Origin: Chitinolyticbacter albus
GTDB lineage: Bacteria > Pseudomonadota > Gammaproteobacteria > Burkholderiales > Chitinibacteraceae
NCBI RefSeq assembly: GCF_024437655.1
Contig: NZ_JANBVF010000005.1
Coordinates: 1 to 64,000, forward strand
Length of the DNA stretch: 64,000 nucleotides
Direction of reading: 5' to 3'
This document shows, in pieces, positions 1-64,000 of this stretch; position 1 is the first letter of the stretch, and each line of letters begins with the position of its first letter. The translations under genes were made by a program, and so were the position numbers. Under the pieces are notes generated by a model. The model made no database searches and was not told the DNA's origin. It saw only the letters and a list, made by a program, of their open reading frames with translations.

Positions 1-1471
1 TCAGTACCAGCGGCTTGCCGTGGCGCTGCTGGCGGGCAAAAGCCTCGGCAATGCGCTTCATGATCGCGCGCCGGTTGGGCAGACCGGTCAGCGTATCCTC
101 CTGCGCCATGCGTTCCATCTTCGCCTGTGCGGTCTTGAGCGCGGTGATGTCGTAGCCGAGCACGTAGTAGCCGTCGCCGGCCATCGCTGGCACCGGGACC
201 AGGCTGATCTCGATATGGCGGCCGTCGCGCAGCGTCTCGAACTGGACACGATGACCGGTGAGCACCTGCTCCTCATAGTGATCGAAGTATTCGCGTTCGC
301 CCCAGATCTCGCGCATATGGCGGCCGGCCAGGTGCAGGTAGCGCATGCCGAACCAGTCGCCGTAGGTGGCATTGTTGAAGCGATAGACCATGTCCGGCCC
401 CACATGCGCGATCAGGCCGGGAATGTTGTCGGTCAGCGAGCGCAGCTGGTTGCGGGTGTGCTTTACCTCGTCCAGCGCGCCTTGCAGCGCGGTGTTGGTC
501 TGGTTCAGCACCCCCGTGCGCTCCACTACCCGGGCTTCCAGCTCGGTGTTGAGCCGGGCGAGCTTTTCTTCCGCCACCTTGCGGTCCTGGATGTCCTCGA
601 GCACGACGATGAAGTAGGACTGCTCCAGCTGAGGGCGGGCGAGCGAGAGGGTCACGTTGAACCAATGCTGCGCGCCGCTGGCAAGGCGGAACAGCAGGTC
701 GATACTAAAACCGTCCTGCTCGCCCAAGCGCAGCCGGGTGCCCTCCGCCTGCACCCGCAGGTAGTCGCTTTCACTGATGAAGTCGGTGAAGCTCAAGCGC
801 TTGAGCTCCTCGAGGTCATAGCCGAGCAGTTCGGTCATGCGCCGGTTGGCACGTAGCCATGTGGCGGGCGGGCGGGCGTGGGCAATACCGACGGCGGCCT
901 GTTCGAACGTGGCGCGAAACTGTTCTTCGCGCTGGGCGCGTTCGGCCTCCAGGATGCTGTGCGTCGCCTGGCTCATGTAGCTGGCCTCGCGCGCATGCAG
1001 CTCCTTCTGGACGAGGCCGGCGAGGTCGACCAGCGTGTCGCGCTCGGCTGCACTGAGTCGGCGCGGTACGCGATCGATCACGCACAGCGTGCCCAGACAC
1101 ACGCCTTCCAGCGAGACGAGGGGGTAGCCGGCGTAGAAACGCACGCCAGGCGATCCGGTGACCACCGGGTTGTCGTGAAACAGCGCATCCACGCGGGTAT
1201 CCGGAATTTCCATCAGCTCGCGGCCGAGGATGGCATGGGCGCAGAACGAGGCCTCGAGCGGTGTCTGCAGCTCGGTCAGCCCGTGGCACGATTTGAACCA
1301 CTGCCTGTCCTCGTCGATCAGCGTGACCAGCGCGATCGGCACCTGCAGGGTACGCGCAGCCAGCCGGGTGATGCGGTCGAACGCTTCCTCGGGCGGGCTG
1401 TCCAGCAGCTCGAGCTGCTTCAGGATGGCAAGTCGGCGGTCTTCGTCGGCGGGCTTGGGGGTGGCGGGCAA
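1..1471 (-). CDS. GAF-PAS-PAS-GGDEF sensor protein, probable diguanylate cyclase (C-terminus outside window)
   Basis: Probable cyclic-di-GMP signalling enzyme, of which only the N-terminal 490 residues lie in the window. I translated the open minus frame by eye. Residues about 20-155 look like a GAF domain (VPIALVTLIDEDRQWFKSC, then YPLVSLEGVCLGTLCVID). Two PAS domains follow: one at about 185-310, ending in VVLEDIQDRKVAEEK, and one at about 340-440, with the typical FNNATYGDWFG and LGYDITALK. The GGDEF domain then begins (EDTLTGLPNRRAIMKRI) at the window edge, so an intact GGEEF motif or a later EAL domain cannot be checked. The start chosen is TTG at 1471, seven bases after GGAG; the ATGs at 1490-1500 are out of frame. 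It stands alone, and there is no visible membrane segment, so a cytoplasmic sensor is inferred. Confidence 0.85.
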   Translation of the reverse strand, partial: MPATPKPADEDRRLAILKQLELLDSPPEEAFDRITRLAARTLQVPIALVTLIDEDRQWFKSCHGLTELQTPLEASFCAHAILGRELMEIPDTRVDALFHDNPVVTGSPGVRFYAGYPLVSLEGVCLGTLCVIDRVPRRLSAAERDTLVDLAGLVQKELHAREASYMSQATHSILEAERAQREEQFRATFEQAAVGIAHARPPATWLRANRRMTELLGYDLEELKRLSFTDFISESDYLRVQAEGTRLRLGEQDGFSIDLLFRLASGAQHWFNVTLSLARPQLEQSYFIVVLEDIQDRKVAEEKLARLNTELEARVVERTGVLNQTNTALQGALDEVKHTRNQLRSLTDNIPGLIAHVGPDMVYRFNNATYGDWFGMRYLHLAGRHMREIWGEREYFDHYEEQVLTGHRVQFETLRDGRHIEISLVPVPAMAGDGYYVLGYDITALKTAQAKMERMAQEDTLTGLPNRRAIMKRIAEAFARQQRHGKPLVL

Positions 1472-1534
1472 GGCGGGTCTCCGTGCGATGCAGCATTCAT
1501 CATAAGCAGCTGACGCAAGAGCTGCCCAACCGGA

Positions 1535-2329
1535 TCAGCCCGCTTTGTCCACCCGCACCGTGGTTTCGTGCCAACCCTGTGCCGGTCGCGTCCAGAACCG
1601 CGCCAGCGATTCGACGGTCACCGTGCGGATGCGGTCGGAGAACCGCAACTCGTTCGGGTGATCGTCGAACGCCACATTGGCTTTGAACACGCGCCCGCCC
1701 AGCCGGGTGAGCGTGGTGAGCTTGAGCTCGGTCGGCTGGTAGCCGGCCAACCTGAGCCAGCTCTGCGCTGCCTCGCGGCTGTCGAGGCTGAGCTCGCGCG
1801 ATTGCACGGTGGCCACCGTTTCCAGCAGCCACTGGTTGGAGTTCTGGTAGCGCTGTGTATACGGGTAGGCGACCACGCTGTAGGCCGGCTGGTGCAGCGC
1901 GCGCAGCGCGGCAGGATCCTGCAGCCGGGCCTTGAGCGCCGCTGCAATGGCTGGCGGCGGCACCAGGATGGCGGCCTGCGGCGCGTGGACGGCATCGAGA
2001 AAGAAGTTGGCGAGGCCATGCTGCCACAGGTCCGAGCGCGCGGTGCCACATTCGTTCAGCAGATGCACCACCCGCCATGGCGCGCCGGGTGTTTCGCGCC
2101 AGACGAGGCCGGCGTGCGAGTAGAACAGGCCGTATTTCGACAGGTCGGTGCCGACGCGCGCCAGCACGGCCACGTCGCCATCGAGGGTGTCGAGCTTTTC
2201 CGCCACCGCTTGCGCCAGCGCGAGGCCGGTTTGGACCTCGGTCACCGTGAGCGGGCGCTCCTCGCAACTTTGCCCGGCCTGGGCCACCCCGGTGGCGACG
2301 AGCCCGGCCATCAGCAGTGCGAGCTTCAT
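1535..2329 (-). CDS. DUF2145-family exported protein
   Basis: A 264-residue protein that I recognise as the DUF2145 family, whose function is unknown. It begins with a clear Sec signal peptide (MKLALLMAGLVATGVAQA) and is probably periplasmic. The body carries the family's features: SHAGLVWRETPGAPWRVVHLLNECG near residue 70-95, and YRNSNQWLLETV-like residues near 160-170. Its ATG overlaps the stop codon of the upstream gene at 2326-2329, so the two are almost certainly co-transcribed and translationally coupled. The Cys in LLNECG and an invariant-looking His in YSHAG might be functional residues, but this is only inference. No enzyme function should be assigned from sequence alone. Confidence 0.75.
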   Translation of the reverse strand: MKLALLMAGLVATGVAQAGQSCEERPLTVTEVQTGLALAQAVAEKLDTLDGDVAVLARVGTDLSKYGLFYSHAGLVWRETPGAPWRVVHLLNECGTARSDLWQHGLANFFLDAVHAPQAAILVPPPAIAAALKARLQDPAALRALHQPAYSVVAYPYTQRYQNSNQWLLETVATVQSRELSLDSREAAQSWLRLAGYQPTELKLTTLTRLGGRVFKANVAFDDHPNELRFSDRIRTVTVESLARFWTRPAQGWHETTVRVDKAG

Positions 2330-2784
2330 GGCGTGGCTCCAGCAAGCCGTGCCTCGTGCAGCAGCGCCTGCCCTAGCGTGTTTGGAATAAAGGCCAGCAC
2401 CTTGCCTGATGCCACCAGCAGTGTGCCCCCGGTGGCGCTGACCGCTTGCACTGACTTGCCGATCGCAAGGCCCGATTGTTCCAGTGCCGAGCGGGCGACG
2501 GTGACCGAGGCCTTGCCGCTGGCCTGTCCCGATTCCAGCAGCAAGGTCACGGCATCGGTTCCGGCTTCGGCGATGCCGGTGATGATGTAGGCCGAGCCCA
2601 TCGCCGAGCCCAGTATCGTTCCGGTGACGGGGTGGCCGGCCTGGCTGGCGGCCGATGGTGCCAGCGCGATGGACATGGCGCCGATCGAAATCTGCTCCGA
2701 CGGCGTTTTCTTGCCGGAAGGGTCGAGACCCTGTCCATGAGCCGTTGCGGCGGCCAGGCCGATGATGGTGATCAGATAACGCAT
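2326..2784 (-). CDS. Hypothetical exported protein, partner of the DUF2145 gene
   Basis: A 152-residue protein of unknown function, coupled by a 4-bp overlap to the downstream DUF2145 gene. It starts with a signal peptide (MRYLITIIGLAAATAHG). The rest is rich in Gly, Ala, Ser and Thr with alternating hydrophobic stretches (TGTILGSAMGSAYIITGIAEAGTDAVTLLLES), which may pack against a membrane or form small helical hairpins. The start at ATG 2784 is preferred over the in-frame ATG at 2799 because GGGGGAA lies just upstream of the inner one. No catalytic motif is visible. The tight pairing suggests that both proteins work in the same periplasmic process. Confidence 0.6.
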   Translation of the reverse strand: MRYLITIIGLAAATAHGQGLDPSGKKTPSEQISIGAMSIALAPSAASQAGHPVTGTILGSAMGSAYIITGIAEAGTDAVTLLLESGQASGKASVTVARSALEQSGLAIGKSVQAVSATGGTLLVASGKVLAFIPNTLGQALLHEARLAGATP

Positions 2785-2920
2785 TCCCTGTTCCCCCAAT
2801 GCGGGCCGGTCGGCTCGCGACGTTCGCTGGGCGTCAACCGGCTGCGGCTATACTGGCGCACTGCCGCCGGCGCCGGGTTGCCGATGGCATTCTTTACGCC
2901 CCGCCTGTCAACCTCGTCAC

Positions 2921-3793
2921 ATGCCGTTACAAACCCTCGCCGCCGTCTTCCTGGTGCTGGTCTGGTCGACCACGGCGCTCGCCATCAACTGGAGCGTCGC
3001 TGGCGTGCCCTATCCGCTTGCGCTGCTGTCGCGCTTCGCAGTTGCCGCGCTGGCCGCCTTCGCGCTGCTGGGTCTGGCGCGCCGGCCATGGCGCTGGTCG
3101 CGGCGATTGAGCCGGGTGTGGCTGTTCAGCGGGCTCGGCACCAGCGTATCGATGTTGTGCAGCTACTGGGCTTCGCAATACATCGCCTCCGGCGTCGTCG
3201 CCGTGGTGTTCGGACTGATTCCGCTCACCACCGCGCTGTTTGCCCACTGGTGGCTGGCCGAGCGGCTGGACCGCCATGAACTCGTCGGCATCGCGCTGGG
3301 CGTGGCGGGGCTCGCCACGCTGTTTTCCGAGCACCTGCACCTTGATGCCGCCGGCCTGCCCGGCCTCGCTGTCTTGCTGTTGGCCGTGGCGCTGCAATCG
3401 GCGGTGGCGGTCCGGCTCAAGGCCGAAGCGACCGAACTCGATCCCTTCGTGGTGAACGCCGGCGCGCTGGCGGTCTGCGCCGTGGTAAGCGGCATCGCCT
3501 GGCTGGTCCACGGTACGCCCCTGCCGGTAAGCCCGATCGATGCCCGTGCGCTCGCTGCGATCGGTTACCTGGCGCTGATCGGCTCGGTATTGGGCTTCGG
3601 TGTCTATTACTGGCTGATCCGCGAGTGTCGCCCAGGGCAGGTGGCGGTGCTGTCGCTGGTGTCGCCGGCGGCAGCGCTATGGCTGGGCCATGTGCTCAAC
3701 GCCGAAGCCGTCTCCGCGCGGGTGCTGGCCGGAACCGGGCTGATCCTGGTCGGGCTGGTGCTGCATCAGCGCAACCAGCTGCTGCGCCGTTGA
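2921..3793 (+). CDS. DMT-family EamA transporter
   Basis: A 290-residue inner-membrane protein of the drug/metabolite transporter superfamily. It has about ten hydrophobic segments in two EamA repeats, the first at residues about 5-130 and the second at about 145-285. Typical features include the N-terminal FLVLVWSTTALAINW, the SGVVAVVFGLIPLTTALFA stretch ending the first repeat, and SLVSPAAALWLG in the second. Such proteins usually export amino acids, metabolites or small toxic compounds, but the substrate cannot be predicted. It is a single gene facing the chitinase gene across a strong hairpin terminator. Confidence 0.85.
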   Translation: MPLQTLAAVFLVLVWSTTALAINWSVAGVPYPLALLSRFAVAALAAFALLGLARRPWRWSRRLSRVWLFSGLGTSVSMLCSYWASQYIASGVVAVVFGLIPLTTALFAHWWLAERLDRHELVGIALGVAGLATLFSEHLHLDAAGLPGLAVLLLAVALQSAVAVRLKAEATELDPFVVNAGALAVCAVVSGIAWLVHGTPLPVSPIDARALAAIGYLALIGSVLGFGVYYWLIRECRPGQVAVLSLVSPAAALWLGHVLNAEAVSARVLAGTGLILVGLVLHQRNQLLRR

Positions 3794-3810
3794 ATGTGTC
3801 GCCCCGAATA

Positions 3811-3835
3811 AAAACGGCGCCCCGTGGGGCGCCGT
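3811..3835 (-). terminator. Intrinsic terminator of the GH19 chitinase gene
   Basis: A perfect 10-bp inverted repeat (ACGGCGCCCC paired with GGGGCGCCGT) follows the chitinase stop codon. On the minus strand it is followed by five T residues. On the plus strand it lacks a T run, so it acts mainly for the chitinase transcript and perhaps weakly for the EamA gene. Confidence 0.85.
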
Positions 3836-3856
3836 CGAGTTGGAGCCAGGCTCCGC

Positions 3857-5860
3857 TTACTTGGTATTGTCGATCACGACCTGGCCATTGAACTTCACCT
3901 GGCCGCGGAACATGTAGTCGACGCACTGCTTGTAGTCACCGGTGTTGGCGAGGCTGAACGGCATTTGGTAGTCGACCAGCTGGCAAGCCCACGATACGCC
4001 GCCCGGATTGTTGGCGTTGTAGCCCCAGTTCTTATCCAGATACGCCTTGGTGGCAGCGGCCGAGCCCGGCTGGAAGCCCTTCATCGACGCGCAACCGAGC
4101 TGTTCACTCGCCGGGATGGTCACGCCCATCTCGCGGGCGAACTCGCGATACGCGGCGATGCGGTTCAGCACTTGCTGCTTCTCGGAGCCGCCGCCGCACT
4201 CGATGCCGCCGTTGATGATGTGCACGGTGGCGCCGAAGCCCGGGCTCATGTTGTTGGCCTGATCGACCGCGTTCGGCACCCAGGTGCCATCAACGACCCA
4301 GGTCATCGGCGGCTTGGGCGATTGCGGGTAGACGGCGAACCAGATGGCCGAGGCGAAGTTCAGCCAGGTATCGGCGACGCGGCCCGGGTTATCCAGCAGC
4401 ACGTTGGCATCGCCGTACAGCGACTTGCTGAACTGACCGTAGTTGTAGTTCCACGACAGCTGCTTGGAACCGCGGCCGAAGTAGTCGATGAACTGACCCG
4501 AGGCGTTCTGCGCGCACGGGTAGAAGATCGAGAAGATCGAGCTGCCGGCACCGCGGAAGCAGTCCTGATACGCGCCGCTCGCCGAGCCTTCGGTCATGCC
4601 CGATTCGCGCAGATACCACAGACCCTGCTTGTACGACGGAATCGCGGCGTTCTGATCCATCGTTGCCAGTACCGGGTTGTTCTGCGCCGGGTAGGTGCGG
4701 GCGGTGGCCGGGGTCAGCGCCGGCCAGTTGGCACCGGTTTCCTGGACAAAGTGGGCGAACGACGTCGCCAGAAGCTTGCGGCAGATGGCATCCGAATCGC
4801 GACCGTCGCTGTAGGTCGTGCAGTACGCCGGGAACTTGGCGACGCCGCGCAGGAAGTTGGTATAGGTGTAGGCGACGTTGCGCACCGGGAAGAGCGAGTC
4901 GAACCTGGCCTCGTTCATCACGGCTTCAATGCGCTTGACGTTGGCCGGATTGGCGGCGCGGCCCGGCACGACGGCGTTGACTTCGCTGTCCGGCAACACG
5001 GCCAGCGCAGCGCGGATCCGCGCGATCGCGGCCGCATCGGTACCGGCCTGCGACGCCAGCGCGTTCTCGGCAGCGGTGAATTGTGCGTCGGTCGGGTAGC
5101 CGGCCGGGGCGGCGATGAAGGTCACCTGCGGCTTGTAGCTGGCGACCGGGCCGGGGGTCGGCGTCGGCACCGCCGGAGTCGGCGACACGGTGGGCTTGGG
5201 AGTCGGCGTGGCCGTTACCGGCGTCGGCGTCGGGGTATTCACGACCGGCGTCGGCGTGGCGGGCTTGGGGGTCGGCGTTGCGGTCACCGGTGTTGGTGTG
5301 GCTGGAGTGCCGCCGCAGGCGCCGATGTCCTTCCAGACGCCCCATGCGCCCGATTGCGCCGGGTTGTCGTTGTTGGTCCACCACTGGGCTTCGTAGTTGC
5401 GGCCGTTATAGGTCACGCGCTGGCCGCCGGTGTAGACGGTGCCGGCCACCCAGGTCGGGTAGCAGGCAGTGGTCGCCGGGGTCGGCGTGGCAACGACAGG
5501 AGTCGGTGTCGCTGCAACCGGGGTTGGCGTCGCGGGGCGTGGTGTCGGGGTGGCGGTGGCCGGGGTTGGCGTAGCCGGGACAGGAGTGGCAGTCGGCGGC
5601 GTACCGGTGCTGGTGCCGAGCGACTTCCACAACGTCGGCGTGGCCGCCGGGTTCCAGTTGGCGCCGACGTAGGCGGTATGGGTGACCAGCGCCTCGTAAT
5701 CGATGCCGTTGTACGTGACCTTGGTACCGGCGGCGTAAGTGGTGCCTTCCTGCCACGCGACATAGGCGTGGGCCAGTGAGGCGGGCAGTACGACCGGGCC
5801 GAGCGTGCCGAATGCAATCAGGCACGCCCCGGCAAGCTTGCGCATGCGCAGGGTGTTCAT
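3857..5860 (-). CDS. Secreted GH19 chitinase with two CBM5/12 chitin-binding modules
   Basis: A 667-residue secreted endochitinase. Order: signal peptide 1-32 (cleavage probably after LAHA); CBM5/12 module 33-82 (AWQEG, YNGIDYEAL, LWKSLG); Thr/Pro linker 83-131; second CBM5/12 133-182 (TYNGRNYEAQWWT, Cys at both ends); second Thr/Pro linker 183-240; GH19 catalytic domain from about 245 to the end. The proposed acid Glu is E374 in HFVQETG. The family block FGRGSKQLSWNYNYG spans about 461-475, and GFGATVHIINGGIECG follows. GH19 enzymes invert the anomeric configuration while cutting beta-1,4-GlcNAc chains. The start at 5860 has AAGGA seven bases upstream; an in-frame ATG at 5845 is a weaker alternative. 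It lies downstream of, and is related at its N-terminus to, the multi-CBM gene at 6184-8217. Confidence 0.95.
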   Translation of the reverse strand: MNTLRMRKLAGACLIAFGTLGPVVLPASLAHAYVAWQEGTTYAAGTKVTYNGIDYEALVTHTAYVGANWNPAATPTLWKSLGTSTGTPPTATPVPATPTPATATPTPRPATPTPVAATPTPVVATPTPATTACYPTWVAGTVYTGGQRVTYNGRNYEAQWWTNNDNPAQSGAWGVWKDIGACGGTPATPTPVTATPTPKPATPTPVVNTPTPTPVTATPTPKPTVSPTPAVPTPTPGPVASYKPQVTFIAAPAGYPTDAQFTAAENALASQAGTDAAAIARIRAALAVLPDSEVNAVVPGRAANPANVKRIEAVMNEARFDSLFPVRNVAYTYTNFLRGVAKFPAYCTTYSDGRDSDAICRKLLATSFAHFVQETGANWPALTPATARTYPAQNNPVLATMDQNAAIPSYKQGLWYLRESGMTEGSASGAYQDCFRGAGSSIFSIFYPCAQNASGQFIDYFGRGSKQLSWNYNYGQFSKSLYGDANVLLDNPGRVADTWLNFASAIWFAVYPQSPKPPMTWVVDGTWVPNAVDQANNMSPGFGATVHIINGGIECGGGSEKQQVLNRIAAYREFAREMGVTIPASEQLGCASMKGFQPGSAAATKAYLDKNWGYNANNPGGVSWACQLVDYQMPFSLANTGDYKQCVDYMFRGQVKFNGQVVIDNTK
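5150..5600. repeat. Thr/Pro linker-coding direct repeats inside the chitinase gene
   Basis: Two tracts, about 5150-5300 and 5470-5600, consist of short imperfect repeats (plus-strand units like GGCGTCGGCGTGGC) that encode ATPTP, PVTATPTP and related linker units on the minus strand. They separate the CBMs from each other and from the catalytic domain. Such tracts can change length by replication slippage or recombination without breaking the frame when the change is a multiple of three bases. Confidence 0.7.
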
Positions 5861-6183
5861 CGCTCCATCCTTCTTTTATATGGTTTTAATGCGCGGCTTC
5901 CGTGCGGGATATGCCGCGCGCGGGATTATCATAACGCAGCGTTGTAAGAAAAAAACGGGCACTACAAAGTCGCGACGATGATGGGCGCGCGCGGTAACGA
6001 AGCTATGCGCGCCCATGCAAGCAAAATCGCGGGGCTGGTCTTGTTCAGGTCAGGCAATAGGGCCTATTCATACCGTTTGTCGTTGACGATCGGTTGATGT
6101 TTGCCGCTGCCAATGAAAACGGCGCCTGTGAGGGCGCCGTACATACGCCGGCGGCGATGCTGCCTGCCGCCGGATCCTGGGGA
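5861..6183. other. 323-bp intergenic region between the multi-CBM gene and the chitinase gene
   Basis: No gene is visible. The region holds the terminator of the upstream multi-CBM gene (6115-6140) and, nearer 5861-5960, an AT-richer stretch that should contain the chitinase promoter and leader, with AAGGA before the start codon. I could not find a -35/-10 pair that I would defend. Because a terminator separates the genes, the chitinase is probably transcribed from its own promoter. Confidence 0.5.
6115..6140 (-). terminator. Intrinsic terminator of the multi-CBM gene
   Basis: An 8-bp stem, ACGGCGCC/GGCGCCGT with a six-base loop, lies 43 bases after the stop codon of the gene at 6184-8217. 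On the minus strand it is followed by TTTTC. Its stem resembles the terminator at 3811-3835, so the two related genes also share similar 3' ends. Confidence 0.75.
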
Positions 6184-8217
6184 CTATCCCCGGCCAGGCG
6201 CCAATGGTGGGCGTGCCGGTTGATAGCGGTAGGCCGCGCTTGATACGCCGGCTGTGCGCGTGGCTTGTTGCTGGCGGGCACTGCTGGCCACTGGGGGCAT
6301 CTGGGTCGGCTTGAATTGCGTCGGCGTCTGGGTGGGTATGAACTGTGTAGGCGTTGGCAGCTGCGGGCAAGACGCCAATGGGCCGGCGACGACTTCCCAG
6401 AGTGCTGGATCGAGCGTCACCGTTCCGTTGGCATTCAGAACAGGCTCATTGTCCGGACTGGAAAGGTGTGCCTGTTTAGCGCCGAACAAGCCATATGCAG
6501 TCGAGGTCCACTGCGGCAAGGGAGTGACGAAAAAGCTGCCGGTTCGTGGAAACACCACCGTATTGACTGAATACGCCTGATTGGCCTGCCAGCGTGATGG
6601 CTGCGTTTGTGGCGGGCACGGCAAGGGGTTGTTGCGCACCGGAACCGGATTCACTGTTACCCGCGCCGGGGTCGGCGTCACGCCGCCGAAGAAACCCAGC
6701 TGGCTCTCGCTGACCACGCATTGCGCATAGTTGGCGTTGCACACCTTGAGCCGGTAGATGCCGCTGGGCAAGTTTGTCGAGCCGTAACCGCCGTAGCTGC
6801 TGCGGTTGTTGAGGATGTCGTCCTGTACCCACAACCGGGTGCTGGAGTACACGGCGCTACCGTTATCCACCAGTTCCAGGTGCCAGCTGGTCGGTGCCAG
6901 GCCCAGCACCTGCGCATCCACGCTCCAGTTGATCTTGGCCAGATTGGCGTCGCCCATGCTGCCCGACAGCGTCCAGCTGATGGCGCGGTCCGGGCCGGCG
7001 GGTAGCGGTTGCGGCACGGTCGGCGCCGGCGGCGGGGTGTAGTCCGGCGGCACGGGTGTTGGTGTGAGCATGCCGATAAAGCCGCGCTCGTTGCTGGCAT
7101 AGCACGGCGCATCGGGCTGGCTGTCGCGGCAGACCAGTACGCGATAGCCGCCGGGGGCCGAGTTCTGCAGCTCGCTCGCCACGGCGATCCCACCGTAGTA
7201 ATAGGCGCCCACCTCGCCCGCGCGCTGTACGACCGGATCACTGAGCGGGAACAGTCGGTTACCTGGGCCCTGCAGCGCCCAATAGGTGGGCACGAAGGCG
7301 GTGTCGGCTTCCTTGATGGTGAAGGCGATGTCGGCCACGGTCATGCCCATGGCGTTGAACGCCCATTCAATCGGCGCGGCGGAGATCGGTGGCAGCGGCG
7401 TTGGCAGCGGTGTTGCCACTGGGGTAGGTAGCGGTGTCGGTAGCGGCAAGTACAAGGTTGGCGTGACGACCCGCGTAGGCGTAGGTGTCGCAGTACTGAT
7501 CGGCCCGGTGGTGCAAGGTCCGATATGGCGCCACGGCCCCCATGGATTCTTGAGATCTGGCACCTCGCCCTGCACCCACCATTTGGCTTCGTACAGTTCA
7601 CCCAGATGGCACACACGTAGCCCGCTGGTGTAAACCTGACTAGCCGACCAGGCGGGCGCCACGGCTGTTCCGGGTGGTGTCGGCGTGGGGCTGGGCGTCA
7701 AGGGCGATGGCTGCGGCGTCACTGGCGTGGGCGTGACGGTCCAGCACACGGCGGGCGCCGGTTGCGGGGCCCAATAGCTGCGATTGCTCAGGGCCGTTCC
7801 GGCGGGCACCGGCTGCACTGCAAGGTAGTTGGAACGGCTGGGGCAACTGGTGTTGGGGTTGAGCACCGTATAGACGCAGGCACCGCTGGAGTAGCTGGCA
7901 CTGGCAGACCAGGCGGCATAGGCGCTGGTGCAGCCGGTCGGCGTCGGGCTCGGCGTGCTGCCGGCGGTGGGGCCCAGATCTCGCCACAGTGTGGGCGTGG
8001 CGGCCGGATTCCAGTTGGCGCCGACGTAAGCGGTGTGACTGACCAGTGCTTCGTAGTCACGTGCGTTGAACGTGACCTTGCTGCCGGCGGAGTAGCTGGT
8101 GCCTTCCTGCCACGCCGTATAGGCGTGAGCCATGGCGGCAGGTAATACGACCGGGCCGAGCGTGCCGAACAACAGCGCGCACGCCCCGGCGAGCTTGCGC
8201 AAGCCTGGGTTTTTCAT
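6184..8217 (-). CDS. Secreted multi-module chitin-binding protein without a recognisable catalytic domain
   Basis: A 677-residue exported protein. Signal peptide 1-32. A CBM5/12 module at 33-82 is nearly identical to that of the neighbouring chitinase. A divergent, Cys-containing CBM-like segment spans about 96-158. A third CBM5/12 spans 188-235 (YEAKWWVQGE, WRHIGPC). Two related modules of unknown type follow at about 281-384 and 411-513; each ends in a G-YR-L/V-L/K-VC block and a GF-I/F-G motif. A last CBM-like segment lies at about 541-617 (RWQANQAYSVNTVVF). Pro/Thr linkers separate the units, and the C-terminus is a PTQ-rich tail. I see no GH18, GH19, GH20 or LPMO signature. The start at 8217 is preferred over 8229 because GGAAGAG lies just before it. 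A substrate-binding or adhesive role on chitin is inferred. Confidence 0.85.
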   Translation of the reverse strand: MKNPGLRKLAGACALLFGTLGPVVLPAAMAHAYTAWQEGTSYSAGSKVTFNARDYEALVSHTAYVGANWNPAATPTLWRDLGPTAGSTPSPTPTGCTSAYAAWSASASYSSGACVYTVLNPNTSCPSRSNYLAVQPVPAGTALSNRSYWAPQPAPAVCWTVTPTPVTPQPSPLTPSPTPTPPGTAVAPAWSASQVYTSGLRVCHLGELYEAKWWVQGEVPDLKNPWGPWRHIGPCTTGPISTATPTPTRVVTPTLYLPLPTPLPTPVATPLPTPLPPISAAPIEWAFNAMGMTVADIAFTIKEADTAFVPTYWALQGPGNRLFPLSDPVVQRAGEVGAYYYGGIAVASELQNSAPGGYRVLVCRDSQPDAPCYASNERGFIGMLTPTPVPPDYTPPPAPTVPQPLPAGPDRAISWTLSGSMGDANLAKINWSVDAQVLGLAPTSWHLELVDNGSAVYSSTRLWVQDDILNNRSSYGGYGSTNLPSGIYRLKVCNANYAQCVVSESQLGFFGGVTPTPARVTVNPVPVRNNPLPCPPQTQPSRWQANQAYSVNTVVFPRTGSFFVTPLPQWTSTAYGLFGAKQAHLSSPDNEPVLNANGTVTLDPALWEVVAGPLASCPQLPTPTQFIPTQTPTQFKPTQMPPVASSARQQQATRTAGVSSAAYRYQPARPPLAPGRG

Positions 8218-8320
8218 GATCTCTTCCATCCATCGTTGTTGTGGTGTGGCATGTGTGCATTTTTATGCCCATGCCCGATGCATGCTTGCAGATGGACGAA
8301 AGCGGTTCAAGCGCCGAATG

Positions 8321-9088
8321 TCAGCCTCGTGGCGTTTCCGGACGACTGGGCCAGTGAAGCGCTTCGGGCGAGATTTGCGTCAGCAACGTCGTTGCGCTTG
8401 CGAATTGCTCGCCCTGCTGCGGCGCAAGCGCATAGGCGTGGCGTTGCCCTTGCCAGTCGAACGCCAGTTGCCAGGCATGCAGATAGCCGCGATCCGCGGG
8501 TGCGCCACCGTAGCGCGCGTCGCCCAGGATGGGCGCGCCGAGGCTTTTCATTGCCACGCGCAGCTGGTGCGTGCGACCGGTGAGCGGGCGCAGCAGATAG
8601 AGTCGTAGCCCTTGCCCCAGGCCATAGCTGAAGAACTGCGTCACCGCGTGCTGGTCGGCTTCGCGGGTAAGCCGCCAGTTGCCACCGCGCCCCGGTGCCA
8701 TGCCGCCGGCGGTGGTGCCCTGTTTCCTGGCCGGCTTGCGATCGGACAGCGCCACATAGTACTTGGCGATGGCGCGCGACTCGAACAGCGCACCGAACTG
8801 CCGTGCGGCATCTGCCCCGCGCGCAACCAGCACCAGGCCAGAGGTGATGCGATCGAGCCGGTGCACCGGGTTGAGTTCGCCATCGGCCAGCTCGCGCACC
8901 GCATCCATGAAACCGGGCGTGCCGGCTTCGCGATGAAAACTCATCCCGGCAGGCTTGTGGCAGAGCAGGAAATCCGGATGGCGGATGAGGATGTCGACTT
9001 TTGCCGGATCCTGCGCGGCCAGCGGCTGCGCTTTCTGCGCGCCGGGGTTGGCTGGTTCGGTGGCGGAATGCGGCGTGCTAGAGTCCAT
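8321..9088 (-). CDS. RluA-family RNA pseudouridine synthase
   Basis: A 255-residue enzyme that isomerises a uridine in rRNA or tRNA to pseudouridine. The catalytic motif HRLDRITSG (Asp as nucleophile) is at about residues 77-85. [12 protein letters not shown] lies upstream, and the [19 protein letters not shown] block downstream is diagnostic for the RluA/RluC/TruC family. No S4 domain is present. The first 30 residues are low-complexity and probably disordered. The exact target nucleotide cannot be deduced. It is divergent from rlmH, with about 32 bp between the start codons. Confidence 0.88.
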
Positions 9089-9120
9089 GCTTTGGGCGCT
9101 ACGCGCATCGGGAAAGGGCT

Positions 9121-9591
9121 GTGAAGCTTATCATCATCGCCGTCGGCCACAAGATGCCGGACTGGATCGTGGACGGCTTTGCCGAATACCAGAAACGGCT
9201 GCCGCGCGAGTTCGCGCTTACGCTGATCGAGCTCAAGCCGGACAAGCGCGCCGGCAGCAAGACGCCGCAGCAGGTGATGGCAGAAGAGGCCGAGCGCATC
9301 CTCGCTGTCGTGCCGCAGGGCGCGCGCGTACTGGCGCTCGACGAGCGCGGCGCCAACTGGACCACGATGAAACTCGCCGAGGCGATGAAGGCCTGGCACG
9401 CCGATGGTCGCGATACCGTGTTCATCATCGGCGGCACCGACGGGCTAGCCCCCGGCGTGAAGCAGCGTGCCGACCAGCTGCTGCAGCTCTCGGCCATGAC
9501 CTTGCCGCACGGCATGGTGCGTGTGCTGCTGGCCGAGCAGCTCTACCGTGCCTATTCCATCCTGCACAACCATCCCTACCACCGGGAGTGA
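9121..9591 (+). CDS. rlmH: 23S rRNA (pseudouridine1915-N3)-methyltransferase RlmH
   Basis: A 156-residue SPOUT methyltransferase, the family's normal length. It adds a methyl group to pseudouridine 1915 in helix 69 of 23S rRNA on the assembled 70S ribosome, using S-adenosylmethionine. Diagnostic features are [15 protein letters not shown] at the N-terminus, ALDERGANW in the middle, and the knotted C-terminus with [13 protein letters not shown] and [20 protein letters not shown]. The start is GTG at 9121. In many relatives this gene directly follows rsfS; here rsfS-nadD lies about 8.4 kb away on the other strand, while maf is still just downstream. Confidence 0.95.
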
Positions 9592-9692
9592 AGGCCGGGA
9601 TGGATGCGCTTGGTGCAAGCCGCAGCACGTCGTCATCGTCCAGTTCGCCCGAGCCGCGGCGCATATCGCCCTACTGATTTCAGGAATATCGC

Positions 9693-10277
9693 ATGGATCT
9701 CTATCTCGCCTCCGCCAGCCCGCGCCGCCGCGAGTTGCTTGGACAAATCGGCGTGCAGTTTGAACGCATCGTCTGCGAAATCGACGAAACCCCGCAGGCC
9801 GGCGAAGACCCGCATGCCTATGTACTGCGCCTGGCCCGCGCCAAGGCAGAGGCAGGTCGCGCCGCCATGCTGCACCAAGGCTTGCCGGTGCTGCCGGTGC
9901 TGGCCGCCGATACGACCGTGGTACTGGATGGCCGGATTCTGGGCAAACCGGCCCATGCCGGGGAGGCAAGGCAAATGCTGACTGCGCTTTCCGGCAGTAC
10001 GCATAGTGTGCTGACCGCATTGGGCCTGGCCGTGGGAAATCAGATCGACACGGTTTTATCGGAAAGCCAGGTGCAGTTTGCCGCGCTGACCGAGGCGCAG
10101 ATTGCCACCTATGTCGCCAGCGGCGAGCCGATGGACAAGGCGGGGGCCTACGGCATACAGGGGCGCGGCGGTCTGTTTGTGGCGCGGCTGGAAGGCAGCT
10201 TCACCGGCGTGGTGGGGCTGCCGCTCCATGAAACCGCGACCTTGCTGGGGCGGCACGGACTGGGTTTGCTGGCGTGA
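9693..10277 (+). CDS. maf: Maf-family nucleotide pyrophosphatase (YhdE type, dTTP/UTP)
   Basis: A 194-residue Maf protein that hydrolyses non-canonical or excess nucleoside triphosphates to monophosphates, limiting misincorporation. It shows the N-terminal ASASPRRRELL motif, the ADTTVVLDGRILGKP block with the catalytic Asp, and GEPMDKAGAYGIQGRG near residue 145-160. The last motif resembles the YhdE group, which prefers dTTP and UTP. It follows rlmH by about 100 bp on the same strand, and no ribonuclease G gene follows as it does in many relatives. Confidence 0.92.
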   Translation: MDLYLASASPRRRELLGQIGVQFERIVCEIDETPQAGEDPHAYVLRLARAKAEAGRAAMLHQGLPVLPVLAADTTVVLDGRILGKPAHAGEARQMLTALSGSTHSVLTALGLAVGNQIDTVLSESQVQFAALTEAQIATYVASGEPMDKAGAYGIQGRGGLFVARLEGSFTGVVGLPLHETATLLGRHGLGLLA

Positions 10278-10520
10278 TGCGCGCTGCATTGCGTTGGACG
10301 GGGTCGATGCGCCGTTGCCGGGCCGCAGGGGCAATCAATGGCGAGGCGCTTACTCTGCCGCAGCGGTGTTCCCGGCGTGGCAAATGGCGTTGAGGTTTAC
10401 CCCAAGCTGGACGCCGGATGTGGGCAGTAGCCTGTAGTCGCGGAACTGCATGGCGTACACAAAGGCGGCCTAAGCCGTCCTTCATTCAAGCCGCCGGGAA
10501 CCCACGACCGGATGCCAGTT
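10278..10520. other. Gene-free interval between maf and the RsuA-type synthase
   Basis: These 243 bases lie between two convergent genes. I see no ORF with a ribosome-binding site and no clear terminator. In some relatives a ribonuclease G gene follows maf, but nothing resembling it is visible here. Confidence 0.4.
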
Positions 10521-11294
10521 TCATCGGCTGGCGCTTTTGCCGACTAGCGCTTGAACCTCTTCCAGCGCGAGCATGCGCCATTGCCCCTTGTCCAACTCGC
10601 CCAGGCGCAGCGCGCCGATGGCGACGCGGACCAGTCTGAGCGTGGCGATTTCGTGCGCGGCCAGCAGGCGCCGGATGTGGCGATTGCGTCCTTCATCGAG
10701 CACGATCTCCAGCCAGCTGTTCTTCTCGCCCATACGCAGCAACTGGACCGCGCGGGCGGCGAGCCGCTCGCCATCGACCATGACTTCGCCGCGCAACCGG
10801 GTCAGCAAGGCGTCGTCTGCGGGCCGGTCGATCTGCACGTGATAGGTCTTGGGCACGTGGCTCGCCGGGTCGGTCAGCCGCGCCGCCCAGCCGGTGTCGT
10901 TGCTGAAGAGAAGCAGTCCCTCGCTCGCCTTGTCGAGCCGACCGACCGGACCTATCCACGGCAGATCCGCCCCTGCGAGGCACTGATAGACCGTGTCACG
11001 CCCCCGGTCGTCCTGCGCCGTGGTCACCAATCCGCGCGGCTTGTTCAACATCAGATAGACAAAGCGCTGCGCCGCGACGGCCTCACCGTCGACAGCGAAG
11101 CGATCCTGCGCCAGATCGACCCAGGCGATCGGATCGCGTATCAGCTTGCCATTCACCGCAACCCGCCCGGCCCGCACCAGCGCCTCTGCCTGGGTGCGCG
11201 AACAGACGCCCAGCTTGGACAACGCGCGCGCCAGCCCGGTGCGTGAGCCTGGCGCAGCGGTTTTGGCGGTTCTGGACGGTGATGGTGGAGGCAT
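10521..11294 (-). CDS. RsuA/RluB/RluE-family 23S/16S rRNA pseudouridine synthase
   Basis: A 257-residue pseudouridine synthase with an N-terminal S4 RNA-binding domain (residues about 22-70, [30 protein letters not shown]). The catalytic RsuA-type domain carries the signature [12 protein letters not shown] and [20 protein letters not shown] with the catalytic Asp. The C-terminal block [16 protein letters not shown] is typical of the RluB/RluE/RluF subfamily. The N-terminal 18 residues are basic and Ser/Pro-rich. The target uridine cannot be assigned from sequence. It is convergent with maf. Confidence 0.88.
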
Positions 11295-11349
11295 AAAGCT
11301 TTCAATAAACGGCGTCTACGGCGCCGAGCGGCCCATTTTTGTAAGCGAT

Positions 11350-11366
11350 GTGACGAAAATCGTCAC
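11350..11366. promoter_or_regulatory. Perfect 7-bp dyad (GTGACGA-aaa-TCGTCAC)
   Basis: A perfect inverted repeat, GTGACGA and TCGTCAC separated by AAA, lies 56 bases upstream of the RsuA-type synthase start, between that gene and the tRNA-Thr terminator. It has no T run on either strand, so it does not look like a terminator. A regulator-binding site is possible but unproven. Confidence 0.3.
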
Positions 11367-11465
11367 TCTGGCCGGACTGGCGAGGGGCGCCTCGCGTGAT
11401 TCGTCCTGGCAGGACGGTTCCGACCGTCGGGGACATCCGGTGTATGCGTGCCCCCAGCCCAAGCA

Positions 11466-11488
11466 AAAGCCCGCCAGAGGCGGGCTTT
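11466..11488 (-). terminator. Intrinsic terminator after tRNA-Thr
   Basis: A perfect 10-bp stem (AAAGCCCGCC/GGCGGGCTTT, loop of three) begins eleven bases beyond the CCA end of the tRNA gene and ends in TTTTG on the minus strand. Confidence 0.85.
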
Positions 11489-11498
11489 GCGGTGTTCC

Positions 11499-11574
<76 letters not shown>

Positions 11575-11584
11575 GGAAGGCGCG

Positions 11585-11613
11585 ATTATAGGGCAAACCC
11601 GGACACGTTCCAA
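11585..11613 (-). promoter_or_regulatory. Sigma-70-type promoter of tRNA-Thr
   Basis: On the minus strand TTGGAA (11608-11613) and a perfect TATAAT (11585-11590) are separated by 17 bases. The TATAAT lies eleven bases before the mature tRNA 5' end, an expected distance for a tRNA promoter. Confidence 0.65.
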
Positions 11614-11690
11614 GCGATCAGCCTTGCTCTACCCGACGGGTTTTGCCGTTTATCTCCCCTATCCCACCGGTGGCAGGGGGCTTTTGGAGG

Positions 11691-11706
11691 TGGCACAGCA
11701 CTTGCT
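11691..11706 (+). promoter_or_regulatory. Sigma-54 (-24/-12) promoter of the short-pilin operon
   Basis: The sequence TGGCACAGCACTTGCT matches the sigma-54 consensus, with GG (11692-11693) and GC (11704-11705) exactly ten bases apart. Transcription would start near 11717, about 43 bases before the first pilin's ATG. Many type IV pilin genes use sigma-54 with the activator PilR, which fits the downstream gene. No PilR site was identified. Confidence 0.85.
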
Positions 11707-11759
11707 TATGATCCACCACGCCCCCCGGGGAGTAGACAACGCTACAGGAGCGCTCTGAG

Positions 11760-11939
11760 ATGAAAAAGATGCAAAAGGGTTTCACCCTGATCGAACTGAT
11801 GATCGTAGTCGCCATCATCGGTATTCTGGCTGCCATTGCCATCCCACAGTTCAACGAATACCGCGCGCGGACTAACGACACTACTGCGCAAGCTGATGCA
11901 AAGAATGCCATGACTGTAATGACTGCGGCTCAAAAGTAA
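11760..11939 (+). CDS. Very short type IV pilin-like protein 1 (59 aa)
   Basis: A complete 59-residue class III-signal prepilin. The seven-residue leader MKKMQKG ends in Gly, followed by the mature N-terminal Phe and the conserved Glu at mature position 5 ([19 protein letters not shown]). After the helix, [22 protein letters not shown] and a short amphipathic tail end the protein; there is no globular beta-sheet domain. The mature form is only 52 residues, even shorter than the roughly 61-residue PilA of Geobacter. AGGAG lies about ten bases before the ATG, and a sigma-54 promoter lies upstream. Processing by a prepilin peptidase and assembly into a filament are expected, but the peptidase is not in the window. 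It is nearly identical to the protein at 12479-12664. Confidence 0.9.
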
Positions 11940-11961
11940 TTCCCTTTTGGAGATAATTGAA

Positions 11962-12393
11962 ATGAACAAAATTGCATATGTATTCGCGGGTGTCATTGGC
12001 ATGGCTGCTTCTTTCGCAGGAGCGACTGCAATTCCAGCTGGTGGCCAAATCACTGTTGTGGCATGCCCAGTGCTGGGCGAGCCGGTCACTTTGAATTTCT
12101 CGAAGAATGTCAGCGCTGCTTATTCGTGCGATGACACTACTAGCAACATGCGTGTGGCGACCTGCCATTCCGGCGGTAGCCGGAAGCCGCTTCCAGTAGT
12201 CTGCGCAAGCGCCGACGACGGCGCTGGTGGGGTGACTTGGAATGCGCCGGGTTGCACCACAAATGGTGCCACAGTGACTATCAGCAACTATCGCGGGTAT
12301 CGCTCTAATAATCAGGGTGGTGTGCTGGGTGTTTATGACCTTGGCGGCGCTTGCTCTGCAGCAACAGCGGACTCTGTTTTGACTGCGCAGTAA
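11962..12393 (+). CDS. Secreted six-cysteine protein between the two short pilins; candidate separate globular pilin partner
   Basis: A 143-residue protein of unknown family. It has a Sec signal peptide ([21 protein letters not shown]) and a mature part with six cysteines (in VACPV, YSCDD, ATCHS, VVCAS, PGCTT and GACSA), which could form three disulfides in the periplasm or outside the cell. The composition is rich in Gly, Ser, Thr and Asn, like a beta-rich extracellular domain. It begins 22 bases after the first short pilin, with GGAG before the ATG at 11962; an upstream TTG start at 11947 lacks support. In Geobacter the short PilA-N is followed by a separate PilA-C/Spc gene. This gene has the same position and could play the same role, but I see no sequence similarity that proves it. 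Confidence 0.8.
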
Positions 12394-12402
12394 GTTTGCT
12401 GA

Positions 12403-12438
12403 CAAAGGCGTTGTTGCCGGCAGGCGCAACGCCTTTTT
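12403..12438 (+). terminator. Intrinsic terminator between the first pilin pair and the second pilin
   Basis: AAGGCGTTG pairs with CAACGCCTT, and five T residues follow. It would end or attenuate the sigma-54 transcript after the six-cysteine gene, making the first pilin and its partner the main product and lowering expression of the genes beyond. Confidence 0.8.
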
Positions 12439-12478
12439 AAATTCTTTAGCTTATGTCACGACATCCGATGGAGGCAAT

Positions 12479-12664
12479 ATGCAGCTCTGTGCCCAGAGAG
12501 GATTTACGTTGATCGAGCTGATGATTGTTGTTGCTATAATTGGCATTTTGGCGGCAATTGCGATCCCGCAGTTCAGTGAATATCGTGCACGCACCAATGA
12601 CACCACAGCGCAGGCTGATGCAAGAAATGCAATGGTTATATTGCGCGCGGCTGAGCGAAATTGA
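12479..12664 (+). CDS. Very short type IV pilin-like protein 2 (61 aa)
   Basis: A 61-residue prepilin that is a clear paralogue of the protein at 11760-11939. The leader is MQLCAQRG, followed by [20 protein letters not shown], identical to the first pilin. The [14 protein letters not shown] stretch is also identical; only the last dozen residues differ ([13 protein letters not shown]). It has a strong ribosome-binding site (GGAGG, five bases before the ATG). It lies downstream of a terminator and 43 bases before the ABC permease gene, so it is probably co-expressed with the ABC genes. It may be a minor subunit or an alternative major subunit. Confidence 0.88.
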
Positions 12665-12707
12665 GTTGGTTGTGTGTTAATTTCAAGACAGTAAAAGAGT
12701 AAAGTGC

Positions 12708-13517
12708 ATGATGGGTGTCCCAGAATATACGGTGGGATTGCGTTTGTGTATTCGGATTGGCTTTCTCAAAATCCTCGCAGGATTTTGTTTGGGCTTGGCA
12801 GGCGCGGCATGGCTTGCGGGAGAGTTCAGCGGCCGACAGCCTGCAACAGTTGCGTTGGATGTTGGTTTATCATTTGCACACTTCGCCATTCTTTTGCTGG
12901 GAATTGTTTTTGCTCAGGAGCTCTTCGCTAAAGAGTTTGAGCGTAAGTATTCGTTGATTACGCTTTCTTACCCCATTTCGCGGCGACGGTTTGTGCTGGC
13001 GCGTTTCGCAGCGGCTTACACCCTCTTGATCGGTTCATGTCTTGCAATGGCGTTAAGCTTGGTCATCGCAACCATATTCGTCAGCCAGAGTTACGAACAA
13101 GCGCGCGTCGTGGACTTAGGGTTGCCCTATGTCTGGACGTGGTGCTTGATCGCCTTAGAAGCTTTTTTTGTGCTTGCACTTGCTACGTTGTTTGCGTGCG
13201 TCGCGCGTTCACAGGCCTTTGTACTGTTAAGTACCGTAGGTTTATTTGTAGTTGCTCGTTCCTTTTCTGCGATGTTGTCATTAATCGAAATGGATCGAAC
13301 TCTCGTTGAGCAGCCTGGGCACTATCAAGTGGGTCTTGAGACAATTGGCTTTCTTCTTCCTGATTTGAGTGCCATTGATATCCGAGCGGCCTCTCTGTAC
13401 GCCAGTATGACTTTTGTACCAGAGAACTGGTGGTTGTCTTCATTGTCCGTTCTTTTCTATGCACTGATGCTGCTCAGCATTGCGATTTTTATCGTAGATA
13501 GAAAGGATTTGATTTGA
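12708..13517 (+). CDS. ABC-2-type transporter permease (PilI-like by context)
   Basis: A 269-residue membrane protein with about six transmembrane segments. There are hydrophobic stretches at about 17-36, 53-72, 105-127, 145-165, 170-190 and 240-262, and the cytoplasmic loop LFAKEFERKYSLITLSYPISRRRFVLARF is typical of ABC-2 permeases. It would form the membrane channel for the ATPase at 14367-15263. The ATG at 12708 or the adjacent one at 12711 could be used. By context it resembles PilI of the Myxococcus PilGHI system, which is needed for type IV pilus assembly; this is inference from gene order, not a family match. Codon and base use are AT-richer than in the flanking genes. Confidence 0.8.
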   Translation: MMGVPEYTVGLRLCIRIGFLKILAGFCLGLAGAAWLAGEFSGRQPATVALDVGLSFAHFAILLLGIVFAQELFAKEFERKYSLITLSYPISRRRFVLARFAAAYTLLIGSCLAMALSLVIATIFVSQSYEQARVVDLGLPYVWTWCLIALEAFFVLALATLFACVARSQAFVLLSTVGLFVVARSFSAMLSLIEMDRTLVEQPGHYQVGLETIGFLLPDLSAIDIRAASLYASMTFVPENWWLSSLSVLFYALMLLSIAIFIVDRKDLI

Positions 13518-14356
13518 GTCGGATGGCGAAATACACTCCTTTGCTGCTTGCCTTGGGATGCTTTTTTATATTCGTATTTACTTCCATCTTAGAGAAGCGC
13601 CAGCAGCCCCACAAGGCCGAGAATATCGTGCTAGAGCGCGTGGTCCTTTCTCCCGTGCTGCAAATATTGCTGAACGGCGGGGATCCTTTTCTTGCAGCCA
13701 ATCTTGAATTGATGCGTGTATCTTCGACATGGAGCGGCGATATGGCCGCTGCTGGTGTGGATGCACGTTTCAGGTTAAGAGCCTACAAACTCGTTTCTGA
13801 AATGAATCCGTGCCACGAGGATAGTTATTACCAAGCTAATGCTTTGCTGGCGTGGGAAGGTGGTGCGGCTGATGCAAATACAATCTTGACGCGCGCAACG
13901 AAGTGTAGGTTTTGGGACGAATTCCCTCCCTTCTTTTTGGGCTTTAATAGGCTTTATTTCTTTGATGATTCCATTGGGGCGTCCAAAGCTTTCAGGCAGG
14001 CAGCGAACCGATCGATAGGCAATAAATCGGTCTTTAAGAGGTTGGCGATTATGTCTATTGTCGAGTCTGCGAGGAGTGAAGCTGATGCACTTTCTATGTT
14101 AAAGAAAGAAGTGGAAAAATCTCGAGACCCTGCGTTGCGTAAAATGTTGGAAAAACGAGTTGCCCGTATTGAAGGATTGTTGTTTTTACGGGATGCGCAG
14201 AAACAATATGAGCAGAAATTCAAGAGTGGTTTGACGAGCCCCGAGCAACTTATATTTGCTGGGATTGTATCGAGTTTTCCTTCGGATCCTACAGGAGTCG
14301 GGTATGAGTTCCTGAACGGAAAATTTCAGCTGAAAACACCGCAATATTCTCAATGA
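13514..14356 (+). CDS. Membrane-anchored helical protein of the ABC/pilin cluster (PilG-like by context)
   Basis: A 280-residue protein with one N-terminal transmembrane anchor (residues about 8-26, TPLLLALGCFFIFVFTSIL). It continues as a soluble, mostly helical domain with TPR-like spacing: around 90-160, CHEDSYYQANALLAWEGGAA and then an aromatic-rich stretch WDEFPPFFLGFNRLYFFD. I do not recognise a named family. The start is TTG at 13514, with AAGGA six bases upstream, overlapping the permease stop; an ATG at 13523 is possible. It lies between permease and ATPase genes and ends ten bases before the latter, so an accessory role in the same ABC complex is likely. The periplasmic or cytoplasmic side is not settled. 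Confidence 0.75.
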   Translation: MSRMAKYTPLLLALGCFFIFVFTSILEKRQQPHKAENIVLERVVLSPVLQILLNGGDPFLAANLELMRVSSTWSGDMAAAGVDARFRLRAYKLVSEMNPCHEDSYYQANALLAWEGGAADANTILTRATKCRFWDEFPPFFLGFNRLYFFDDSIGASKAFRQAANRSIGNKSVFKRLAIMSIVESARSEADALSMLKKEVEKSRDPALRKMLEKRVARIEGLLFLRDAQKQYEQKFKSGLTSPEQLIFAGIVSSFPSDPTGVGYEFLNGKFQLKTPQYSQ

Positions 14357-14366
14357 GTTTCTAATA

Positions 14367-15263
14367 ATGTTCCCCGCACTGTCGTTCAATAAGGTTAGTA
14401 AGACGTTCAAAGTGCGTGCCAAGTCTGTGGAGGCGCTTAGTGATATTACATTCGATATCCACGAGGGGGAGATCTTTGGACTTGTCGGCCCCAATGGAGC
14501 GGGGAAATCGACGACCATAAAGATTGCTTTGGGAATGCTTGGCGGCTATACAGGGGACGTCCGCATCTATGGAAATTCAGCTGAAGACAGTAATGCAAGG
14601 CGGCATGTGTCTTATGTTCCAGAAAGCCCGTCACTTTATGAGCAGTTTACGCCAAATGAGTTGCTAAAAACAGCATTAGAGATTCATAAAGTAGACAAGG
14701 CAAGCCATGCTCGATTGCGTAATTTGTGGTTGGAGCGACTTTCTCTTGAGGCTGTTGCGTCGAAGCGGTTACGTACCCTTTCAAAGGGCACAGTTCAACG
14801 CGTTGCGCTTGCGCATGCGCTAATTGTTTCCCCGAAATTGCTTGTGCTAGATGAGCCCCTCTCGGGGCTTGATCCTGTCGGGCGCAAGGATGTTATTCAG
14901 ATACTGCGAGATTACAAGCAATCTGGAGGGTCGATGCTGCTAACCTCGCATGTACTGTATGACGTCGAAGAACTAGCAGATAAGTTTGGATTTATTCAGG
15001 ATGGAGTGCTAGAAATTGCCAAAAATCCTAATTCATTATTGATGGATGTAGCGGCACCGCTATTTAGCGTAAGGTACCATTCTCTGGAGAATTTAACCCC
15101 CGATGGGGTGGAGCTGCGAGCAGGCCTTTATGAAATGACTGTGCCCCAAGATGAGTTGATTAATTTCCTTGGGTGGCTCAATGAGAGGCAGGGTTTACTA
15201 ATTAGCATTAAGCCATTTGTTTCATTGGAGTCCGCATTCTTGGCGAAGGTGCGTCAAGCATAA
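14367..15263 (+). CDS. ABC transporter ATP-binding protein (PilH-like by context)
   Basis: A 298-residue ATPase with a complete nucleotide-binding domain: Walker A GPNGAGKST (41-49), the Q-loop region VSYVPESPSLYEQFT (about 81-95), signature LSKGTVQRV (138-146; the usual LSGGQ is changed to LSKGT), Walker B LLVLDEP (158-164), D-loop SGLD and H-loop His in LLTSH (about 192). A C-terminal extension of about 90 residues follows, as in many ABC-2 ATPases. It would power the permease at 12708-13517. Together with the short pilins and the membrane-anchored protein it makes a self-contained unit. The cargo is not predictable from sequence; pilin or pilin-modifying material is a guess. Confidence 0.9.
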   Translation: MFPALSFNKVSKTFKVRAKSVEALSDITFDIHEGEIFGLVGPNGAGKSTTIKIALGMLGGYTGDVRIYGNSAEDSNARRHVSYVPESPSLYEQFTPNELLKTALEIHKVDKASHARLRNLWLERLSLEAVASKRLRTLSKGTVQRVALAHALIVSPKLLVLDEPLSGLDPVGRKDVIQILRDYKQSGGSMLLTSHVLYDVEELADKFGFIQDGVLEIAKNPNSLLMDVAAPLFSVRYHSLENLTPDGVELRAGLYEMTVPQDELINFLGWLNERQGLLISIKPFVSLESAFLAKVRQA

Positions 15264-15354
15264 TTTTGATACGGTTGATAGGTAAGTGCCAAGCCTTAAT
15301 TTGTAGTTAAAAATCAGTTAAATACGATCAAATTATACGCAAGATAAATTTCAT

Positions 15355-15383
15355 AAAAAACGCCCCAAAGAGGGGCGTTTTTT
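15355..15383. terminator. Bidirectional terminator between the ABC ATPase gene and cysN
   Basis: CGCCCC and GGGGCG enclose AAAGA, flanked by six A and six T residues. It works for both convergent transcripts, and the minus-strand copy overlaps the cysN stop codon (15382-15384). Confidence 0.9.
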
Positions 15384-16821
15384 ATGAGTGCTGTTTTCTC
15401 TTTAGTTGAAATTCCCAGTCTGGGAAATATTGACGTATAACCGAATTGAGTTCACGTTCAAGCTGACGTAGCGACATCGGATCGTCGTCCTTCAAAGCGC
15501 TTAGATGTGCTGTAGCTGTTAGAGCAGTGATCATCCCCGCCCCTGCCGTCGCGTTGCTCAGCCTATCGATCACGATGAAGCTGCCGGTGCCGCGGCACTG
15601 GGTGTAGGGGTCGAACACCACAGGGGCGTTGACTTCAACGGTGACGAGGGCAATTTCATTGAGGCCGAGCTGGCTGGCCTCGGTTTGCGCCATGGTGTTC
15701 ACGTCGATGCGGTGGGCGATCTGGCTGATGCGGCCGAACACGCTCTTACCGGCGAGCTTGAACGCATATTCCTTGCCGACCTGCAGCGGTGCTTCGTTCA
15801 TCCACACCACATGCGCGTCGAACGCCTGGGCCACGCTGGGCTGAGGGTCCTCGGCGCGTACGATCAGGTCGCCGCGGCTGATGTCGATCTCGTCTTCCAG
15901 CGTCAGCGTAATGGCCTGGCCGGCGAAGGCCGTGGCTTGTTCGCCTTCGTAGGTGACGATGGCGACAACCTTGGAGCGCTTGCCGGATGGCAGGGCGACG
16001 ATTTCTTCGCCGGGGGCGATCTGGCCGGCGGCGACGGTGCCACAGAAACCGCGGAAATCGAGGTTGGGGCGGTTCACGTACTGCACCGGCAGGCGGAAGG
16101 CGTCGAGCTGTGCGCGCCGGCCGATTTCGACGGTTTCCAACAGCCGCATCAGCGTGCCGCCGTCGTACCACGGCGTCTTGGCCGAGGCGTTGACGACGTT
16201 ATCGCCCTTCAGCGCCGAGATCGGCACGAAGCGGATATCCGGAATGTTCAACGAACCGGCGAAGTCCAGGTAGGCGGCCTTGATCTCGTTGAAGCGTTCT
16301 TCGGAGAAATCGACCAGATCCATCTTGTTCACGGCGACGACAACGTGCTGGATACCCAGCAGGCTGACGATGTAGCTGTGGCGGCGGGTCTGGGTCTGCA
16401 CGCCGTAGCGGGCATCGATCAGGATCACCGCCAGGTCGCAGGTCGACGCGCCGGTGGCCATGTTACGGGTGTACTGCTCGTGGCCCGGGCAGTCGGCGAT
16501 GATGAACTTGCGCTTGTCGGTGCTGAAGTAGCGATAGGCGACGTCGATGGTGATGCCCTGCTCGCGTTCGGCCTGCAGGCCGTCGACCAGCAGCGCCAGA
16601 TCGATTTCGTCCTCGGTGGTGTTGTACTTCTGGCTGTCCTTCTGGATCGCGGCCAACTGGTCTTCGAAGATCAGCTTGGAATCGTGCAGCAGGCGGCCGA
16701 TCAGCGTTGATTTGCCGTCGTCGACATTGCCGCAGGTGATGAAGCGCAGCAGATCCTTGTTCTCGTGCTGCTTGAGGTAAGCCAGGATATCGTCGGCGAT
16801 CAGGTCGGATTGGTGGGACAT
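15382..16821 (-). CDS. cysN: Sulfate adenylyltransferase subunit 1 (GTPase)
   Basis: A 479-residue GTPase subunit of ATP sulfurylase. It couples GTP hydrolysis to adenosine-5'-phosphosulfate synthesis by CysD in assimilatory sulfate reduction. It shows the translational-GTPase motifs [19 protein letters not shown] (G1, about 31-49), [17 protein letters not shown] (G3), NKMDLVDF (G4) and [11 protein letters not shown], with EF-Tu-like domains 2 and 3 behind. The length is normal for CysN without a fused CysC kinase. The start at ATG 16821 (MSHQSDLI) is chosen; the 25 upstream codons to 16896 are Arg-rich and non-homologous. It follows cysD by 86 bp. Confidence 0.95.
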
Positions 16822-16907
16822 GGTGGTCAGTGCATCCAGAATTCGGGGCGGCCGGTCGCGGCCGGCAGGCGCGGCGCGGGCAAGCCGCCGCCGCAATCAA
16901 TCAAGGC

Positions 16908-17834
16908 TCAGAAGTAGCCTTCCATCTTTTTCTTTTCCATCGAGCCGGACGAATCGTGATCGATCACGCGGCCCTGGCGCTCACTGGTCGTGGCCAGTAG
17001 CATTTCCTGGATGATGTCCGGCAGCGTCTGGGCGCGGGATTCGACCGCACCAGTGAGCGGGTAGCAGCCCAGCGTACGGAAGCGCACCCACTCCTTGCGG
17101 ATGGAAGCCTTCTGCTCGGCGGTGAGGTATTGCAGGATGCGCTCGTCGTCGATCATCACCAGCGCGCCGTTATAGCTGACCACTTCGCGTTCGGCGGCGA
17201 AGTACAGCGGCACAATCTCGATGCTTTCGAGGAAGATGTACTGCCAGATGTCGAGCTCGGTCCAGTTCGACAGCGGGAACACGCGGATGCTCTCGCCCTT
17301 GTCGATCTTCGAGTTGTAGATGTTCCACAACTCCGGGCGCTGGTTCTTCGGATCCCAGCGGTGATTCTTGTCGCGGAACGAGTACACGCGCTCCTTGGCA
17401 CGGCTCTTTTCCTCGTCGCGGCGCGCGCCGCCGAACGCGGCATCGAAGCCGTACTTGTTCAGCGCCTGCTTCAGCCCTTCGGTCTTCATCACGTCGGTGT
17501 GCTTGGCACTACCGGCGGTGAACGGGTTGATGCCAGCCTTCACGCCTTCCTCGTTCACGTGGGTGATGAGGTTCCAGCCCTCGGCCTTCTGCTTGTCGCG
17601 CAGCTTGTACATCTCCTGGAATTTCCAGGTGGTATCCACGTGCATCAGCGGGAACGGCGGCTTGCCGGGGGCAAAGGCTTTCTTGGCCAGATGCAGCATC
17701 ACGGCCGAATCCTTGCCGATCGAGTACAGCATCACCGGGTTGTCGAACTCGGCCGCAACCTCGCGGATGATGTGGATGGATTCGGCTTCCAGCTGCTTGA
17801 GGTGGGTGAGGCGCGCTTCGCTGATGGTGTTCAT
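16908..17834 (-). CDS. cysD: Sulfate adenylyltransferase subunit 2
   Basis: A 308-residue catalytic subunit that adenylylates sulfate to form APS. The PP-loop-type motif is [10 protein letters not shown] (about 38-47), followed by [15 protein letters not shown] and [21 protein letters not shown], both diagnostic for CysD, and the C-terminal [13 protein letters not shown]. The start at ATG 17834 ([12 protein letters not shown]) is preferred over 17852. It is first in the cysDN operon on the minus strand; the upstream 135 bp should hold its promoter. The other sulfate-assimilation genes (cysH, cysI, cysG) are not in the window. Confidence 0.95.
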
Positions 17835-17969
17835 GGGCAGTGCAGATCTCAACGGCCGGCGGCCACAAGCGTGGCCACGGCGGGGTACGGGGTAGCAGCC
17901 AAATCTACCGCAACGCAGGTGCGGACTAAAGACGGGCTGGTTATATCGTTATGGAATGCGTGATACCGC

Positions 17970-18341
17970 TCAGACTGCGGACCACGGCCGGCCGGTGGGG
18001 TTGAAGGTCGGCTTCTGGCCGCCCCACAGCTGTTCCAGATCGTAGTAGTCGCGTACGGCGGGCAACATCACGTGCACTACCAGGGTGCCGGCATCGACCA
18101 GTACCCACTCACCACTTTCCTCGCCTTCGGTCGAGAGCACTTCGAAGCCCTTGGCCTTGAGCTCGACGGCCACGTTGTTGGCGAGCGCGCGCACCTGGCG
18201 ATTGGAATCACCGGAAGCCACGACCATGCATTCGAACAGGTCGGTGAGCTCCTCGGTATCGAGGATCTCGATGTACTTGGCCTTGATGTCTTCCAGGGCG
18301 GCGACGGCGACGTCGCGCAATTGGGCGGTATATTCGTTCAT
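17970..18341 (-). CDS. rsfS: Ribosomal silencing factor RsfS
   Basis: A 123-residue member of the RsfS/YbeB/Iojap family. It binds ribosomal protein L14 on the 50S subunit and blocks joining with 30S when nutrients are low. Diagnostic segments are ALEDIKAKYIEILDTEELTDL, FECMVVASGDSNRQVRALANNV, GEESGEWVLVDAGTLVVHVML and the C-terminal RDYYDLEQLWG. The start overlaps the nadD stop by four bases (18338-18341), so it is translationally coupled to nadD. Relatives often have rlmH directly after it; here cysD follows instead. Confidence 0.95.
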   Translation of the reverse strand: MNEYTAQLRDVAVAALEDIKAKYIEILDTEELTDLFECMVVASGDSNRQVRALANNVAVELKAKGFEVLSTEGEESGEWVLVDAGTLVVHVMLPAVRDYYDLEQLWGGQKPTFNPTGRPWSAV

Positions 18342-18991
18342 GCGTGATTCCGGTAGCGCCCGCTGTCCATGATCGCCTGCGCGACCGGGCTTAGCGCCGA
18401 GATGTCCTCGCCGCGCGCGAGGTGTGCGCGCAGATCGGTCGAGGAAAACGGCAATAGCGGGCTGGGCAAAACCGACAGTTTACCTTTTGTCAGCTCGCTA
18501 GGCTTGGCTTCTACCCGCCGCCCGGCGAATTCTGCGGCGATTTGGGGCGATAAATCGGCAAAATCATGCTCTGAACGGGCCGCCACGACGAGGTGGCCCA
18601 GCTCCAGCAAGCGCTGCCAGTCACGCCAAGTATGAAGCTGCGCCAAGGAATCCGCACCGATCAGCCAGACCAGCAGTGCTTCAGGGTGCGCCTGCTGCAG
18701 TTCGGTTAGCGTGTCGATGGTGTAGCTGTAGCCGGTGCGGCGCAGCTCGATGTCGTCGGCAACGAGGCCCACCTCGCCGATCAACGCATCGCGCACCCAG
18801 CTGTAGCGCTGCGCGGCCGAGACTTGGGGCGTGGCGCGGTGTGGCGGCTCGCCGGTGGGGATCAACCGTACCTCAGGCAGCGCGAAGGTGTCGCGCAGAC
18901 AGCGCGCCAGCGCCAGATGGCCGTAGTGTATGGGGTTGAAGGTGCCGCCGTAGACGCCTAAACATGCAGACATTTCAGTTGAGTTTTGCAA
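18338..18991 (-). CDS. nadD: Nicotinate-nucleotide adenylyltransferase
   Basis: A 217-residue enzyme that joins nicotinate mononucleotide and ATP into deamido-NAD. Near the N-terminus it has the nucleotidyltransferase motif GGTFNPIHYGHLALA. Downstream it shows LIPTGEPPHR, the VWLIGADSLAQLHTWRDW block and the C-terminal FSSTDLRAHLARGED with the ISSTxxR-like element. The 5' end is ambiguous: TTG at 18991 has GAGAA upstream, while the in-frame ATG at 18973 lacks a visible ribosome-binding site. It is coupled to rsfS. A decayed second copy of its first segment lies at 19895-19980. Confidence 0.93.
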   Translation of the reverse strand: MQNSTEMSACLGVYGGTFNPIHYGHLALARCLRDTFALPEVRLIPTGEPPHRATPQVSAAQRYSWVRDALIGEVGLVADDIELRRTGYSYTIDTLTELQQAHPEALLVWLIGADSLAQLHTWRDWQRLLELGHLVVAARSEHDFADLSPQIAAEFAGRRVEAKPSELTKGKLSVLPSPLLPFSSTDLRAHLARGEDISALSPVAQAIMDSGRYRNHA

Positions 18992-19135
18992 GGTGTTCTC
19001 TGGAATGACAGCCCCTGGGGCTCAGTGCTCAGCATCTTGCTTTCATGATAAAAAGCCAAGCGGGCGCCCGCTGCGAGCGGGTCTGCTGCATCGTGCCACT
19101 ACCACGTGATTGGCGGAACAGGAGAAACCAACCCT

Positions 19136-19780
19136 ATGAGCAAGCTAGCGATTGTTTTCCTGCTATGCGCCACTGCCCCGTTGGCGGGCATGGCACGGGC
19201 GGAGGATGACATCGACTTTGAAGCCTTCGAGGCTTCGAGCCAAGCACTGCATGCCGCCGATGAGGATGCGGCGGCGCAGCGCGCCGCGGTTGAGGCCTTG
19301 CCCGCTCGGCTCAAGAACGCATCGTTGGGCGATCGCGCCGGCGCTCACATTGGCGCTGCTGGCGGCTGCGCGATTGAGCTGCCCACCGCCGACCTTGACG
19401 CGCTTTCGTCGCTTGCCGTGGCCGAGGCCATCCTCGGCAAGCCGCTGGCCCAGGTGCCACTCGATGGCAAGGTGATTGCACGGCTCACGCTGGATGTGAC
19501 TCGTACGCCTGAGGCCGCAGAGGCGCTGCGCAAGCGTCAGCACCGTGCCCGTTACAAAACCCAGGAGGAGCGCCAGCTCCTCTCGCGTCTGCGCGCAGGA
19601 ACCAAGAAGATCAACCCGCAGGCAGAGCCCGTCGACTGTCGTAACCTGCGCGCTCAAGTCGAGGATCTGCTTTCCAATGCGCGCCTGGATGGTGCACTCG
19701 CCAAAGCCGAGGCTGTGGGCTTCGTCGTCGAGGAACTGGGCAAGCTACAGCAAACAGATAAGCGGGCCCGACAGGACTAG
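19136..19780 (+). CDS. Hypothetical exported protein, helical
   Basis: A 214-residue protein with a clear signal peptide (MSKLAIVFLLCATAPLAGMARA), so probably periplasmic. The mature part is Ala-, Glu- and Leu-rich and mostly helical, with charged heptad-like stretches (EAFEASSQALHAADEDAAAQRAAVEAL and RKRQHRARYKTQEERQLLSRL). It has one Cys in GGCAIEL and another in VDCRNLR, which might form a disulfide. I do not recognise the family. The start at 19136 has AGGAGA eleven bases upstream; the earlier ATG at 19106 would spoil the signal peptide. It is flanked by minus-strand genes on both sides and stands alone. Confidence 0.7.
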   Translation: MSKLAIVFLLCATAPLAGMARAEDDIDFEAFEASSQALHAADEDAAAQRAAVEALPARLKNASLGDRAGAHIGAAGGCAIELPTADLDALSSLAVAEAILGKPLAQVPLDGKVIARLTLDVTRTPEAAEALRKRQHRARYKTQEERQLLSRLRAGTKKINPQAEPVDCRNLRAQVEDLLSNARLDGALAKAEAVGFVVEELGKLQQTDKRARQD

Positions 19781-19894
19781 GTCGGGGAAGTAGTCTTGTG
19801 GCCGCGCTCAGGAGCTCAGGTGGTGGCCAGCTTGATGCTGGCGACGGTAGGCCTGGTCAGCACGTGGCCTGCCTGAGTCGGCGGGAACACAGAA

Positions 19895-19980
19895 GAGGCT
19901 GAAAGGTGTCGCGTAGGCTGCGCGCCAGCGCAGATGACCGTAATGGGTTGGGTTGAACGTGACGCTGCCGTGGGCACCGC
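19895..19980 (-). pseudogene. Decayed fragment of a second nadD gene
   Basis: On the minus strand, one frame reads HGSVTFNPTHYGHLRWRAAYATPFSL. This parallels the N-terminal YGGTFNPIHYGHLALARCLRDTFAL of the intact nadD at 18338-18991, and the DNA matches in blocks such as GGCGCGC and GCGACACCTT. Small insertions and substitutions disrupt the frame, and the remaining two thirds of the gene are missing. It begins about 12 bases beyond the chorismate mutase stop codon. Confidence 0.75.
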
Positions 19981-19991
19981 GCGCGTTCATC

Positions 19992-20279
19992 TCAAACCCG
20001 CTGATGTCGGGCCACCACTTCGTCAAGCAATAGCTGCAGTAGGCGCTGGGCGAATACGGGATCGATGCCCGATTCGCTGGCCAGCGCTGCAAAGCGCGCA
20101 CGCTGTTGGGCTTCGCGCTCGGGATCGCGAGCGGGCAAGTTCTGCGTTTTCTTCAGTTGGCCTACTTCGGCGGTTACGGCAAAGCGGCGAGCGAGTAGTG
20201 CCAGCCATTGGCCGTCGATGTCGTCGAGTTCGGCGCGCAGCGCCTGCAGGGGGGGGAGGCATTTCGGCTCCAATGTCAA
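19992..20279 (-). CDS. AroQ-type chorismate mutase (start uncertain, C8 tract at 5' end)
   Basis: A small all-helical chorismate mutase of the AroQ class (about 90 residues), which converts chorismate to prephenate for Phe/Tyr synthesis. Typical features are LRAELDDIDGQWLALLARRFAVTAEVGQLKK with the active-site Arg, Asp and Lys, then DPEREAQQRARF and a last helix ending VVARHQ. The in-frame 5' end relies on TTG codons at 20279 or 20273 without a good ribosome-binding site. A much better start, GGAG-CCGAA-ATG at 20262, is one base out of frame because of a run of eight C at 20249-20256; with seven C it would read straight into the enzyme. See the findings. Confidence 0.8.
   Translation of the reverse strand: MTLEPKCLPPLQALRAELDDIDGQWLALLARRFAVTAEVGQLKKTQNLPARDPEREAQQRARFAALASESGIDPVFAQRLLQLLLDEVVARHQRV
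20249..20256. repeat. Homopolymer G8/C8 tract at the start of the chorismate mutase gene
   Basis: Eight consecutive G on the plus strand (eight C in the coding strand), directly behind the best ATG of the chorismate mutase gene. Removing one base restores frame between that ATG and the enzyme domain. Such tracts are prone to replication slippage and also to sequencing error. Confidence 0.9.
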
Positions 20280-20299
20280 AGGCCCGCCGTGGCGGGCCT
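20278..20299 (-). terminator. Terminator behind proA and the 78-aa gene
   Basis: AGGCCCGCC and GGCGGGCCT form a 9-bp stem with a two-base loop, 14 bases after the small gene's stop, followed on the minus strand by TTTG. The possible TTG start of the chorismate mutase falls immediately on its 3' side. Confidence 0.65.
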
Positions 20300-20312
20300 C
20301 TAAGTCGAGAGA

Positions 20313-20549
20313 TCAGTCGTGTGGCGCTAGGGTGGGTGCCGCCCTTCCAATCTCACTATCGTTGAGAATGGGTCTGCCCAGCGCTTCCTCAATCAACTGC
20401 AGCTGGGCATAAAGCTCATCCAGCGATTCACCGGAGAGCCAGGTCGGCGTCACCGATCGAGCTACCGGACGACCAAGGTCGTCGTAGTACACATCGAATA
20501 TCCGCAGTTCGCCATCACAGCGTACAACGCGATGGTTCCAGTGGCTCAC
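20313..20549 (-). CDS. Conserved small protein (78 aa), downstream of proA
   Basis: A small protein starting at GTG 20549, six bases after GAGG and only eight bases after the proA stop. It reads SHWNHRVVRCDGELRIFDVYYDD, then GRPVARSVTPTWLSGESLDELYAQLQLIEEALGRPIL. I recall similar short proteins (WNHRVV at the start, VYYDD, GESLEEL) as conserved hypotheticals in many bacteria, but I cannot name a family or function. The predicted fold is a beta-hairpin followed by one helix. It is probably co-transcribed with proA. Confidence 0.7.
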   Translation of the reverse strand: MSHWNHRVVRCDGELRIFDVYYDDLGRPVARSVTPTWLSGESLDELYAQLQLIEEALGRPILNDSEIGRAAPTLAPHD

Positions 20550-20557
20550 CAACGACC

Positions 20558-21814
20558 TCAGCTGCGGATATGCCCGTCGCCGAGCACGATCCACTTTTCG
20601 CTGGTCAGGCCTTCCAGCCCCACGGGCCCTCTGGCGTGGATCTTGTCGGTGGAGATGCCGATCTCGGCGCCCAGGCCGTACTCGAAGCCGTCGGCAAAGC
20701 GGGTCGACGCGTTGACCATCACGCTGGCGCTGTCTACTTCGCGCAGGAAGCGCCGCGCCTTGGTGTAGTTCTCGCTGACGATGGCGTCGGTGTGGTGGCT
20801 CCCATAGGTGTTGATATGGTCGATCGCCGCGTCGAGGTCGGCGACCACCTTGATCGCCAGAATCGGCGCCAGGTATTCGGTGCGCCAGTCTTCCTCGGTG
20901 GCCGGGATCGCGTCGGGCAGAATGTCGCGGGTGGCGGCGCAGCCGCGCAGCTCGACACCCTTCTCGCGGTAGATCGCGGCGAGCGGCGGCAGGATCACGT
21001 CGGCGATGTTCTCGTTCACCAGCAGCGTTTCCATGGTGTTGCACGGCGCGTAGCGGTGGGTCTTGGCATTGTCGGCGATGCGGATGGCCTTGTCCGGATC
21101 GGCTTCGTCGTCGATGTAGACGTGGCAGATGCCGTCCAGGTGCTTGATGACCGGCACGCGGGCATCACGGCTGATGCGCTCGATCAGGCCCTTGCCGCCG
21201 CGCGGCACGATCACGTCGACGAACTCGGTCATGGTGATCAGCTCGCCCACGGCGGCGCGGTCCGGGGTTTCGATGATCTGCACTGCGGCTTCGGGCAGGC
21301 CGGCTGCGGCCAGGCCTTCCTTCACCAGTCGGGCGATGGCCTGGTTGCAGTGGAAGGCCTCGCGGCCGCCGCGCAGGATGGTGGCGTTGCCGGACTTGAT
21401 GCACAGGCCGGCGGCATCGGCGGTCACGTTCGGGCGCGCCTCGTAGATGATGCCGATCACGCCCAGCGGCACGCGCATCTTGCCGACCTGGATGCCGGTC
21501 GGCTGGTATTTGAAGTCGCCCATGTTGCCGATCGGGTCAGGCAGGCTGGCGATCTGCCGCAGGCCTTCGGCCATGGTGGCGATGGTCTTGTCGGTGAGCT
21601 GCAGCCGGTCGAGTAGCGCCGGCTCCAGTCCGTCGGCGCGCGCCTGCGTCATGTCCTGCTCGTTGGCGGCTGTCAGCAGCGCGGCATCGCGCACGATGGC
21701 GTCGGCGATGGCATTCAGCGCCTTGTTCTTGGCGGCAGTGTCGGCCTTGGCCATTGCGCGGCTGGCGGCGCGGGCGCGGCGGCCGACGTCTTGCATGTAT
21801 TGCTGGATATCCAT
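20558..21814 (-). CDS. proA: Gamma-glutamyl phosphate reductase
   Basis: A 418-residue enzyme that reduces gamma-glutamyl phosphate to glutamate-5-semialdehyde with NADPH, the second step of proline synthesis. It has the aldehyde-dehydrogenase-like fold with the catalytic Cys in [16 protein letters not shown] (around residue 262). Other diagnostic stretches are [45 protein letters not shown] and [24 protein letters not shown] near the C-terminus. Full length. proB is not in the window. The small gene at 20313-20549 follows in the same direction. Confidence 0.96.
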
Positions 21815-21928
21815 GATGTGCTGCCGGATGAAGTGCTCAAAGAATCAAGCCATTGTAACGGGGAAGTGGTGCAGCGTCAGCGGGGCTCGCTCACGGCCGG
21901 GGCAGCCCGCTTTGGGTGGGTTTGCCGC

Positions 21929-23224
21929 TTATTCCTCAGCGGTCAGTGGGCTGGGCCAGGTTAGGCTCATGCGGGCACCGCCCAGTTCGCTGTCGCCGAT
22001 AGTGAGGCTGCCGCCGTGGCCTTGCATGATCATGCTGGTGATTGCGAGCCCGAGGCCGTGCCCGCCGGTGCTACGGTTACGGCTGCCTTCCAGTCGCTCG
22101 AACGGTTTGATCAGCCGCTCGCGGGTGTTTTCCGGTATGCCCGGGCCGTCGTCATCGACGTGCAGCGCGGCCTGCCCATCGTGCCAGGCGAACGTGACCC
22201 GCACCCGGCCACCGCCATAGCGCCGCGCGTTGTTGACGAGATTGCCCAGCGCGCGCCCCAGGTAATAGCGGTCGGCCCACAGCCACGGCTCGTCGCTGCC
22301 GCTGGCGTTGATGAACTCCACGGCATCGCCCGTGACGGCGAATTCGTCCAACTGGCGAACGAGCCACGGCAGCGCTTCGAACGGTTGAGCCTCGGGCTGC
22401 ATTTCCGGGCGCTCCAGCGTGCGCAATGTCAGCCATTCCTCGACCAGCTGATCCATATGCACGAGGTCGCGCTCCGCACCGGCAATGAAGCTGTCGACCG
22501 GTGCGCCGGCCTTCACCGCTTCGAGCCGGTAGCGCAGCCGCGCCAGTGGGGTGCGCACATCGTGCGAGATCGCGTCGATCATCGCCTGGCGGCCGCTGCT
22601 GAGCTCTTCGATATCCTGCGCCATGCGGTTCATGGTGCCCGATAGCGGCTCCAGCGGAGACGATTCCTCGAGTTCGGTACGTGCGGAAAAATCACCGCGG
22701 CCGAGTGCGCGGCTTTGCCGGGTCAGCGCCAGCAGATCGCGCCAGAACGGGCGCAGCCACAGCCAGGTGGGAATGCCGAGTGCCGCGCTCATCAGGATCA
22801 GCCCGATCACATCGGGCCAGGACACGCTGTCCAGCCGCGCGAGATAGGCCACCGGGCCGAGCTCGATCGCGAGCTGGGTATCGGGAATGCGGTGGATGTA
22901 GATGTTGCGCGCCGGCAGGTACAGCGTTTCGCCATTCATCAGGCTCTGCAGCAATGCCGGCCCCAGCTTGTAGGCGTCGACGGCCTCGATGTTCACTGGC
23001 ACCGGCAGCTTGTTGCGCAAGCGGGTGATCTCGTCGTGCCACAGCGATTGCGGCAAGGCGCCAAGCTCGTTCTCGACGATGATGATGGTGCTCTGGAACA
23101 CATCGTTCAGGTACTGCCGGTTGATGCGCTCCAGCATCTGTTTGTAGAACACGCCGACCAAGAGGCCGGACGCCAGGAAGCAGACGACGACGGTGAGGTA
23201 GAAGCGTAGGAACAGCTTGCGCAT
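21929..23224 (-). CDS. Sensor histidine kinase, RstB-like
   Basis: A 431-residue inner-membrane kinase. TM1 spans about residues 9-27, a periplasmic domain about 28-135, and TM2 about 137-157. A HAMP domain (about 158-210) follows. The phosphorylated His is H221 in the motif AISHDVRTPLARLRYRLE. The ATP-binding domain shows the N-box NLVNNARRYGG, VDDDGPGIPENTRERLIKPF and GGHGLGLAI. The N-terminus (MRKLFLRFYLTVVVC) and layout resemble RstB of enterobacteria, but the signal is unknown. It lies 59 bp downstream of its response regulator gene. Confidence 0.9.
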   Translation of the reverse strand: MRKLFLRFYLTVVVCFLASGLLVGVFYKQMLERINRQYLNDVFQSTIIIVENELGALPQSLWHDEITRLRNKLPVPVNIEAVDAYKLGPALLQSLMNGETLYLPARNIYIHRIPDTQLAIELGPVAYLARLDSVSWPDVIGLILMSAALGIPTWLWLRPFWRDLLALTRQSRALGRGDFSARTELEESSPLEPLSGTMNRMAQDIEELSSGRQAMIDAISHDVRTPLARLRYRLEAVKAGAPVDSFIAGAERDLVHMDQLVEEWLTLRTLERPEMQPEAQPFEALPWLVRQLDEFAVTGDAVEFINASGSDEPWLWADRYYLGRALGNLVNNARRYGGGRVRVTFAWHDGQAALHVDDDGPGIPENTRERLIKPFERLEGSRNRSTGGHGLGLAITSMIMQGHGGSLTIGDSELGGARMSLTWPSPLTAEE

Positions 23225-23283
23225 GATTCAGCCTAGCGTGCCCGGATGCCGCTGCGCTCGACGACGCATGAGCGCACGCGCGC

Positions 23284-24009
23284 TCACTCCTGCCACCAGA
23301 TGTCGGTGGCGAACAGATAGCCCTTGTGGCGTATGGTCTTGATCTTGCGTGGCTCGTTCGGATCGTCGTCGAGTTTCTTGCGCAGCCGCGAAATGGCCAC
23401 GTCGATGCTGCGGTCCATGCCGTCGTACTCGATGCCACGCAGCGTCTTCAGCAGGTGGTCACGCGACAGGATTTCGCCGGCGTGGCGCGCCAGCTCCCAC
23501 AACAGGTCGAAATCGCCAGTCGACAGGTGTAGCGGTTCGCGATCGTAAGTCGCGGTGCGGTTGCGCGCGTCGATTTGCAGCTTGCCGAAATTCAGCGCCT
23601 GCCGATCGCCGCTGGGCGCTGGCCCCGCGGGTGCGGTGGTGCTGGTATGGGTCTGGCGCAGATGGGCGCGGATGCGCGCGAGCAGCACGGCGGGGGGCGT
23701 AGTCTTGACCACGTAGTCGGTCGCGCCGATCTCGAAGCCCAGGATCTGGTTCATGTCGCTGTTGAGCGAGGTGAGGATGACGATGGGTTCGCTGTAGAAG
23801 GTGCGCAGTTCGCGGCACAGCGTCAGGCCATCCTTGCCGGGCAGCATCACGTCGAGCAGGACGAGGTCCGGCGGGTTCTGCCGCACGCGTTCGATCACCG
23901 TGCTGCCGTCGGGCAGGTGCTCGACTTCGAACTCGAAGCTCTTCAGGAATCCGCCGATCAGCTCGGCGAGCTCGCCATCGTCTTCCACGAAAACAATACG
24001 TTGCTTCAT
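23284..24009 (-). CDS. OmpR-family response regulator, RstA-like
   Basis: A 241-residue transcription factor. The receiver domain (1-120) has the acidic pair E9-D10, the phosphoacceptor D53 in LVLLDVMLPGKDG, T80 in VILTSL and the conserved Lys (about 102) in DYVVKTTPP. The C-terminal winged-helix DNA-binding domain (about 145-240) shows LSTGDFDLLWELARHAGEILSRDHLL and DVAISRLRKKLDDDPNEPRKIKTIRHKGYLF. The start ATG 24009 (MKQRIVFVEDD) is preferred; 53 upstream codons to 24168 are unrelated. It is encoded just upstream of its partner kinase and probably forms an operon with it. Confidence 0.93.
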   Translation of the reverse strand: MKQRIVFVEDDGELAELIGGFLKSFEFEVEHLPDGSTVIERVRQNPPDLVLLDVMLPGKDGLTLCRELRTFYSEPIVILTSLNSDMNQILGFEIGATDYVVKTTPPAVLLARIRAHLRQTHTSTTAPAGPAPSGDRQALNFGKLQIDARNRTATYDREPLHLSTGDFDLLWELARHAGEILSRDHLLKTLRGIEYDGMDRSIDVAISRLRKKLDDDPNEPRKIKTIRHKGYLFATDIWWQE

Positions 24010-24131
24010 GACGCCCCCGCTCTTGGATGCCCCGATTGTAACGAAGCACGGCAAGGCTGCGCAGGCGTTTCGCGCTCCGGCGGCGGAATCGGGCATCATG
24101 AAGCCTGCTGATGGCGTGACAGGGAGGTCGT

Positions 24132-24656
24132 ATGGCAGTGCGTGACGTGCTGAAAATGGGCGATCCACGGCTCTACGAAGTGGCGCAGCCGGTGACGGCG
24201 TTTGATGCGCCTGAATTGCATGCGTTGGTTACCGATCTGTTCGACACCATGCACGCCAGCCGTGGGGTCGGCATTGCCGCGCCACAGATTGGTGTGGGGT
24301 TGCAGGTGGTGATCTTCGGTTTCCAGACCAATCCACGTTACCCCGACGCGCCGCCGGTGCCGGAAACGGTGCTGGTCAACCCGGTGCTGACGCCGTTGTC
24401 GGATGATATTGAGGAAGGCTGGGAGGGCTGCCTGTCGGTGCCCGGGCTGCGCGGACTGGTGCCCCGGCATACGCGGTTGCGTTACACGGGCTTCGACCAG
24501 CATGGCGCGGTGATCGACCGCACCGTCGACGGATTTCATGCCCGCGTAGTGCAGCATGAGTGCGACCATCTGAATGGGGTGCTCTACCCCTTCCATATCC
24601 GCGACCTGCACAAGCTCGGCTACACCGAGGTGCTGTTTCCCGAGCGCGGCAGCTAG
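24132..24656 (+). CDS. def: Peptide deformylase
   Basis: A 174-residue metalloenzyme that removes the formyl group from the N-terminal methionine of new proteins. All three family motifs are present: [10 protein letters not shown] (about 45-54), EGCLSVPG (about 97-104, metal-binding Cys) and HECDHLNG (about 140-147, two His ligands and the catalytic Glu). It lacks the adjacent fmt gene found in many bacteria. It is divergent from the response regulator gene and ends at a bidirectional terminator before the cold-shock gene. Confidence 0.95.
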
Positions 24657-24675
24657 GGGCCGATCGCAAGACAAC

Positions 24676-24702
24676 AAAAAACCGCGGCAAGCCGCGGTTT
24701 TT
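24676..24702. terminator. Bidirectional terminator between def and the cold-shock gene
   Basis: ACCGCGGC and GCCGCGGT enclose AA, flanked by A and T runs, giving a strong hairpin that works for both convergent genes. Confidence 0.9.
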
Positions 24703-24718
24703 CGTGGTGCAGGGGCGA

Positions 24719-24922
24719 TTAGGCCTTGCGGATCGCCGAAGCTTGCAGACCCTTCGGGCCTTGCTTTACTTCAAACTCAACGCGTTGGTTTTCCTGCAGG
24801 CTCTTGAAGCCGTTGCCCGTGATTTCGGAGAAATGGGCAAACAGGTCTTGACCGCCATCATCCGGAGTGATGAAGCCGAAGCCCTTGGAGTCATTGAACC
24901 ACTTAACGGTACCGGTAGCCAT
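24719..24922 (-). CDS. Cold-shock-domain RNA chaperone
   Basis: A 67-residue CspA-family protein with the single-stranded nucleic-acid motifs RNP1 (KGFGFI) and RNP2 (DLFAHF). It binds RNA and single-stranded DNA and melts secondary structures, and some family members are induced by cold. Full length, starting [11 protein letters not shown]. The 242-bp interval upstream (24923-25164) is longer than usual here and would fit the long, structured leader known for cspA mRNAs, but a promoter cannot be pinned down. It could equally be a constitutive family member such as CspC or CspE. Confidence 0.95.
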
Positions 24923-25179
24923 TGCTACGTTCCTTCTTAAAACAATTGATTAAAGCGGGCGCTTGCCCTGATCTCGCAAACGATCAAGAAACGTAGCCGG
25001 GAGTACTTGCGACGCGCCATCCGAAGACGGGCTGGGAACTGCTCGAATACATGCTTTGATGCGACTGCTGCCGACCACGCTACACGGATTGCTTAAGGAA
25101 GTCTAGCCATTTTTTATTCCGCGACGGTTACAATGCACGGCTCGCCCCCTCACAACCTGCGGGCTTGCCCCGCCATTTC
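24923..25179. other. Interval between the cold-shock gene and pth
   Basis: These 257 bases lie between divergent genes. I see no ORF with a ribosome-binding site. The minus-strand part should hold the cold-shock promoter and a long leader. On the plus strand TACAAT lies just upstream of 25135 and could be the -10 element of pth, but no -35 at the right distance is evident. Confidence 0.45.
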
Positions 25180-25800
25180 ATGTCCCAGAACGCCATCAAG
25201 CTCATCGTCGGTCTCGGCAATCCCGGTGCCGAATACGCCGCCACTCGTCACAACGCCGGCTTCTGGTGGGTGGATCAACTGGCGCGCGACGGCGGCACCA
25301 CGCTGCGGCACGACAACAAGTTCCACGGCCTGATTGGTCGTGCGCGGCTGCATGGCCACGAGGTCTGGTTGCTGCAGCCACAAACCTTCATGAACCGCAG
25401 CGGGCTCTCGGTGGTGTCGATGGCGCAGTTCTACCGCATCCTGCCGCACGAGATCCTGGTTGCGCACGACGAGCTCGACATCCTGCCTGGCCAGATCAAG
25501 CTCAAGCAGGGTGGCGGCACCGGCGGGCACAACGGCCTCAAGGATATCCAGGCACATCTGTCGACGCCGAACTACTGGCGCTTGCGCATCGGTATCGGCC
25601 ATCCGGGTGATCGCGCGCAAGTGGCAAGCTTCGTACTCAAGCCGCCGCGCGTCGAGGAGCAGGATGCCATCGATGACACGCTGAATCGTGCCCACCTGAT
25701 CGTGCCGCAATTGCTTGGCGGCGATCTGGGCGGTGCGATGCAGAAACTGCACACCGACGACGCCAAGCGCCGTCCGCACAAGGCGGCCCCTGAGGCATGA
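25180..25800 (+). CDS. pth: Peptidyl-tRNA hydrolase
   Basis: A 206-residue enzyme that recycles tRNAs by releasing peptides from peptidyl-tRNAs that drop off the ribosome. Recognised by [23 protein letters not shown] with the catalytic His, [42 protein letters not shown] and [11 protein letters not shown]. The start at ATG 25180 is preferred to the in-frame TTG at 25165. The last four bases overlap the ATG of the next gene (25797-25800), so that gene is translationally coupled. The C-terminal tail after about residue 190 is basic. Confidence 0.95.
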
Positions 25801-26417
25801 AGACCATCCTGATCGCCAACCCCAAGGGTGGTAGCGGCAAATCGACGCTGGCGACCCAGCTGGCCGCCCACTACGCGTGGGAAGGCGAGACGGTGATGCT
25901 GGGCGACCTCGATCGGCAGCACACGTCGCGGCACTGGCTGGGCCTGCGGCCCGAGCGCTACCCGGCCATCCTCGGCTGGGATCTCGCACCCGGCGAGCCG
26001 GCGCGGCCGCCCAAGGGCACGACCGTGGCGGTGCTCGACAGCCCGGCCGGCCTGCACGGCAAGAAGCTGGAAGCGGCGCTGGGCGTGGCCAGCCACGTGG
26101 TGGTGCCGGCACAGCCGGCGAGCTTCGATACCTGGGCGCTCGCCGAATTTTTCGCCACGCTGGTGGCGACGCGCGAGGTACGCAAGGACAAGGTGAAGGT
26201 CGCCGTGGTCGGCATGCGCTTCAATCCGCGCACGCAAGCGGCGCAGCGCTTCGCCGAGTTTGTCGCCCCGGAGCAATTGCCGCTGGTGACCTGCATTCGT
26301 GACACCCAGCTCTATGTACAACTGCAGCCGCGCGGGCTCACGCTGTTCGACCTGCCGCGACATCGCTACGCGCGGGATATCGCGCAATGGCAGCCACTGC
26401 TCAATTGGCTGAACTGA
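25797..26417 (+). CDS. Orphan ParA-family ATPase
   Basis: A 206-residue P-loop ATPase of the ParA/MinD/Soj superfamily. The deviant Walker A is KGGSGKST near residue 10-17, followed by [13 protein letters not shown] (A' region) and AVLDSPAGL (B motif). Unlike chromosomal ParA it lacks an N-terminal DNA-binding domain and has no parB gene beside it. It is sandwiched between pth and the GTPase gene at 26429-27508. Related orphan ParA proteins position diverse cargoes, but no partner can be named here. Confidence 0.85.
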
Positions 26418-26428
26418 ACGGAACTCCC

Positions 26429-27508
26429 ATGAATACGCCTGCCCGCATTCCGGTCAATCTCGTTACCGGCTTCCTTGGCGTCGGCAAGACCACGGCGCTC
26501 ATGAAGCTGCTGGCGAACAAGCCCGCGGACGAATACTGGGCCGTTGTCGTCAACGAATTTGGCGAAGTGGGCATCGATGGTGCGACCTTGTCGGCCTCGG
26601 GGGGCAATCTGGACGTGGCCGAAGTGCCAGGCGGCTGCATCTGCTGCACCACCAGCCCCATGCTGCGTACCGCGCTGGGCCGCATCGTCAAGGCCCGCCG
26701 ACCCGACCGCATTCTGATCGAGCCTTCGGGGCTCGGTCATCCGGCCGGTATCGTCGATCTGCTGCGCGAGCCCATGCTGGCCAAAGCATTCGAGCTGCGC
26801 GCCGTGGTCACGCTGCTCGATCCGCGTCACCTCGACGATGCACGCTACACCTCGCATGAAACCTGGCGGGCCCAGCTGGAACTGGCCGATGTGGTGGTGC
26901 TGAACAAGATCGATCTGGCCAGCCATGTAGAACTGGAGCGCGCCCGGCAGATGGCGCAGGCGCTCTACCCGGCCAAGCCGGCCGTGGTCGAGGCGACGCA
27001 GGGGGCGTTCGATCCGGTGCTGCTCGATCTGGAACTCGATGCCCGCCGCTGGGGTGCGGCTGCGCCGCGATCTGACGCCCATGCGCTGGCACCGACGCGA
27101 CGTAAGGGCGCTGTGCAGCCGGACGGCGAGGCGGGCGATGCGCCGGCCTATCCGCTCAGAAAGAGCCAATCCAGCCTTGGCTCGCACAGTTGCGGCTGGG
27201 TGTTCGCGCCGGAGACGGTATTCGTGTCCTACCTCGTGGCCGACCTGTTCGAGGCGTTCGGCGCGTCGGATACGCTGGGACTGATCGGCCTGTCGCGCGC
27301 CAAGGGCGTATTCCATACCGAGCGCGACTGGTATCGCTTCGATTGGGTCGATGGCATGCCGGGGGCGACGCTTTCGGCATACCGCCGCGACAGCCGCTTC
27401 GAGGTGATCGTCGACAGCGAAACGCCGCCCGATTGGGCGGTGCTGGAAGCGGCCTTGCTGGCGACGGTGATGAAGGTGGGGGCCGCTGACTCGCCGGTCA
27501 ACCCTTGA
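26429..27508 (+). CDS. CobW/COG0523-family GTPase (putative metal chaperone)
   Basis: A 359-residue G3E GTPase. Motifs: Walker A GFLGVGKTT (about 13-21), the metal-binding GCICC (about 69-73), EPSGLGHPAGIVDLL, and NKIDLAS for guanine specificity. The C-terminal CobW domain starts near 250 (FDWVDGMPGA). COG0523 proteins deliver zinc or other metals to client proteins or act in cobalamin synthesis; the client is unknown here. A Pro/Ala/Arg-rich linker at about 205-245 separates the halves. The start is ATG 26429. It ends with an 11-bp overlap with the convergent gene at 27498-28028. Confidence 0.88.
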   Translation: MNTPARIPVNLVTGFLGVGKTTALMKLLANKPADEYWAVVVNEFGEVGIDGATLSASGGNLDVAEVPGGCICCTTSPMLRTALGRIVKARRPDRILIEPSGLGHPAGIVDLLREPMLAKAFELRAVVTLLDPRHLDDARYTSHETWRAQLELADVVVLNKIDLASHVELERARQMAQALYPAKPAVVEATQGAFDPVLLDLELDARRWGAAAPRSDAHALAPTRRKGAVQPDGEAGDAPAYPLRKSQSSLGSHSCGWVFAPETVFVSYLVADLFEAFGASDTLGLIGLSRAKGVFHTERDWYRFDWVDGMPGATLSAYRRDSRFEVIVDSETPPDWAVLEAALLATVMKVGAADSPVNP

Positions 27509-28028
27509 GTACGGCGCGAATCTGCGCGAGATAGGTCTGTGCCGTGGCCTCGTGCCCGCGCTCGCGCATCAGGTTGAGCCAGCGGGTCACACCGGCTTCC
27601 AGCACGCTCTTGTCAACCGGACCGTCGAGCTGCTTCAGCAGATCGTCGAGCGCGCCGGAGAGCTGGTTCTGGTTGCTCATGTAGAGGATGTTGCGGATGC
27701 GGGCGACCTGGCCCGCGCTGATCGTCACGCCGCCAAGGCTGACCGGCGCCGACGGCGAGGCTGCGGGCGCAGGCGCGGGTGCAGGCTTGGGTGACGAGAC
27801 CGCACCGCCGGCCGAAACGCCGCCGACGCGCTCGATGAAGCCATCCCATTCCAGCTCCATCAGCCGGTGCACCATTTCCTTCTCGGGCAGCTGCAGTGCC
27901 AGCTGGTTCACCGGCGTTTTGCCATCGATCATGATCAAGAGCTGGCGCAGTTTGGGCGACAGCGCGTGGCTACGCCCGCGCACTTCCTCTGTGCCTAGAT
28001 CCGTCTTGCGGAAAACCACGTCCAGCAT
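27498..28028 (-). CDS. Hypothetical protein with N-terminal winged-helix-like region and PA-rich linker
   Basis: A 176-residue protein of unknown function. Residues 1-70 look like a small winged-helix-like domain (SPKLRQLLIMIDGKTPVNQLALQLPEKEMVHRLMELEWDGFIERVGG); this form, seen in some betaproteobacteria, may bind DNA, but that is not certain. A Pro/Ala-rich linker follows (about 76-95), then a helical C-terminal region. No catalytic motif is seen. It is convergent with and overlaps the GTPase gene by 11 bp. Confidence 0.65.
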   Translation of the reverse strand: MLDVVFRKTDLGTEEVRGRSHALSPKLRQLLIMIDGKTPVNQLALQLPEKEMVHRLMELEWDGFIERVGGVSAGGAVSSPKPAPAPAPAASPSAPVSLGGVTISAGQVARIRNILYMSNQNQLSGALDDLLKQLDGPVDKSVLEAGVTRWLNLMRERGHEATAQTYLAQIRAVLKG

Positions 28029-28246
28029 GCTTCACCCCCGATGTGTCTTGGACCGCCACTTTTACCGCAACGGCCGCTTTCACGAAAGCAGAACTCCCCT
28101 AATTGCATCCGCTAGTCGCCAAAAAACAACCGTTACGGCAGCTTACGCTGCAAGCGCGCAAGTGGCATGGAGTCAAGTATCCATGCGACCAGCGGAGGTA
28201 CAAAATCCCGCCCTGCCTGATTTTCTGTCCAGAAGCTGATCAATGG

Positions 28247-29170
28247 TCAGTAAAAGCGCTTCAGATCCATGCCTCGGTAAAGGGAGGCGACCAGCTCACC
28301 GTAGCCATTGTAAGGTAGCGTTTTGCGCCGCAGGAATTCGCCTATGCGCCGCTCATTGGCCTGGCTCCAGCGCGGATGGTCGACTGCAGGATTCACGTTG
28401 GAGTAAAAGCCATACTCCTGCGGCGCGGCCTTGTTCCAGGCGGTTGCCGGCTGTTTTTCCACGAGGCGGATGCGCACGATGGACTTGGCACTCTTGAATC
28501 CATATTTCCATGGCACCACCAGCCGGATGGGCGCGCCATTCTGGTTGGGCAGCAACTTGCCGTAGAGACCGAGGGCGAGCAGCGTCAGCGGATGCATGGC
28601 CTCGTCGATGCGCAGGCCTTCGGTATAGGGCCAGTCGAGCACGCGGCTGCTAATGCCTGGCATCTGCTCGGCGTCGGCCAGCGTGGTGAATTCGACGAAT
28701 TTGGCTTTCGAAGTCGGCTTTACCTGTCGAAGCAGCGCTCCGAGCTCGAAGCCGACCCATGGGATGACCATGGACCAGCCTTCCACGCAGCGCAGCCGGT
28801 AGACGCGCTCTTCCAACGGCGCCAGTTTCAATAGCTTTTCGATGTCGAAGGTCTTGGGGCTCTCGCATTCGCCTTCCACGCCGACAGTCCACGGCCGTGG
28901 CTTGAGCGTATGCGCATTTTTTGCCGGCTCGTCCTTGTCGGTGCCGAACTCGTAGTAGTTGTTGTAGCTGGTGATCTGCTCGTAACTGTTGCGTGTTTCG
29001 GTGGTGCTGTAGCGGCTGGCCTTGCCAGACAGCGCCGGGGCCGCAATGGCGCCTGGCCAGACTGCGGCAGCGGCGAGCCCGCTGGCGCCCAATATCAACT
29101 GGCGTCGATTCAGATAGATCGCTTCAGGCGTGATCTGCGATGCGGCCGGGGGGGTGAACAGTCTGGACAT
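28247..29170 (-). CDS. msrP: Protein-methionine-sulfoxide reductase catalytic subunit MsrP
   Basis: A 307-residue periplasmic molybdoenzyme of the YedY family that repairs oxidised methionines in envelope proteins. It has a Tat signal with twin Arg ([18 protein letters not shown]). The molybdenum ligand Cys is in [17 protein letters not shown]. Further family segments are [27 protein letters not shown] and [15 protein letters not shown]. The start is chosen at ATG 29170, with GGGAG seven bases upstream, but 29173 is equally possible. The usual partner, the heme membrane subunit MsrQ, is not next to it; a 59-residue membrane protein gene lies upstream instead. Confidence 0.93.
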
Positions 29171-29251
29171 CATGTGCTCCCAGAGGGTGCCAATGCAGCA
29201 CTGCCCGCTGATGGGTCGGTGCTGGGATCAGTTTATGACGTCGGAGCGGCG

Positions 29252-29431
29252 TTAGCGCGACAGGTGCCAGCCGAGCGCACCGACGGCTGCCAGCAGCAGC
29301 ACGCCGGAGGCGATACGCATGCCGCGATCGAGTTCAGCCTTCAGTTGCGGCCTGAACCAAGAGCGCACGAGGGCGATCATTGCCCAGGCAACGAGGCCAT
29401 AGAGCGCAAGGCGGAGCAGTTTGGGCAGCAT
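29252..29431 (-). CDS. Small membrane protein (59 aa)
   Basis: A short ORF upstream of msrP on the same strand, MLPKLLRLALYGLVAWAMIALVRSW followed by FRPQLKAELDRGMRIASGVLLLAAVGALGW and a short tail. Two hydrophobic segments (about 6-22 and 40-56) are separated by a charged loop with RPQLKAELDRGMR, which fits a two-pass inner-membrane protein with a cytoplasmic loop. An in-frame stop lies three codons upstream, so the start is fixed at or after 29431. The ribosome-binding site is weak. It is far too short to be MsrQ. Confidence 0.5.
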   Translation of the reverse strand: MLPKLLRLALYGLVAWAMIALVRSWFRPQLKAELDRGMRIASGVLLLAAVGALGWHLSR

Positions 29432-29568
29432 GATAGTTCAGGAGGGCGTTGGCACTTAAAGTAGCACTTTAAGAGTGCGTGCTTGTTGCTTCATTTTATT
29501 TTGTTTTGCGTATCAGGAATTTGCAATACAAGAAGTTCTCTAAGTGATTGTATCAAAACAATTTTTCC

Positions 29569-29598
29569 AAACGCGCCCCTTGTGAGGGCGTTTTTTTT
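29569..29598 (+). terminator. Orphan hairpin with T8 upstream of mraZ
   Basis: AAACGC and CCC pair with GGGCGTTT across a short loop, followed by eight T on the plus strand. No plus-strand gene ends here, so it may end a small RNA from the AT-rich interval 29450-29560 or attenuate transcription entering the dcw cluster. Confidence 0.55.
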
Positions 29599-29607
29599 GC
29601 TCTATAG

Positions 29608-29632
29608 TGGGGCGTAGTGGGAAAAAGTGGGT
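29608..29632 (+). promoter_or_regulatory. MraZ-binding boxes (TGGG repeats at 10-bp spacing)
   Basis: TGGGG (29608), TGGGA (29618) and TGGGT (29628) repeat every ten bases, and a degenerate fourth copy (TGT at 29638) follows. In Escherichia coli and other bacteria MraZ binds TGGGN direct repeats separated by five bases upstream of its own gene and represses the dcw promoter. Here the boxes lie 41-65 bases before the mraZ ATG, so autoregulation is likely. Confidence 0.85.
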
Positions 29633-29672
29633 GGAAGTGTAGAAAACAACCCAACCCAGGAAGACGGAGAAC

Positions 29673-30110
29673 ATGTTCAGCGGTGTGGCGTCTCTCAACC
29701 TCGACAGCAAGGGGCGTTTGGCTATTCCGGCCAAGCATCGCGAACTGCTGTCCGTCCGCTGTGCTGGCCGCCTCGTCATCACCGTCGAGCCCTCCGGCTG
29801 CCTGTTGATCTATCCCGAACCCGACTGGTTGCCGGTGCGCGACCAGCTCAACCAGCTCACCGGCGCGCAAATGCCCATCCGCCGCTTCATCGTCGGCCAC
29901 GCCGAGGAGGTCGAGCTCGATTCCGCCGGCCGCGTGCTGATCTCGCCGCGGCTGCGGCAGATCGCCGGGCTCGACAAGGAAATCGCCCTCGTCGGCATGG
30001 GCAGCAAGTTCGAGCTGTGGGATGAAGCGAAGTGGGCGGCGCAGAACGCGGCCGTGATGGCGATCGATCCGGCCGAGCTCGCCGGCCAGATGCAGGGCAT
30101 TTCGCTGTGA
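29673..30110 (+). CDS. mraZ: Transcriptional regulator MraZ
   Basis: A 145-residue DNA-binding protein with two SpoVT/AbrB-like domains. The first starts [23 protein letters not shown] and the second is around [17 protein letters not shown]. It is the first gene of the dcw (division and cell wall) cluster and probably represses it through the TGGG repeats upstream. GGAG lies just before the ATG. Its stop codon overlaps the GTG start of rsmH. The rest of the window to about 47.8 kb runs in the same direction. Confidence 0.95.
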
Positions 30111-31036
30111 GCCTCGTCCACAAGACCGTGTTGCTCCACGAAGCGGTCGACGCCCTGGCAATCCAACCCGAAGGCAGCTACGTCGATGGCACTTTTGGCC
30201 GCGGCGGGCATTCGCGCCTCATCCTGTCCAGGTTGGGCGAGCGCGGCCGGCTGATTGCCTTCGACAAGGATCCGGCTGCTATTGCCGAAGCCGCCACCAT
30301 TTCCGATCCGCGCTTCACCATCGTGCACGAAGGCTTTGCTGGCCTGGGTGACGCGCTGGCGGAGCGCGGGGTCACCGCCATCAACGGCTTGCTGCTCGAC
30401 CTGGGCGTCAGCTCGCCCCAGCTCGATGACGGTAGTCGTGGCTTCAGTTTCCGGTTCGATGCGCCGCTCGACATGCGCATGGATACTACCCGCGGCATCA
30501 CCGCCGCCGAATGGCTCAATACGGCCGATCAACAAGACATTGCCGAGGTGATACGTGACTATGGCGAAGAGCGGTTTGCTAAACAGGTTGCAGCAGCGAT
30601 TGCTGCGCGTCGGCTCGAACAGCCTATCGCAACGACGCGGGAACTTGCCACGCTCGTGGCAGGTGCTGTCCGCACCCGCGAGCCGGGTCAGGACCCGGCG
30701 ACGCGTACCTTCCAAGCTCTACGGATTTTCGTCAATCGGGAGCTTGAGGAACTGTCGCTGATCCTGCCGCAGGCGCTCCGGCTGCTGGTGCCGGGTGGGC
30801 GATTGTCCGTCATCGCCTTCCACTCGCTCGAAGATCGCATCGTCAAGCGCTTCATGCAGGATGCGAGCAAGTCCGATCTGCCGGACCGGCTGCCGATACG
30901 GGCGGCCGAGCTGCCCCCGCCTCCGCTGCGTATCCTCGGCAAGCCCGTCAGGGCCAGTGCCGAGGAGGTCGGCGACAACCCGCGCGCGCGCAGCGCGATC
31001 CTGCGGGCGGCGGAAAAAACGGAGGCGGCGCGATGA
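30107..31036 (+). CDS. rsmH: 16S rRNA (cytosine1402-N4)-methyltransferase
   Basis: A 309-residue SAM-dependent methyltransferase (formerly MraW) that modifies C1402 in the decoding centre of 16S rRNA. Diagnostic segments are [13 protein letters not shown], the SAM site [33 protein letters not shown] and [14 protein letters not shown]. The GTG start at 30107 overlaps the mraZ stop (GTGA), and its own stop overlaps the ftsL start (31033-31036), typical for the densely packed dcw cluster. Confidence 0.95.
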
Positions 31037-31347
31037 TCCGCCTCAATCTCTTTTTGCTGCTGCTGTTGCTGCTGAGCGCGATGTCGGTCGTCACCAGCCA
31101 GCACAAGTCGCGCAAGCTCTACGCCGAACTGCAGAACGAGGCGGCGCACACGCGCAAGCTCGATGTCGAATGGGGCCAGCTGCAGCTGGAACAGAGCACC
31201 TGGGCGATGCACTCGCGCATCGAGCAGGAAGCAACGCAGAAGCTGGGGATGCAGCTGCCGAGCAACAACCGCACGCAGGTGATCCTGCCGCGCGGTCAGG
31301 CGGTGGCCAAACCCAAGCTGTCTGACGACTCCGCGGCGGATCACTGA
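31033..31347 (+). CDS. ftsL: Cell division protein FtsL
   Basis: A 104-residue bitopic membrane protein. A single transmembrane helix (residues about 5-22, a Leu-rich run) is followed by a periplasmic coiled coil (about 25-75) with heptads such as [29 protein letters not shown]. FtsL forms the FtsQLB complex that regulates septal peptidoglycan synthesis by FtsWI. The assignment rests on position between rsmH and ftsI plus this architecture, because the sequence itself is weakly conserved. Stop and start overlap ftsI by a single base. Confidence 0.92.
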
Positions 31348-33194
31348 TGCACGCGCCGCCCAACACCCGTGCCCGCCAGCGCTATGCCCAGCAACTGAAG
31401 CTGGAGCGCTGGCGCGTCTGGTTCATCGTCGGTGGCCTGATGGCGTTGTTCGGCGCGCTGATCGCGCGCGGCTTCTACCTGCAGATCCTCAACGAAGGCT
31501 TCCTGCAGCAGCAGGGTGAAGCCCGTTATGCGCGCACGCTCAAGCTGGAAGCCAACCGCGGCATGATCACCGATCGCAACGGCGACCCGCTGGCGATTTC
31601 GACCCCGGTGCAATCGATCTGGGCCAGCCCGCGTTCGATCAAGCTGTTGCCGTCTGGGCAGCGGCGCCCGAACGGCTGGGAGCCCAAGGACGAGAAAGAC
31701 CCGGTGCCGATGTCGGTCGACGAGGTTGCCAAGCTCGCCAAGCTACTCGACATGCCAGCCAAGGCCGTCGCGGTGCGCCTGGGAGCCAGCCGCAAGGGCG
31801 CCGAGGGCAAGACGGCGCAGCCAGATTTCGTCTGGCTGCGCCGGCATATGGCGCCGCAGGATGCCAAGAAGGTACTCGATCTCAACCTGCCCGGCATCTA
31901 TGCGCAGACCGAGTTCCGCCGCTTCTACCCGGCGGGCGACGTCACCGCCCACGTCATCGGCTTTACCAATATCGACGGTCGCGGCCAGGAAGGCTTCGAA
32001 CTCACCCGCCAGGAGCAGCTCTCCGGCAAGCCTGGCAGCCGTACCGTGATCCGCGACCGGCGTGGCTTCATCGTCGAGGACATCTCGACGGTGATCCCGC
32101 CCAAGGACGGCGAAACGCTGACGCTATCGATCGATCGGCGCATCCAGTACCTCGCCTATCGCGAGCTCAAGCATGCGGTCGAAACCAATAACGCGCTGGG
32201 CGGCGGTATCGTCGTGCTCGATGCGCGCACCGGCGAGGTACTGGCACTCGCCAATGTGCCGTCGTACAACCCCAACAGCCGCGCCCGCATCGATCCGGCG
32301 CGCCGGCGTAACCGGGCAGTGACCGACCTGTACGAGCCGGGCTCGACGATGAAGCCCATCACCATCGCCACCGCGCTGGAGTCCGGCAAGTTCAAGCCCT
32401 CGACGGTGATCGATACCGGCGCCGGCGCCATGGGCATGGCCGGTTTCGTGATCAAGGACACCCACGGCTACGGCCCGCTGTCGGTCGAGGGCGTGTTGGT
32501 GAAGTCGTCCAATGTCGGCACCGCGCGCATCGGGCTGCAGCTCGATCGCGAATACCTGTGGACCTACTATAACGCCATCGGTTTCGGCCAGCCGCCGCGT
32601 ACCGGCTTTCCGGGCGAGGCCTCGGGTCGGCTGCGGGCTTGGAAGACCTGGCGCCCGGTCGAGCAGGCGACAATGTCGTATGGCTATGGCCTGTCGGTCA
32701 GCCTGATGCAGATGGCGCGGGCCTACCAGGTGTTCGCCACCGATGGCGAAATCCGCCCGATCACCTTTACCAAACTGGTCGCGCCGCCGCCGGGCAAGCG
32801 CGTGTTCGATCCGGCGATCGCGCGCGAAGTGCGGTTGATGATGGAAAAGGCCACCCAGCCGGGCGGCACCGGCACCCGCGCCCAGGTGGTCGGTTACCGC
32901 GTCGCCGGCAAGACCGGCACAGCCAAGAAGCTGTCCGCGGCGGGCGATTACACCGAGAAGCGCTACGTCGGCTCCTTTGTCGGCTTTGCGCCGGTGTCCG
33001 ACCCGCGCCTGATCGTTGCCGTGATGATCGATGAGCCACGTGGTGAATCCTATTACGGCGGCACCGTGGCCAGCCCGGCGTTCTCCGCCGTGGTGGCAGG
33101 CAGCCTGCGCATGCTGGGTGTGCCGCCCGATGCCCCTACCGACAATATCCTGCTGCCTGGCCCGGACGAGCCGGAAGTGAGGGAAGAGACATGA
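31347..33194 (+). CDS. ftsI: Septal peptidoglycan transpeptidase FtsI (PBP3)
   Basis: A 615-residue class B penicillin-binding protein that cross-links peptidoglycan at the division site. One N-terminal transmembrane helix (about 29-46) anchors it; the dimerisation domain follows (RGMITDRNGDPLAIS), then the transpeptidase with the active-site S333 in GSTMKP, the second motif KSSNVG (about 389-394) and K522 in AGKTGTAKK. It works with the glycosyltransferase FtsW encoded seven genes on. The last four bases overlap murE. Confidence 0.96.
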   Translation: MHAPPNTRARQRYAQQLKLERWRVWFIVGGLMALFGALIARGFYLQILNEGFLQQQGEARYARTLKLEANRGMITDRNGDPLAISTPVQSIWASPRSIKLLPSGQRRPNGWEPKDEKDPVPMSVDEVAKLAKLLDMPAKAVAVRLGASRKGAEGKTAQPDFVWLRRHMAPQDAKKVLDLNLPGIYAQTEFRRFYPAGDVTAHVIGFTNIDGRGQEGFELTRQEQLSGKPGSRTVIRDRRGFIVEDISTVIPPKDGETLTLSIDRRIQYLAYRELKHAVETNNALGGGIVVLDARTGEVLALANVPSYNPNSRARIDPARRRNRAVTDLYEPGSTMKPITIATALESGKFKPSTVIDTGAGAMGMAGFVIKDTHGYGPLSVEGVLVKSSNVGTARIGLQLDREYLWTYYNAIGFGQPPRTGFPGEASGRLRAWKTWRPVEQATMSYGYGLSVSLMQMARAYQVFATDGEIRPITFTKLVAPPPGKRVFDPAIAREVRLMMEKATQPGGTGTRAQVVGYRVAGKTGTAKKLSAAGDYTEKRYVGSFVGFAPVSDPRLIVAVMIDEPRGESYYGGTVASPAFSAVVAGSLRMLGVPPDAPTDNILLPGPDEPEVREET

Positions 33195-34672
33195 AGCCGC
33201 GTTCTTGGGCCTTGCCCGCGCTCGACTTTGCCACCATCGATGCGATCGGTGCGGGCCGCCATCTGGCGGTCGACAGCCGTCGCGTGAAGCCAGGCGACCT
33301 GTTCCTCGCCTTTCCCGGCGAGTATGCCGACGGTCGTGCCTATATCGCGGCCGCCATCGCCAACGGTGCCGGCGCCGTGCTGTGGGAGGCCGAAGGCTAC
33401 GCCTGGGACCCGGCCTGGACCGTGCCCAATCTGGAGATTTCGCAACTGCGTGCCCAGGCCGGCATCGTCGCGGCCCATCTGCTGGGCAATCCGTCGCGCG
33501 CGCTGACGGTGTTCGGCGTGACGGGCACCAATGGCAAGACCTCGATCGCCAACTGGCTGGCCCAGTGCTACACGGCGCTGCACCGCAAGGTCGGCGTGCT
33601 TGGCACGCTGGGCAACGGCATCTACCCCTCGCTGGTGCCCTCGACGCATACCACGCTCGATCCGGTGGCGCTGCAAGGCTGGCTGGCCGGCTTCGTCGAC
33701 ATCGACGTGCAGGTGGTGGCGATGGAAGTGAGCTCGCACGGCCTTGCACAGGCGCGGGCGCACGGCGTGGCGATCGATGTGGCCATCTTCACCAACCTGA
33801 CGCGCGATCACCTCGACTACCACGGCACGATGGAAGCCTACGGCGCCGAGAAGGCCAAGCTGTTCGAATGGGAAGGGCTCAAGGCGGCAGTGATCAATGC
33901 CGACGATCCCTTTGGCGCCGAGCTGCTCGGCCGCGTGCAGTTGCCCAAGGTGCTCGGCTACGGCATCGAGCGCGGCGATGTACGCGCCACGCGCATCGAG
34001 AGCTCGCTCGCTGGGCTGACGCTGGATGTGGCAACGCCGTACGGCGCCGCCACGCTGGTGTCGCCGCTGATTGGCCGCTTCAACGCCTACAACCTGCTCG
34101 CCTGCCTTGCCGCGCTGCTGGCGGCCGATGTGCCGCTCGATGCCGCGGTGCGCGTGCTGGCAGGTGTCGAATCGGCACCGGGGCGCATGCAGCGGCTGGG
34201 TGGCGGCGAGCAACCGCTGGTGGTGGTCGACTACGCCCACACGCCCGATGCGCTGGAAAAGGCGCTTACCACCCTGCGCGACGCCATGGGCAGCCAGGGT
34301 CGGCTCTATTGCATATTCGGCTGCGGCGGCGATCGTGATCGCGGCAAGCGCCCGTTGATGGGCCACATCGCCTGCGAGCTCGCCAACACCGTGGTCATCA
34401 CCAGCGACAACCCGCGCGGCGAGAGCCCGCAGCGGATCATCGACGATATCGTCGCTGGCGTGGCCGGTGCCACCGGGTCCGGCTTGGCCGATTACTCGGT
34501 CGAATCGGACCGCCGCGAGGCGATCGCCCACACCATCGAGTTGGCGCAACCCGGCGACGTGGTGCTGATCGCCGGCAAGGGACACGAGAACTATCAGGAA
34601 ATTGCCGGCGTACGCCATCACTTCGACGATGTCGAAGAGGCGCGCGCCGTGCTGGAAAGGAAGAAGCCATGA
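33191..34672 (+). CDS. murE: UDP-MurNAc-L-Ala-D-Glu:meso-diaminopimelate ligase
   Basis: A 493-residue Mur ligase that adds the third amino acid to the peptidoglycan stem peptide. The ATP-binding loop is GTNGKTSIANWL (about 114-125). The DNPRGE motif near residue 405-410 marks meso-diaminopimelate rather than lysine as substrate, as expected for a Gram-negative cell. VVVDYAHTPDALEKAL is also diagnostic. Starts and stops overlap ftsI and murF by four bases. Confidence 0.96.
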   Translation: MKPRSWALPALDFATIDAIGAGRHLAVDSRRVKPGDLFLAFPGEYADGRAYIAAAIANGAGAVLWEAEGYAWDPAWTVPNLEISQLRAQAGIVAAHLLGNPSRALTVFGVTGTNGKTSIANWLAQCYTALHRKVGVLGTLGNGIYPSLVPSTHTTLDPVALQGWLAGFVDIDVQVVAMEVSSHGLAQARAHGVAIDVAIFTNLTRDHLDYHGTMEAYGAEKAKLFEWEGLKAAVINADDPFGAELLGRVQLPKVLGYGIERGDVRATRIESSLAGLTLDVATPYGAATLVSPLIGRFNAYNLLACLAALLAADVPLDAAVRVLAGVESAPGRMQRLGGGEQPLVVVDYAHTPDALEKALTTLRDAMGSQGRLYCIFGCGGDRDRGKRPLMGHIACELANTVVITSDNPRGESPQRIIDDIVAGVAGATGSGLADYSVESDRREAIAHTIELAQPGDVVLIAGKGHENYQEIAGVRHHFDDVEEARAVLERKKP

Positions 34673-36030
34673 TGTTGACGCTACGCGAAACCGCGCTGGC
34701 GCTGGAAGCAAACCTGGCCGGCAATGCCGACCTGGTGTTCGACCGGGTCACCACCGACAGCCGCGACGTGCGGCCGGGGGATTTGTTCGTCGCCCTCAAG
34801 GGCGATCGGTTCGACGGCCACGACTATGTGGCCGGCGCGCTGGCGGCCGGTGCCGCCGCCGCCGTGGTCGATCATGCCACCGGCGCAGCCAGTGAGCTCG
34901 TCGTCCCCGATACGCTGGCCGCACTGGGCCGGCTGGCCGCCTACTGGCGCCACAGGCTCGATCCCGTCGTGATCGCCATCACCGGCAGCAACGGCAAGAC
35001 CACGGTCAAGGAAATGACCGCCACCGTGCTGCGCGAACTGGCGGGCAGCGACGCCGTGCTGGCTACGCAGGGCAACCTGAACAATCACATCGGCGTGCCG
35101 CTGACGCTGCTGTCGCTGCGCGCACCGCACCGCTATGCCGTGGTCGAGATGGGCATGAACCACGTGGGCGAGATCGATTACCTGACCCGCCTGGCGGCCC
35201 CCGACGTGGCGCTGATCAACAACGCCGCCAGCGCGCATCTGGAAGCGCTGGGTTCGGTCGAGGGTGTGGCGCGTGCCAAGGGCGAGATCTTCGGCGGGCT
35301 GGGTGATGGTGGCATCGCCATCATCAACGCCGACGACGAATACGCCGCGCTATGGAGCCAGCTTGCTGCCGGCCGCAAGCAGATCACTTTCGGCGTGAAT
35401 GCCGCCGAAGTGGGCGCGCGCGAAATCGTGCTCGGCATGGAAGCCAGCGAGTTCATTCTCGATCTGCCGCTCGATGACGCGCCGGCCAGCCTGCCGGTAC
35501 CGGGCCTGCACAACGTGCGCAATGCGCTCGCCGCCGCCGCCGTTGCCTATGCCTTGGGCTATCCGGTGCCAGCCATTGCCGCTGCGCTGGGTCAATACCA
35601 GGGCGTGAAGGGCCGGCTGCAGATGAAGCGTGCCGCCAACGGCGCGCGCTTGATCGACGACAGCTACAACGCCAACCCCGATTCGATGAAGGCGGCGATC
35701 GACGTGCTGGTCGCCAGCGGCGGCGACACCGTGCTGGTGCTGGGCGATATCGGCGAGGTTGGCGAGAACGTCGCCGCGCTGCACGCCGAAGTGGGCGCCT
35801 ACGCCCGCAAGCGTGGCGTCGGCAAGCTCTTTACCGTCGGCGAGCAAATGCGCCATGCCGCGAAGGCCTATGGCGAAGGCGCCATCCATTACTCGGACGT
35901 GCCGGACAACTTGCTTGCATTGCTCACCGCGTTGCGTGCCGCGATCACGCCGCAGAGCACCGTGCTGGTGAAAGGGTCGCGCTTCATGAAGATGGAACGC
36001 GTGGTCGACGCGCTGGTGGAGGGCAACTGA
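34669..36030 (+). CDS. murF: UDP-MurNAc-tripeptide:D-alanyl-D-alanine ligase
   Basis: A 453-residue Mur ligase that adds the D-Ala-D-Ala dipeptide made by Ddl (encoded at 42181-43101). Recognised by the N-terminal [26 protein letters not shown], the P-loop [11 protein letters not shown] (about 107-117), [14 protein letters not shown] and the [14 protein letters not shown] block. It begins inside the murE stop and ends one base before mraY. Confidence 0.96.
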
Positions 36031-36031
36031 G

Positions 36032-37117
36032 ATGCTGCTGTGGCTATTCGACTGGCTCGGTGAATCGGTCCGCGCCTTCAATGTATTCAGCTACCTCACG
36101 CTGCGCGCAGTGCTGTCGGTGATGACGGCGCTGGCCATTTCCTGGCTGCTCGGCCCTTGGGTGATCCAGAAGCTGACCGAGCTCAAGGTGGGTCAGGCCG
36201 TGCGCAACGACGGCCCGCAAACGCATCTGGTCAAGGCCGGCACCCCCACCATGGGTGGCACGCTGATCCTACTCGCCATCGGCCTGACCACGCTGCTGTG
36301 GGGCGATCTAACCAACAAATATGTATGGCTCACGCTGGCGGTGACGCTGGCGACCGGCGTGATCGGCTTCATCGATGACTACAAGAAGGTCGCGCTGAAG
36401 AACCCCAAGGGGCTTTCTGCCCGCGCCAAGATGTTCTGGCAGTCGCTGATCGCCATCGGCGCCGGGCTGTTCCTCACTTGGTTCGCCAAGGATCCGGCAC
36501 AGACCGGTTTCGTGGTGCCGTTCTTCAAGGAAATCCTCTATCCCTTCGGCGCGATCGGCTTCTGTGTGCTGACCTATTTCGTCATCGTCGGCACCAGCAA
36601 CGCGGTCAACCTCACCGATGGCCTCGACGGCCTCGCAATCATGCCGACGGTGCTGGTGTCGGGCGCCTTCTGCATTTTCGCCTACGTGGCCGGCAACGCC
36701 GTGTTCTCCAAGTACCTGGGCGTGCCGCACGTGCCGGGCGCGGGCGAACTCATGATCTTCTGTGCGGCCATGGGCGGCGCGGGCCTGGGCTTTCTGTGGT
36801 TCAACGCCTATCCGGCCGAAGTGTTCATGGGCGACGTCGGCGCGTTGGCGCTGGGCGCAGGCCTCGGTACCGTGGCGGTGATCGTGCGCCAGGAAATCGT
36901 GCTCCTGATCATGGGCGGCGTGTTCGTGGTTGAGGCGCTGTCGGTGATGATCCAGGTGGCCAGCTTCAAGATGACGGGCAAGCGGGTGTTTCGCATGGCG
37001 CCGCTGCACCACCACTACGAACTCAAGGGCTGGAAGGAAACGCAGGTGGTGGTGCGCTTCTGGATCATCACCATGCTGCTGGTGATGGCCGGGCTCGCCA
37101 CCCTGAAGCTGCGTTGA
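36032..37117 (+). CDS. mraY: Phospho-N-acetylmuramoyl-pentapeptide transferase
   Basis: A 361-residue polytopic membrane enzyme (about ten helices) that transfers phospho-MurNAc-pentapeptide to undecaprenyl phosphate, making lipid I. Diagnostic motifs are [25 protein letters not shown] with the catalytic Asp pair, [23 protein letters not shown] and the C-terminal [15 protein letters not shown]. Overlaps the first possible murD start. Confidence 0.97.
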
Positions 37118-37131
37118 GCATGGGTAGAAAC

Positions 37132-38538
37132 ATGAAACTGGCAGGATTACACACCATCGTTGTTGGCCTCGGGGATACCGGTCTTTCCGCCGCCCGCTGG
37201 CTGGCCGCGCGCGGTGCGCGCGTGACGGTGGCCGACAGCCGCGACGCCCCCCCCAATGTCGAGGAGCTCAAGGCCGCCGCGCCGCAGGCCGAGCTGCGCG
37301 TGGGCGCCTTTTCGGCGCAGACCTTCATGGACGCCGACGTCCTGGTGGTCAGCCCCGGCGTGGCGCTGGCCACGCCGGCGATCGCCGCCACCGTGCTGCG
37401 CGGCGTGCCCGCCGTGGGCGACGTCGAATTGTTCGCGCGCGAGATCGCCGTCAAGCGCGCGGCAGGCAAGCAGCCGCGTGTGATCGCGATCACCGGTTCG
37501 AACGGCAAGTCGACGGTGACCAGCATGGTCGGCCAGATGTGCGTCACCGCGGGCCTGAAGACTGTGGTCGCCGGCAATATCGGCTTGCCGGTGCTCGACG
37601 CGTTGACCGAATCGCCCGACGCCGACGTCTACGTGCTCGAACTCTCCAGCTTCCAGCTGGAAACGACGAATTCGCTCGCCGCCGATGCGGCCACCGTGCT
37701 GAACGTTTCCGAGGATCACCTCGACCGCTACGCCGGGATGAAGGAGTACGCCGCCGCCAAGGCGCGCATCTTCAGCGGCAATGGCGCACAGGTGCTGAAC
37801 CGCGAGGACGAATACAGTCGCGAAATGGGTTTGCCCGGCCGCCACGTGATCCGTTTCGGCCAGGACGCGCCGCGTCGCGCCGATGAATACGGCCTTGTCG
37901 CCGTCGGGCGCGATTACGCGCTGCGCCTGGGCGACGCCACGCTGATGCTGGCAAGCGAGCTGCCCATCGCCGGTCTGCACAATGCGGCGAACGCACTGTC
38001 CGCGATCGCGCTGTGCCGCGCCGTCGGCCTGCCGCTGCCGCCGCTGGTGGCCGCGCTCAAGGCATTCAAGGGCCTGCCGCACCGGGTCGAATTCGTCGCC
38101 AGCCGCCATGGCGTCGATTACTACGATGATTCCAAGGGCACCAATGTCGGCGCGACCGAAGCCGCGCTGCGCGGCATGACCCGGCCGGTGGTGCTGATCG
38201 CCGGTGGCGACGGCAAGGGCCAGGATTTCTCGCCGCTGCTGCCCGCGTGCGAGCGCATTTGCCGCGCCGTGCTCTTGATCGGCCGCGACGGCCCGCAGAT
38301 CGCCGAGGTACTGGCGGAGGCCACGTCGACCTATATCGCTGACGATGGCGACGGCGAGAACTTTCTGCCGGCGCTGGAACTACCGACGCTGGAAATGGCG
38401 GTGCAGATGGCGGCCAACCTAGCCGAGGCCGGCGACGTGGTGCTGCTCTCGCCGGCCTGTGCCAGCCTCGACATGTTCCGTAACTACCATCACCGCGCCG
38501 AAGTGTTCATCGCCGCGGTGAAGGCGCTGCCAGCATGA
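37132..38538 (+). CDS. murD: UDP-MurNAc-L-alanine:D-glutamate ligase
   Basis: A 468-residue Mur ligase that adds D-glutamate, the second residue of the stem peptide. It starts [23 protein letters not shown], has the P-loop [11 protein letters not shown] (about 119-129) and the signature [13 protein letters not shown]. The start at ATG 37132 is preferred because of homology-like spacing of the Rossmann-type N-terminus; ATG 37120 and TTG 37114 (overlapping the mraY stop) are alternatives. It overlaps ftsW by four bases. Confidence 0.95.
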
Positions 38539-39716
38539 AGCAGCTCTTCTACCAGGCCCTGAGCCGCGTCCGCCCCAGCATGAGCGCCTACGATGTCGCG
38601 CTCACCTGGGCGGTGCTGCTGCTCGTCTGTTTCGGCCTGGTGATGGTCTACTCGGCGTCGATCGCCATGGCCGAGGTCGACAAGGACACGGGCTTTCGCT
38701 CGACCTACTTCCTGATCCGTCACGGCATCTTCCTGGTGATCGGCCTGACCGCCGGATTTGTCGCGTTCAATATCCCGACCAAGACCTGGCAGCAATATGC
38801 GCCGCTGCTGTTCATCATCGGCGTGGCGCTGCTGGTGTTGGTGCTGATACACGGCCGCGAGGTGAATGGCAGCCGCCGCTGGCTATCGCTGTACGTGATC
38901 AATCTGCAGCCGTCGGAACTGATGAAGTTCATCGTCGTGCTGTACGCCGCCGACTACACGGTGCGCAAGGCGGCATTCATGGGCGGCGATTTCGTCTCCA
39001 GCATCACCAAGGGCCTGTTGCCCATGCTGGTGGTGATGCTGGTCGTCGGCGGCCTCTTGCTGCTGGAGCCCGATTTCGGCGCCTTCGCTGTGATCACCGC
39101 CATCGCCGTTGGCCTGCTATTCCTCGGCGGATTCGACTGGCGGTTGTTCGCGGGCCTGATCGGCTTGCTTGCGCTTGGCTTTGTCGGACTCGTCGTCAGC
39201 TCGCCCTACCGCATGCAGCGGGTGCTGGGTTTCCTCGATCCGTGGCAGGATCCGTACGGCAAGGGCTACCAGTTGAGCCACTCGCTGATCGCCTTCGGTC
39301 GCGGCGAATGGACCGGCGTGGGGTTGGGCGCCAGCGTCGAGAAGCTGTCCTACCTGCCCGAGGCGCATACCGATTTCCTGATGGCCATCATCGCCGAGGA
39401 ACTGGGCTTCGTCGGCGTGGCGCTGGTGGTCTGCCTGTTCGCCTTCATCGTGTTCCGGGCTTTCATGATCGGCGTGCAGGCCGCCAAGCTCGATCGCACC
39501 TACCAGGCGCTGGTGGCGCAGGGCATCGGCATCTGGTTCGGCGTGCAGTCGGTGATCAATATCGGCGTGAACATGGGCCTGTTGCCGACCAAGGGGCTGA
39601 CGCTGCCGCTGCTGTCGTTCGGCGGCTCGGGCATCCTCGCCAACCTCATCACCATTGGTGTGCTGCTGCGCGTCGACTACGAGAACCGGCAAGCACTGCG
39701 GGGGTTCACGACATGA
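38535..39716 (+). CDS. ftsW: Septal peptidoglycan glycosyltransferase FtsW
   Basis: A 393-residue SEDS-family polymerase with about ten transmembrane helices, which strings lipid II units into glycan at the septum together with FtsI. Recognised by [67 protein letters not shown] and the end [19 protein letters not shown]. Its stop overlaps the murG ATG. Confidence 0.96.
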
Positions 39717-40783
39717 GCCGCCGCACCTTGCTCGTGATGGCCGGCGGTACCGGCGGCCATATCTTCCCGGCGCTGGCCGTTGCCCAGGCGGTGCGCGAGC
39801 GCGGCTGGGACGTGGTCTGGCTGGGTGCCAAGGGCGCGATGGAAACCCGCCTTGTGCCGCAGCACGATATCCCGCTCGAAACGCTGGCCATAGCCGGTGT
39901 GCGCGGCAAGGGCATCGTCACCCAACTGATCCAGCCGTGGGTGCAGCTGAAGGCGCTTCTGGGTGCCTTGAACGTGATTTTCCGCCACCGGCCGGACGTA
40001 GCCATCGGTTTCGGCGGCTTTACCGGTTTTCCGGGCGGTCTGGCGATGCGGTTGATGTGGTTGCCACTGGTGATCCACGAGCAGAACTCGGTCGCCGGCC
40101 TTACCAACAAGACGCTGGCGCGCATCGCCAACCGCGTGCTCTATGCCTTCCCCGGCGCTTTTCCGAAGCGCAGCGAAGGCTATGTCGGCAATCCGGTGCG
40201 TGGCGAAATCACCCGCGTGGCACCGCCGGCCGAGCGCTACGGCGCGCGCTCCGGCCCGTTCAGGCTGCTGGTGGTCGGTGGCAGCCTCGGCGCCCAGGTA
40301 TTCAACGAACAGGTGCCCAAGGCGCTGGCGCTGTTGCCGCCCGAGCGCCGGCCGCAGGTGATCCATCAGGCAGGCGAGAAGCATATCGACGCGCTCAAGG
40401 CCAATTACGCCGCGGCTGGGGTCGACGCCGAATGCGTCGCCTTCATCGCCGACATGGCCGCGGCGTACGCCGAGGCGGATCTGGTGCTGTGCCGTGCCGG
40501 CGCGCTCACCGTATCGGAGCTCGCCTGCGTCGGCGTCGCCAGCGTACTGGTGCCGTTCCCGCACGCGGTGGACGACCACCAGACCGGCAACGCGCGTTTT
40601 CTCGCCGAGGCGGGCGCCGGCAGGCTGTTGCCGCAAACCGAATTGACCGCAGCGCATCTGGCCGCGCTGCTGGAACAGAGCAACCGCACCGATTGCCTGG
40701 TGATGGCGGAAAAGGCGCGCGCGCTCTCCAAGCCGGACGCCACCGCCAGCGTCGTCGCGGTCATCGAAGAATTGGCAGGTTAG
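39713..40783 (+). CDS. murG: Lipid I GlcNAc transferase
   Basis: A 356-residue peripheral membrane glycosyltransferase (GT28) that adds GlcNAc to lipid I on the cytoplasmic face, producing lipid II. Signature motifs: [14 protein letters not shown] near the N-terminus, [44 protein letters not shown] and [15 protein letters not shown]. Length is normal. It lies between ftsW and murC as in most proteobacterial dcw clusters. Confidence 0.96.
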
Positions 40784-40787
40784 GAAT

Positions 40788-42179
40788 ATGAAACACAAGG
40801 TCAAACGCATTCATTTCGTCGGTATCGGTGGTGTCGGCATGAGCGGCATCGCCGAGGTACTGCTCAACCTCGGCTTCGAGGTATCGGGCACGGACCTCGG
40901 CAGCAACGCCACCACGCAACGCCTGGCCGCCGCCGGAGCCACCGTGCACCAGGGCCACGCGGCCGAATTCGTCGCCAACGCCGATGTGGTGGTGATCTCG
41001 AGCGCGGTGAAGGACGACAACGCGGAAGTGGTCGAGGCGCGTTCACGCAAGATCCCGGTGGTGCCGCGCGCGATGATGCTGGCCGAGCTGATGCGGCTCA
41101 AACAAGGCATCGCCATTGCCGGCACCCACGGCAAGACGACCACCACCAGCCTGACCGCGTCCATCCTCGAAGCGGCCGGGCTCGATCCCACCTTCGTGAT
41201 CGGCGGCAAGCTGCATGCGGCTGGCTCCAACGCGCGGCTGGGCTCGGGCGACTTCCTGGTGGCCGAGGCGGACGAGAGCGATGCGTCTTTCCTGCTGCTC
41301 TCCCCGGTGATCTCGGTCGTGACCAATATCGACGCCGATCACATGGACACCTACGGCCATGACTTCGAGAAACTGAAGCAGGCCTTCATCGACTTCCTCT
41401 ACCACCTGCCGTTCTACGGTCGCGCGGTGCTGTGCGTCGACGACCCGGTGGTGCGCGAGATCCTGCCGCGCGTGACGAGCCCGGTGACCACCTACGGCGT
41501 GAGTGCCGATGCGATGCTGCGCGCCGAGAATGTCGTCGCCGCCGCCGGCCAGATGCGGTTCGACGCGGTGTGGGAGAACGGCGAAACGCGCCGCATTCCC
41601 GTCACGCTCAACCTGCCGGGCATGCACAACGTGCTGAACGCGCTCGCCGCCATCGGCATCGCGCTCGAAGTTGGTGCTTCCGAAGCCGCCATCCAGAAGG
41701 CGCTGGCCGAATTCCAGGGAGTGGGCCGGCGCTTCCAGCGCTATGGCGAAGTGGCGCTTCAGGCCGGCGGTAGCTTCACAGTGGTCGACGATTACGGCCA
41801 CCACCCGGTCGAGATGGCCGCCACGCTGGCCGCGGCGCGTGGTGCGTTCCCCGGGCGGCGCCTGCTGCTGGCGTTCCAGCCGCACCGCTATACCCGCACT
41901 CGCGATTGCTTCGAGGATTTCGTGAAGGTGCTGAACACCGTTGACGGCCTGCTGCTGGCCGAGGTCTACGCCGCTGGCGAGGCGCCGATTGTTGCGGCCG
42001 ACGGCCGGGCACTGGCGCGCGCGGTGCGCGTGGCCGGCAAGGTCGAGCCGGTGTTCGTCGAGCAGGTGGCAGACATGCCGGCCGCGATCTTCGCGGCGGC
42101 ACAGGATGGCGACGTGGTGATCACCATGGGCGCCGGCACGATAGGTGGCATTCCCGCAAAACTCGTGGCGGGGGCGTGA
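40788..42179 (+). CDS. murC: UDP-MurNAc:L-alanine ligase
   Basis: A 463-residue Mur ligase that adds the first amino acid, L-Ala, to UDP-MurNAc. It has the N-terminal [19 protein letters not shown], the P-loop [13 protein letters not shown] (about 114-126), [11 protein letters not shown] and [16 protein letters not shown]. murB, which in some species follows murC, is absent here; ddl follows directly with only one base between stop and start. Confidence 0.96.
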
Positions 42180-42180
42180 G

Positions 42181-43101
42181 ATGGATATGAAGCAAAAATA
42201 CGGCAAGGTCGCGGTCGTGATGGGTGGCGATTCCACCGAGCGCGAAGTCTCGTTGATGAGTGGCAAGGGCGTGCTGGCCGCGCTGCTTAGCCAGGGCGTC
42301 GACGCACATGCGTTTGATCCGGCGGAGCGCCCTCTGACCGATCTGGTCGAGGAGGGCTTTGACCGCGCCTTCCTCATCCTGCACGGCGGCGAGGGCGAGG
42401 ATGGCACCATCCAGGGCGCGCTCGAATACCTCGGCGTGCCGTATACCGGCTGCGGCGTGATGGCATCGGCCATAGGCATGGACAAGTGGCGCACCAAGTT
42501 GATGTGGCAGGCCGTCGGCCTGCCGGTGCCCGCTTACCTGCTGCTCGATGCGCAGAGCGATTTCGATTCCGTGCTTGCCAAGCTCGGCTCGCCGGTGTTC
42601 GTGAAGCCGTCCAACGGCGGCTCCAGCGTCGGCGTGACCAAGTGTCGCACCGCCGACGAAATCCGCACCGCCTATGCCGAAGCCGCCAAGTACGACCCGC
42701 TGGTGATGGTCGAGCAGGCGGTGATCGGTGGCGAGTACAGCTGCGCGGTACTCGACGGCAAGGCTCTGGCGACGGTGAAGATCGAGCCGGCGACCGAGTT
42801 CTACGACTACGAAGCCAAGTACTTCCGCGACGATACCGTCTACACCTGCCCGGGCCTCACCGGCGACGCGGAAACGCAGGCGCGGCAGCTCGCCGAAGTG
42901 GCGTACCGGGTGCTGGGTGCCACCGGTTGGGCCCGCATCGACTTTTTGACCGACGCGCAAGGCAAGGCCTACCTCCTGGAGCCGAACACTGCGCCCGGCA
43001 TGACCAGCCACAGCCTGTTCCCGGTCTGTGCCCGCGAAGCGGGCATCAGCTACGAGCAGCTGGTGCTGAAGATACTGGATACGACGTTGGAGCAGGAATA
43101 A
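42181..43101 (+). CDS. ddl: D-alanine:D-alanine ligase (DdlB type)
   Basis: A 306-residue ATP-grasp ligase that makes the D-Ala-D-Ala dipeptide used by MurF. Motifs: VVMGGDSTEREVSLMSG near the N-terminus, LHGGEGEDGTIQGALE, FVKPSNGGSSVGVTK and the C-terminal LLEPNTAPGMTSHSL (metal and ATP binding). Start at ATG 42181 directly after murC; ATG 42187 is a weaker alternative. An unusual 165-bp spacer separates it from ftsQ. Confidence 0.95.
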   Translation: MDMKQKYGKVAVVMGGDSTEREVSLMSGKGVLAALLSQGVDAHAFDPAERPLTDLVEEGFDRAFLILHGGEGEDGTIQGALEYLGVPYTGCGVMASAIGMDKWRTKLMWQAVGLPVPAYLLLDAQSDFDSVLAKLGSPVFVKPSNGGSSVGVTKCRTADEIRTAYAEAAKYDPLVMVEQAVIGGEYSCAVLDGKALATVKIEPATEFYDYEAKYFRDDTVYTCPGLTGDAETQARQLAEVAYRVLGATGWARIDFLTDAQGKAYLLEPNTAPGMTSHSLFPVCAREAGISYEQLVLKILDTTLEQE

Positions 43102-43120
43102 GGGTCATGTCTCGCCAGGC

Positions 43121-43267
43121 CGTTTGTCCCCTCATGTGCGTAGCGAGCCGGCTCCAGACAAGGAGCCAGCAGCGCAGCGACCGGAACGTACTTGATGTAC
43201 GTGAGGATCGCGAGCAGCGCACGACGCTGGCTGGCGTCGGCGTAGTAGCGCAGGAGGGCGACAAACG
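43121..43267. repeat. Imperfect inverted-repeat element between ddl and ftsQ
   Basis: CGTTTGTC (43121-43128) is repeated inverted as GACAAACG (43260-43267). Inside, GCCAGC near 43165 can pair with GCTGGC near 43228, and ACGTAC-TTGAT-GTACGT (43186-43202) is a perfect central hairpin. The segment ends exactly on the GTG start codon of ftsQ and contains its AGGAGG. It looks like a small non-coding repeat element, but I cannot check for other genomic copies. Confidence 0.5.
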
Positions 43268-44067
43268 TGTGGGATAAGCCGCAATTGCTGATGTGGTTCG
43301 CGAACCTGCTCACCGGCCTCGCCGCCTTGCTGCTGTTCTATTCGCTGGTGTTCCTGGCGGTGAACTCGCCGCTGTTCCCGGTGAAACGCATCAAGGTCGA
43401 TGGCGAGCTGGAGCATGTGACCCGTGAGCAGTTGCAGTACGTGATCAAGAACGAGCTCAAGGGCACGTTCTTCACGCTCAATCTCGACAAGACTCGGGCT
43501 GCTTTCGAGAAGCTGCCGTGGGTGCGCGAAGTGAGCGTGCGGCGGCGCTGGCCGGACCAGCTGGAAGTGCAGATCGAAGAGCACGAGGCGATTGCGCGTT
43601 GGGGCGGAGTGGCACTGCTCAATACGCATGGCGAGCGCTTCGATGCGGCATCGAATGACGCATTGCCGGTGCTGGAAGGCCCGGTGGGGACCGAAAAACA
43701 GATGGTCGACGGTTATCGCGATTTTGTCGCGGCGCTGGCACCGATCCGCAAGAAACCGGAGCACGTATGGCTGTCGGCACGGCGTGCCTGGCGGGTCGAG
43801 CTCGACGATGGCACCACGATCGAGGTCGGGCGCGATGAGGCGCTGGACCGGGTGAAACGCTTTGTCGTTGCCTACCCGAACTCGCTGGCACTGATCGCGC
43901 AGAAGCAGCCGTTCCAGTACGTGGATCTGCGCTATCCGAATGGATTCGCGGTGCGCCTGCCGGGCTACACGCCGGCCGAGCCCGCCAAGCCGGGGGCCAA
44001 GCCTGCGACGCCAAAACCGGTCGCTCCCAAACCGGCCGCACCGGCCGCAACGGCGCAACCGGCATGA
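43267..44067 (+). CDS. ftsQ: Cell division protein FtsQ
   Basis: A 266-residue bitopic protein of the divisome. A short cytoplasmic part, one transmembrane helix (about 15-34) and then the POTRA domain (about 40-110, FPVKRIKVDGELEHVTREQLQYVI) are followed by the FtsQ beta domain. FtsQ recruits FtsL and FtsB to the septum. The C-terminus after about residue 235 is a Pro/Ala/Lys-rich tail (AKPGAKPATPKPVAPKPAAP), which is longer than in many homologues. The start is GTG 43267, with AGGAGG upstream. Confidence 0.93.
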   Translation: MWDKPQLLMWFANLLTGLAALLLFYSLVFLAVNSPLFPVKRIKVDGELEHVTREQLQYVIKNELKGTFFTLNLDKTRAAFEKLPWVREVSVRRRWPDQLEVQIEEHEAIARWGGVALLNTHGERFDAASNDALPVLEGPVGTEKQMVDGYRDFVAALAPIRKKPEHVWLSARRAWRVELDDGTTIEVGRDEALDRVKRFVVAYPNSLALIAQKQPFQYVDLRYPNGFAVRLPGYTPAEPAKPGAKPATPKPVAPKPAAPAATAQPA

Positions 44068-44125
44068 AACAGATGAACGCGGCCCGTTGGGGCCGGATGA
44101 ACAAACTGCAGGGAAGAGGTCGTCA

Positions 44126-45358
44126 GTGACTAGAGACAGCAAGAACCTCATCGTTGGGCTCGACATCGGTACCGCCAAGGTGGTCGCCGTTGTCGCCGAG
44201 ATCCAGGACGATGGCAAGCTCAATGTGGTCGGGCTGGGCTCGGCCGTCAGTCGTGGCCTCAAGCGCGGCGTGGTGGTCGACATCGAAAAGACCGTCGGCG
44301 CCATCCAGAGCGCACTCGGCGAGGCCGAGCTGATGGCCGATTGCAAGATCCGCGAGGTGTTCACCGGTATCGCCGGCAGCCACATCAAGGGGCTGAATTC
44401 GCACGGCATGGTCGCGATCAAGGACAAGGAAGTCACCCAGGCCGACATGACCCGGGTGATCGAGACCGCCAGCGCGGTGAACATCCCCACCGATCACCAG
44501 GTGCTGCACATCCTGGCGCAGGAATACGTGATCGATGGCCAGGAAGATGTTAAGGAGCCGCTGGGGATGTCCGGCGTTCGGCTGGAGGTGCGGGTACACA
44601 TCGTCTCGGGCGCGGTCTCTGCGGTGCAGAACATCACCAAGTGTGTGCGTCGCTGCGGGTTGGAGATCTCGGAAGTGATCCTGCAGCCGCTGGCTTCGGC
44701 CTACGCGGTGCTCACCGAAGACGAGAAGGCTCTGGGCGTATGCCTGGTCGACATCGGTGGTGGCACCACCGACATTGCCGTGTTCATCGACGGCGCCATC
44801 CGCCACACCGCGGTGATTCCGATCGCCGGTGACCAGGTGACCAACGACATCGCCATGGCACTACGCACACCCACGGGCGAGGCCGAGTCGATCAAGCTAC
44901 AGCACGGCGTGGCACTGCGCCATATGACCGATCCGCAAGCGATGATCGAGGTGCCGGGTGTGGGCGAGCGCGGATCGCGCCAGATGAGCCGCCATACGCT
45001 GGCCGAGGTGATCGAGCCGCGCATCGAGGAGCTCTACGGCCTAGTGCAGGCCGAGCTGCGCCGCGCCGGCTTCGAGGATCGCCTATCCAGCGGCATCGTC
45101 ATCACCGGTGGCGCCGCGCTGATGCCCGGCATGGTCGAGCTCGGCGAAGAAATCTTCCATATGCCGGTGCGCCTGGGCACGCCCAAGTACGTGGGCGGCC
45201 TGGCCGAGGTCGTCAAGAATCCGCGTTATTCGACGGCGGTCGGCCTGTTGCTGATCGCCAAGGAGCAATACCTGAAGAATCCCGCCGGACGCATCAAGGA
45301 TGGGTCGTTCGGCGAGTTGTTGGGGCGCATGAAATCGTGGTTTCAGAATAATTTCTAA
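44126..45358 (+). CDS. ftsA: Cell division protein FtsA
   Basis: A 410-residue actin-like ATPase that tethers FtsZ to the membrane. It shows LIVGLDIGTAKVVAVVAE (phosphate-1), VCLVDIGGGTTDIAVF (phosphate-2), GIVITGGAALMPGM (adenosine motif) and a C-terminal amphipathic helix (LLGRMKSWFQNNF) for membrane attachment. The start is GTG 44126 with AGAGGT upstream; the longer upstream frame is not coding. It follows ftsQ by 58 bp and precedes ftsZ by 56 bp. Confidence 0.95.
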   Translation: MTRDSKNLIVGLDIGTAKVVAVVAEIQDDGKLNVVGLGSAVSRGLKRGVVVDIEKTVGAIQSALGEAELMADCKIREVFTGIAGSHIKGLNSHGMVAIKDKEVTQADMTRVIETASAVNIPTDHQVLHILAQEYVIDGQEDVKEPLGMSGVRLEVRVHIVSGAVSAVQNITKCVRRCGLEISEVILQPLASAYAVLTEDEKALGVCLVDIGGGTTDIAVFIDGAIRHTAVIPIAGDQVTNDIAMALRTPTGEAESIKLQHGVALRHMTDPQAMIEVPGVGERGSRQMSRHTLAEVIEPRIEELYGLVQAELRRAGFEDRLSSGIVITGGAALMPGMVELGEEIFHMPVRLGTPKYVGGLAEVVKNPRYSTAVGLLLIAKEQYLKNPAGRIKDGSFGELLGRMKSWFQNNF

Positions 45359-45414
45359 AGTTGTTTTTAAGTTTCGGGTCAGCAGAGTAAAATCGGGTCT
45401 AGAGGAGTAATACC

Positions 45415-46587
45415 ATGGCACTCACCATCGAAGTCCAAGAGGTCGCGCACCTCGTCAACATCAAGGTGATCGGCGTCGGCGGCGCCGGTTGCAACGCGAT
45501 CAACAACATGATCGATCACAGCATGCAAGGAGTGGAGTTCATCTCCGCCAACACCGACGCGCAGGTGCTCAAACTGTCGCGCGCCGAGAACGTGGTCCAG
45601 CTCGGTGCTGAGCTCACCCGCGGTTTCGGCGCGGGCTGCAATCCGGACATCGGCCGCCAGGCCGCCGAGGAAGACCGCGAGCGCATCGCCGATTTGATCG
45701 ACGGCGCGGATCTCTTGTTCGTTACCGCCGGCATGGGTGGCGGCACCGGTACCGGCGCGGCACCGGTGATCGCCCAGGTGGCGCGCGAGAAGGGCATCCT
45801 CACCGTTGGCGTCGTCACCAAGCCGGGCCTCGACGAGGGCGCGCGCCAGAAGGTGGCGCAGGCCGGCATCGACGAGCTGGCCCGTTATGTCGATTCGCTG
45901 ATCGTGGTGTCGAACGAGAAGTTGGAAGAAGTGCTGGGCGAGGACGTGACCATCGACGAGGCCTTCCGCGCCGCCGATGACATCCTGCGCAACGCCGTCG
46001 GCTCCATCGTCGAGATCATCCATTACCCGGGCCTCATCAACGTCGACTTCGCCGACGTGAAGACGGTGATGCGCGAGATGGGTATGGCGATGATGGGCTC
46101 GGCCCATGCATCCGGGCCTGAGCGCGCCGTGACCGCGACCGAGGAAGCCATCCGCTGCCCGCTGCTCGATAACATCAGCTTCAAGGGCGCACGCGGCGTG
46201 CTGGTCAACTTCTCGGCCAGCCGCGCCACGCTGAAGAAGAGCGAAGTCCGCCAGGCGCTGGAGATCATCAACCAGCACGTGGCCGACGACGCACAGGTCA
46301 AGCACGGCGTGGTGTACGACGAGAGCCTGGGCGACGAGCTGCGCATCACGCTGATTGCAACGGGCCTGGGCGCCAAGGAAAACGCCAAGCCGTCGCTGTC
46401 GGTGATTCAGAGCGAAAGCCGCAAGACCGGTACCGACAACTTCAACGCCGAAGACTACGACACCCCGGCCATCTGGCGTTCGCGCCGCGGCGGCGGTGCA
46501 TCGGCGGAGCAGAGCGGGTCGGCACGGCCGGCACACAACAACATTGATATGGATATACCCGCTTTCCTGCGCCGCCAAGCCGACTAA
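45415..46587 (+). CDS. ftsZ: Cell division GTPase FtsZ
   Basis: A 390-residue tubulin-like GTPase that forms the Z ring. The GTP-binding signature MGGGTGTGAAP lies at about 107-117, the N-terminus has VIGVGGAGCNAINNM, and the T7 loop NVDFADVKTVM activates the neighbouring subunit. The C-terminal conserved peptide DIPAFLRRQAD, which binds FtsA and other partners, is intact at the very end. A strong ribosome-binding site (AGAGGAG) precedes the ATG. Confidence 0.97.
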   Translation: MALTIEVQEVAHLVNIKVIGVGGAGCNAINNMIDHSMQGVEFISANTDAQVLKLSRAENVVQLGAELTRGFGAGCNPDIGRQAAEEDRERIADLIDGADLLFVTAGMGGGTGTGAAPVIAQVAREKGILTVGVVTKPGLDEGARQKVAQAGIDELARYVDSLIVVSNEKLEEVLGEDVTIDEAFRAADDILRNAVGSIVEIIHYPGLINVDFADVKTVMREMGMAMMGSAHASGPERAVTATEEAIRCPLLDNISFKGARGVLVNFSASRATLKKSEVRQALEIINQHVADDAQVKHGVVYDESLGDELRITLIATGLGAKENAKPSLSVIQSESRKTGTDNFNAEDYDTPAIWRSRRGGGASAEQSGSARPAHNNIDMDIPAFLRRQAD

Positions 46588-46835
46588 TCGGCGCTGGCGC
46601 TGCTGCGCACAACCGGCGCTTTGTCGTCGGGCCGGCTCAGGCTCCTCATGGACATCCAGTCCATTCCGGGCCTTCGCCAACCCGACTTCGCGCTCCGGCC
46701 GCGCCATCATCCGATGAGTGTGCTCGGTCAGGTGGTCGGAATAGGTTCAACCGATCGGGAACATTGCAACGATCAATCCAGCCCAAGACCCGGGGCTGTT
46801 AGAATTGTTGTCAGTTTCTGAATGGGAAAGTGTCC
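46588..46835. other. 248-bp interval between ftsZ and lpxC
   Basis: No gene is supported here: the plus-strand frame starting 46621 lacks a ribosome-binding site. The 3' half probably holds the lpxC promoter; TAGAAT at 46800-46805 could be a -10 element but no -35 at proper distance was found. A GGGAAAG ribosome-binding site precedes the lpxC ATG. Confidence 0.45.
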
Positions 46836-47750
46836 ATGTTTCAACAACGTACCCTGAAATCCACGGTGCGTGCCGTCGGTGTCGGCCTGCATTCGGGTGA
46901 CCGTGTCACCCTGACGCTCAAGCCTGCACCGATCGGCCACGGCATCGTGTTTCGGCGTTCCGATTTGCCCGGATCGGCGCCGTTCAGGGTCGGCCCCGCC
47001 CTCGTCAACGACACGCGTCTATCCTCTACGCTGGTCCAGGACGAGGTGCGGGTGGGTACCATCGAACACTTGATGTCCGCCTTCGCCGGCCTCGGTCTCG
47101 ACAACGTCGAGGTCGAGGTCGACGCGCAGGAAATGCCCATCATGGACGGCTCGTCCGCGCCGTTCATCTACCTGATCCAATCCGCCGGCATCGTCGACCA
47201 GATCGCACCCAAGCGCTTCGTGCGCGTGCTCAAGCCCGTCGAAGTGATCGAGGGCGACAAATGGGTGCGGCTCGATCCGCACGACGGCTACAAGGTCAAG
47301 CTGACCATCGATTTCCAGCATCCGGCATTCAAGAAGTCGGCGCAGACCGTCGCGATCGACTTCGCCGACACCAACTACATCAGCGAGATCTCGCGCGCGC
47401 GTACCTTCGGTTTCATCCATGAGTTCGAATACATGCGCATGAATGGCCTGGCGCGTGGTGGCAGCATGGACAACGCCATCGTCATCGACGAATACCGCGT
47501 GCTGAACGACGGCGGCCTGCGCTTCGAGGACGAGTTCGTGCGCCACAAGGTGCTCGACGCCATCGGCGACCTTTACATCCTCGGCCATCCCTTGATCGCC
47601 GCCTTCTCCGGCTACAAGAGCGGCCACGCGCTCAACAACAAGCTCTTGCGTACGCTGCTCGCCGACGAGTCCAACTACGAGTTCGTCACCTTCGACGAGC
47701 GTAGCGCGGTGCCAAGTTCGTTCCACGATCTGCCGCCGCTGACGATCTAG
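46836..47750 (+). CDS. lpxC: UDP-3-O-acyl-N-acetylglucosamine deacetylase
   Basis: A 304-residue zinc enzyme that performs the committed step of lipid A synthesis, removing the acetyl group from UDP-3-O-acyl-GlcNAc. Zinc and catalytic residues lie in the expected motifs: [18 protein letters not shown] with the first His, [18 protein letters not shown] with His and Asp ligands, and [12 protein letters not shown]. Its position after ftsZ is typical. The ATG at 46836 (five bases after GGGAAAG) is preferred over GTG 46830. Confidence 0.96.
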
Positions 47751-47824
47751 GGCGCCGCGCCGCTTTCCTGGCGCGATGCTCGTTCCTGGTTGGCAGTCGG
47801 CCTGCGATGGGCGATCATCGCTCC

Positions 47825-48010
47825 ATGTTCATGCTGCTTCGCATCCTCTTCATCGTTCTGGTATTGCTGGTGGGCTGGTTCGGCTACCGCTACCTGCGTA
47901 CGCGCGATCGCTACTGGCTGCGGCTGATACGCGGCACGGTGGCGGTGGCCATCGCCATATCGGTCATCGGCCTAATCGGTCTCGTGATCCAGCGTCTGAC
48001 GGAGTCCTGA
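47825..48010 (+). CDS. Small two-pass membrane protein (61 aa)
   Basis: A short protein of unknown function, MFMLLRILFIVLVLLVGWFG, then a basic loop (YRYLRTRDRYWLRLIRG) and a second helix (TVAVAIAISVIGLIGLVIQ). Its TGA stop overlaps the rsmE ATG by one base, so it is probably expressed with rsmE. The start is uncertain; ATG 47825 or 47831 are the likeliest, and both lack a strong ribosome-binding site. The positive loop suggests that it faces the cytoplasm. Confidence 0.6.
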   Translation: MFMLLRILFIVLVLLVGWFGYRYLRTRDRYWLRLIRGTVAVAIAISVIGLIGLVIQRLTES

Positions 48011-48732
48011 TGCCGCGTCTGCATGTGGATCTGCCGCTGGCCTGCGGCCTTGCGATCGAACTGCCGGAGGATGCGTCGCGTCATGCCCAGGTGCTGCGCC
48101 TGCAGCCAGGCGATGCCGTCACGCTGTTCAACGGCCAGGGAGGCGAGTACGCGGCAACGGTCAGCAAGATGGGCAAGCGCAGCGTGTCGGTCGACGTGGG
48201 CGCGCATGATCCCGTCGAGCGCGAATCGCCACTCAAGCTGGTGCTGATCCAGGCGGTGGCCACGGCCGAGCGCATGGACTACGCCATCCAGAAGGCGACC
48301 GAACTCGGGGTCCATCAGATACGGCCGGTGAACAGCACCTATACCCAGGGCCGCATGAGCGGCGAGCGCGCCGAGAAGCGGCTGGCGCACTGGCGAGGCG
48401 TGGCGATCGCCGCGTGCGAGCAGAGCGGCCGCACCCGCGTGCCGCAAATCACGGCGGTAACCGATCTCGCCGACCTGCTCACCCACCCGGTCGACGCCGA
48501 GCTGAAACTGTTGCTGTCGCCGCGCGGCGCGGTCCGGTTTCATGCGTTGCCGGCGCAGGTTGCCAGCGTGGCCGTATTGATCGGGCCGGAAGGCGGTCTC
48601 TCTGCGGCTGAGGAGGATGCCGCGCGCGCCGCGGGATACACCGCGCTGATACTCGGGCCACGGGTGCTGCGCACCGAAACGGCGGCGGCAACGGTGGCCG
48701 CGCTGCTACAGGCCCGCTACGGCGATTATTGA
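48010..48732 (+). CDS. rsmE: 16S rRNA (uracil1498-N3)-methyltransferase
   Basis: A 240-residue SPOUT methyltransferase that modifies U1498 of 16S rRNA. Diagnostic motifs: HAQVLRLQPGDAVTLFNGQGGEY, QAVATAERMDYAIQKATELGV, LLSPRG, VLIGPEGGLSAAEEDAA and LGPRVLRTETAAATV of the C-terminal knot. The ATG at 48010 overlaps the previous stop. It precedes msbA by 114 bp, which contain TATAAT at 48812-48817 as a possible -10 for msbA. Confidence 0.94.
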   Translation: MPRLHVDLPLACGLAIELPEDASRHAQVLRLQPGDAVTLFNGQGGEYAATVSKMGKRSVSVDVGAHDPVERESPLKLVLIQAVATAERMDYAIQKATELGVHQIRPVNSTYTQGRMSGERAEKRLAHWRGVAIAACEQSGRTRVPQITAVTDLADLLTHPVDAELKLLLSPRGAVRFHALPAQVASVAVLIGPEGGLSAAEEDAARAAGYTALILGPRVLRTETAAATVAALLQARYGDY

Positions 48733-48846
48733 ACGCCGAGAGTGCCAGGCCAGCGGTTGAGTGCGCAGCAGCGAGCGGCAGATTGCCACCGCGCAAGCTG
48801 GCGCCGCCGCTTATAATCGCGGCTCTCCTGCCAGCCTGAACCGAAC

Positions 48847-50586
48847 ATGGACAACAGCCGTACGCTCTACCTGCGCCTTCTGCGCGAAATCACGCCGTAC
48901 TGGCCGGTGATTGTCGGCACCATCGTGTGCATGGCGCTCGCCGCCTCGGTGGATGCGGGCCTGGCGATGCTGATCCAGCCCCTGGTCGACCAGAACCTGC
49001 GCGCTGATTCGCTGGCCCGTGCCGCCGCCTGGATCCTGCCGGCACAGATCCTGGCGCTGGCTGTTGGCCGGCTGCTATCCAATTTCGGCTACGAGTACGG
49101 CGGCGGCTGGCTGTCGTCGCGAGTGATGCACGATTTGCGGCAAAAGGTGTTCAACCATTATCTGAAGCTGCCGACACGCTTTTACGACCAGACTTCGACC
49201 GGGGTGATGCTGTCGCGCATCACCTACGACGTCAGCCAGATCATGAACGCCGGCGTACAGGTGCTCACCGTGCTGGTGCGCGATACCTGCTCCATCATCG
49301 CCTTTATCGCGGTCATGCTTTACCACGACTGGCAGCTCACGCTGTTCTGCCTGATCCTGCTGCCCGGCATTGCCGCCAGCATCCATTTCGTCGGCAAGCG
49401 CCAGCGCCGGCTGGCGCGCGCCACGCAAGCGAGCATGGGCGAGATGACGCGCGTGCTCGACGAAAGCCTCTCCGGCCAGCGCGTGGTCAAGATCTTCGGC
49501 GGCAAGGATTTCGAGCGGCAACGCTATTTCGACGTCAACAACCGGGTGCGCGGCCTGTCGGTGAAGCAGCTGGCGACGAGCGCGGTGAATTCGGGCGTGA
49601 TCATGCTGCTGATAGGCATCACGCTGGCCGCCATCGTCTATTTCGCCAGCCTGCGCGCGCAAAGCGGCGGGCTGACCGCGGGCGCCTTCGTGTCGTTCAT
49701 GATCGCGATGATGGCGGTGCAGCAGCCGATCAAGAACCTGACCAAGCTCAACGGCCAGATCCACAAGGGCCTCGCCGCCGCCGAATCGGTGTTCGGCGTG
49801 CTCGACGCAGAGGCCGAGCGCGATACCGGCACGCTCCCGCTGGCGCGCGCGCAGGGCGAGCTGACCTTCGACAACGTCGTGTTTGCCTACCCGGCCGACG
49901 AGAAGCCGGCGCTGGCTGGTGTCACGCTCGCGATTGCGCCGGGTGAAACCGTGGCGCTGGTCGGCAGTTCCGGTAGCGGCAAGACGACCCTAGCCAATCT
50001 GTTGCCCCGCTTTTACGACCCCGCAGCCGGCCGTATCCTGCTCGATGGCGTGGCGCTGACCGACTACCGGCTCGACGATCTGCGGCGACAGTACGCCATG
50101 GTCAGCCAGGACGTGGTGCTGTTCAACGACAGCGTTGCCGCCAACATCGCCTACGGCGATCCCGCGCCCGACCCGGATCGCATACGCGCCGCTGCCGATG
50201 CGGCGTTCGCCACCGAGTTCATCGAAGCGACGCCGGGCGGCTTTGCCACCGAGCTCGGCGAGAACGGCCTGCGGCTATCGGGCGGCCAGCGCCAGCGGCT
50301 GGCGATTGCACGTGCCATCTACAAGGATGCGCCCATCCTGATCCTGGACGAGGCGACCAGCGCGCTCGATACCGAATCGGAGCGCAAGGTGCAGGCCGCG
50401 CTGGAAAACCTGATGAAATCGCGCACCACCCTCGTGATCGCCCACCGCCTCTCGACCATAGAAAGCGCCGATCGCATCGTGGTGATGCGCCATGGCCGCA
50501 TCGTCGAAAGTGGCTCGCATACCGAGCTGATCGCCCAGCGCGGCGCCTACGCCCAGATGCACGCGGCGCAGTTCAACGAGGGGTGA
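48847..50586 (+). CDS. msbA: Lipid A/LPS-core flippase MsbA
   Basis: A 579-residue ABC half-transporter that forms a homodimer and flips lipid A-core across the inner membrane. Six transmembrane helices lie in residues about 20-300. The nucleotide-binding domain has Walker A GSSGSGKTTL (about 379-388), signature LSGGQRQRLAIARAI, Walker B ILILDEATSALD and the H-loop His in VIAHRLSTI. The context of LPS glycosyltransferase genes supports MsbA rather than a drug exporter, though some homologues export both. Confidence 0.93.
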   Translation: MDNSRTLYLRLLREITPYWPVIVGTIVCMALAASVDAGLAMLIQPLVDQNLRADSLARAAAWILPAQILALAVGRLLSNFGYEYGGGWLSSRVMHDLRQKVFNHYLKLPTRFYDQTSTGVMLSRITYDVSQIMNAGVQVLTVLVRDTCSIIAFIAVMLYHDWQLTLFCLILLPGIAASIHFVGKRQRRLARATQASMGEMTRVLDESLSGQRVVKIFGGKDFERQRYFDVNNRVRGLSVKQLATSAVNSGVIMLLIGITLAAIVYFASLRAQSGGLTAGAFVSFMIAMMAVQQPIKNLTKLNGQIHKGLAAAESVFGVLDAEAERDTGTLPLARAQGELTFDNVVFAYPADEKPALAGVTLAIAPGETVALVGSSGSGKTTLANLLPRFYDPAAGRILLDGVALTDYRLDDLRRQYAMVSQDVVLFNDSVAANIAYGDPAPDPDRIRAAADAAFATEFIEATPGGFATELGENGLRLSGGQRQRLAIARAIYKDAPILILDEATSALDTESERKVQAALENLMKSRTTLVIAHRLSTIESADRIVVMRHGRIVESGSHTELIAQRGAYAQMHAAQFNEG

Positions 50587-50634
50587 GGCGGACAAGCCAC
50601 AGCTGGCGCTGCGCCTTCGGGGGCCGACTCGGCC

Positions 50635-51414
50635 TCAGGCATCCGTTCTGCGGCGCTGCGCCTCGTTGCGGGCCAGCAACGCCAGTTTGAGGAAACGGTA
50701 GTACACCGTCTCGGCGTTGAAGATTGCGACCTGCAAGCCGGCGGCGCCGTCGAGAAAACCGAGCTTGAAAACGTAGGTACGCACGAAAGCCCATAGCCCG
50801 CGTGTCAGTGCCTTGCTCACGCTGGCGGTCTCGCCCTTGGCATGGCGCTGCGCTGCACCGGCGCTGGAATAGGCATCGAGCTTGCGTTGCACGTCCTCGT
50901 AGTTTTCGTACGAGTAGTGCTGCAGCAGGCCGTCGAGCCGCCCCGGCTGCCCCGTAAACACCAGCCGCTCGTGCACCAGCTCGTCCGAGTAGCGCGCCGC
51001 GCCCTTGCGGAACAGCCGGGGTATCCAGTCCGGAAACCAGCCCGAATGGCGCATCCAATGTCCGCAGAACGACGAGAGCCGGTTCAGCATCCAGACCTCG
51101 TGCGCGTTCGAGCGGATCGCTTGCAGGATGGAGGCCGCCAGTTCGGGCGAAACCACTTCGTCGGCATCGATCACCAGCACCCAGTCGGTCGCGAGCAGGT
51201 CAATGGCGCGGTTCTTCTGCAGGCCGAAGCCGGGCCAATCGGGGGTCTGCTCGATACGCGCGCCGTGCGCGCGGGCGATATCCAGCGTAGCGTCGCTGCT
51301 ACCCGAATCGAGCACCACCACCGCGTCGGCAAAAGCGAGGGCGGACAGGCACTGCGCAAGGCGCGTTTCGGCGTTCTTGGTGATCAGGGCCACGCCCAGG
51401 GTGGGTGCTTGCAT
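50635..51414 (-). CDS. Family 2 glycosyltransferase, WaaE/KdtX-like
   Basis: A 259-residue cytoplasmic glycosyltransferase of the GT2 family. The nucleotide-sugar-binding site is LGVALITKNAETRLAQCLSALAFADAVVVLDSGSSDAT and the metal-binding motif is LVIDADEVVSPEL. Further typical residues are GFGLQKNRAID, FPDWIPRLFRKG and DELVHERLVF. The closest family I recognise is WaaE/KdtX, which adds glucose to heptose I of the LPS inner core. The start is ATG 51414 (MQAPTLGV). It faces msbA convergently. Confidence 0.85.
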   Translation of the reverse strand: MQAPTLGVALITKNAETRLAQCLSALAFADAVVVLDSGSSDATLDIARAHGARIEQTPDWPGFGLQKNRAIDLLATDWVLVIDADEVVSPELAASILQAIRSNAHEVWMLNRLSSFCGHWMRHSGWFPDWIPRLFRKGAARYSDELVHERLVFTGQPGRLDGLLQHYSYENYEDVQRKLDAYSSAGAAQRHAKGETASVSKALTRGLWAFVRTYVFKLGFLDGAAGLQVAIFNAETVYYRFLKLALLARNEAQRRRTDA

Positions 51415-51494
51415 CGGAAAGGGGGGCACGGGAAAACGGCTATAATCGGCCATCTTGCCCGGCCATCACAAGCCGTTTACACCGAGCCCACCCC

Positions 51495-52499
51495 ATGAAC
51501 ATCCTCGTTACCGGCGCCGCCGGCTTCATCGGCATGCACCTTTCCGAGCGCTTGATTGCGCTCGGCCATACCGTGCATGGCATCGACAGCCTCAACAGCT
51601 ATTACGACCCGGCGCTCAAGCAAGCCCGCCTTGCCCGCCTCACGGGCCTGCCTGGTTTTTCCTTCGCGCAGCGCGATGTGGCCGATCCGGCGACGATGGA
51701 GCTGATCCGCGACGGCGGCTTCGACGTGGTGGTGCATCTGGCGGCGCAGGCTGGTGTGCGCTATTCGATCGATGCGCCGCTGGCCTACAACGCGGCCAAT
51801 CTCAGCGGCTTCACCCATGTGCTCGAAGGCTGTCGCCACGGCAAGGTGGGCCATCTGATCTTCGCCAGCTCATCGAGCGTGTACGGCGGCAACCGCAAGC
51901 TGCCTTTCCAGGAAACCGATGCCACCGAGCACCCGGTCAGCTTCTACGCGGCGACCAAGAAGGCCAACGAGGCGATGGCGCACAGCTACGCGCATCTCTA
52001 TGGCCTGCCAGTGACGGGCCTGCGCTTCTTCACCGTCTACGGCCCGTGGGGCCGGCCGGACATGGCGTACTACAAGTTCGCGCAGAAAATCATGGCCGGT
52101 GAATCGATCGACGTTTACAACCATGGCCACATGCGGCGCGACTTCACCTACATCGACGAAATCATCGCCGGTATCGTTGGTCTCCTCGACAAGCCGGCGC
52201 GGCCTGATCCCGCATTCGACGTGCTGGCGCCACGAAACGGCAGCAGCTGGGCGCCGTACCGCATCCTCAATATCGGCGGCAGCAACCCGGCACAATTGTC
52301 CGAATTCATTGCGCTGCTCGAAAAGCACCTGGGCCGCGAGGCCGACAAGCGATATCTGCCGATGCAGGCGGGGGACGTCGAGGAAACCGCGGCCGATACC
52401 TCGGCACTGGAGTCCGTTGTCGGCCCCATCCCGCGCACCCGGCTGGACGAAGGCCTGGCGCGCTTCGTCGCATGGTTCAAGGATTACCACGGTGTCTGA
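51495..52499 (+). CDS. NAD-dependent UDP-glucuronate 4-epimerase-like protein
   Basis: A 334-residue extended short-chain dehydrogenase. It has the NAD motif ILVTGAAGFIG near the start, VHLAAQAGVRYSI, the catalytic Ser-Tyr-Lys region (SSSSVYGGNRKLPF and FYAATKKANE), and TGLRFFTVYGPWGRPDMAYYKFAQ, which is typical for UDP-glucuronate 4-epimerases that make UDP-galacturonate. A TATAAT at 51441-51446 may be its -10 element. It opens a run of sugar genes, and the product may decorate LPS core or O-chains. Confidence 0.88.
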   Translation: MNILVTGAAGFIGMHLSERLIALGHTVHGIDSLNSYYDPALKQARLARLTGLPGFSFAQRDVADPATMELIRDGGFDVVVHLAAQAGVRYSIDAPLAYNAANLSGFTHVLEGCRHGKVGHLIFASSSSVYGGNRKLPFQETDATEHPVSFYAATKKANEAMAHSYAHLYGLPVTGLRFFTVYGPWGRPDMAYYKFAQKIMAGESIDVYNHGHMRRDFTYIDEIIAGIVGLLDKPARPDPAFDVLAPRNGSSWAPYRILNIGGSNPAQLSEFIALLEKHLGREADKRYLPMQAGDVEETAADTSALESVVGPIPRTRLDEGLARFVAWFKDYHGV

Positions 52500-53574
52500 C
52501 ACGCCGCAGTTCAAGCGGGCGCTCGTCATCAAGCTGCGCCATCACGGCGATGTGCTGCTGACGAGCCCGGTGTTCACCGTGCTGGCGCAGGCCTGCCCGG
52601 GCATCGAGATTGATGCCTTGGTCTACGACGAAACCCGCGACATGCTGCAAGGCCACCCCGCGATTGCACAACTGCATACGGTGGGCCGCAAATGGCGCGG
52701 CAGCTGGCTCGGCGGCATCAAGGCGTGGTGGCGCTTGTTCAGCACGCTGCGCCGCCGCGACTACGACCTGATTGTGAACCTGACCGACCACTGGCATGGC
52801 GCGCGGTTGGCGCGGCTGCTGCGGCCCCGCGTCTCGGTTGCGCCGCAGGCCGAGAAAGGCAGTGCGTTCAGCAACAAACTGTGGCAGCGCTCGTTCACCG
52901 CCTTGTATCCGGAGCTATCGAAGAATACCCGGCACACTGTCGAGATCCACCTTGATGCCTTGCGTCGGATCGGTATCCAGCCGCGAGTCGAAGACAAGCG
53001 CACGCTGTATGTCGCGGGCGAAGCGGCCGAAGCGGCCGTGGCCGAGCGGCTGGCGGCGCTGGGGGTAAGTCGCGGCAGCTACGTGCTGGTCCACCCCACG
53101 TCGCGCTGGATGTTCAAGGCCTGGCCCGTGGCCTACACCGCACAGGTGATCGACGAACTGGTGCGGCGCGGCTGGCCCGTCGTGCTGTCGGCAGCGCCCT
53201 CGGACGAGGAGATGGCCTGGATTGCCCAATTGCGCGAGGCGTTGACGCAACCGGTGCACGATCTGGCCGGCCAGCTCAATCTCAAGCAGCTCGGTGCGCT
53301 AATCGCCGGAGCGCGCCTATACGTTGGCGTCGACTCGATGCCCATGCACCTGGCCAGCGCAGTGGGTACGCCGACCGTGGCACTGTTCGGCCCCACGGGC
53401 GATATCAAGTGGGCGCCCTGGGGAGTGGCTCATCGCGTGGTCACGGCGGATTTTTCGTGCCGCCCGTGCGGCAAGGCCGGCTGCGGCGATGGCCGCGTCA
53501 GCGACTGCATCAACGCGATCACGCCGGGGCAGGTCATGGCGGCAATCGACGCCGTACTGGCGGAATCGGCATGA
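52492..53574 (+). CDS. Glycosyltransferase family 9 (heptosyltransferase, WaaQ-like)
   Basis: A 360-residue protein with ALVIKLRHHGDVLLTSPVFTVLAQ at the N-terminus, HPTSRWMFKAWP in the middle, and ARLYVGVDSMPMHLASAVGTPTVALFGPTGD. These are the hallmark motifs of ADP-heptose transferases of the LPS inner core. The GTG start at 52492 overlaps the epimerase gene by eight bases, and the stop overlaps the next gene by four. The position suggests a third-heptose (WaaQ-type) role, but WaaC and WaaF cannot be excluded. Confidence 0.87.
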   Translation: MSDTPQFKRALVIKLRHHGDVLLTSPVFTVLAQACPGIEIDALVYDETRDMLQGHPAIAQLHTVGRKWRGSWLGGIKAWWRLFSTLRRRDYDLIVNLTDHWHGARLARLLRPRVSVAPQAEKGSAFSNKLWQRSFTALYPELSKNTRHTVEIHLDALRRIGIQPRVEDKRTLYVAGEAAEAAVAERLAALGVSRGSYVLVHPTSRWMFKAWPVAYTAQVIDELVRRGWPVVLSAAPSDEEMAWIAQLREALTQPVHDLAGQLNLKQLGALIAGARLYVGVDSMPMHLASAVGTPTVALFGPTGDIKWAPWGVAHRVVTADFSCRPCGKAGCGDGRVSDCINAITPGQVMAAIDAVLAESA

Positions 53575-54704
53575 CGCGGCTCGCCATCGTCCGGCAGAAA
53601 TACAACCCGCACGGTGGCGCCGAGCGCTTCGTCTCGCGTACGCTGAACACGCTGGTCGACGCGGGCGAGCTCGACGTGACACTGATTGCGCGCGAGTGGC
53701 AGGACGCTGGAAACTGGGACACACGGGTGCTGAACCCGCGCTACCTCACCCGTCGCGGCCGGGATGCGGGCTTTGCCGCAGCCGCGGCCGCGTGCTTTGG
53801 TGAGTTCGATCTGGTGCAAAGCCACGAGCGCATACCCGGCGCCGCGATCTACCGCGCGGGCGATGGCGTACACGCCACTTGGCTGGAGCAGCTCGACCGC
53901 ACCCAGGGGCCGCTGGCGCGCGCGGCGCGCCGTTTCAGCCCGTATCATCGCTATGTGCTGGACGCCGAGGCGCGCATGTTCCGGGATCCACGGCTCAAGC
54001 GCGTGATCTGCAATGCCCGTCAGGTGCGTGACGATATCGCCACCCGCTTCGGCCTGCCCGATGAAACGCTGACCGTGATCTACAACGGCGTCGACACGGG
54101 GGTTTTCCATCCGGATGTCGCCGGTTGCCGTGCCGAACAGCGCGTGCAATGGGCGCTGCCGCCCGATGCGCCGGTGCTGGCCTACGTGGGCTCCGGTTTC
54201 GAGCGCAAGGGCGTGGCAACGGCGCTTTCCTCCATCGTGCCGTATCCCGAGGTGCACCTGATCGTTGCCGGGCACGACAAGCACGCGACGCAATATCGGC
54301 GCCAGGCAGAGGCGCTTGGTCTGGCATCGCGGGTGCGCTTTCTAGGTGCAGTGGCCGACGTGAAACGCGTCTATGGCGCCGCCGACGCGCTGATCCTGCC
54401 CACGCTGTACGACCCGTTTCCCAATGTCTGCGTCGAAGCCCTGGCTTGCGGATTGCCGTTGTTCACCAGCGCCCGTTGCGGCGCGGCCGAGTGGCTCACC
54501 GAGGGCCAGAACGGCTGGGTGCGTGATGCGCTCGATATCGATGGCTATGCGAGCGCAATCGGCAGCTGGTTGGCGCGCCGCGCCGACTGGGACGCGCTAC
54601 GGCTGCTGGCGCGCCTTACCGCGGAGCCGTACACTCTCTCGCACATGGCCGAGCAATTGCAGGCGCTCTATGCCGGCCTGCTTGCAGACATTGCTCAGCG
54701 CTGA
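53571..54704 (+). CDS. Family 4 glycosyltransferase (WaaG-like)
   Basis: A 377-residue GT4 enzyme. The N-terminal half starts LAIVRQKYNPHGGAERFVSRTL, a typical acceptor-binding loop. The C-terminal half carries YNGVDTGVFHP, LAYVGSGFERKG and the nucleotide-sugar motif ADALILPTLYDPFPNVCVEALACGLP. The pattern resembles WaaG (RfaG), the first glucosyltransferase of the outer core, though the sugar cannot be proved from sequence. It ends with a ten-base overlap with the convergent gene at 54695-55825. Confidence 0.86.
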   Translation: MTRLAIVRQKYNPHGGAERFVSRTLNTLVDAGELDVTLIAREWQDAGNWDTRVLNPRYLTRRGRDAGFAAAAAACFGEFDLVQSHERIPGAAIYRAGDGVHATWLEQLDRTQGPLARAARRFSPYHRYVLDAEARMFRDPRLKRVICNARQVRDDIATRFGLPDETLTVIYNGVDTGVFHPDVAGCRAEQRVQWALPPDAPVLAYVGSGFERKGVATALSSIVPYPEVHLIVAGHDKHATQYRRQAEALGLASRVRFLGAVADVKRVYGAADALILPTLYDPFPNVCVEALACGLPLFTSARCGAAEWLTEGQNGWVRDALDIDGYASAIGSWLARRADWDALRLLARLTAEPYTLSHMAEQLQALYAGLLADIAQR

Positions 54705-55825
54705 GCGCGGCGGCCGGCTACGTCGCGGAAGATGCGCTCCATGCTGTCCAGCATGTGCGTCCGGGTGAAATGCGCCAACAGGTGACGATGGCCGTCCACG
54801 GCCAACCGTTGCCGCAAAGCCTCGTCGCGATACAGCCGCTCGATGGCGCTCGCCAGCGCAGCTGGATCGCGTTGTGGCACCAAGAGGCCGCTCACGTCGT
54901 CGATGATGGCATCGCCCGTGCCGCCGGCATCGGTGGCGATTGTGGCGACCTCGCAAGCGAGCGCCTGCATCACGCCTTGCGGCAATCCTTCCAGGTCGTG
55001 CGACGGGCTCAGCGCGATGTCGAAGGCGGGGAACCAGTCCTGTGGCGCGGCCTGATGGCCGGCAAACAGCACCCGTTCGGTCAGGCCCAGTTCAGCCACC
55101 CGGGTGGCGATGGCCTCGCGATGCGTGCCTTCGCCGACGATGGCCAGATGGAGCTGCGGGATATCCAGCCGGGCCATCGCCTGCAGCAACACCTCATGCC
55201 CCTTGTTGGGCCGCAGGTGCGATACCACGCCCAGCCAGAAGGCGTCCGGCGCCAGGCCCAGCTGCTGGCGCGCGGCAAGCCGGTCGCCCGGGATGAAGCG
55301 ATCAGTATCGACGCCGCTCGGAACGGAAGAGCTGTGCTTGAGCGGCACGCCGATGGCGACGAGCTGATGCCGCAGTGCTTCGCCGGTGGTCACCACGTGT
55401 GCATGGGCCGTGCCCATCAGCCAGCGTGTGGCCGCATTGTCGCGTGGCGCGCCGGATGCATGCCGGGTGCGCACCAGCGGCGGCGGATTGCGGATGGCCA
55501 GACTGGCCAGTGCCATCAACCAACTGTCGGCCGAGTTGTGGGTATTGATGACGTCGACCTGCGGTGCGTTGGCGTGCAACCATCGCCAGCTTTTGAGCAA
55601 TGTCGCCGGATTCTTGCGCCCCAGCGGCAGGGCCATCGTCGCTAGCCCGGCATTGCTAGCTAGCGTATAAAGCGGAACGTCGGCAGGGCACAGTATGGTC
55701 GTACGGTGTCCACGCTGCGCGAGTCCCAACGCTTCGTTGACGATGCGCATGGGCTGGCCGCCACGCCCGCCGTTGGCTTCGGTGTGGACGATATGCAGCG
55801 GGCGTTGTGATTTATTGGTATTCAT
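54695..55825 (-). CDS. Family 4 glycosyltransferase (LPS-related)
   Basis: A 376-residue GT4 enzyme: HIVHTEANGGRGGQPMRIVNEA at the N-terminus, VPSGVDTDRFIPG, GVVSHLRPNKGHEVLLQAM and FDIALSPSHDLEGLPQGVMQALACEV in the C-terminal half. Acceptor and sugar are unknown. Start ATG 55825 is only eleven bases from the ATG of the divergent gene at 55837, so both promoters must lie inside the other's coding region or 5' end. It converges with and overlaps the preceding gene. Confidence 0.85.
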   Translation of the reverse strand: MNTNKSQRPLHIVHTEANGGRGGQPMRIVNEALGLAQRGHRTTILCPADVPLYTLASNAGLATMALPLGRKNPATLLKSWRWLHANAPQVDVINTHNSADSWLMALASLAIRNPPPLVRTRHASGAPRDNAATRWLMGTAHAHVVTTGEALRHQLVAIGVPLKHSSSVPSGVDTDRFIPGDRLAARQQLGLAPDAFWLGVVSHLRPNKGHEVLLQAMARLDIPQLHLAIVGEGTHREAIATRVAELGLTERVLFAGHQAAPQDWFPAFDIALSPSHDLEGLPQGVMQALACEVATIATDAGGTGDAIIDDVSGLLVPQRDPAALASAIERLYRDEALRQRLAVDGHRHLLAHFTRTHMLDSMERIFRDVAGRRAQR

Positions 55826-55836
55826 GTGAACTGGAT

Positions 55837-57237
55837 ATGAAAAATTTGCGAGCAATCCTGTCATTGCAGGGCAATAAGCTTAACAGAGCACTGGCCGCGA
55901 TCCTGAGCTTTGCGCTCTTGGTGCTTTGCCTGATCTGGCTGCTCCGCGACCCGGTCTTCCATCGCAACTTGCCGATCTACCTCAGCGTGATCAGCTGCGG
56001 ACTGCTCGCGTTTACGCTGCGGCTGAGGCCATTGCAGCAGCGCTCGCCGCTGGAGCGCGCGCTGATCTGGGGCCTGATACTGATCGCTGCCGTAGCACTG
56101 GCCACGGGATTCATCGTCGCCCCTGATCCGCACACCCATTTCAGCTATTGGAACAGCCGCCTGTTGCGACCCATATTGCTGTTCGGCGTAGGCTATCTGC
56201 TGTACGACGTGCTCAAGCCCAGTTGCCCATGGTTGACGCCACAACGCTTGCTGAGCGCCGTTGTCGTGGCTTTGATGGCCATTGTCGTGTTCCACCTTGG
56301 TTTCAGCGCCCACTACTACGTCCAGCACGGCGCTTTGCCATGGCAGACAACCGAAGGCGTCTATAACCGCGCCCGGGCGAGCTACTACATCAACATGCTC
56401 GCCGCCATACTGCTGGCCGAAGTCGTCGGGCGGCTGGGATTGAAACAGCGCATGCTGGCGCTGCCAAGCAGCGTGCTGGCTTTATTCATCGCCGCCTGTT
56501 GCGCGGTCACCATCCTGATTTCGACGCGCTGGGGTACGCTGGGGCTCCTGGGGATGAGCGCACTGTGCAGCCTGTGGCTGCTCGCCCGCTATGCCCGTTC
56601 AGCCGTTTTCCGTGTGGCGGCCTTGCTGGTGCTGCTGGGTATCGGCGCCGCCCTGGGCTACGGCTCATATCGGATCGATCACGCGCGCTGGGCGCCGGTA
56701 CTGGAAGAGGCAAAAGCAGGCTGGAATAGCCCGACCGATACCTTCTGCTTCAACTTTGCCCAAGGCCGCGTTCCGCTCAACGCCGCCGGCGTCCCCTACA
56801 GCCACTCCAACTATTGCCGTGCCAGTCTCCTGCACCAAAGTACCATGGTGCTGGCCGACAACCCGCTGGGCGGTGGCATGGGCAAGCGCACGTACAATGC
56901 CTTGCTCGAACGGAAATACCAGCAGCACTTTGCCGTGCCGCATAGCCACCATGGCTTTATCGAGTTTGGCCTGCAGACTGGCTGGTCGGGTCTCGCGCTC
57001 TGGCTGGCCTGGTTGGTCGCCGTTGCCGTCTATGGCTGGCAACTCTATCGCCGGCAAGCGAGCGCGCTGGGCTTTATGATCCTGCTGTTCACCTTCAGCT
57101 TCGTTACTCGATCGCTGGTCGACAACATCATCGTCGACCCGCATCTGGAGCAGTATCTGTTCCTGTTCGGACTGCTGCTGGGGCTGGCACGTCACGCGAC
57201 GCCGCCACCGTCCGCGCCAACGGCGCAGGTATCATAG
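55837..57237 (+). CDS. O-antigen ligase-family membrane protein (WaaL-like)
   Basis: A 466-residue integral membrane protein with about ten to twelve hydrophobic segments. A large periplasmic loop near residues 285-375 contains the HSHHGFIEFGLQTGWSGLALW stretch that is typical of the Wzy_C/O-antigen ligase family; a His there is essential in WaaL. The protein could attach O-antigen to lipid A-core or polymerise repeats. The ATG at 55837 is used instead of GTG 55807, which would run across the neighbouring gene's start. Confidence 0.85.
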   Translation: MKNLRAILSLQGNKLNRALAAILSFALLVLCLIWLLRDPVFHRNLPIYLSVISCGLLAFTLRLRPLQQRSPLERALIWGLILIAAVALATGFIVAPDPHTHFSYWNSRLLRPILLFGVGYLLYDVLKPSCPWLTPQRLLSAVVVALMAIVVFHLGFSAHYYVQHGALPWQTTEGVYNRARASYYINMLAAILLAEVVGRLGLKQRMLALPSSVLALFIAACCAVTILISTRWGTLGLLGMSALCSLWLLARYARSAVFRVAALLVLLGIGAALGYGSYRIDHARWAPVLEEAKAGWNSPTDTFCFNFAQGRVPLNAAGVPYSHSNYCRASLLHQSTMVLADNPLGGGMGKRTYNALLERKYQQHFAVPHSHHGFIEFGLQTGWSGLALWLAWLVAVAVYGWQLYRRQASALGFMILLFTFSFVTRSLVDNIIVDPHLEQYLFLFGLLLGLARHATPPPSAPTAQVS

Positions 57238-57275
57238 GCGCCCGTCAACCCAAGACCCGACAGGAGAGCGTAGCG

Positions 57276-58274
57276 ATGAAGGCGCCCCAGCTCAGCATCG
57301 TCGCCGCCGTCTACAACAACGCCGGTTTTATCGCGCAGTTCTTCGAATGCCTGCTCGCGCAGCAACTCGATGACTACGAGCTGATCCTGGTCGACGACGG
57401 CTCGAGCGACGATACGCTCGCGGTGATCGAAGCCTGGCGCGACCGTTTTGCCGCGCTTACCGTCATCAGCCAGCCCAACCAGGGTGTGTCGGTCGCGCGC
57501 AACACGGGCCTTGCCGCCGCGCGTGGCGAGTACGTAGCGTTTCCCGACACCGACGACGTATTCCGGCCTGGCATGTACCGCACGCTGCTCGAGATGGCAG
57601 CCCGTGGCGATCTTGATGTTGCGACCTGCAACGGCGTCTATGTCTACGACGATGGCCGGCCGTCGCGCCCCATCTTCCCGCACGATCGGCTGCAGGCCAC
57701 AGGCGTGATCGGCGGTCCGGAGTGGCTGCAGCGCGGTCTCGCATCGCAGAAATTCCTGCACGTGACCTGGCTCAATATCTACCGGCGCTCGCTGCTGGTC
57801 GAGCAGGCTCTGCAGTTCGAGCCTGGGCTGCACCACCAGGACATCGTCTGGACCACGGCGTTGCTGCTTGCCGCGAAGCGCGTGCAGTACACCGATGCCG
57901 AGTTCTACGAATACCTGATCCACTCAGCTTCGGTATCGCACCAGCCCGGCACCAACGCGCGCCGGATGAAGAGCGCGCGCAACTACATGCGCATCCTTGA
58001 ATTGCTCGATGGCATCAACGCTCGGCACGCCGATACGGTGCAGCACCTGCCCGAATGTCGCTGGCAGATCGCCAAGGAAGGTCTGGGCATCCTGCACTCG
58101 ATCAACAACATCGATGACATGGATCAGCGCGGCGAGATTGTCGACGAGCTCTTCTCGCGTGGCATCTGGGCACTGATCTGGCGCAACGCCACCGGACTCA
58201 AGCAACATTGGCGGCTGGCGCGGCGTTACGCCGGCCTGCGCCGCGCGCTGCGCCATCACCGGGAACGAGCATGA
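57276..58274 (+). CDS. Family 2 glycosyltransferase
   Basis: A 332-residue GT2 enzyme with LSIVAAVYNNAGFIAQFFECLL at the N-terminus, LILVDDGSSDDTL, NQGVSVARNTGLAAARGEYVAFPDTDDVFRPG (the DxD-like metal site) and VTWLNIYRRSLL. It is of the WaaV/beta-glycosyltransferase style, but the sugar is unknown. An AGGAG ribosome-binding site lies before the ATG. Its last four bases overlap the next gene. Confidence 0.86.
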   Translation: MKAPQLSIVAAVYNNAGFIAQFFECLLAQQLDDYELILVDDGSSDDTLAVIEAWRDRFAALTVISQPNQGVSVARNTGLAAARGEYVAFPDTDDVFRPGMYRTLLEMAARGDLDVATCNGVYVYDDGRPSRPIFPHDRLQATGVIGGPEWLQRGLASQKFLHVTWLNIYRRSLLVEQALQFEPGLHHQDIVWTTALLLAAKRVQYTDAEFYEYLIHSASVSHQPGTNARRMKSARNYMRILELLDGINARHADTVQHLPECRWQIAKEGLGILHSINNIDDMDQRGEIVDELFSRGIWALIWRNATGLKQHWRLARRYAGLRRALRHHRERA

Positions 58275-59248
58275 GCCCCATCCGTTTGCACGCCGTGGCC
58301 CGGCAAAGTTATATCGATCAGCATTTCGCCGATTTCGCCGAGCTGCTCGCGGCGCGTGCCCGGCCGGATGATATTCCGCAGCGCTTCAGCATCGGTGGCC
58401 GTAGCGGCTGGACCTTCCAGACGCTGGCCACGCTCAACGACCTCTACCACGACGAGTTCAAGTTCAGCGTCGGCGCGACCTGCCGTGCGGATGCGATCAA
58501 CTTGATGCACAACGACGACTTCGGCTCGCGCGTCAAGCCATGGCGCGGGCTGACCGTGGTCTGCCGCGCTGATCGCCCGCCGGTGTTGGGTGCCGACTAT
58601 GTGGTCGAACAGAACGCCGAAGCCGAGGCCGAAGGGCGCCTCTTCATGCCGTACTGGCCGCAACCGGGCCTGCAGCCGCGCGAGCGCACCGGCGACGAGC
58701 TTGCCACGGTAGCCTATTTCGGCCGGATGGACAGCTTTCCCGACGAGCTGGCTTCGGATGCCTTCAAGGCGCGCCTGGCAGCGCATAGCATCACACTGCG
58801 TATCTCGACCGACAACTGGACCGATTATCGCGACGTGGACGTGGCACTGAGCTTTCGCCGCAGCCACGACCACAAGTTGCAGCGCAAACCGGCCAGCAAG
58901 CTCGTCAATGCCTGGCTTGCCGGCGTAGTGATGGTGTGCGACGACGAGCCGTCGTTTCGCGCCATCCGCCAAGGCGACCTCGACTACCTAATCGCACGCG
59001 ATGCCGACGAGCTGGTGGACAAGCTCGCCGCGCTCAAGGCCGACCCGCTGCGCTTTCGCACCATGATCGAGCACGGCCGGGATCGGGTGCTGGCGTACAA
59101 CCGCGAGGCGGTGGCACGGCGCTGGCGCGATCTGTTTGCCCGGATCTGGGCCGAGCACGAAGGCGGCATTGGCCTCTCGGGCCAGCTGCTGCGCGCAGCG
59201 CGCTTCTCGGCCGGCAAGCTCGCCCACCCCTTTACCCGCCGTATGTAA
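58271..59248 (+). CDS. Uncharacterised glycosyltransferase-like protein in the LPS cluster
   Basis: A 325-residue soluble protein coupled to the preceding GT2 gene by a four-base overlap. I recognise no named family. The C-terminal half resembles the second Rossmann domain of glycosyltransferases: VAYFGRMDSFPDELAS, then KLVNAWLAGVVMVCDDEPSFRAIRQGDLDYLIARDADEL, which is the usual nucleotide-sugar binding and accessory helix pattern. A role in LPS sugar transfer is inferred from context. Confidence 0.7.
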   Translation: MSPIRLHAVARQSYIDQHFADFAELLAARARPDDIPQRFSIGGRSGWTFQTLATLNDLYHDEFKFSVGATCRADAINLMHNDDFGSRVKPWRGLTVVCRADRPPVLGADYVVEQNAEAEAEGRLFMPYWPQPGLQPRERTGDELATVAYFGRMDSFPDELASDAFKARLAAHSITLRISTDNWTDYRDVDVALSFRRSHDHKLQRKPASKLVNAWLAGVVMVCDDEPSFRAIRQGDLDYLIARDADELVDKLAALKADPLRFRTMIEHGRDRVLAYNREAVARRWRDLFARIWAEHEGGIGLSGQLLRAARFSAGKLAHPFTRRM

Positions 59249-59326
59249 CGCCACTCCGCCACGGCGCAAGCCTGGCCGCTGTGGCATCATCCTGGCTTGA
59301 CCGTTACACCTGTCGGAACGCTGTTC

Positions 59327-60460
59327 ATGACCCGATCCGTCGGCCTCGTCACCGCCCAGAAGGCGGTATTCGATACCCCCATCACGCTGTCCTCCGGCGC
59401 CACGCTGCCGCGCTACGAGCTCGTCTACGAGACCTACGGCACGCTGAACGCCGACAAGTCCAACGCTATCCTGATCTGCCATGCGCTGTCGGGTAACCAT
59501 CATGTCGCCGGGCGCTACACCGAGAGCGACAAGGTCGCCGGTTGGTGGGACAACATGATAGGCCCGGGCAAGCCCATCGATACCGATCGCTTCTTCGTCA
59601 TCGGGCTCAACAACCTGGGGGGCTGTCATGGCTCGACCGGGCCGTCTAGCATCGATCCGGAAACGGGCAAGCCCTATGGTTCGACCTTTCCGCTGGTGCT
59701 GGTGCGCGACTGGGTGGAGACGCAAGCGCGGCTGGCGGACCTACTCGGCATCCACCAATTCGCCGCCATCATCGGCGGCAGCCTCGGTGGCATGCAGGCG
59801 CTGCGCTGGACCATCAGTCATCCGAAACGGGTACGCCACGCGCTGGTGATCGCGTCGGCGCCCAAGCTCACCGCGCAGAACATCGCCTTCAACGATGTCG
59901 CCCGCCAGGCCATCCTGACCGACCCCGATTTCTATGGCGGCGATTTCTACCAGCACGATACGCTGCCGCGCCGCGGCCTGCGGTTGGCGCGCATGCTGGG
60001 CCATATCACCTATCTGTCCGACGACGGCATGGGCGAGAAATTCGGTCGGCTGCTGCGCTCGGGTGAATACAAGTACGGCTTCGATGTGGAGTTCGAGATC
60101 GAGTCCTACCTGCGCTATCAGGGCGACAAGTTTTCCGATTATTTCGACGCCAACACTTATCTGCTGATGACCAAGGCGCTCGATTACTTCGACCCGGCGC
60201 GGCATTACGACGGCGATCTGGTGAAGGCGCTGGCTGAGGTAGAGGCCAAGTTTCTGGTGGTGTCTTTCACCAGCGACTGGCGCTTCTCGCCGGCGCGCTC
60301 GCGCGAGATCGTCAAGGCACTGCTCGACGCGAAGAAGCAGGTGAGCTACGCCGAGATCGACTCCAAGCATGGTCACGACGCCTTCCTGATGGAAGACGAG
60401 CCCTACCACGCCATCATGCGCGCCTATCTCAACAACATCGCGCGCGAGGTGCACGCATGA
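59327..60460 (+). CDS. metX: Homoserine O-acyltransferase (MetX family)
   Basis: A 377-residue alpha/beta-hydrolase that acylates homoserine, the first step of methionine synthesis from homoserine. Catalytic Ser in [12 protein letters not shown] (about residue 149), Asp in [14 protein letters not shown], His in SKHGHDAFL. Betaproteobacterial MetX enzymes often use succinyl-CoA rather than acetyl-CoA; I cannot decide which from sequence. The start at 59327 has GGAA upstream; TTG 59297 is less likely. It overlaps metW by four bases. Confidence 0.94.
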
Positions 60461-61050
60461 ACGCGACCACCCTACGTCCCGATCTGCGCCATATCGCCGA
60501 CTGGATCACGCCGGGCGCATCGGTGCTCGATCTGGGTTGCGGCGATGGCGCGTTGCTGGCCTGGCTCGCCGCCAATAAGGATTGCCGTGGCTATGGCGTC
60601 GAGATCGACGTGGCCAGCGTCACCGCCTGCGTCGAGCGCGGCGTGAACGTGATCCAGAGCGATATGGAAGCGGGGTTGTCGACGTTCGAGGACAAGGCCT
60701 TCAATTTCGTCGTGCTCTCGCTCACTTTGCAGGCCATGCACAATATCGAGGGCATACTCACCGAAATGCTGCGCGTCGGCCGCACCGGCATCGTCACCTT
60801 CCCCAACTTCGGCTACTGGGAAAACCGCTGGCAGCTGCTGCTCGGGCGCATGCCGGTGTCCGAGACCATCCCCTACGAGTGGTACAACACGCCCAACATC
60901 CACTTGTGCACGGTGTACGACTTCGAACGGCTGCTGAAGAAGCTCGGCATGTGGTCGACCGGGCGCGTGGTGCTGCACCAGGGAGAGAGGGTCGAGTTTC
61001 TACCCAATCTGCTGGGCAGCCTCGCGCTGGAGCGCTTCGAGCGCGCCTGA
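60457..61050 (+). CDS. metW: Methionine biosynthesis protein MetW
   Basis: A 197-residue protein with a methyltransferase-like fold and the SAM motif [12 protein letters not shown]. It contains [12 protein letters not shown] and [38 protein letters not shown], a block characteristic of MetW. In betaproteobacteria it is normally encoded right after metX and is thought to support MetX activity. A terminator follows. Confidence 0.94.
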
Positions 61051-61066
61051 TTCCACCGCGCGAGAA

Positions 61067-61094
61067 AAAAAGGGCCGCCCTCGGGCGGCCTTGT
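61067..61094 (+). terminator. Terminator after metXW
   Basis: GGCCGCC and GGCGGCC form a hairpin with a four-base loop, 22 bases after the metW stop; the T run is short (TTGT), so it may be only partly effective. Confidence 0.6.
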
Positions 61095-61182
61095 CGTATC
61101 CGGCGCCTACATCCGGTGCATGCCTGATGGCGTGCGCCATCACGCGCCATGACAATCGCGCATCGCAAACGGGAGAGGGTGC

Positions 61183-62154
61183 ATGCAGACGATACGATAC
61201 GGCGTGATCGGCACCGGCGGCATCGCCCGCCGTTTCGCCCAGGGGCTGTCCTGTGTGCCCGGCGCCAAGCTGGTTACGGTGTGGAATCGTGGCGCGGGCA
61301 AAGCGCAGGCCTTCGCCGCAGACTTCGACGCCACGGCTTGCGACAGTGTCGAGGCCCTGCTCGCCAGTGATATCGACGCCGTCTATATCGGCACACCGCA
61401 CACCAGCCATGCGCCGTACAGTATCGCCGCCATGCGGGCCGGTCACGCCGTGCTGTGTGAGAAGCCAGCTGCGGTGTCGCTGGCCGAGCTGGAAACGGTG
61501 CTGGCGGTGGCGCGCGAAACCGGTTGTCTGTTCATGGAGGCGATGAAGCCGCCGTTCTACCCGCTGTTCCGAAAGCTCGACGAACATCTGGCGCGCGACC
61601 CCATTGGCGCCATCCGCTACGTGCGCGCCGGTTTCGCCAACCCCAACGTACCGGCCGGGCATGCGCTATTCGATCCGGCCATGGCCGGCGGCAGCCTGCT
61701 CGACATCGGCATCTACGGCGCCTTCCTTGCCACCCATTACCTGGGCGCCGTGCGCGAGGCGCACACGCTGGGGCGGTTATCGGAGGGCGGCGTCGACCTG
61801 TTTGCTGCAGTGAATGCACAGCACGAGTACGGCGTGTCGCAGCTCTATTGCGGCATGGATGTCTCGGGCGTGGGCGACGCGATGCTGGCGGGCGAAGCCG
61901 GCCACGTACTGATCCACGAAAAGTGGTGGAGCCCGTTGCGCGCGACCATCGCTTACACCGATGGCCGCCGGGTCGAGATCGACGCGCCTGCGGTTGGCAG
62001 CGGTCTCAACTATGAAACCGCGCACTTTTGCGAGCTGCTGCGTGCCGGCGAGACACAGAGCCCCTTGCTCAGCCACGCCCAAAGCCGCGCGATGATAGGC
62101 TTGCTCGACGCGGCCCGAGCCGGGCTTGGCCTCGTCTATCCGTTCGAGCACTGA
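61183..62154 (+). CDS. Gfo/Idh/MocA-family oxidoreductase
   Basis: A 323-residue NAD(P)-dependent oxidoreductase. The N-terminal Rossmann domain starts RYGVIGTGGIARRFAQGL, and the family motif EKPAAVSLAELE (about 98-109) follows HTSHAPYSIAAMRAGHAVLC. The C-terminal domain has the substrate-binding Asp/His region (GGSLLDIGIYGAFLATHYLG). Substrates of this family are usually sugars or related polyols; none can be named. It stands alone and converges with the following gene. Confidence 0.85.
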   Translation: MQTIRYGVIGTGGIARRFAQGLSCVPGAKLVTVWNRGAGKAQAFAADFDATACDSVEALLASDIDAVYIGTPHTSHAPYSIAAMRAGHAVLCEKPAAVSLAELETVLAVARETGCLFMEAMKPPFYPLFRKLDEHLARDPIGAIRYVRAGFANPNVPAGHALFDPAMAGGSLLDIGIYGAFLATHYLGAVREAHTLGRLSEGGVDLFAAVNAQHEYGVSQLYCGMDVSGVGDAMLAGEAGHVLIHEKWWSPLRATIAYTDGRRVEIDAPAVGSGLNYETAHFCELLRAGETQSPLLSHAQSRAMIGLLDAARAGLGLVYPFEH

Positions 62155-62158
62155 TGCC

Positions 62159-62656
62159 TCAGCCGTTGGCGTGCTCCTGCCAGGTAAGCCACACCCGCAG
62201 ATCGAACTCCAGCTGGTGGTAATCGGGCTCCATATGGCAGCACAGCTGGTAGAAGGCCTTGTTGTGATCCTTCTCCTTCAGGTGCGCGAGCTCGTGCGCG
62301 ACGATCATTGCGAGGAACTCGGGCGGTAGCGCGCGAAACATCGCGGCGATGCGGATCTCGTTCTTGCACTTGAGCTTGCCGCCCTGCACCCGGCTGGCGA
62401 AGGTGCTGCTGCCGAGCGTGCCACCGACCAGATCCAGCTGGTTGTCGTACAGCACCTTGGAAGGCGGCGGCGTATTGCGCAGGAAACGCTGCTTGCGGCT
62501 CAGCACGTAGTCGTAGAGCGCGGCATCCGATTGCACCGGATTGGCATTCGGATAGCGTTGCTGCAGCCAGGCGCCGAGCCGGCCTTCATCGAGCAGCGTG
62601 GTGACGCGCTCGACGAGGTGGGGCGGGTAGGCGGCAAGATATCGGTGCTTGGACAT
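62159..62656 (-). CDS. YgjP-like M48-type metallopeptidase domain protein
   Basis: A 165-residue protein with HELAHLKEKDHNKAFY, the zinc-binding HExxH and downstream Asp/His pattern of the YgjP (DUF45) family. Members resemble small metallopeptidases and often associate with restriction or nucleic acid systems, but biochemical roles are mostly unknown. The start at ATG 62656 (MSKHRYL) is preferred over 62674. It lies between the oxidoreductase and the tRNA-Lys genes. Confidence 0.8.
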   Translation of the reverse strand: MSKHRYLAAYPPHLVERVTTLLDEGRLGAWLQQRYPNANPVQSDAALYDYVLSRKQRFLRNTPPPSKVLYDNQLDLVGGTLGSSTFASRVQGGKLKCKNEIRIAAMFRALPPEFLAMIVAHELAHLKEKDHNKAFYQLCCHMEPDYHQLEFDLRVWLTWQEHANG

Positions 62657-62670
62657 GGCGGCGCTGGATG

Positions 62671-62699
62671 GCAAAAAGCCCAGCCTTGCGGCTGGGCTT
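62671..62699 (-). terminator. Intrinsic terminator after tRNA-Lys(TTT)
   Basis: AAGCCCAGCC and GGCTGGGCTT form a 10-bp stem with a four-base loop; the minus strand ends in five T, six bases beyond the encoded CCA. Confidence 0.88.
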
Positions 62700-62705
62700 C
62701 GTGTC

Positions 62706-62781
62706 TGGTGGGTCGTGCGGGACTCGAACCTGCGACCAACGGATTAAAAGTCCGCTGCTCTACCAACTGAGCTAACGACCC
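62706..62781 (-). tRNA. tRNA-Lys (anticodon TTT)
   Basis: A 76-base tRNA with acceptor GGGTCGT/ACGACCC, anticodon loop CTTTTAA (anticodon TTT), T loop TTCGAGT and encoded CCA. It reads AAA and AAG lysine codons. A terminator follows it. Confidence 0.97.
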
Positions 62782-62818
62782 GTGCAAGGACCGGGATCCT
62801 GGCAACGGTACTACTAAT

Positions 62819-62843
62819 GAAAAACCGGCTTGTGGCCGGTTTC
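62819..62843 (-). terminator. Intrinsic terminator after tRNA-Lys(CTT)
   Basis: AAACCGGC and GCCGGTTT pair with a short loop, followed by TTTTTC on the minus strand. It separates the two tRNA-Lys genes into distinct transcripts. Confidence 0.85.
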
Positions 62844-62849
62844 TCGTAT

Positions 62850-62925
62850 TGGTGGGTTGTCACAGGCTCGAACTGTGGACCTACGGATTAAGAGTCCGCT
62901 GCTCTACCAACTGAGCTAACAACCC
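62850..62925 (-). tRNA. tRNA-Lys (anticodon CTT)
   Basis: A 76-base tRNA with acceptor GGGTTGT/ACAACCC, anticodon loop CTCTTAA (anticodon CTT), T arm CACAG/CTGTG and encoded CCA. Its D-arm and anticodon stem are nearly identical to the tRNA-Lys(TTT) at 62706-62781, pointing to a tandem duplication. Confidence 0.96.
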
Positions 62926-63078
62926 GAAGAGGGCCGAATAGTAGCCCGGCCTTCCGGGGGTGTCAACACCCGTTCGCAATTTTGTTTCCGGCGCTCGTGG
63001 CGCACCCGGATTGGCCGATCGGCATGGCAAGCGCAGCGGGTTAAACTCACGCTTTGTTCTGCACTCAGGGGGTTGGCC

Positions 63079-63468
63079 ATGCGCATTCTGCATACCATGC
63101 TGCGAGTCGGCGATCTGGATCGTTCGCTCGCGTTCTATACCGACGTGCTGGGCATGCGGCTGCTGCGGCGCAAGGATTACCCGGAAGGCCGGTTCACGCT
63201 GGCCTTCGTCGGCTATGGTGAGGAGTCGGATACCGCAGTGCTGGAGCTGACCCATAACTGGGATACCGACAAGTATGAGTTGGGCAATGCTTATGGCCAT
63301 ATCGCGCTGGAAGTGCAGGATGCCTACGCGACCTGCGATGCGGTGCGCGCCAAGGGCGGCCGTGTCACGCGCGAGGCGGGGCCGATGAAGCACGGCACGA
63401 CGGTGATTGCCTTCGTCGAGGATCCGGATGGCTACAAGATCGAATTCATCCAGCGCGGCACGCAATAG
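63079..63468 (+). CDS. gloA: Lactoylglutathione lyase (glyoxalase I)
   Basis: A 129-residue metalloenzyme that turns the hemithioacetal of methylglyoxal and glutathione into lactoylglutathione. It has two beta-alpha-beta-beta-beta modules; metal ligands are the His in RILHTMLRV, Glu in AVLELTHNW, His in YGHIALEV and Glu in KIEFIQRG. The length matches the small nickel-type bacterial enzymes. The ATG at 63079 with GGGGG upstream is preferred over TTG 63073. Confidence 0.94.
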
Positions 63469-63510
63469 GCCGCTGCCACTCGCTCGACTTTCCCTGCACA
63501 AGGCCCCCGC

Positions 63511-64000
63511 ATGCAAAAACTGATCCCGCTGTTGCTCGGAGTGGTTCCAGCGTTCGGTCACGCCGCGGGGCTCGATGGCAGCGAGCTCTCGCTACTGTGG
63601 GCGCTGCCCTTTGCCGGCATCCTGTTGTCGATCGCCCTGTTTCCGTTGTTGGCGCCGCATTTCTGGCACGCGCATTTCGGCAAGGTGGCGGCGTTCTGGG
63701 CGGCGGCCTTCCTGATCCCGTGCGCCATTGCCTTCGGGCCTGGTATCGCGGGCGGCGTGTTGGCACACGCACTGATCGAGGAATTCATTCCCTTCATCAT
63801 CCTGCTGTTCGCGCTCTATACGATATCGGGCGGCATCCTGGTGTGGGGCAACCTGCACGGCTCGCCCGCGCTCAACACCGGCATACTGGCGCTGGGTTCG
63901 CTGCTGGCGTCCGTCATGGGTACGACCGGCGCCGCCATGTTGCTGATCCGTCCGCTACTCAAGGCCAACGACAACCGCAGGCATAATGCGCACGTGGTGG
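63511..64000 (+). CDS. Ion antiporter, CitMHS_2/ArsB-like (3' end outside window)
   Basis: Only the first 163 codons are present. The protein starts with a signal-like segment (MQKLIPLLLGVVPAFGHAAG) and then shows four to five hydrophobic helices. SIALFPLLAPHFWHAHFGKVAAFWA and the later VMGTTGAAMLLIRPLLKAN resemble the sodium:proton antiporter/citrate transporter-like family found widely in betaproteobacteria. It would exchange sodium for protons or export an organic acid; the substrate is unproven. Confidence 0.8.
   Translation, partial: MQKLIPLLLGVVPAFGHAAGLDGSELSLLWALPFAGILLSIALFPLLAPHFWHAHFGKVAAFWAAAFLIPCAIAFGPGIAGGVLAHALIEEFIPFIILLFALYTISGGILVWGNLHGSPALNTGILALGSLLASVMGTTGAAMLLIRPLLKANDNRRHNAHVV

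Follow-up and report, generated by a model that had tools for sequence, protein, structure and literature searches.

Organization of the locus

The locus lies within the window, the whole 64-kb stretch of DNA that was analysed. Genes are ordered RluA, RlmH, Maf, RluB, tRNA-Thr, followed by a module of pilin and transporter genes. The tRNA-Thr(cgt) gene, located with ARAGORN, is at 11499–11574 on the minus strand; the promoter and the genes of the module are on the plus strand. A sigma-54 (−24/−12) promoter element, TGGCAC-N5-TTGCT (TGGCACAGCACTTGCT), occupies positions 11691–11706 and was identified from the sequence, pattern counts and comparison of homologues. The sigma-54 consensus used consists of GG and GC dinucleotides 10 bases apart in the context TGGCAY-N5-TTGCW. 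Both the spacing and the context are present in the element, with GG at 11692–11693, GC at 11704–11705 and exactly 10 bases between the two. With the C of GC taken as −12, transcription is predicted to start at 11717, which leaves 43 bases to the ATG (11760). An AGGAG ribosome-binding site is seen in the sequence at 11746–11750. A preliminary description of this DNA had proposed such an element, with GG and GC ten bases apart and 43 bases from the start site to the ATG, and all its coordinates are borne out.

Short type IV pilin 1 (11760–11939) is a protein of 59 aa with a prepilin cleavage motif. The only Pfam match is the prepilin N-terminal motif (N_methyl). The first three PDB matches are Geobacter PilA-N (Geopilin domain 1) chains. 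As in split pilins, the class III signal is present and the C-terminal head is absent. Aromatic residues are F1, F24 and Y27, that is, 3 of the 52 residues of the mature protein, which is below the aromatic content of about 9% or more that characterizes conductive e-pilins. The gene of a secreted partner (11962–12393; 143 aa, with an N-terminal signal-peptide-like segment), for which profiles suggest a candidate PilA-C-like half, begins 22 bp after pilin 1. A predicted intrinsic terminator, found by hairpin scan at 12404–12438, is positioned behind the partner gene.

Short pilin 2 (12479–12664; 61 aa; Pfam) is positioned behind this terminator and has neither a promoter nor a partner of its own; the best sigma-54 match in the 130 bp scanned upstream is 6/11. 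Pilin 2 is 85% identical to pilin 1 over 54 residues, with most synonymous sites changed, and the arrangement of the two pilins recurs in genome G017 (L156). The remaining genes of the module code for an ABC-2 type permease of 269 aa in PilI-like position (12708–13517; Pfam, homologues), a PilG-like accessory protein of 280 aa with the motif GDxxLAAN (13514–14356; sequence, profile) and an ABC transporter ATPase of 298 aa in PilH-like position (14367–15263; Pfam/NCBIfam). An ATPase, an ABC-2 permease and an accessory gene beside a pilin gene make up the PilGHI arrangement. No family is assigned to the partner or the PilG-like protein in Pfam and NCBIfam. A strong bidirectional terminator of 17 pairs (15350–15388; hairpin scan) separates the module from the convergent cysN.

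Promoter and regulators

Within the window, TGGCACNNNNNTTGCW (TGGCACN5TTGCW) is matched without mismatch at 11691–11706 only; with up to two mismatches allowed, the 36 matches in all are no more than the 39.7 that chance would give. TGGCAYNNNNNTTGCW (TGGCAYN5TTGCW) occurs 31 times in the 3.9 Mb genome versus three times for a reversed control pattern, so that matches of the sigma-54 type in this genome (G000) are mostly real. The simulated probability of a perfect 11/11 site within 130 bp upstream is 0.0003, and that of a site of at least 10/11 is 0.0039.

Short-pilin genes were gathered from named contigs and from genomes of relatives. A site of at least 10/11 is present in the 130 bp upstream of 23 of 27 short-pilin genes in 17 loci, versus 2 of 188 control ORFs (200 aa or longer) from these loci. 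The four short-pilin genes that lack a site are pilin 2 of the window, the corresponding gene of L156, one in L159 and the orphan L168. Twelve further loci were fetched around PilG-like genes; L202 repeats L035, and L209–L213 contain full-length pilins only. These loci add six short pilins, with a site in L206, L207 and L208 and none in L203–L205. The total is 26 of 33 short-pilin genes with a site of at least 10/11, counts that are not independent because several of the source genomes are related. Chance origin of the element at 11691–11706 is ruled out by the pattern counts and by its conservation in front of homologous genes; judged from sequence, the sigma-54 promoter is real.

L203–L205 are three modules of one genus in another family, with short pilin, partner and transporter and no sigma-54 site; their regulation must therefore differ.

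Among full-length pilin genes of L039–L114, 59 of 92 have a site of at least 10/11 within 250 bp upstream. In the full-length-pilA loci of the same family the first pilA has such a site in 11 of 11 cases, so the promoter type at 11691–11706 is an ordinary one for pilA. The element, its spacing and its position are those of sigma-54/PilR-dependent pilA promoters, and we know of no difference from these at the sequence level.

Two RpoN genes (PF04552) and 11 strong matches to sigma-54 activators (PF00158) are found in genome G000. The second rpoN (G000:C48; L034, L007) and a sigma-54 activator gene of its own are about 1 kb apart. In the genome of the window a response regulator of 454 aa, encoded immediately after a sensor-kinase-like ORF (L004), is termed PilR-like, which is our reading of matches that in NCBIfam are sub-threshold and of AtoC-, ZraR- and NtrC-type only. 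A PilR site, which the preliminary description had suggested might lie at 11600–11690, could not be demonstrated there: de novo search for 6-mers and dyads in 23 upstream regions gave no convincing motif. The dyad ATTG-N8-CAAT is present in 4 of the 23 regions; the highest count among 100 shuffled sets is 3. The short pilA of G. sulfurreducens has an RpoN promoter mapped by 5′-RACE and is PilR-regulated (PMC2725144). The element at 11691–11706 is probably the promoter of a two-piece major pilin that depends on RpoN and probably on PilR, both dependences being predicted ones.

Secreted partner and terminators

The partner gene starts 10–85 bp after the short pilin in 20 of 20 loci measured. No terminator of note is found between the two genes in any of the 20, where one weak hairpin (−3.0 kcal/mol) was seen. 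This absence suggests that pilin and partner are co-transcribed. Behind the partner, a hairpin of −10 kcal/mol or stronger followed by a T-run is present in 18 of 20 loci; in a coarser rescan a terminator is present after the partner in 17 of 18 loci versus 51 of 540 shuffles. Such a pattern would be expected of two proteins made 1:1 from genes that precede weakly expressed accessory ones.

A profile of 18 partners ranked PilA-C first among PDB chains (E 0.12) and again fifth (E 4). With a trimmed profile of 14 partners PilA-C was again first (E 0.019). The latter profile matches full-length pilins of zetaproteobacteria in their C-terminal parts (E 6.3e-5), which in turn match PilA-C (E 2.8e-4). 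The partner of the window is a diverged subtype. It matches the sister subtype at E 8.7e-6 over 21 columns and zetaproteobacterial full-length pilins weakly, and no PDB chain was found with this subtype alone. When 13,322 ORFs were searched with a profile of 17 sequences, the matches outside the training set were a few additional partners and zetaproteobacterial pilins (E 0.07–4), with unrelated ORFs intermixed; the window's own partner was returned at E 9.7. AlphaFold2 gave a poor model of this partner from a 4-row alignment (pLDDT 51), and a Foldseek search of the PDB with this model, with nothing at E ≤ 0.001, is taken as uninformative. Homology of the partner to PilA-C is, on these profile matches, suggestive, not proven. 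Pilin 1 appears to be short since its C-terminal half is a separate downstream gene, a point missed in the preliminary description.

Distribution of the module

The order of the module is conserved: short pilin, secreted partner, terminator, ABC-2 permease, PilG-like protein (about 280 aa) and ABC ATPase. In the variant of the window a second short pilin is inserted between the terminator and the permease. The gene order downstream of the short pilin is conserved across classes. Homologues of the permease are present in 11 of 43 genomes of the family, and short pilins in the same 11 genomes (37 of the 43 examined). A profile of the PilG-like protein detects it in 38 of 398 genomes sampled over the phylum; the match is strong (E < 1e-79) in 8, including that of the window.

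In a tree of 18 PilG-like proteins, those of G000, G017, Thauera and two zetaproteobacteria are grouped with support 1.0. Three species of genus g7 are in three separate places, a scatter that fits horizontal exchange.

In genome G002 the orphan short pilin L168 is without partner, transporter or promoter; the same genome also has a complete module. L209–L213, found with the PilG-like profile, contain zetaproteobacterial full-length pilins with 119–181 residues from the cleavage-site glycine, located beside ABC transporter genes, and some of these pilins have a perfect sigma-54 site. This arrangement is possibly the one-piece ancestor of the split module.

Exchange with full-length pilA

The congener G016 (L171) has the same genes and tRNA as the window, followed by two full-length pilA genes. 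With blastn, window positions 10570–11575 align to L171 positions 5341–6306, and DNA homology breaks off where the tRNA gene has its 5′ end. The neighbour on the right of the module, cysN, does not occur in the portion of L171 that was fetched. When a module locus is paired with a full-length-pilA locus from the same genus, flanking genes are in common in 10 of 13 pairs, in five genera; in 3 of these 10 the common genes are on both sides. No common flanks are found in either of the two g6 pairs or in the one g8 pair, where the module and full-length pilA are at different places. In L163/L174, L163/L179, L165/L181 and L164/L180 the pilA genes have the opposite orientation to the module, and in the first three of these pairs they are 1.4–3.5 kb from nrdG. 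The module occupies the place of the full-length pilA kept by close relatives in five genera.

PF00114 is matched in 5 of 11 module genomes versus 29 of 32 others (Fisher p = 0.004). Four of the five proteins in module genomes are of TM2/zinc-ribbon type, without prepilin signal, and are not pilins; the fifth (G025) looks like a PilE/ComP minor pilin, all in our reading. This tally was rejected as a count of canonical pilins in module genomes. Recounting as 1 of 11 gives p = 1.5e-6, with the matches of the 29 non-module genomes not all inspected singly. The three non-module genomes without PF00114 have full-length pilins of other types. On this evidence module genomes are essentially without canonical PilA.

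The genome of the window has PilB and PilQ above the cut-off and 18 other pilin-like genes, none of them PF00114. Those of the 18 with a family are of GspG, GspH, GspI, GspJ, PilV, ComP and general prepilin-peptidase-dependent types. Upstream sites of at least 10/11 are absent in all of the 12 among these 18 that were covered by the scan, and no exact sigma-54 site of the whole genome is near any of the 18.

Comparison with known systems

In Geobacter pilA is located within a pilBTCSR operon; the pilin of the module is not so placed. Geobacter PilA-N/PilA-C (GSU1496/GSU1497; PDB 6vk9, 9egp) and the module have in common a pilin of about 60 residues, a separate partner gene and an RpoN promoter. 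PilA-N chains are the best PDB matches of pilin 1, and PilA-C is first for the partner profile, at weak E-values. The module differs in its highly diverged partner and in the few aromatic residues of its pilin. Its transporter genes come directly afterwards, in many cases with another short pilin, and it fills a slot that elsewhere holds full-length pilA. A polysaccharide/ABC cluster after the Geobacter pilin, described in PMC3495685, is a further likeness.

An ABC ATPase, a permease and an accessory protein are coded near the pilin in Myxococcus xanthus as well. PilG/H/I of this organism are described as essential for pilin translocation in PMC3724824. The likeness of the module to PilG/H/I is in gene content and position, and M. 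xanthus PilA is, unlike the pilin of the module, a long one-piece protein. The gene order in M. xanthus is pilA-pilG-pilH-pilI. To our knowledge, every pilin allele of Pseudomonas aeruginosa is one-piece, whereas in the present case the alternation is between one-piece pilins and a two-gene pilin that comes with an ABC transporter. Alike is the swapping of pilins with their own accessory genes in one slot beside tRNA-Thr; in P. aeruginosa pilin alleles lie between pilB and tRNA-Thr with the accessory genes tfpO/tfpY/tfpZ, as given in PMC2841157.

Among literature on two-piece pilins outside Geobacter only the survey of truncated pilins PMC5174107 came up, which also places short pilins in further taxa, among them Candidatus Accumulibacter and Neisseriaceae. 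The parts of it consulted do not mention a transporter, slot exchange or, beyond Desulfuromonadales, a partner.

Alternative explanations

The short pilins may be decayed remnants of full-length pilins, with a promoter left from an ancestral pilA. Consistent with this are their length of only 59–61 aa, pilin 2 without promoter and the orphan of a relative, L168, without site or partner. However, all 27 genes are of constant length, 53–56 residues counted from the cleavage-site glycine (under a preset upper limit of 60); the promoter is conserved, as is the downstream gene order across classes; and dN/dS of pilin 1 versus Thauera is about 0.1 (0.158/1.51), a value from one pair near saturation, the ratio being undefined (saturated) in 3 of 4 pairs. 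These features rule out decay of pilin 1, and as an account of the short pilins decay is the least probable of those weighed. The gene of pilin 1, being conserved within a module, is judged not decayed. The preliminary description had held that the short pilins are regulated like genuine pilins and are functional rather than decayed. For pilin 1 this is supported by a conserved site, the same promoter type on full-length pilA, RpoN and PilR-like genes and a conserved module. It does not extend to pilin 2, since that gene is behind a terminator and has no site better than 6/11 within 130 bp. Almost as improbable is a role of the short pilins as minor pilins or pseudopilins in another machine, the major pilin being unrecognized elsewhere in the genome. 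The genome does have the 18 further pilin-like genes, along with several machines of PilB- and PilQ-like type, but none of the 18 is PF00114 or near an exact sigma-54 site, and the module fills the pilA slot of congeners.

More weight, though still with low probability, is given to a short pilin that assembles alone in the style of Geobacter e-pilins. The partner would then be just a chaperone, or a surface protein unrelated to the pilin, and the substrate of the ABC transporter would be a polysaccharide. In Geobacter, GSU1497 is needed for stable PilA according to PMC5174107, a polysaccharide cluster with an ABC ATPase (GSU1498–1508) follows pilA (PMC3495685) and filaments of PilA-N only are defended in PMC9207759; glycan-type genes are, in our reading, near several modules. 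Against this, the partner is coupled to the pilin ahead of the terminator like a stoichiometric subunit, its profile resembles the C-terminal halves of full-length pilins, and pilin 1 has few aromatic residues (3/52).

Probable explanation

The likely explanation is an RpoN-controlled split (PilA-N/PilA-C-like) major pilin, swapped in place for canonical pilA. It is based on the promoter site, which is conserved, on the order of the genes and the predicted terminator, on the exchange at one slot and on the lack of canonical PilA. An activator of PilR type would open the RpoN promoter at 11691–11706, and a single transcript would cover the short pilin and the Sec-exported partner 22 bp further on. 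The short pilin would provide the N-terminal helix, assembled into the filament like PilA-N, and the partner the PilA-C-like C-terminal head of the pilin, the two forming a heterodimer. The terminator behind the partner would give equal transcripts of pilin and partner and less read-through to pilin 2 and the PilI-, PilG- and PilH-like genes, whose ABC transporter may aid export or assembly of the pilin. The whole cassette would have replaced full-length pilA, in place, in the lineage of the window and in several relatives.

Significance

Whether the short pilin of Geobacter is functional alone or dependent on PilA-C is disputed. Independent two-piece modules outside Geobacter, with sister species that have a one-piece pilin in the same place, make this dispute testable; module carriers include at least one named isolate, Thauera propionica. 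The balance tips slightly towards one-piece PilA and the two-piece pilin with its transporter being alleles of one slot, with a cassette that moves horizontally with its own sigma-54 promoter among a beta- and zetaproteobacterial set. If so, the whole pilus surface would be swapped in one recombination step. The modules also illustrate how splitting and swapping of a pilin can come about, with relevance to surface variation and to pilus-specific phages.
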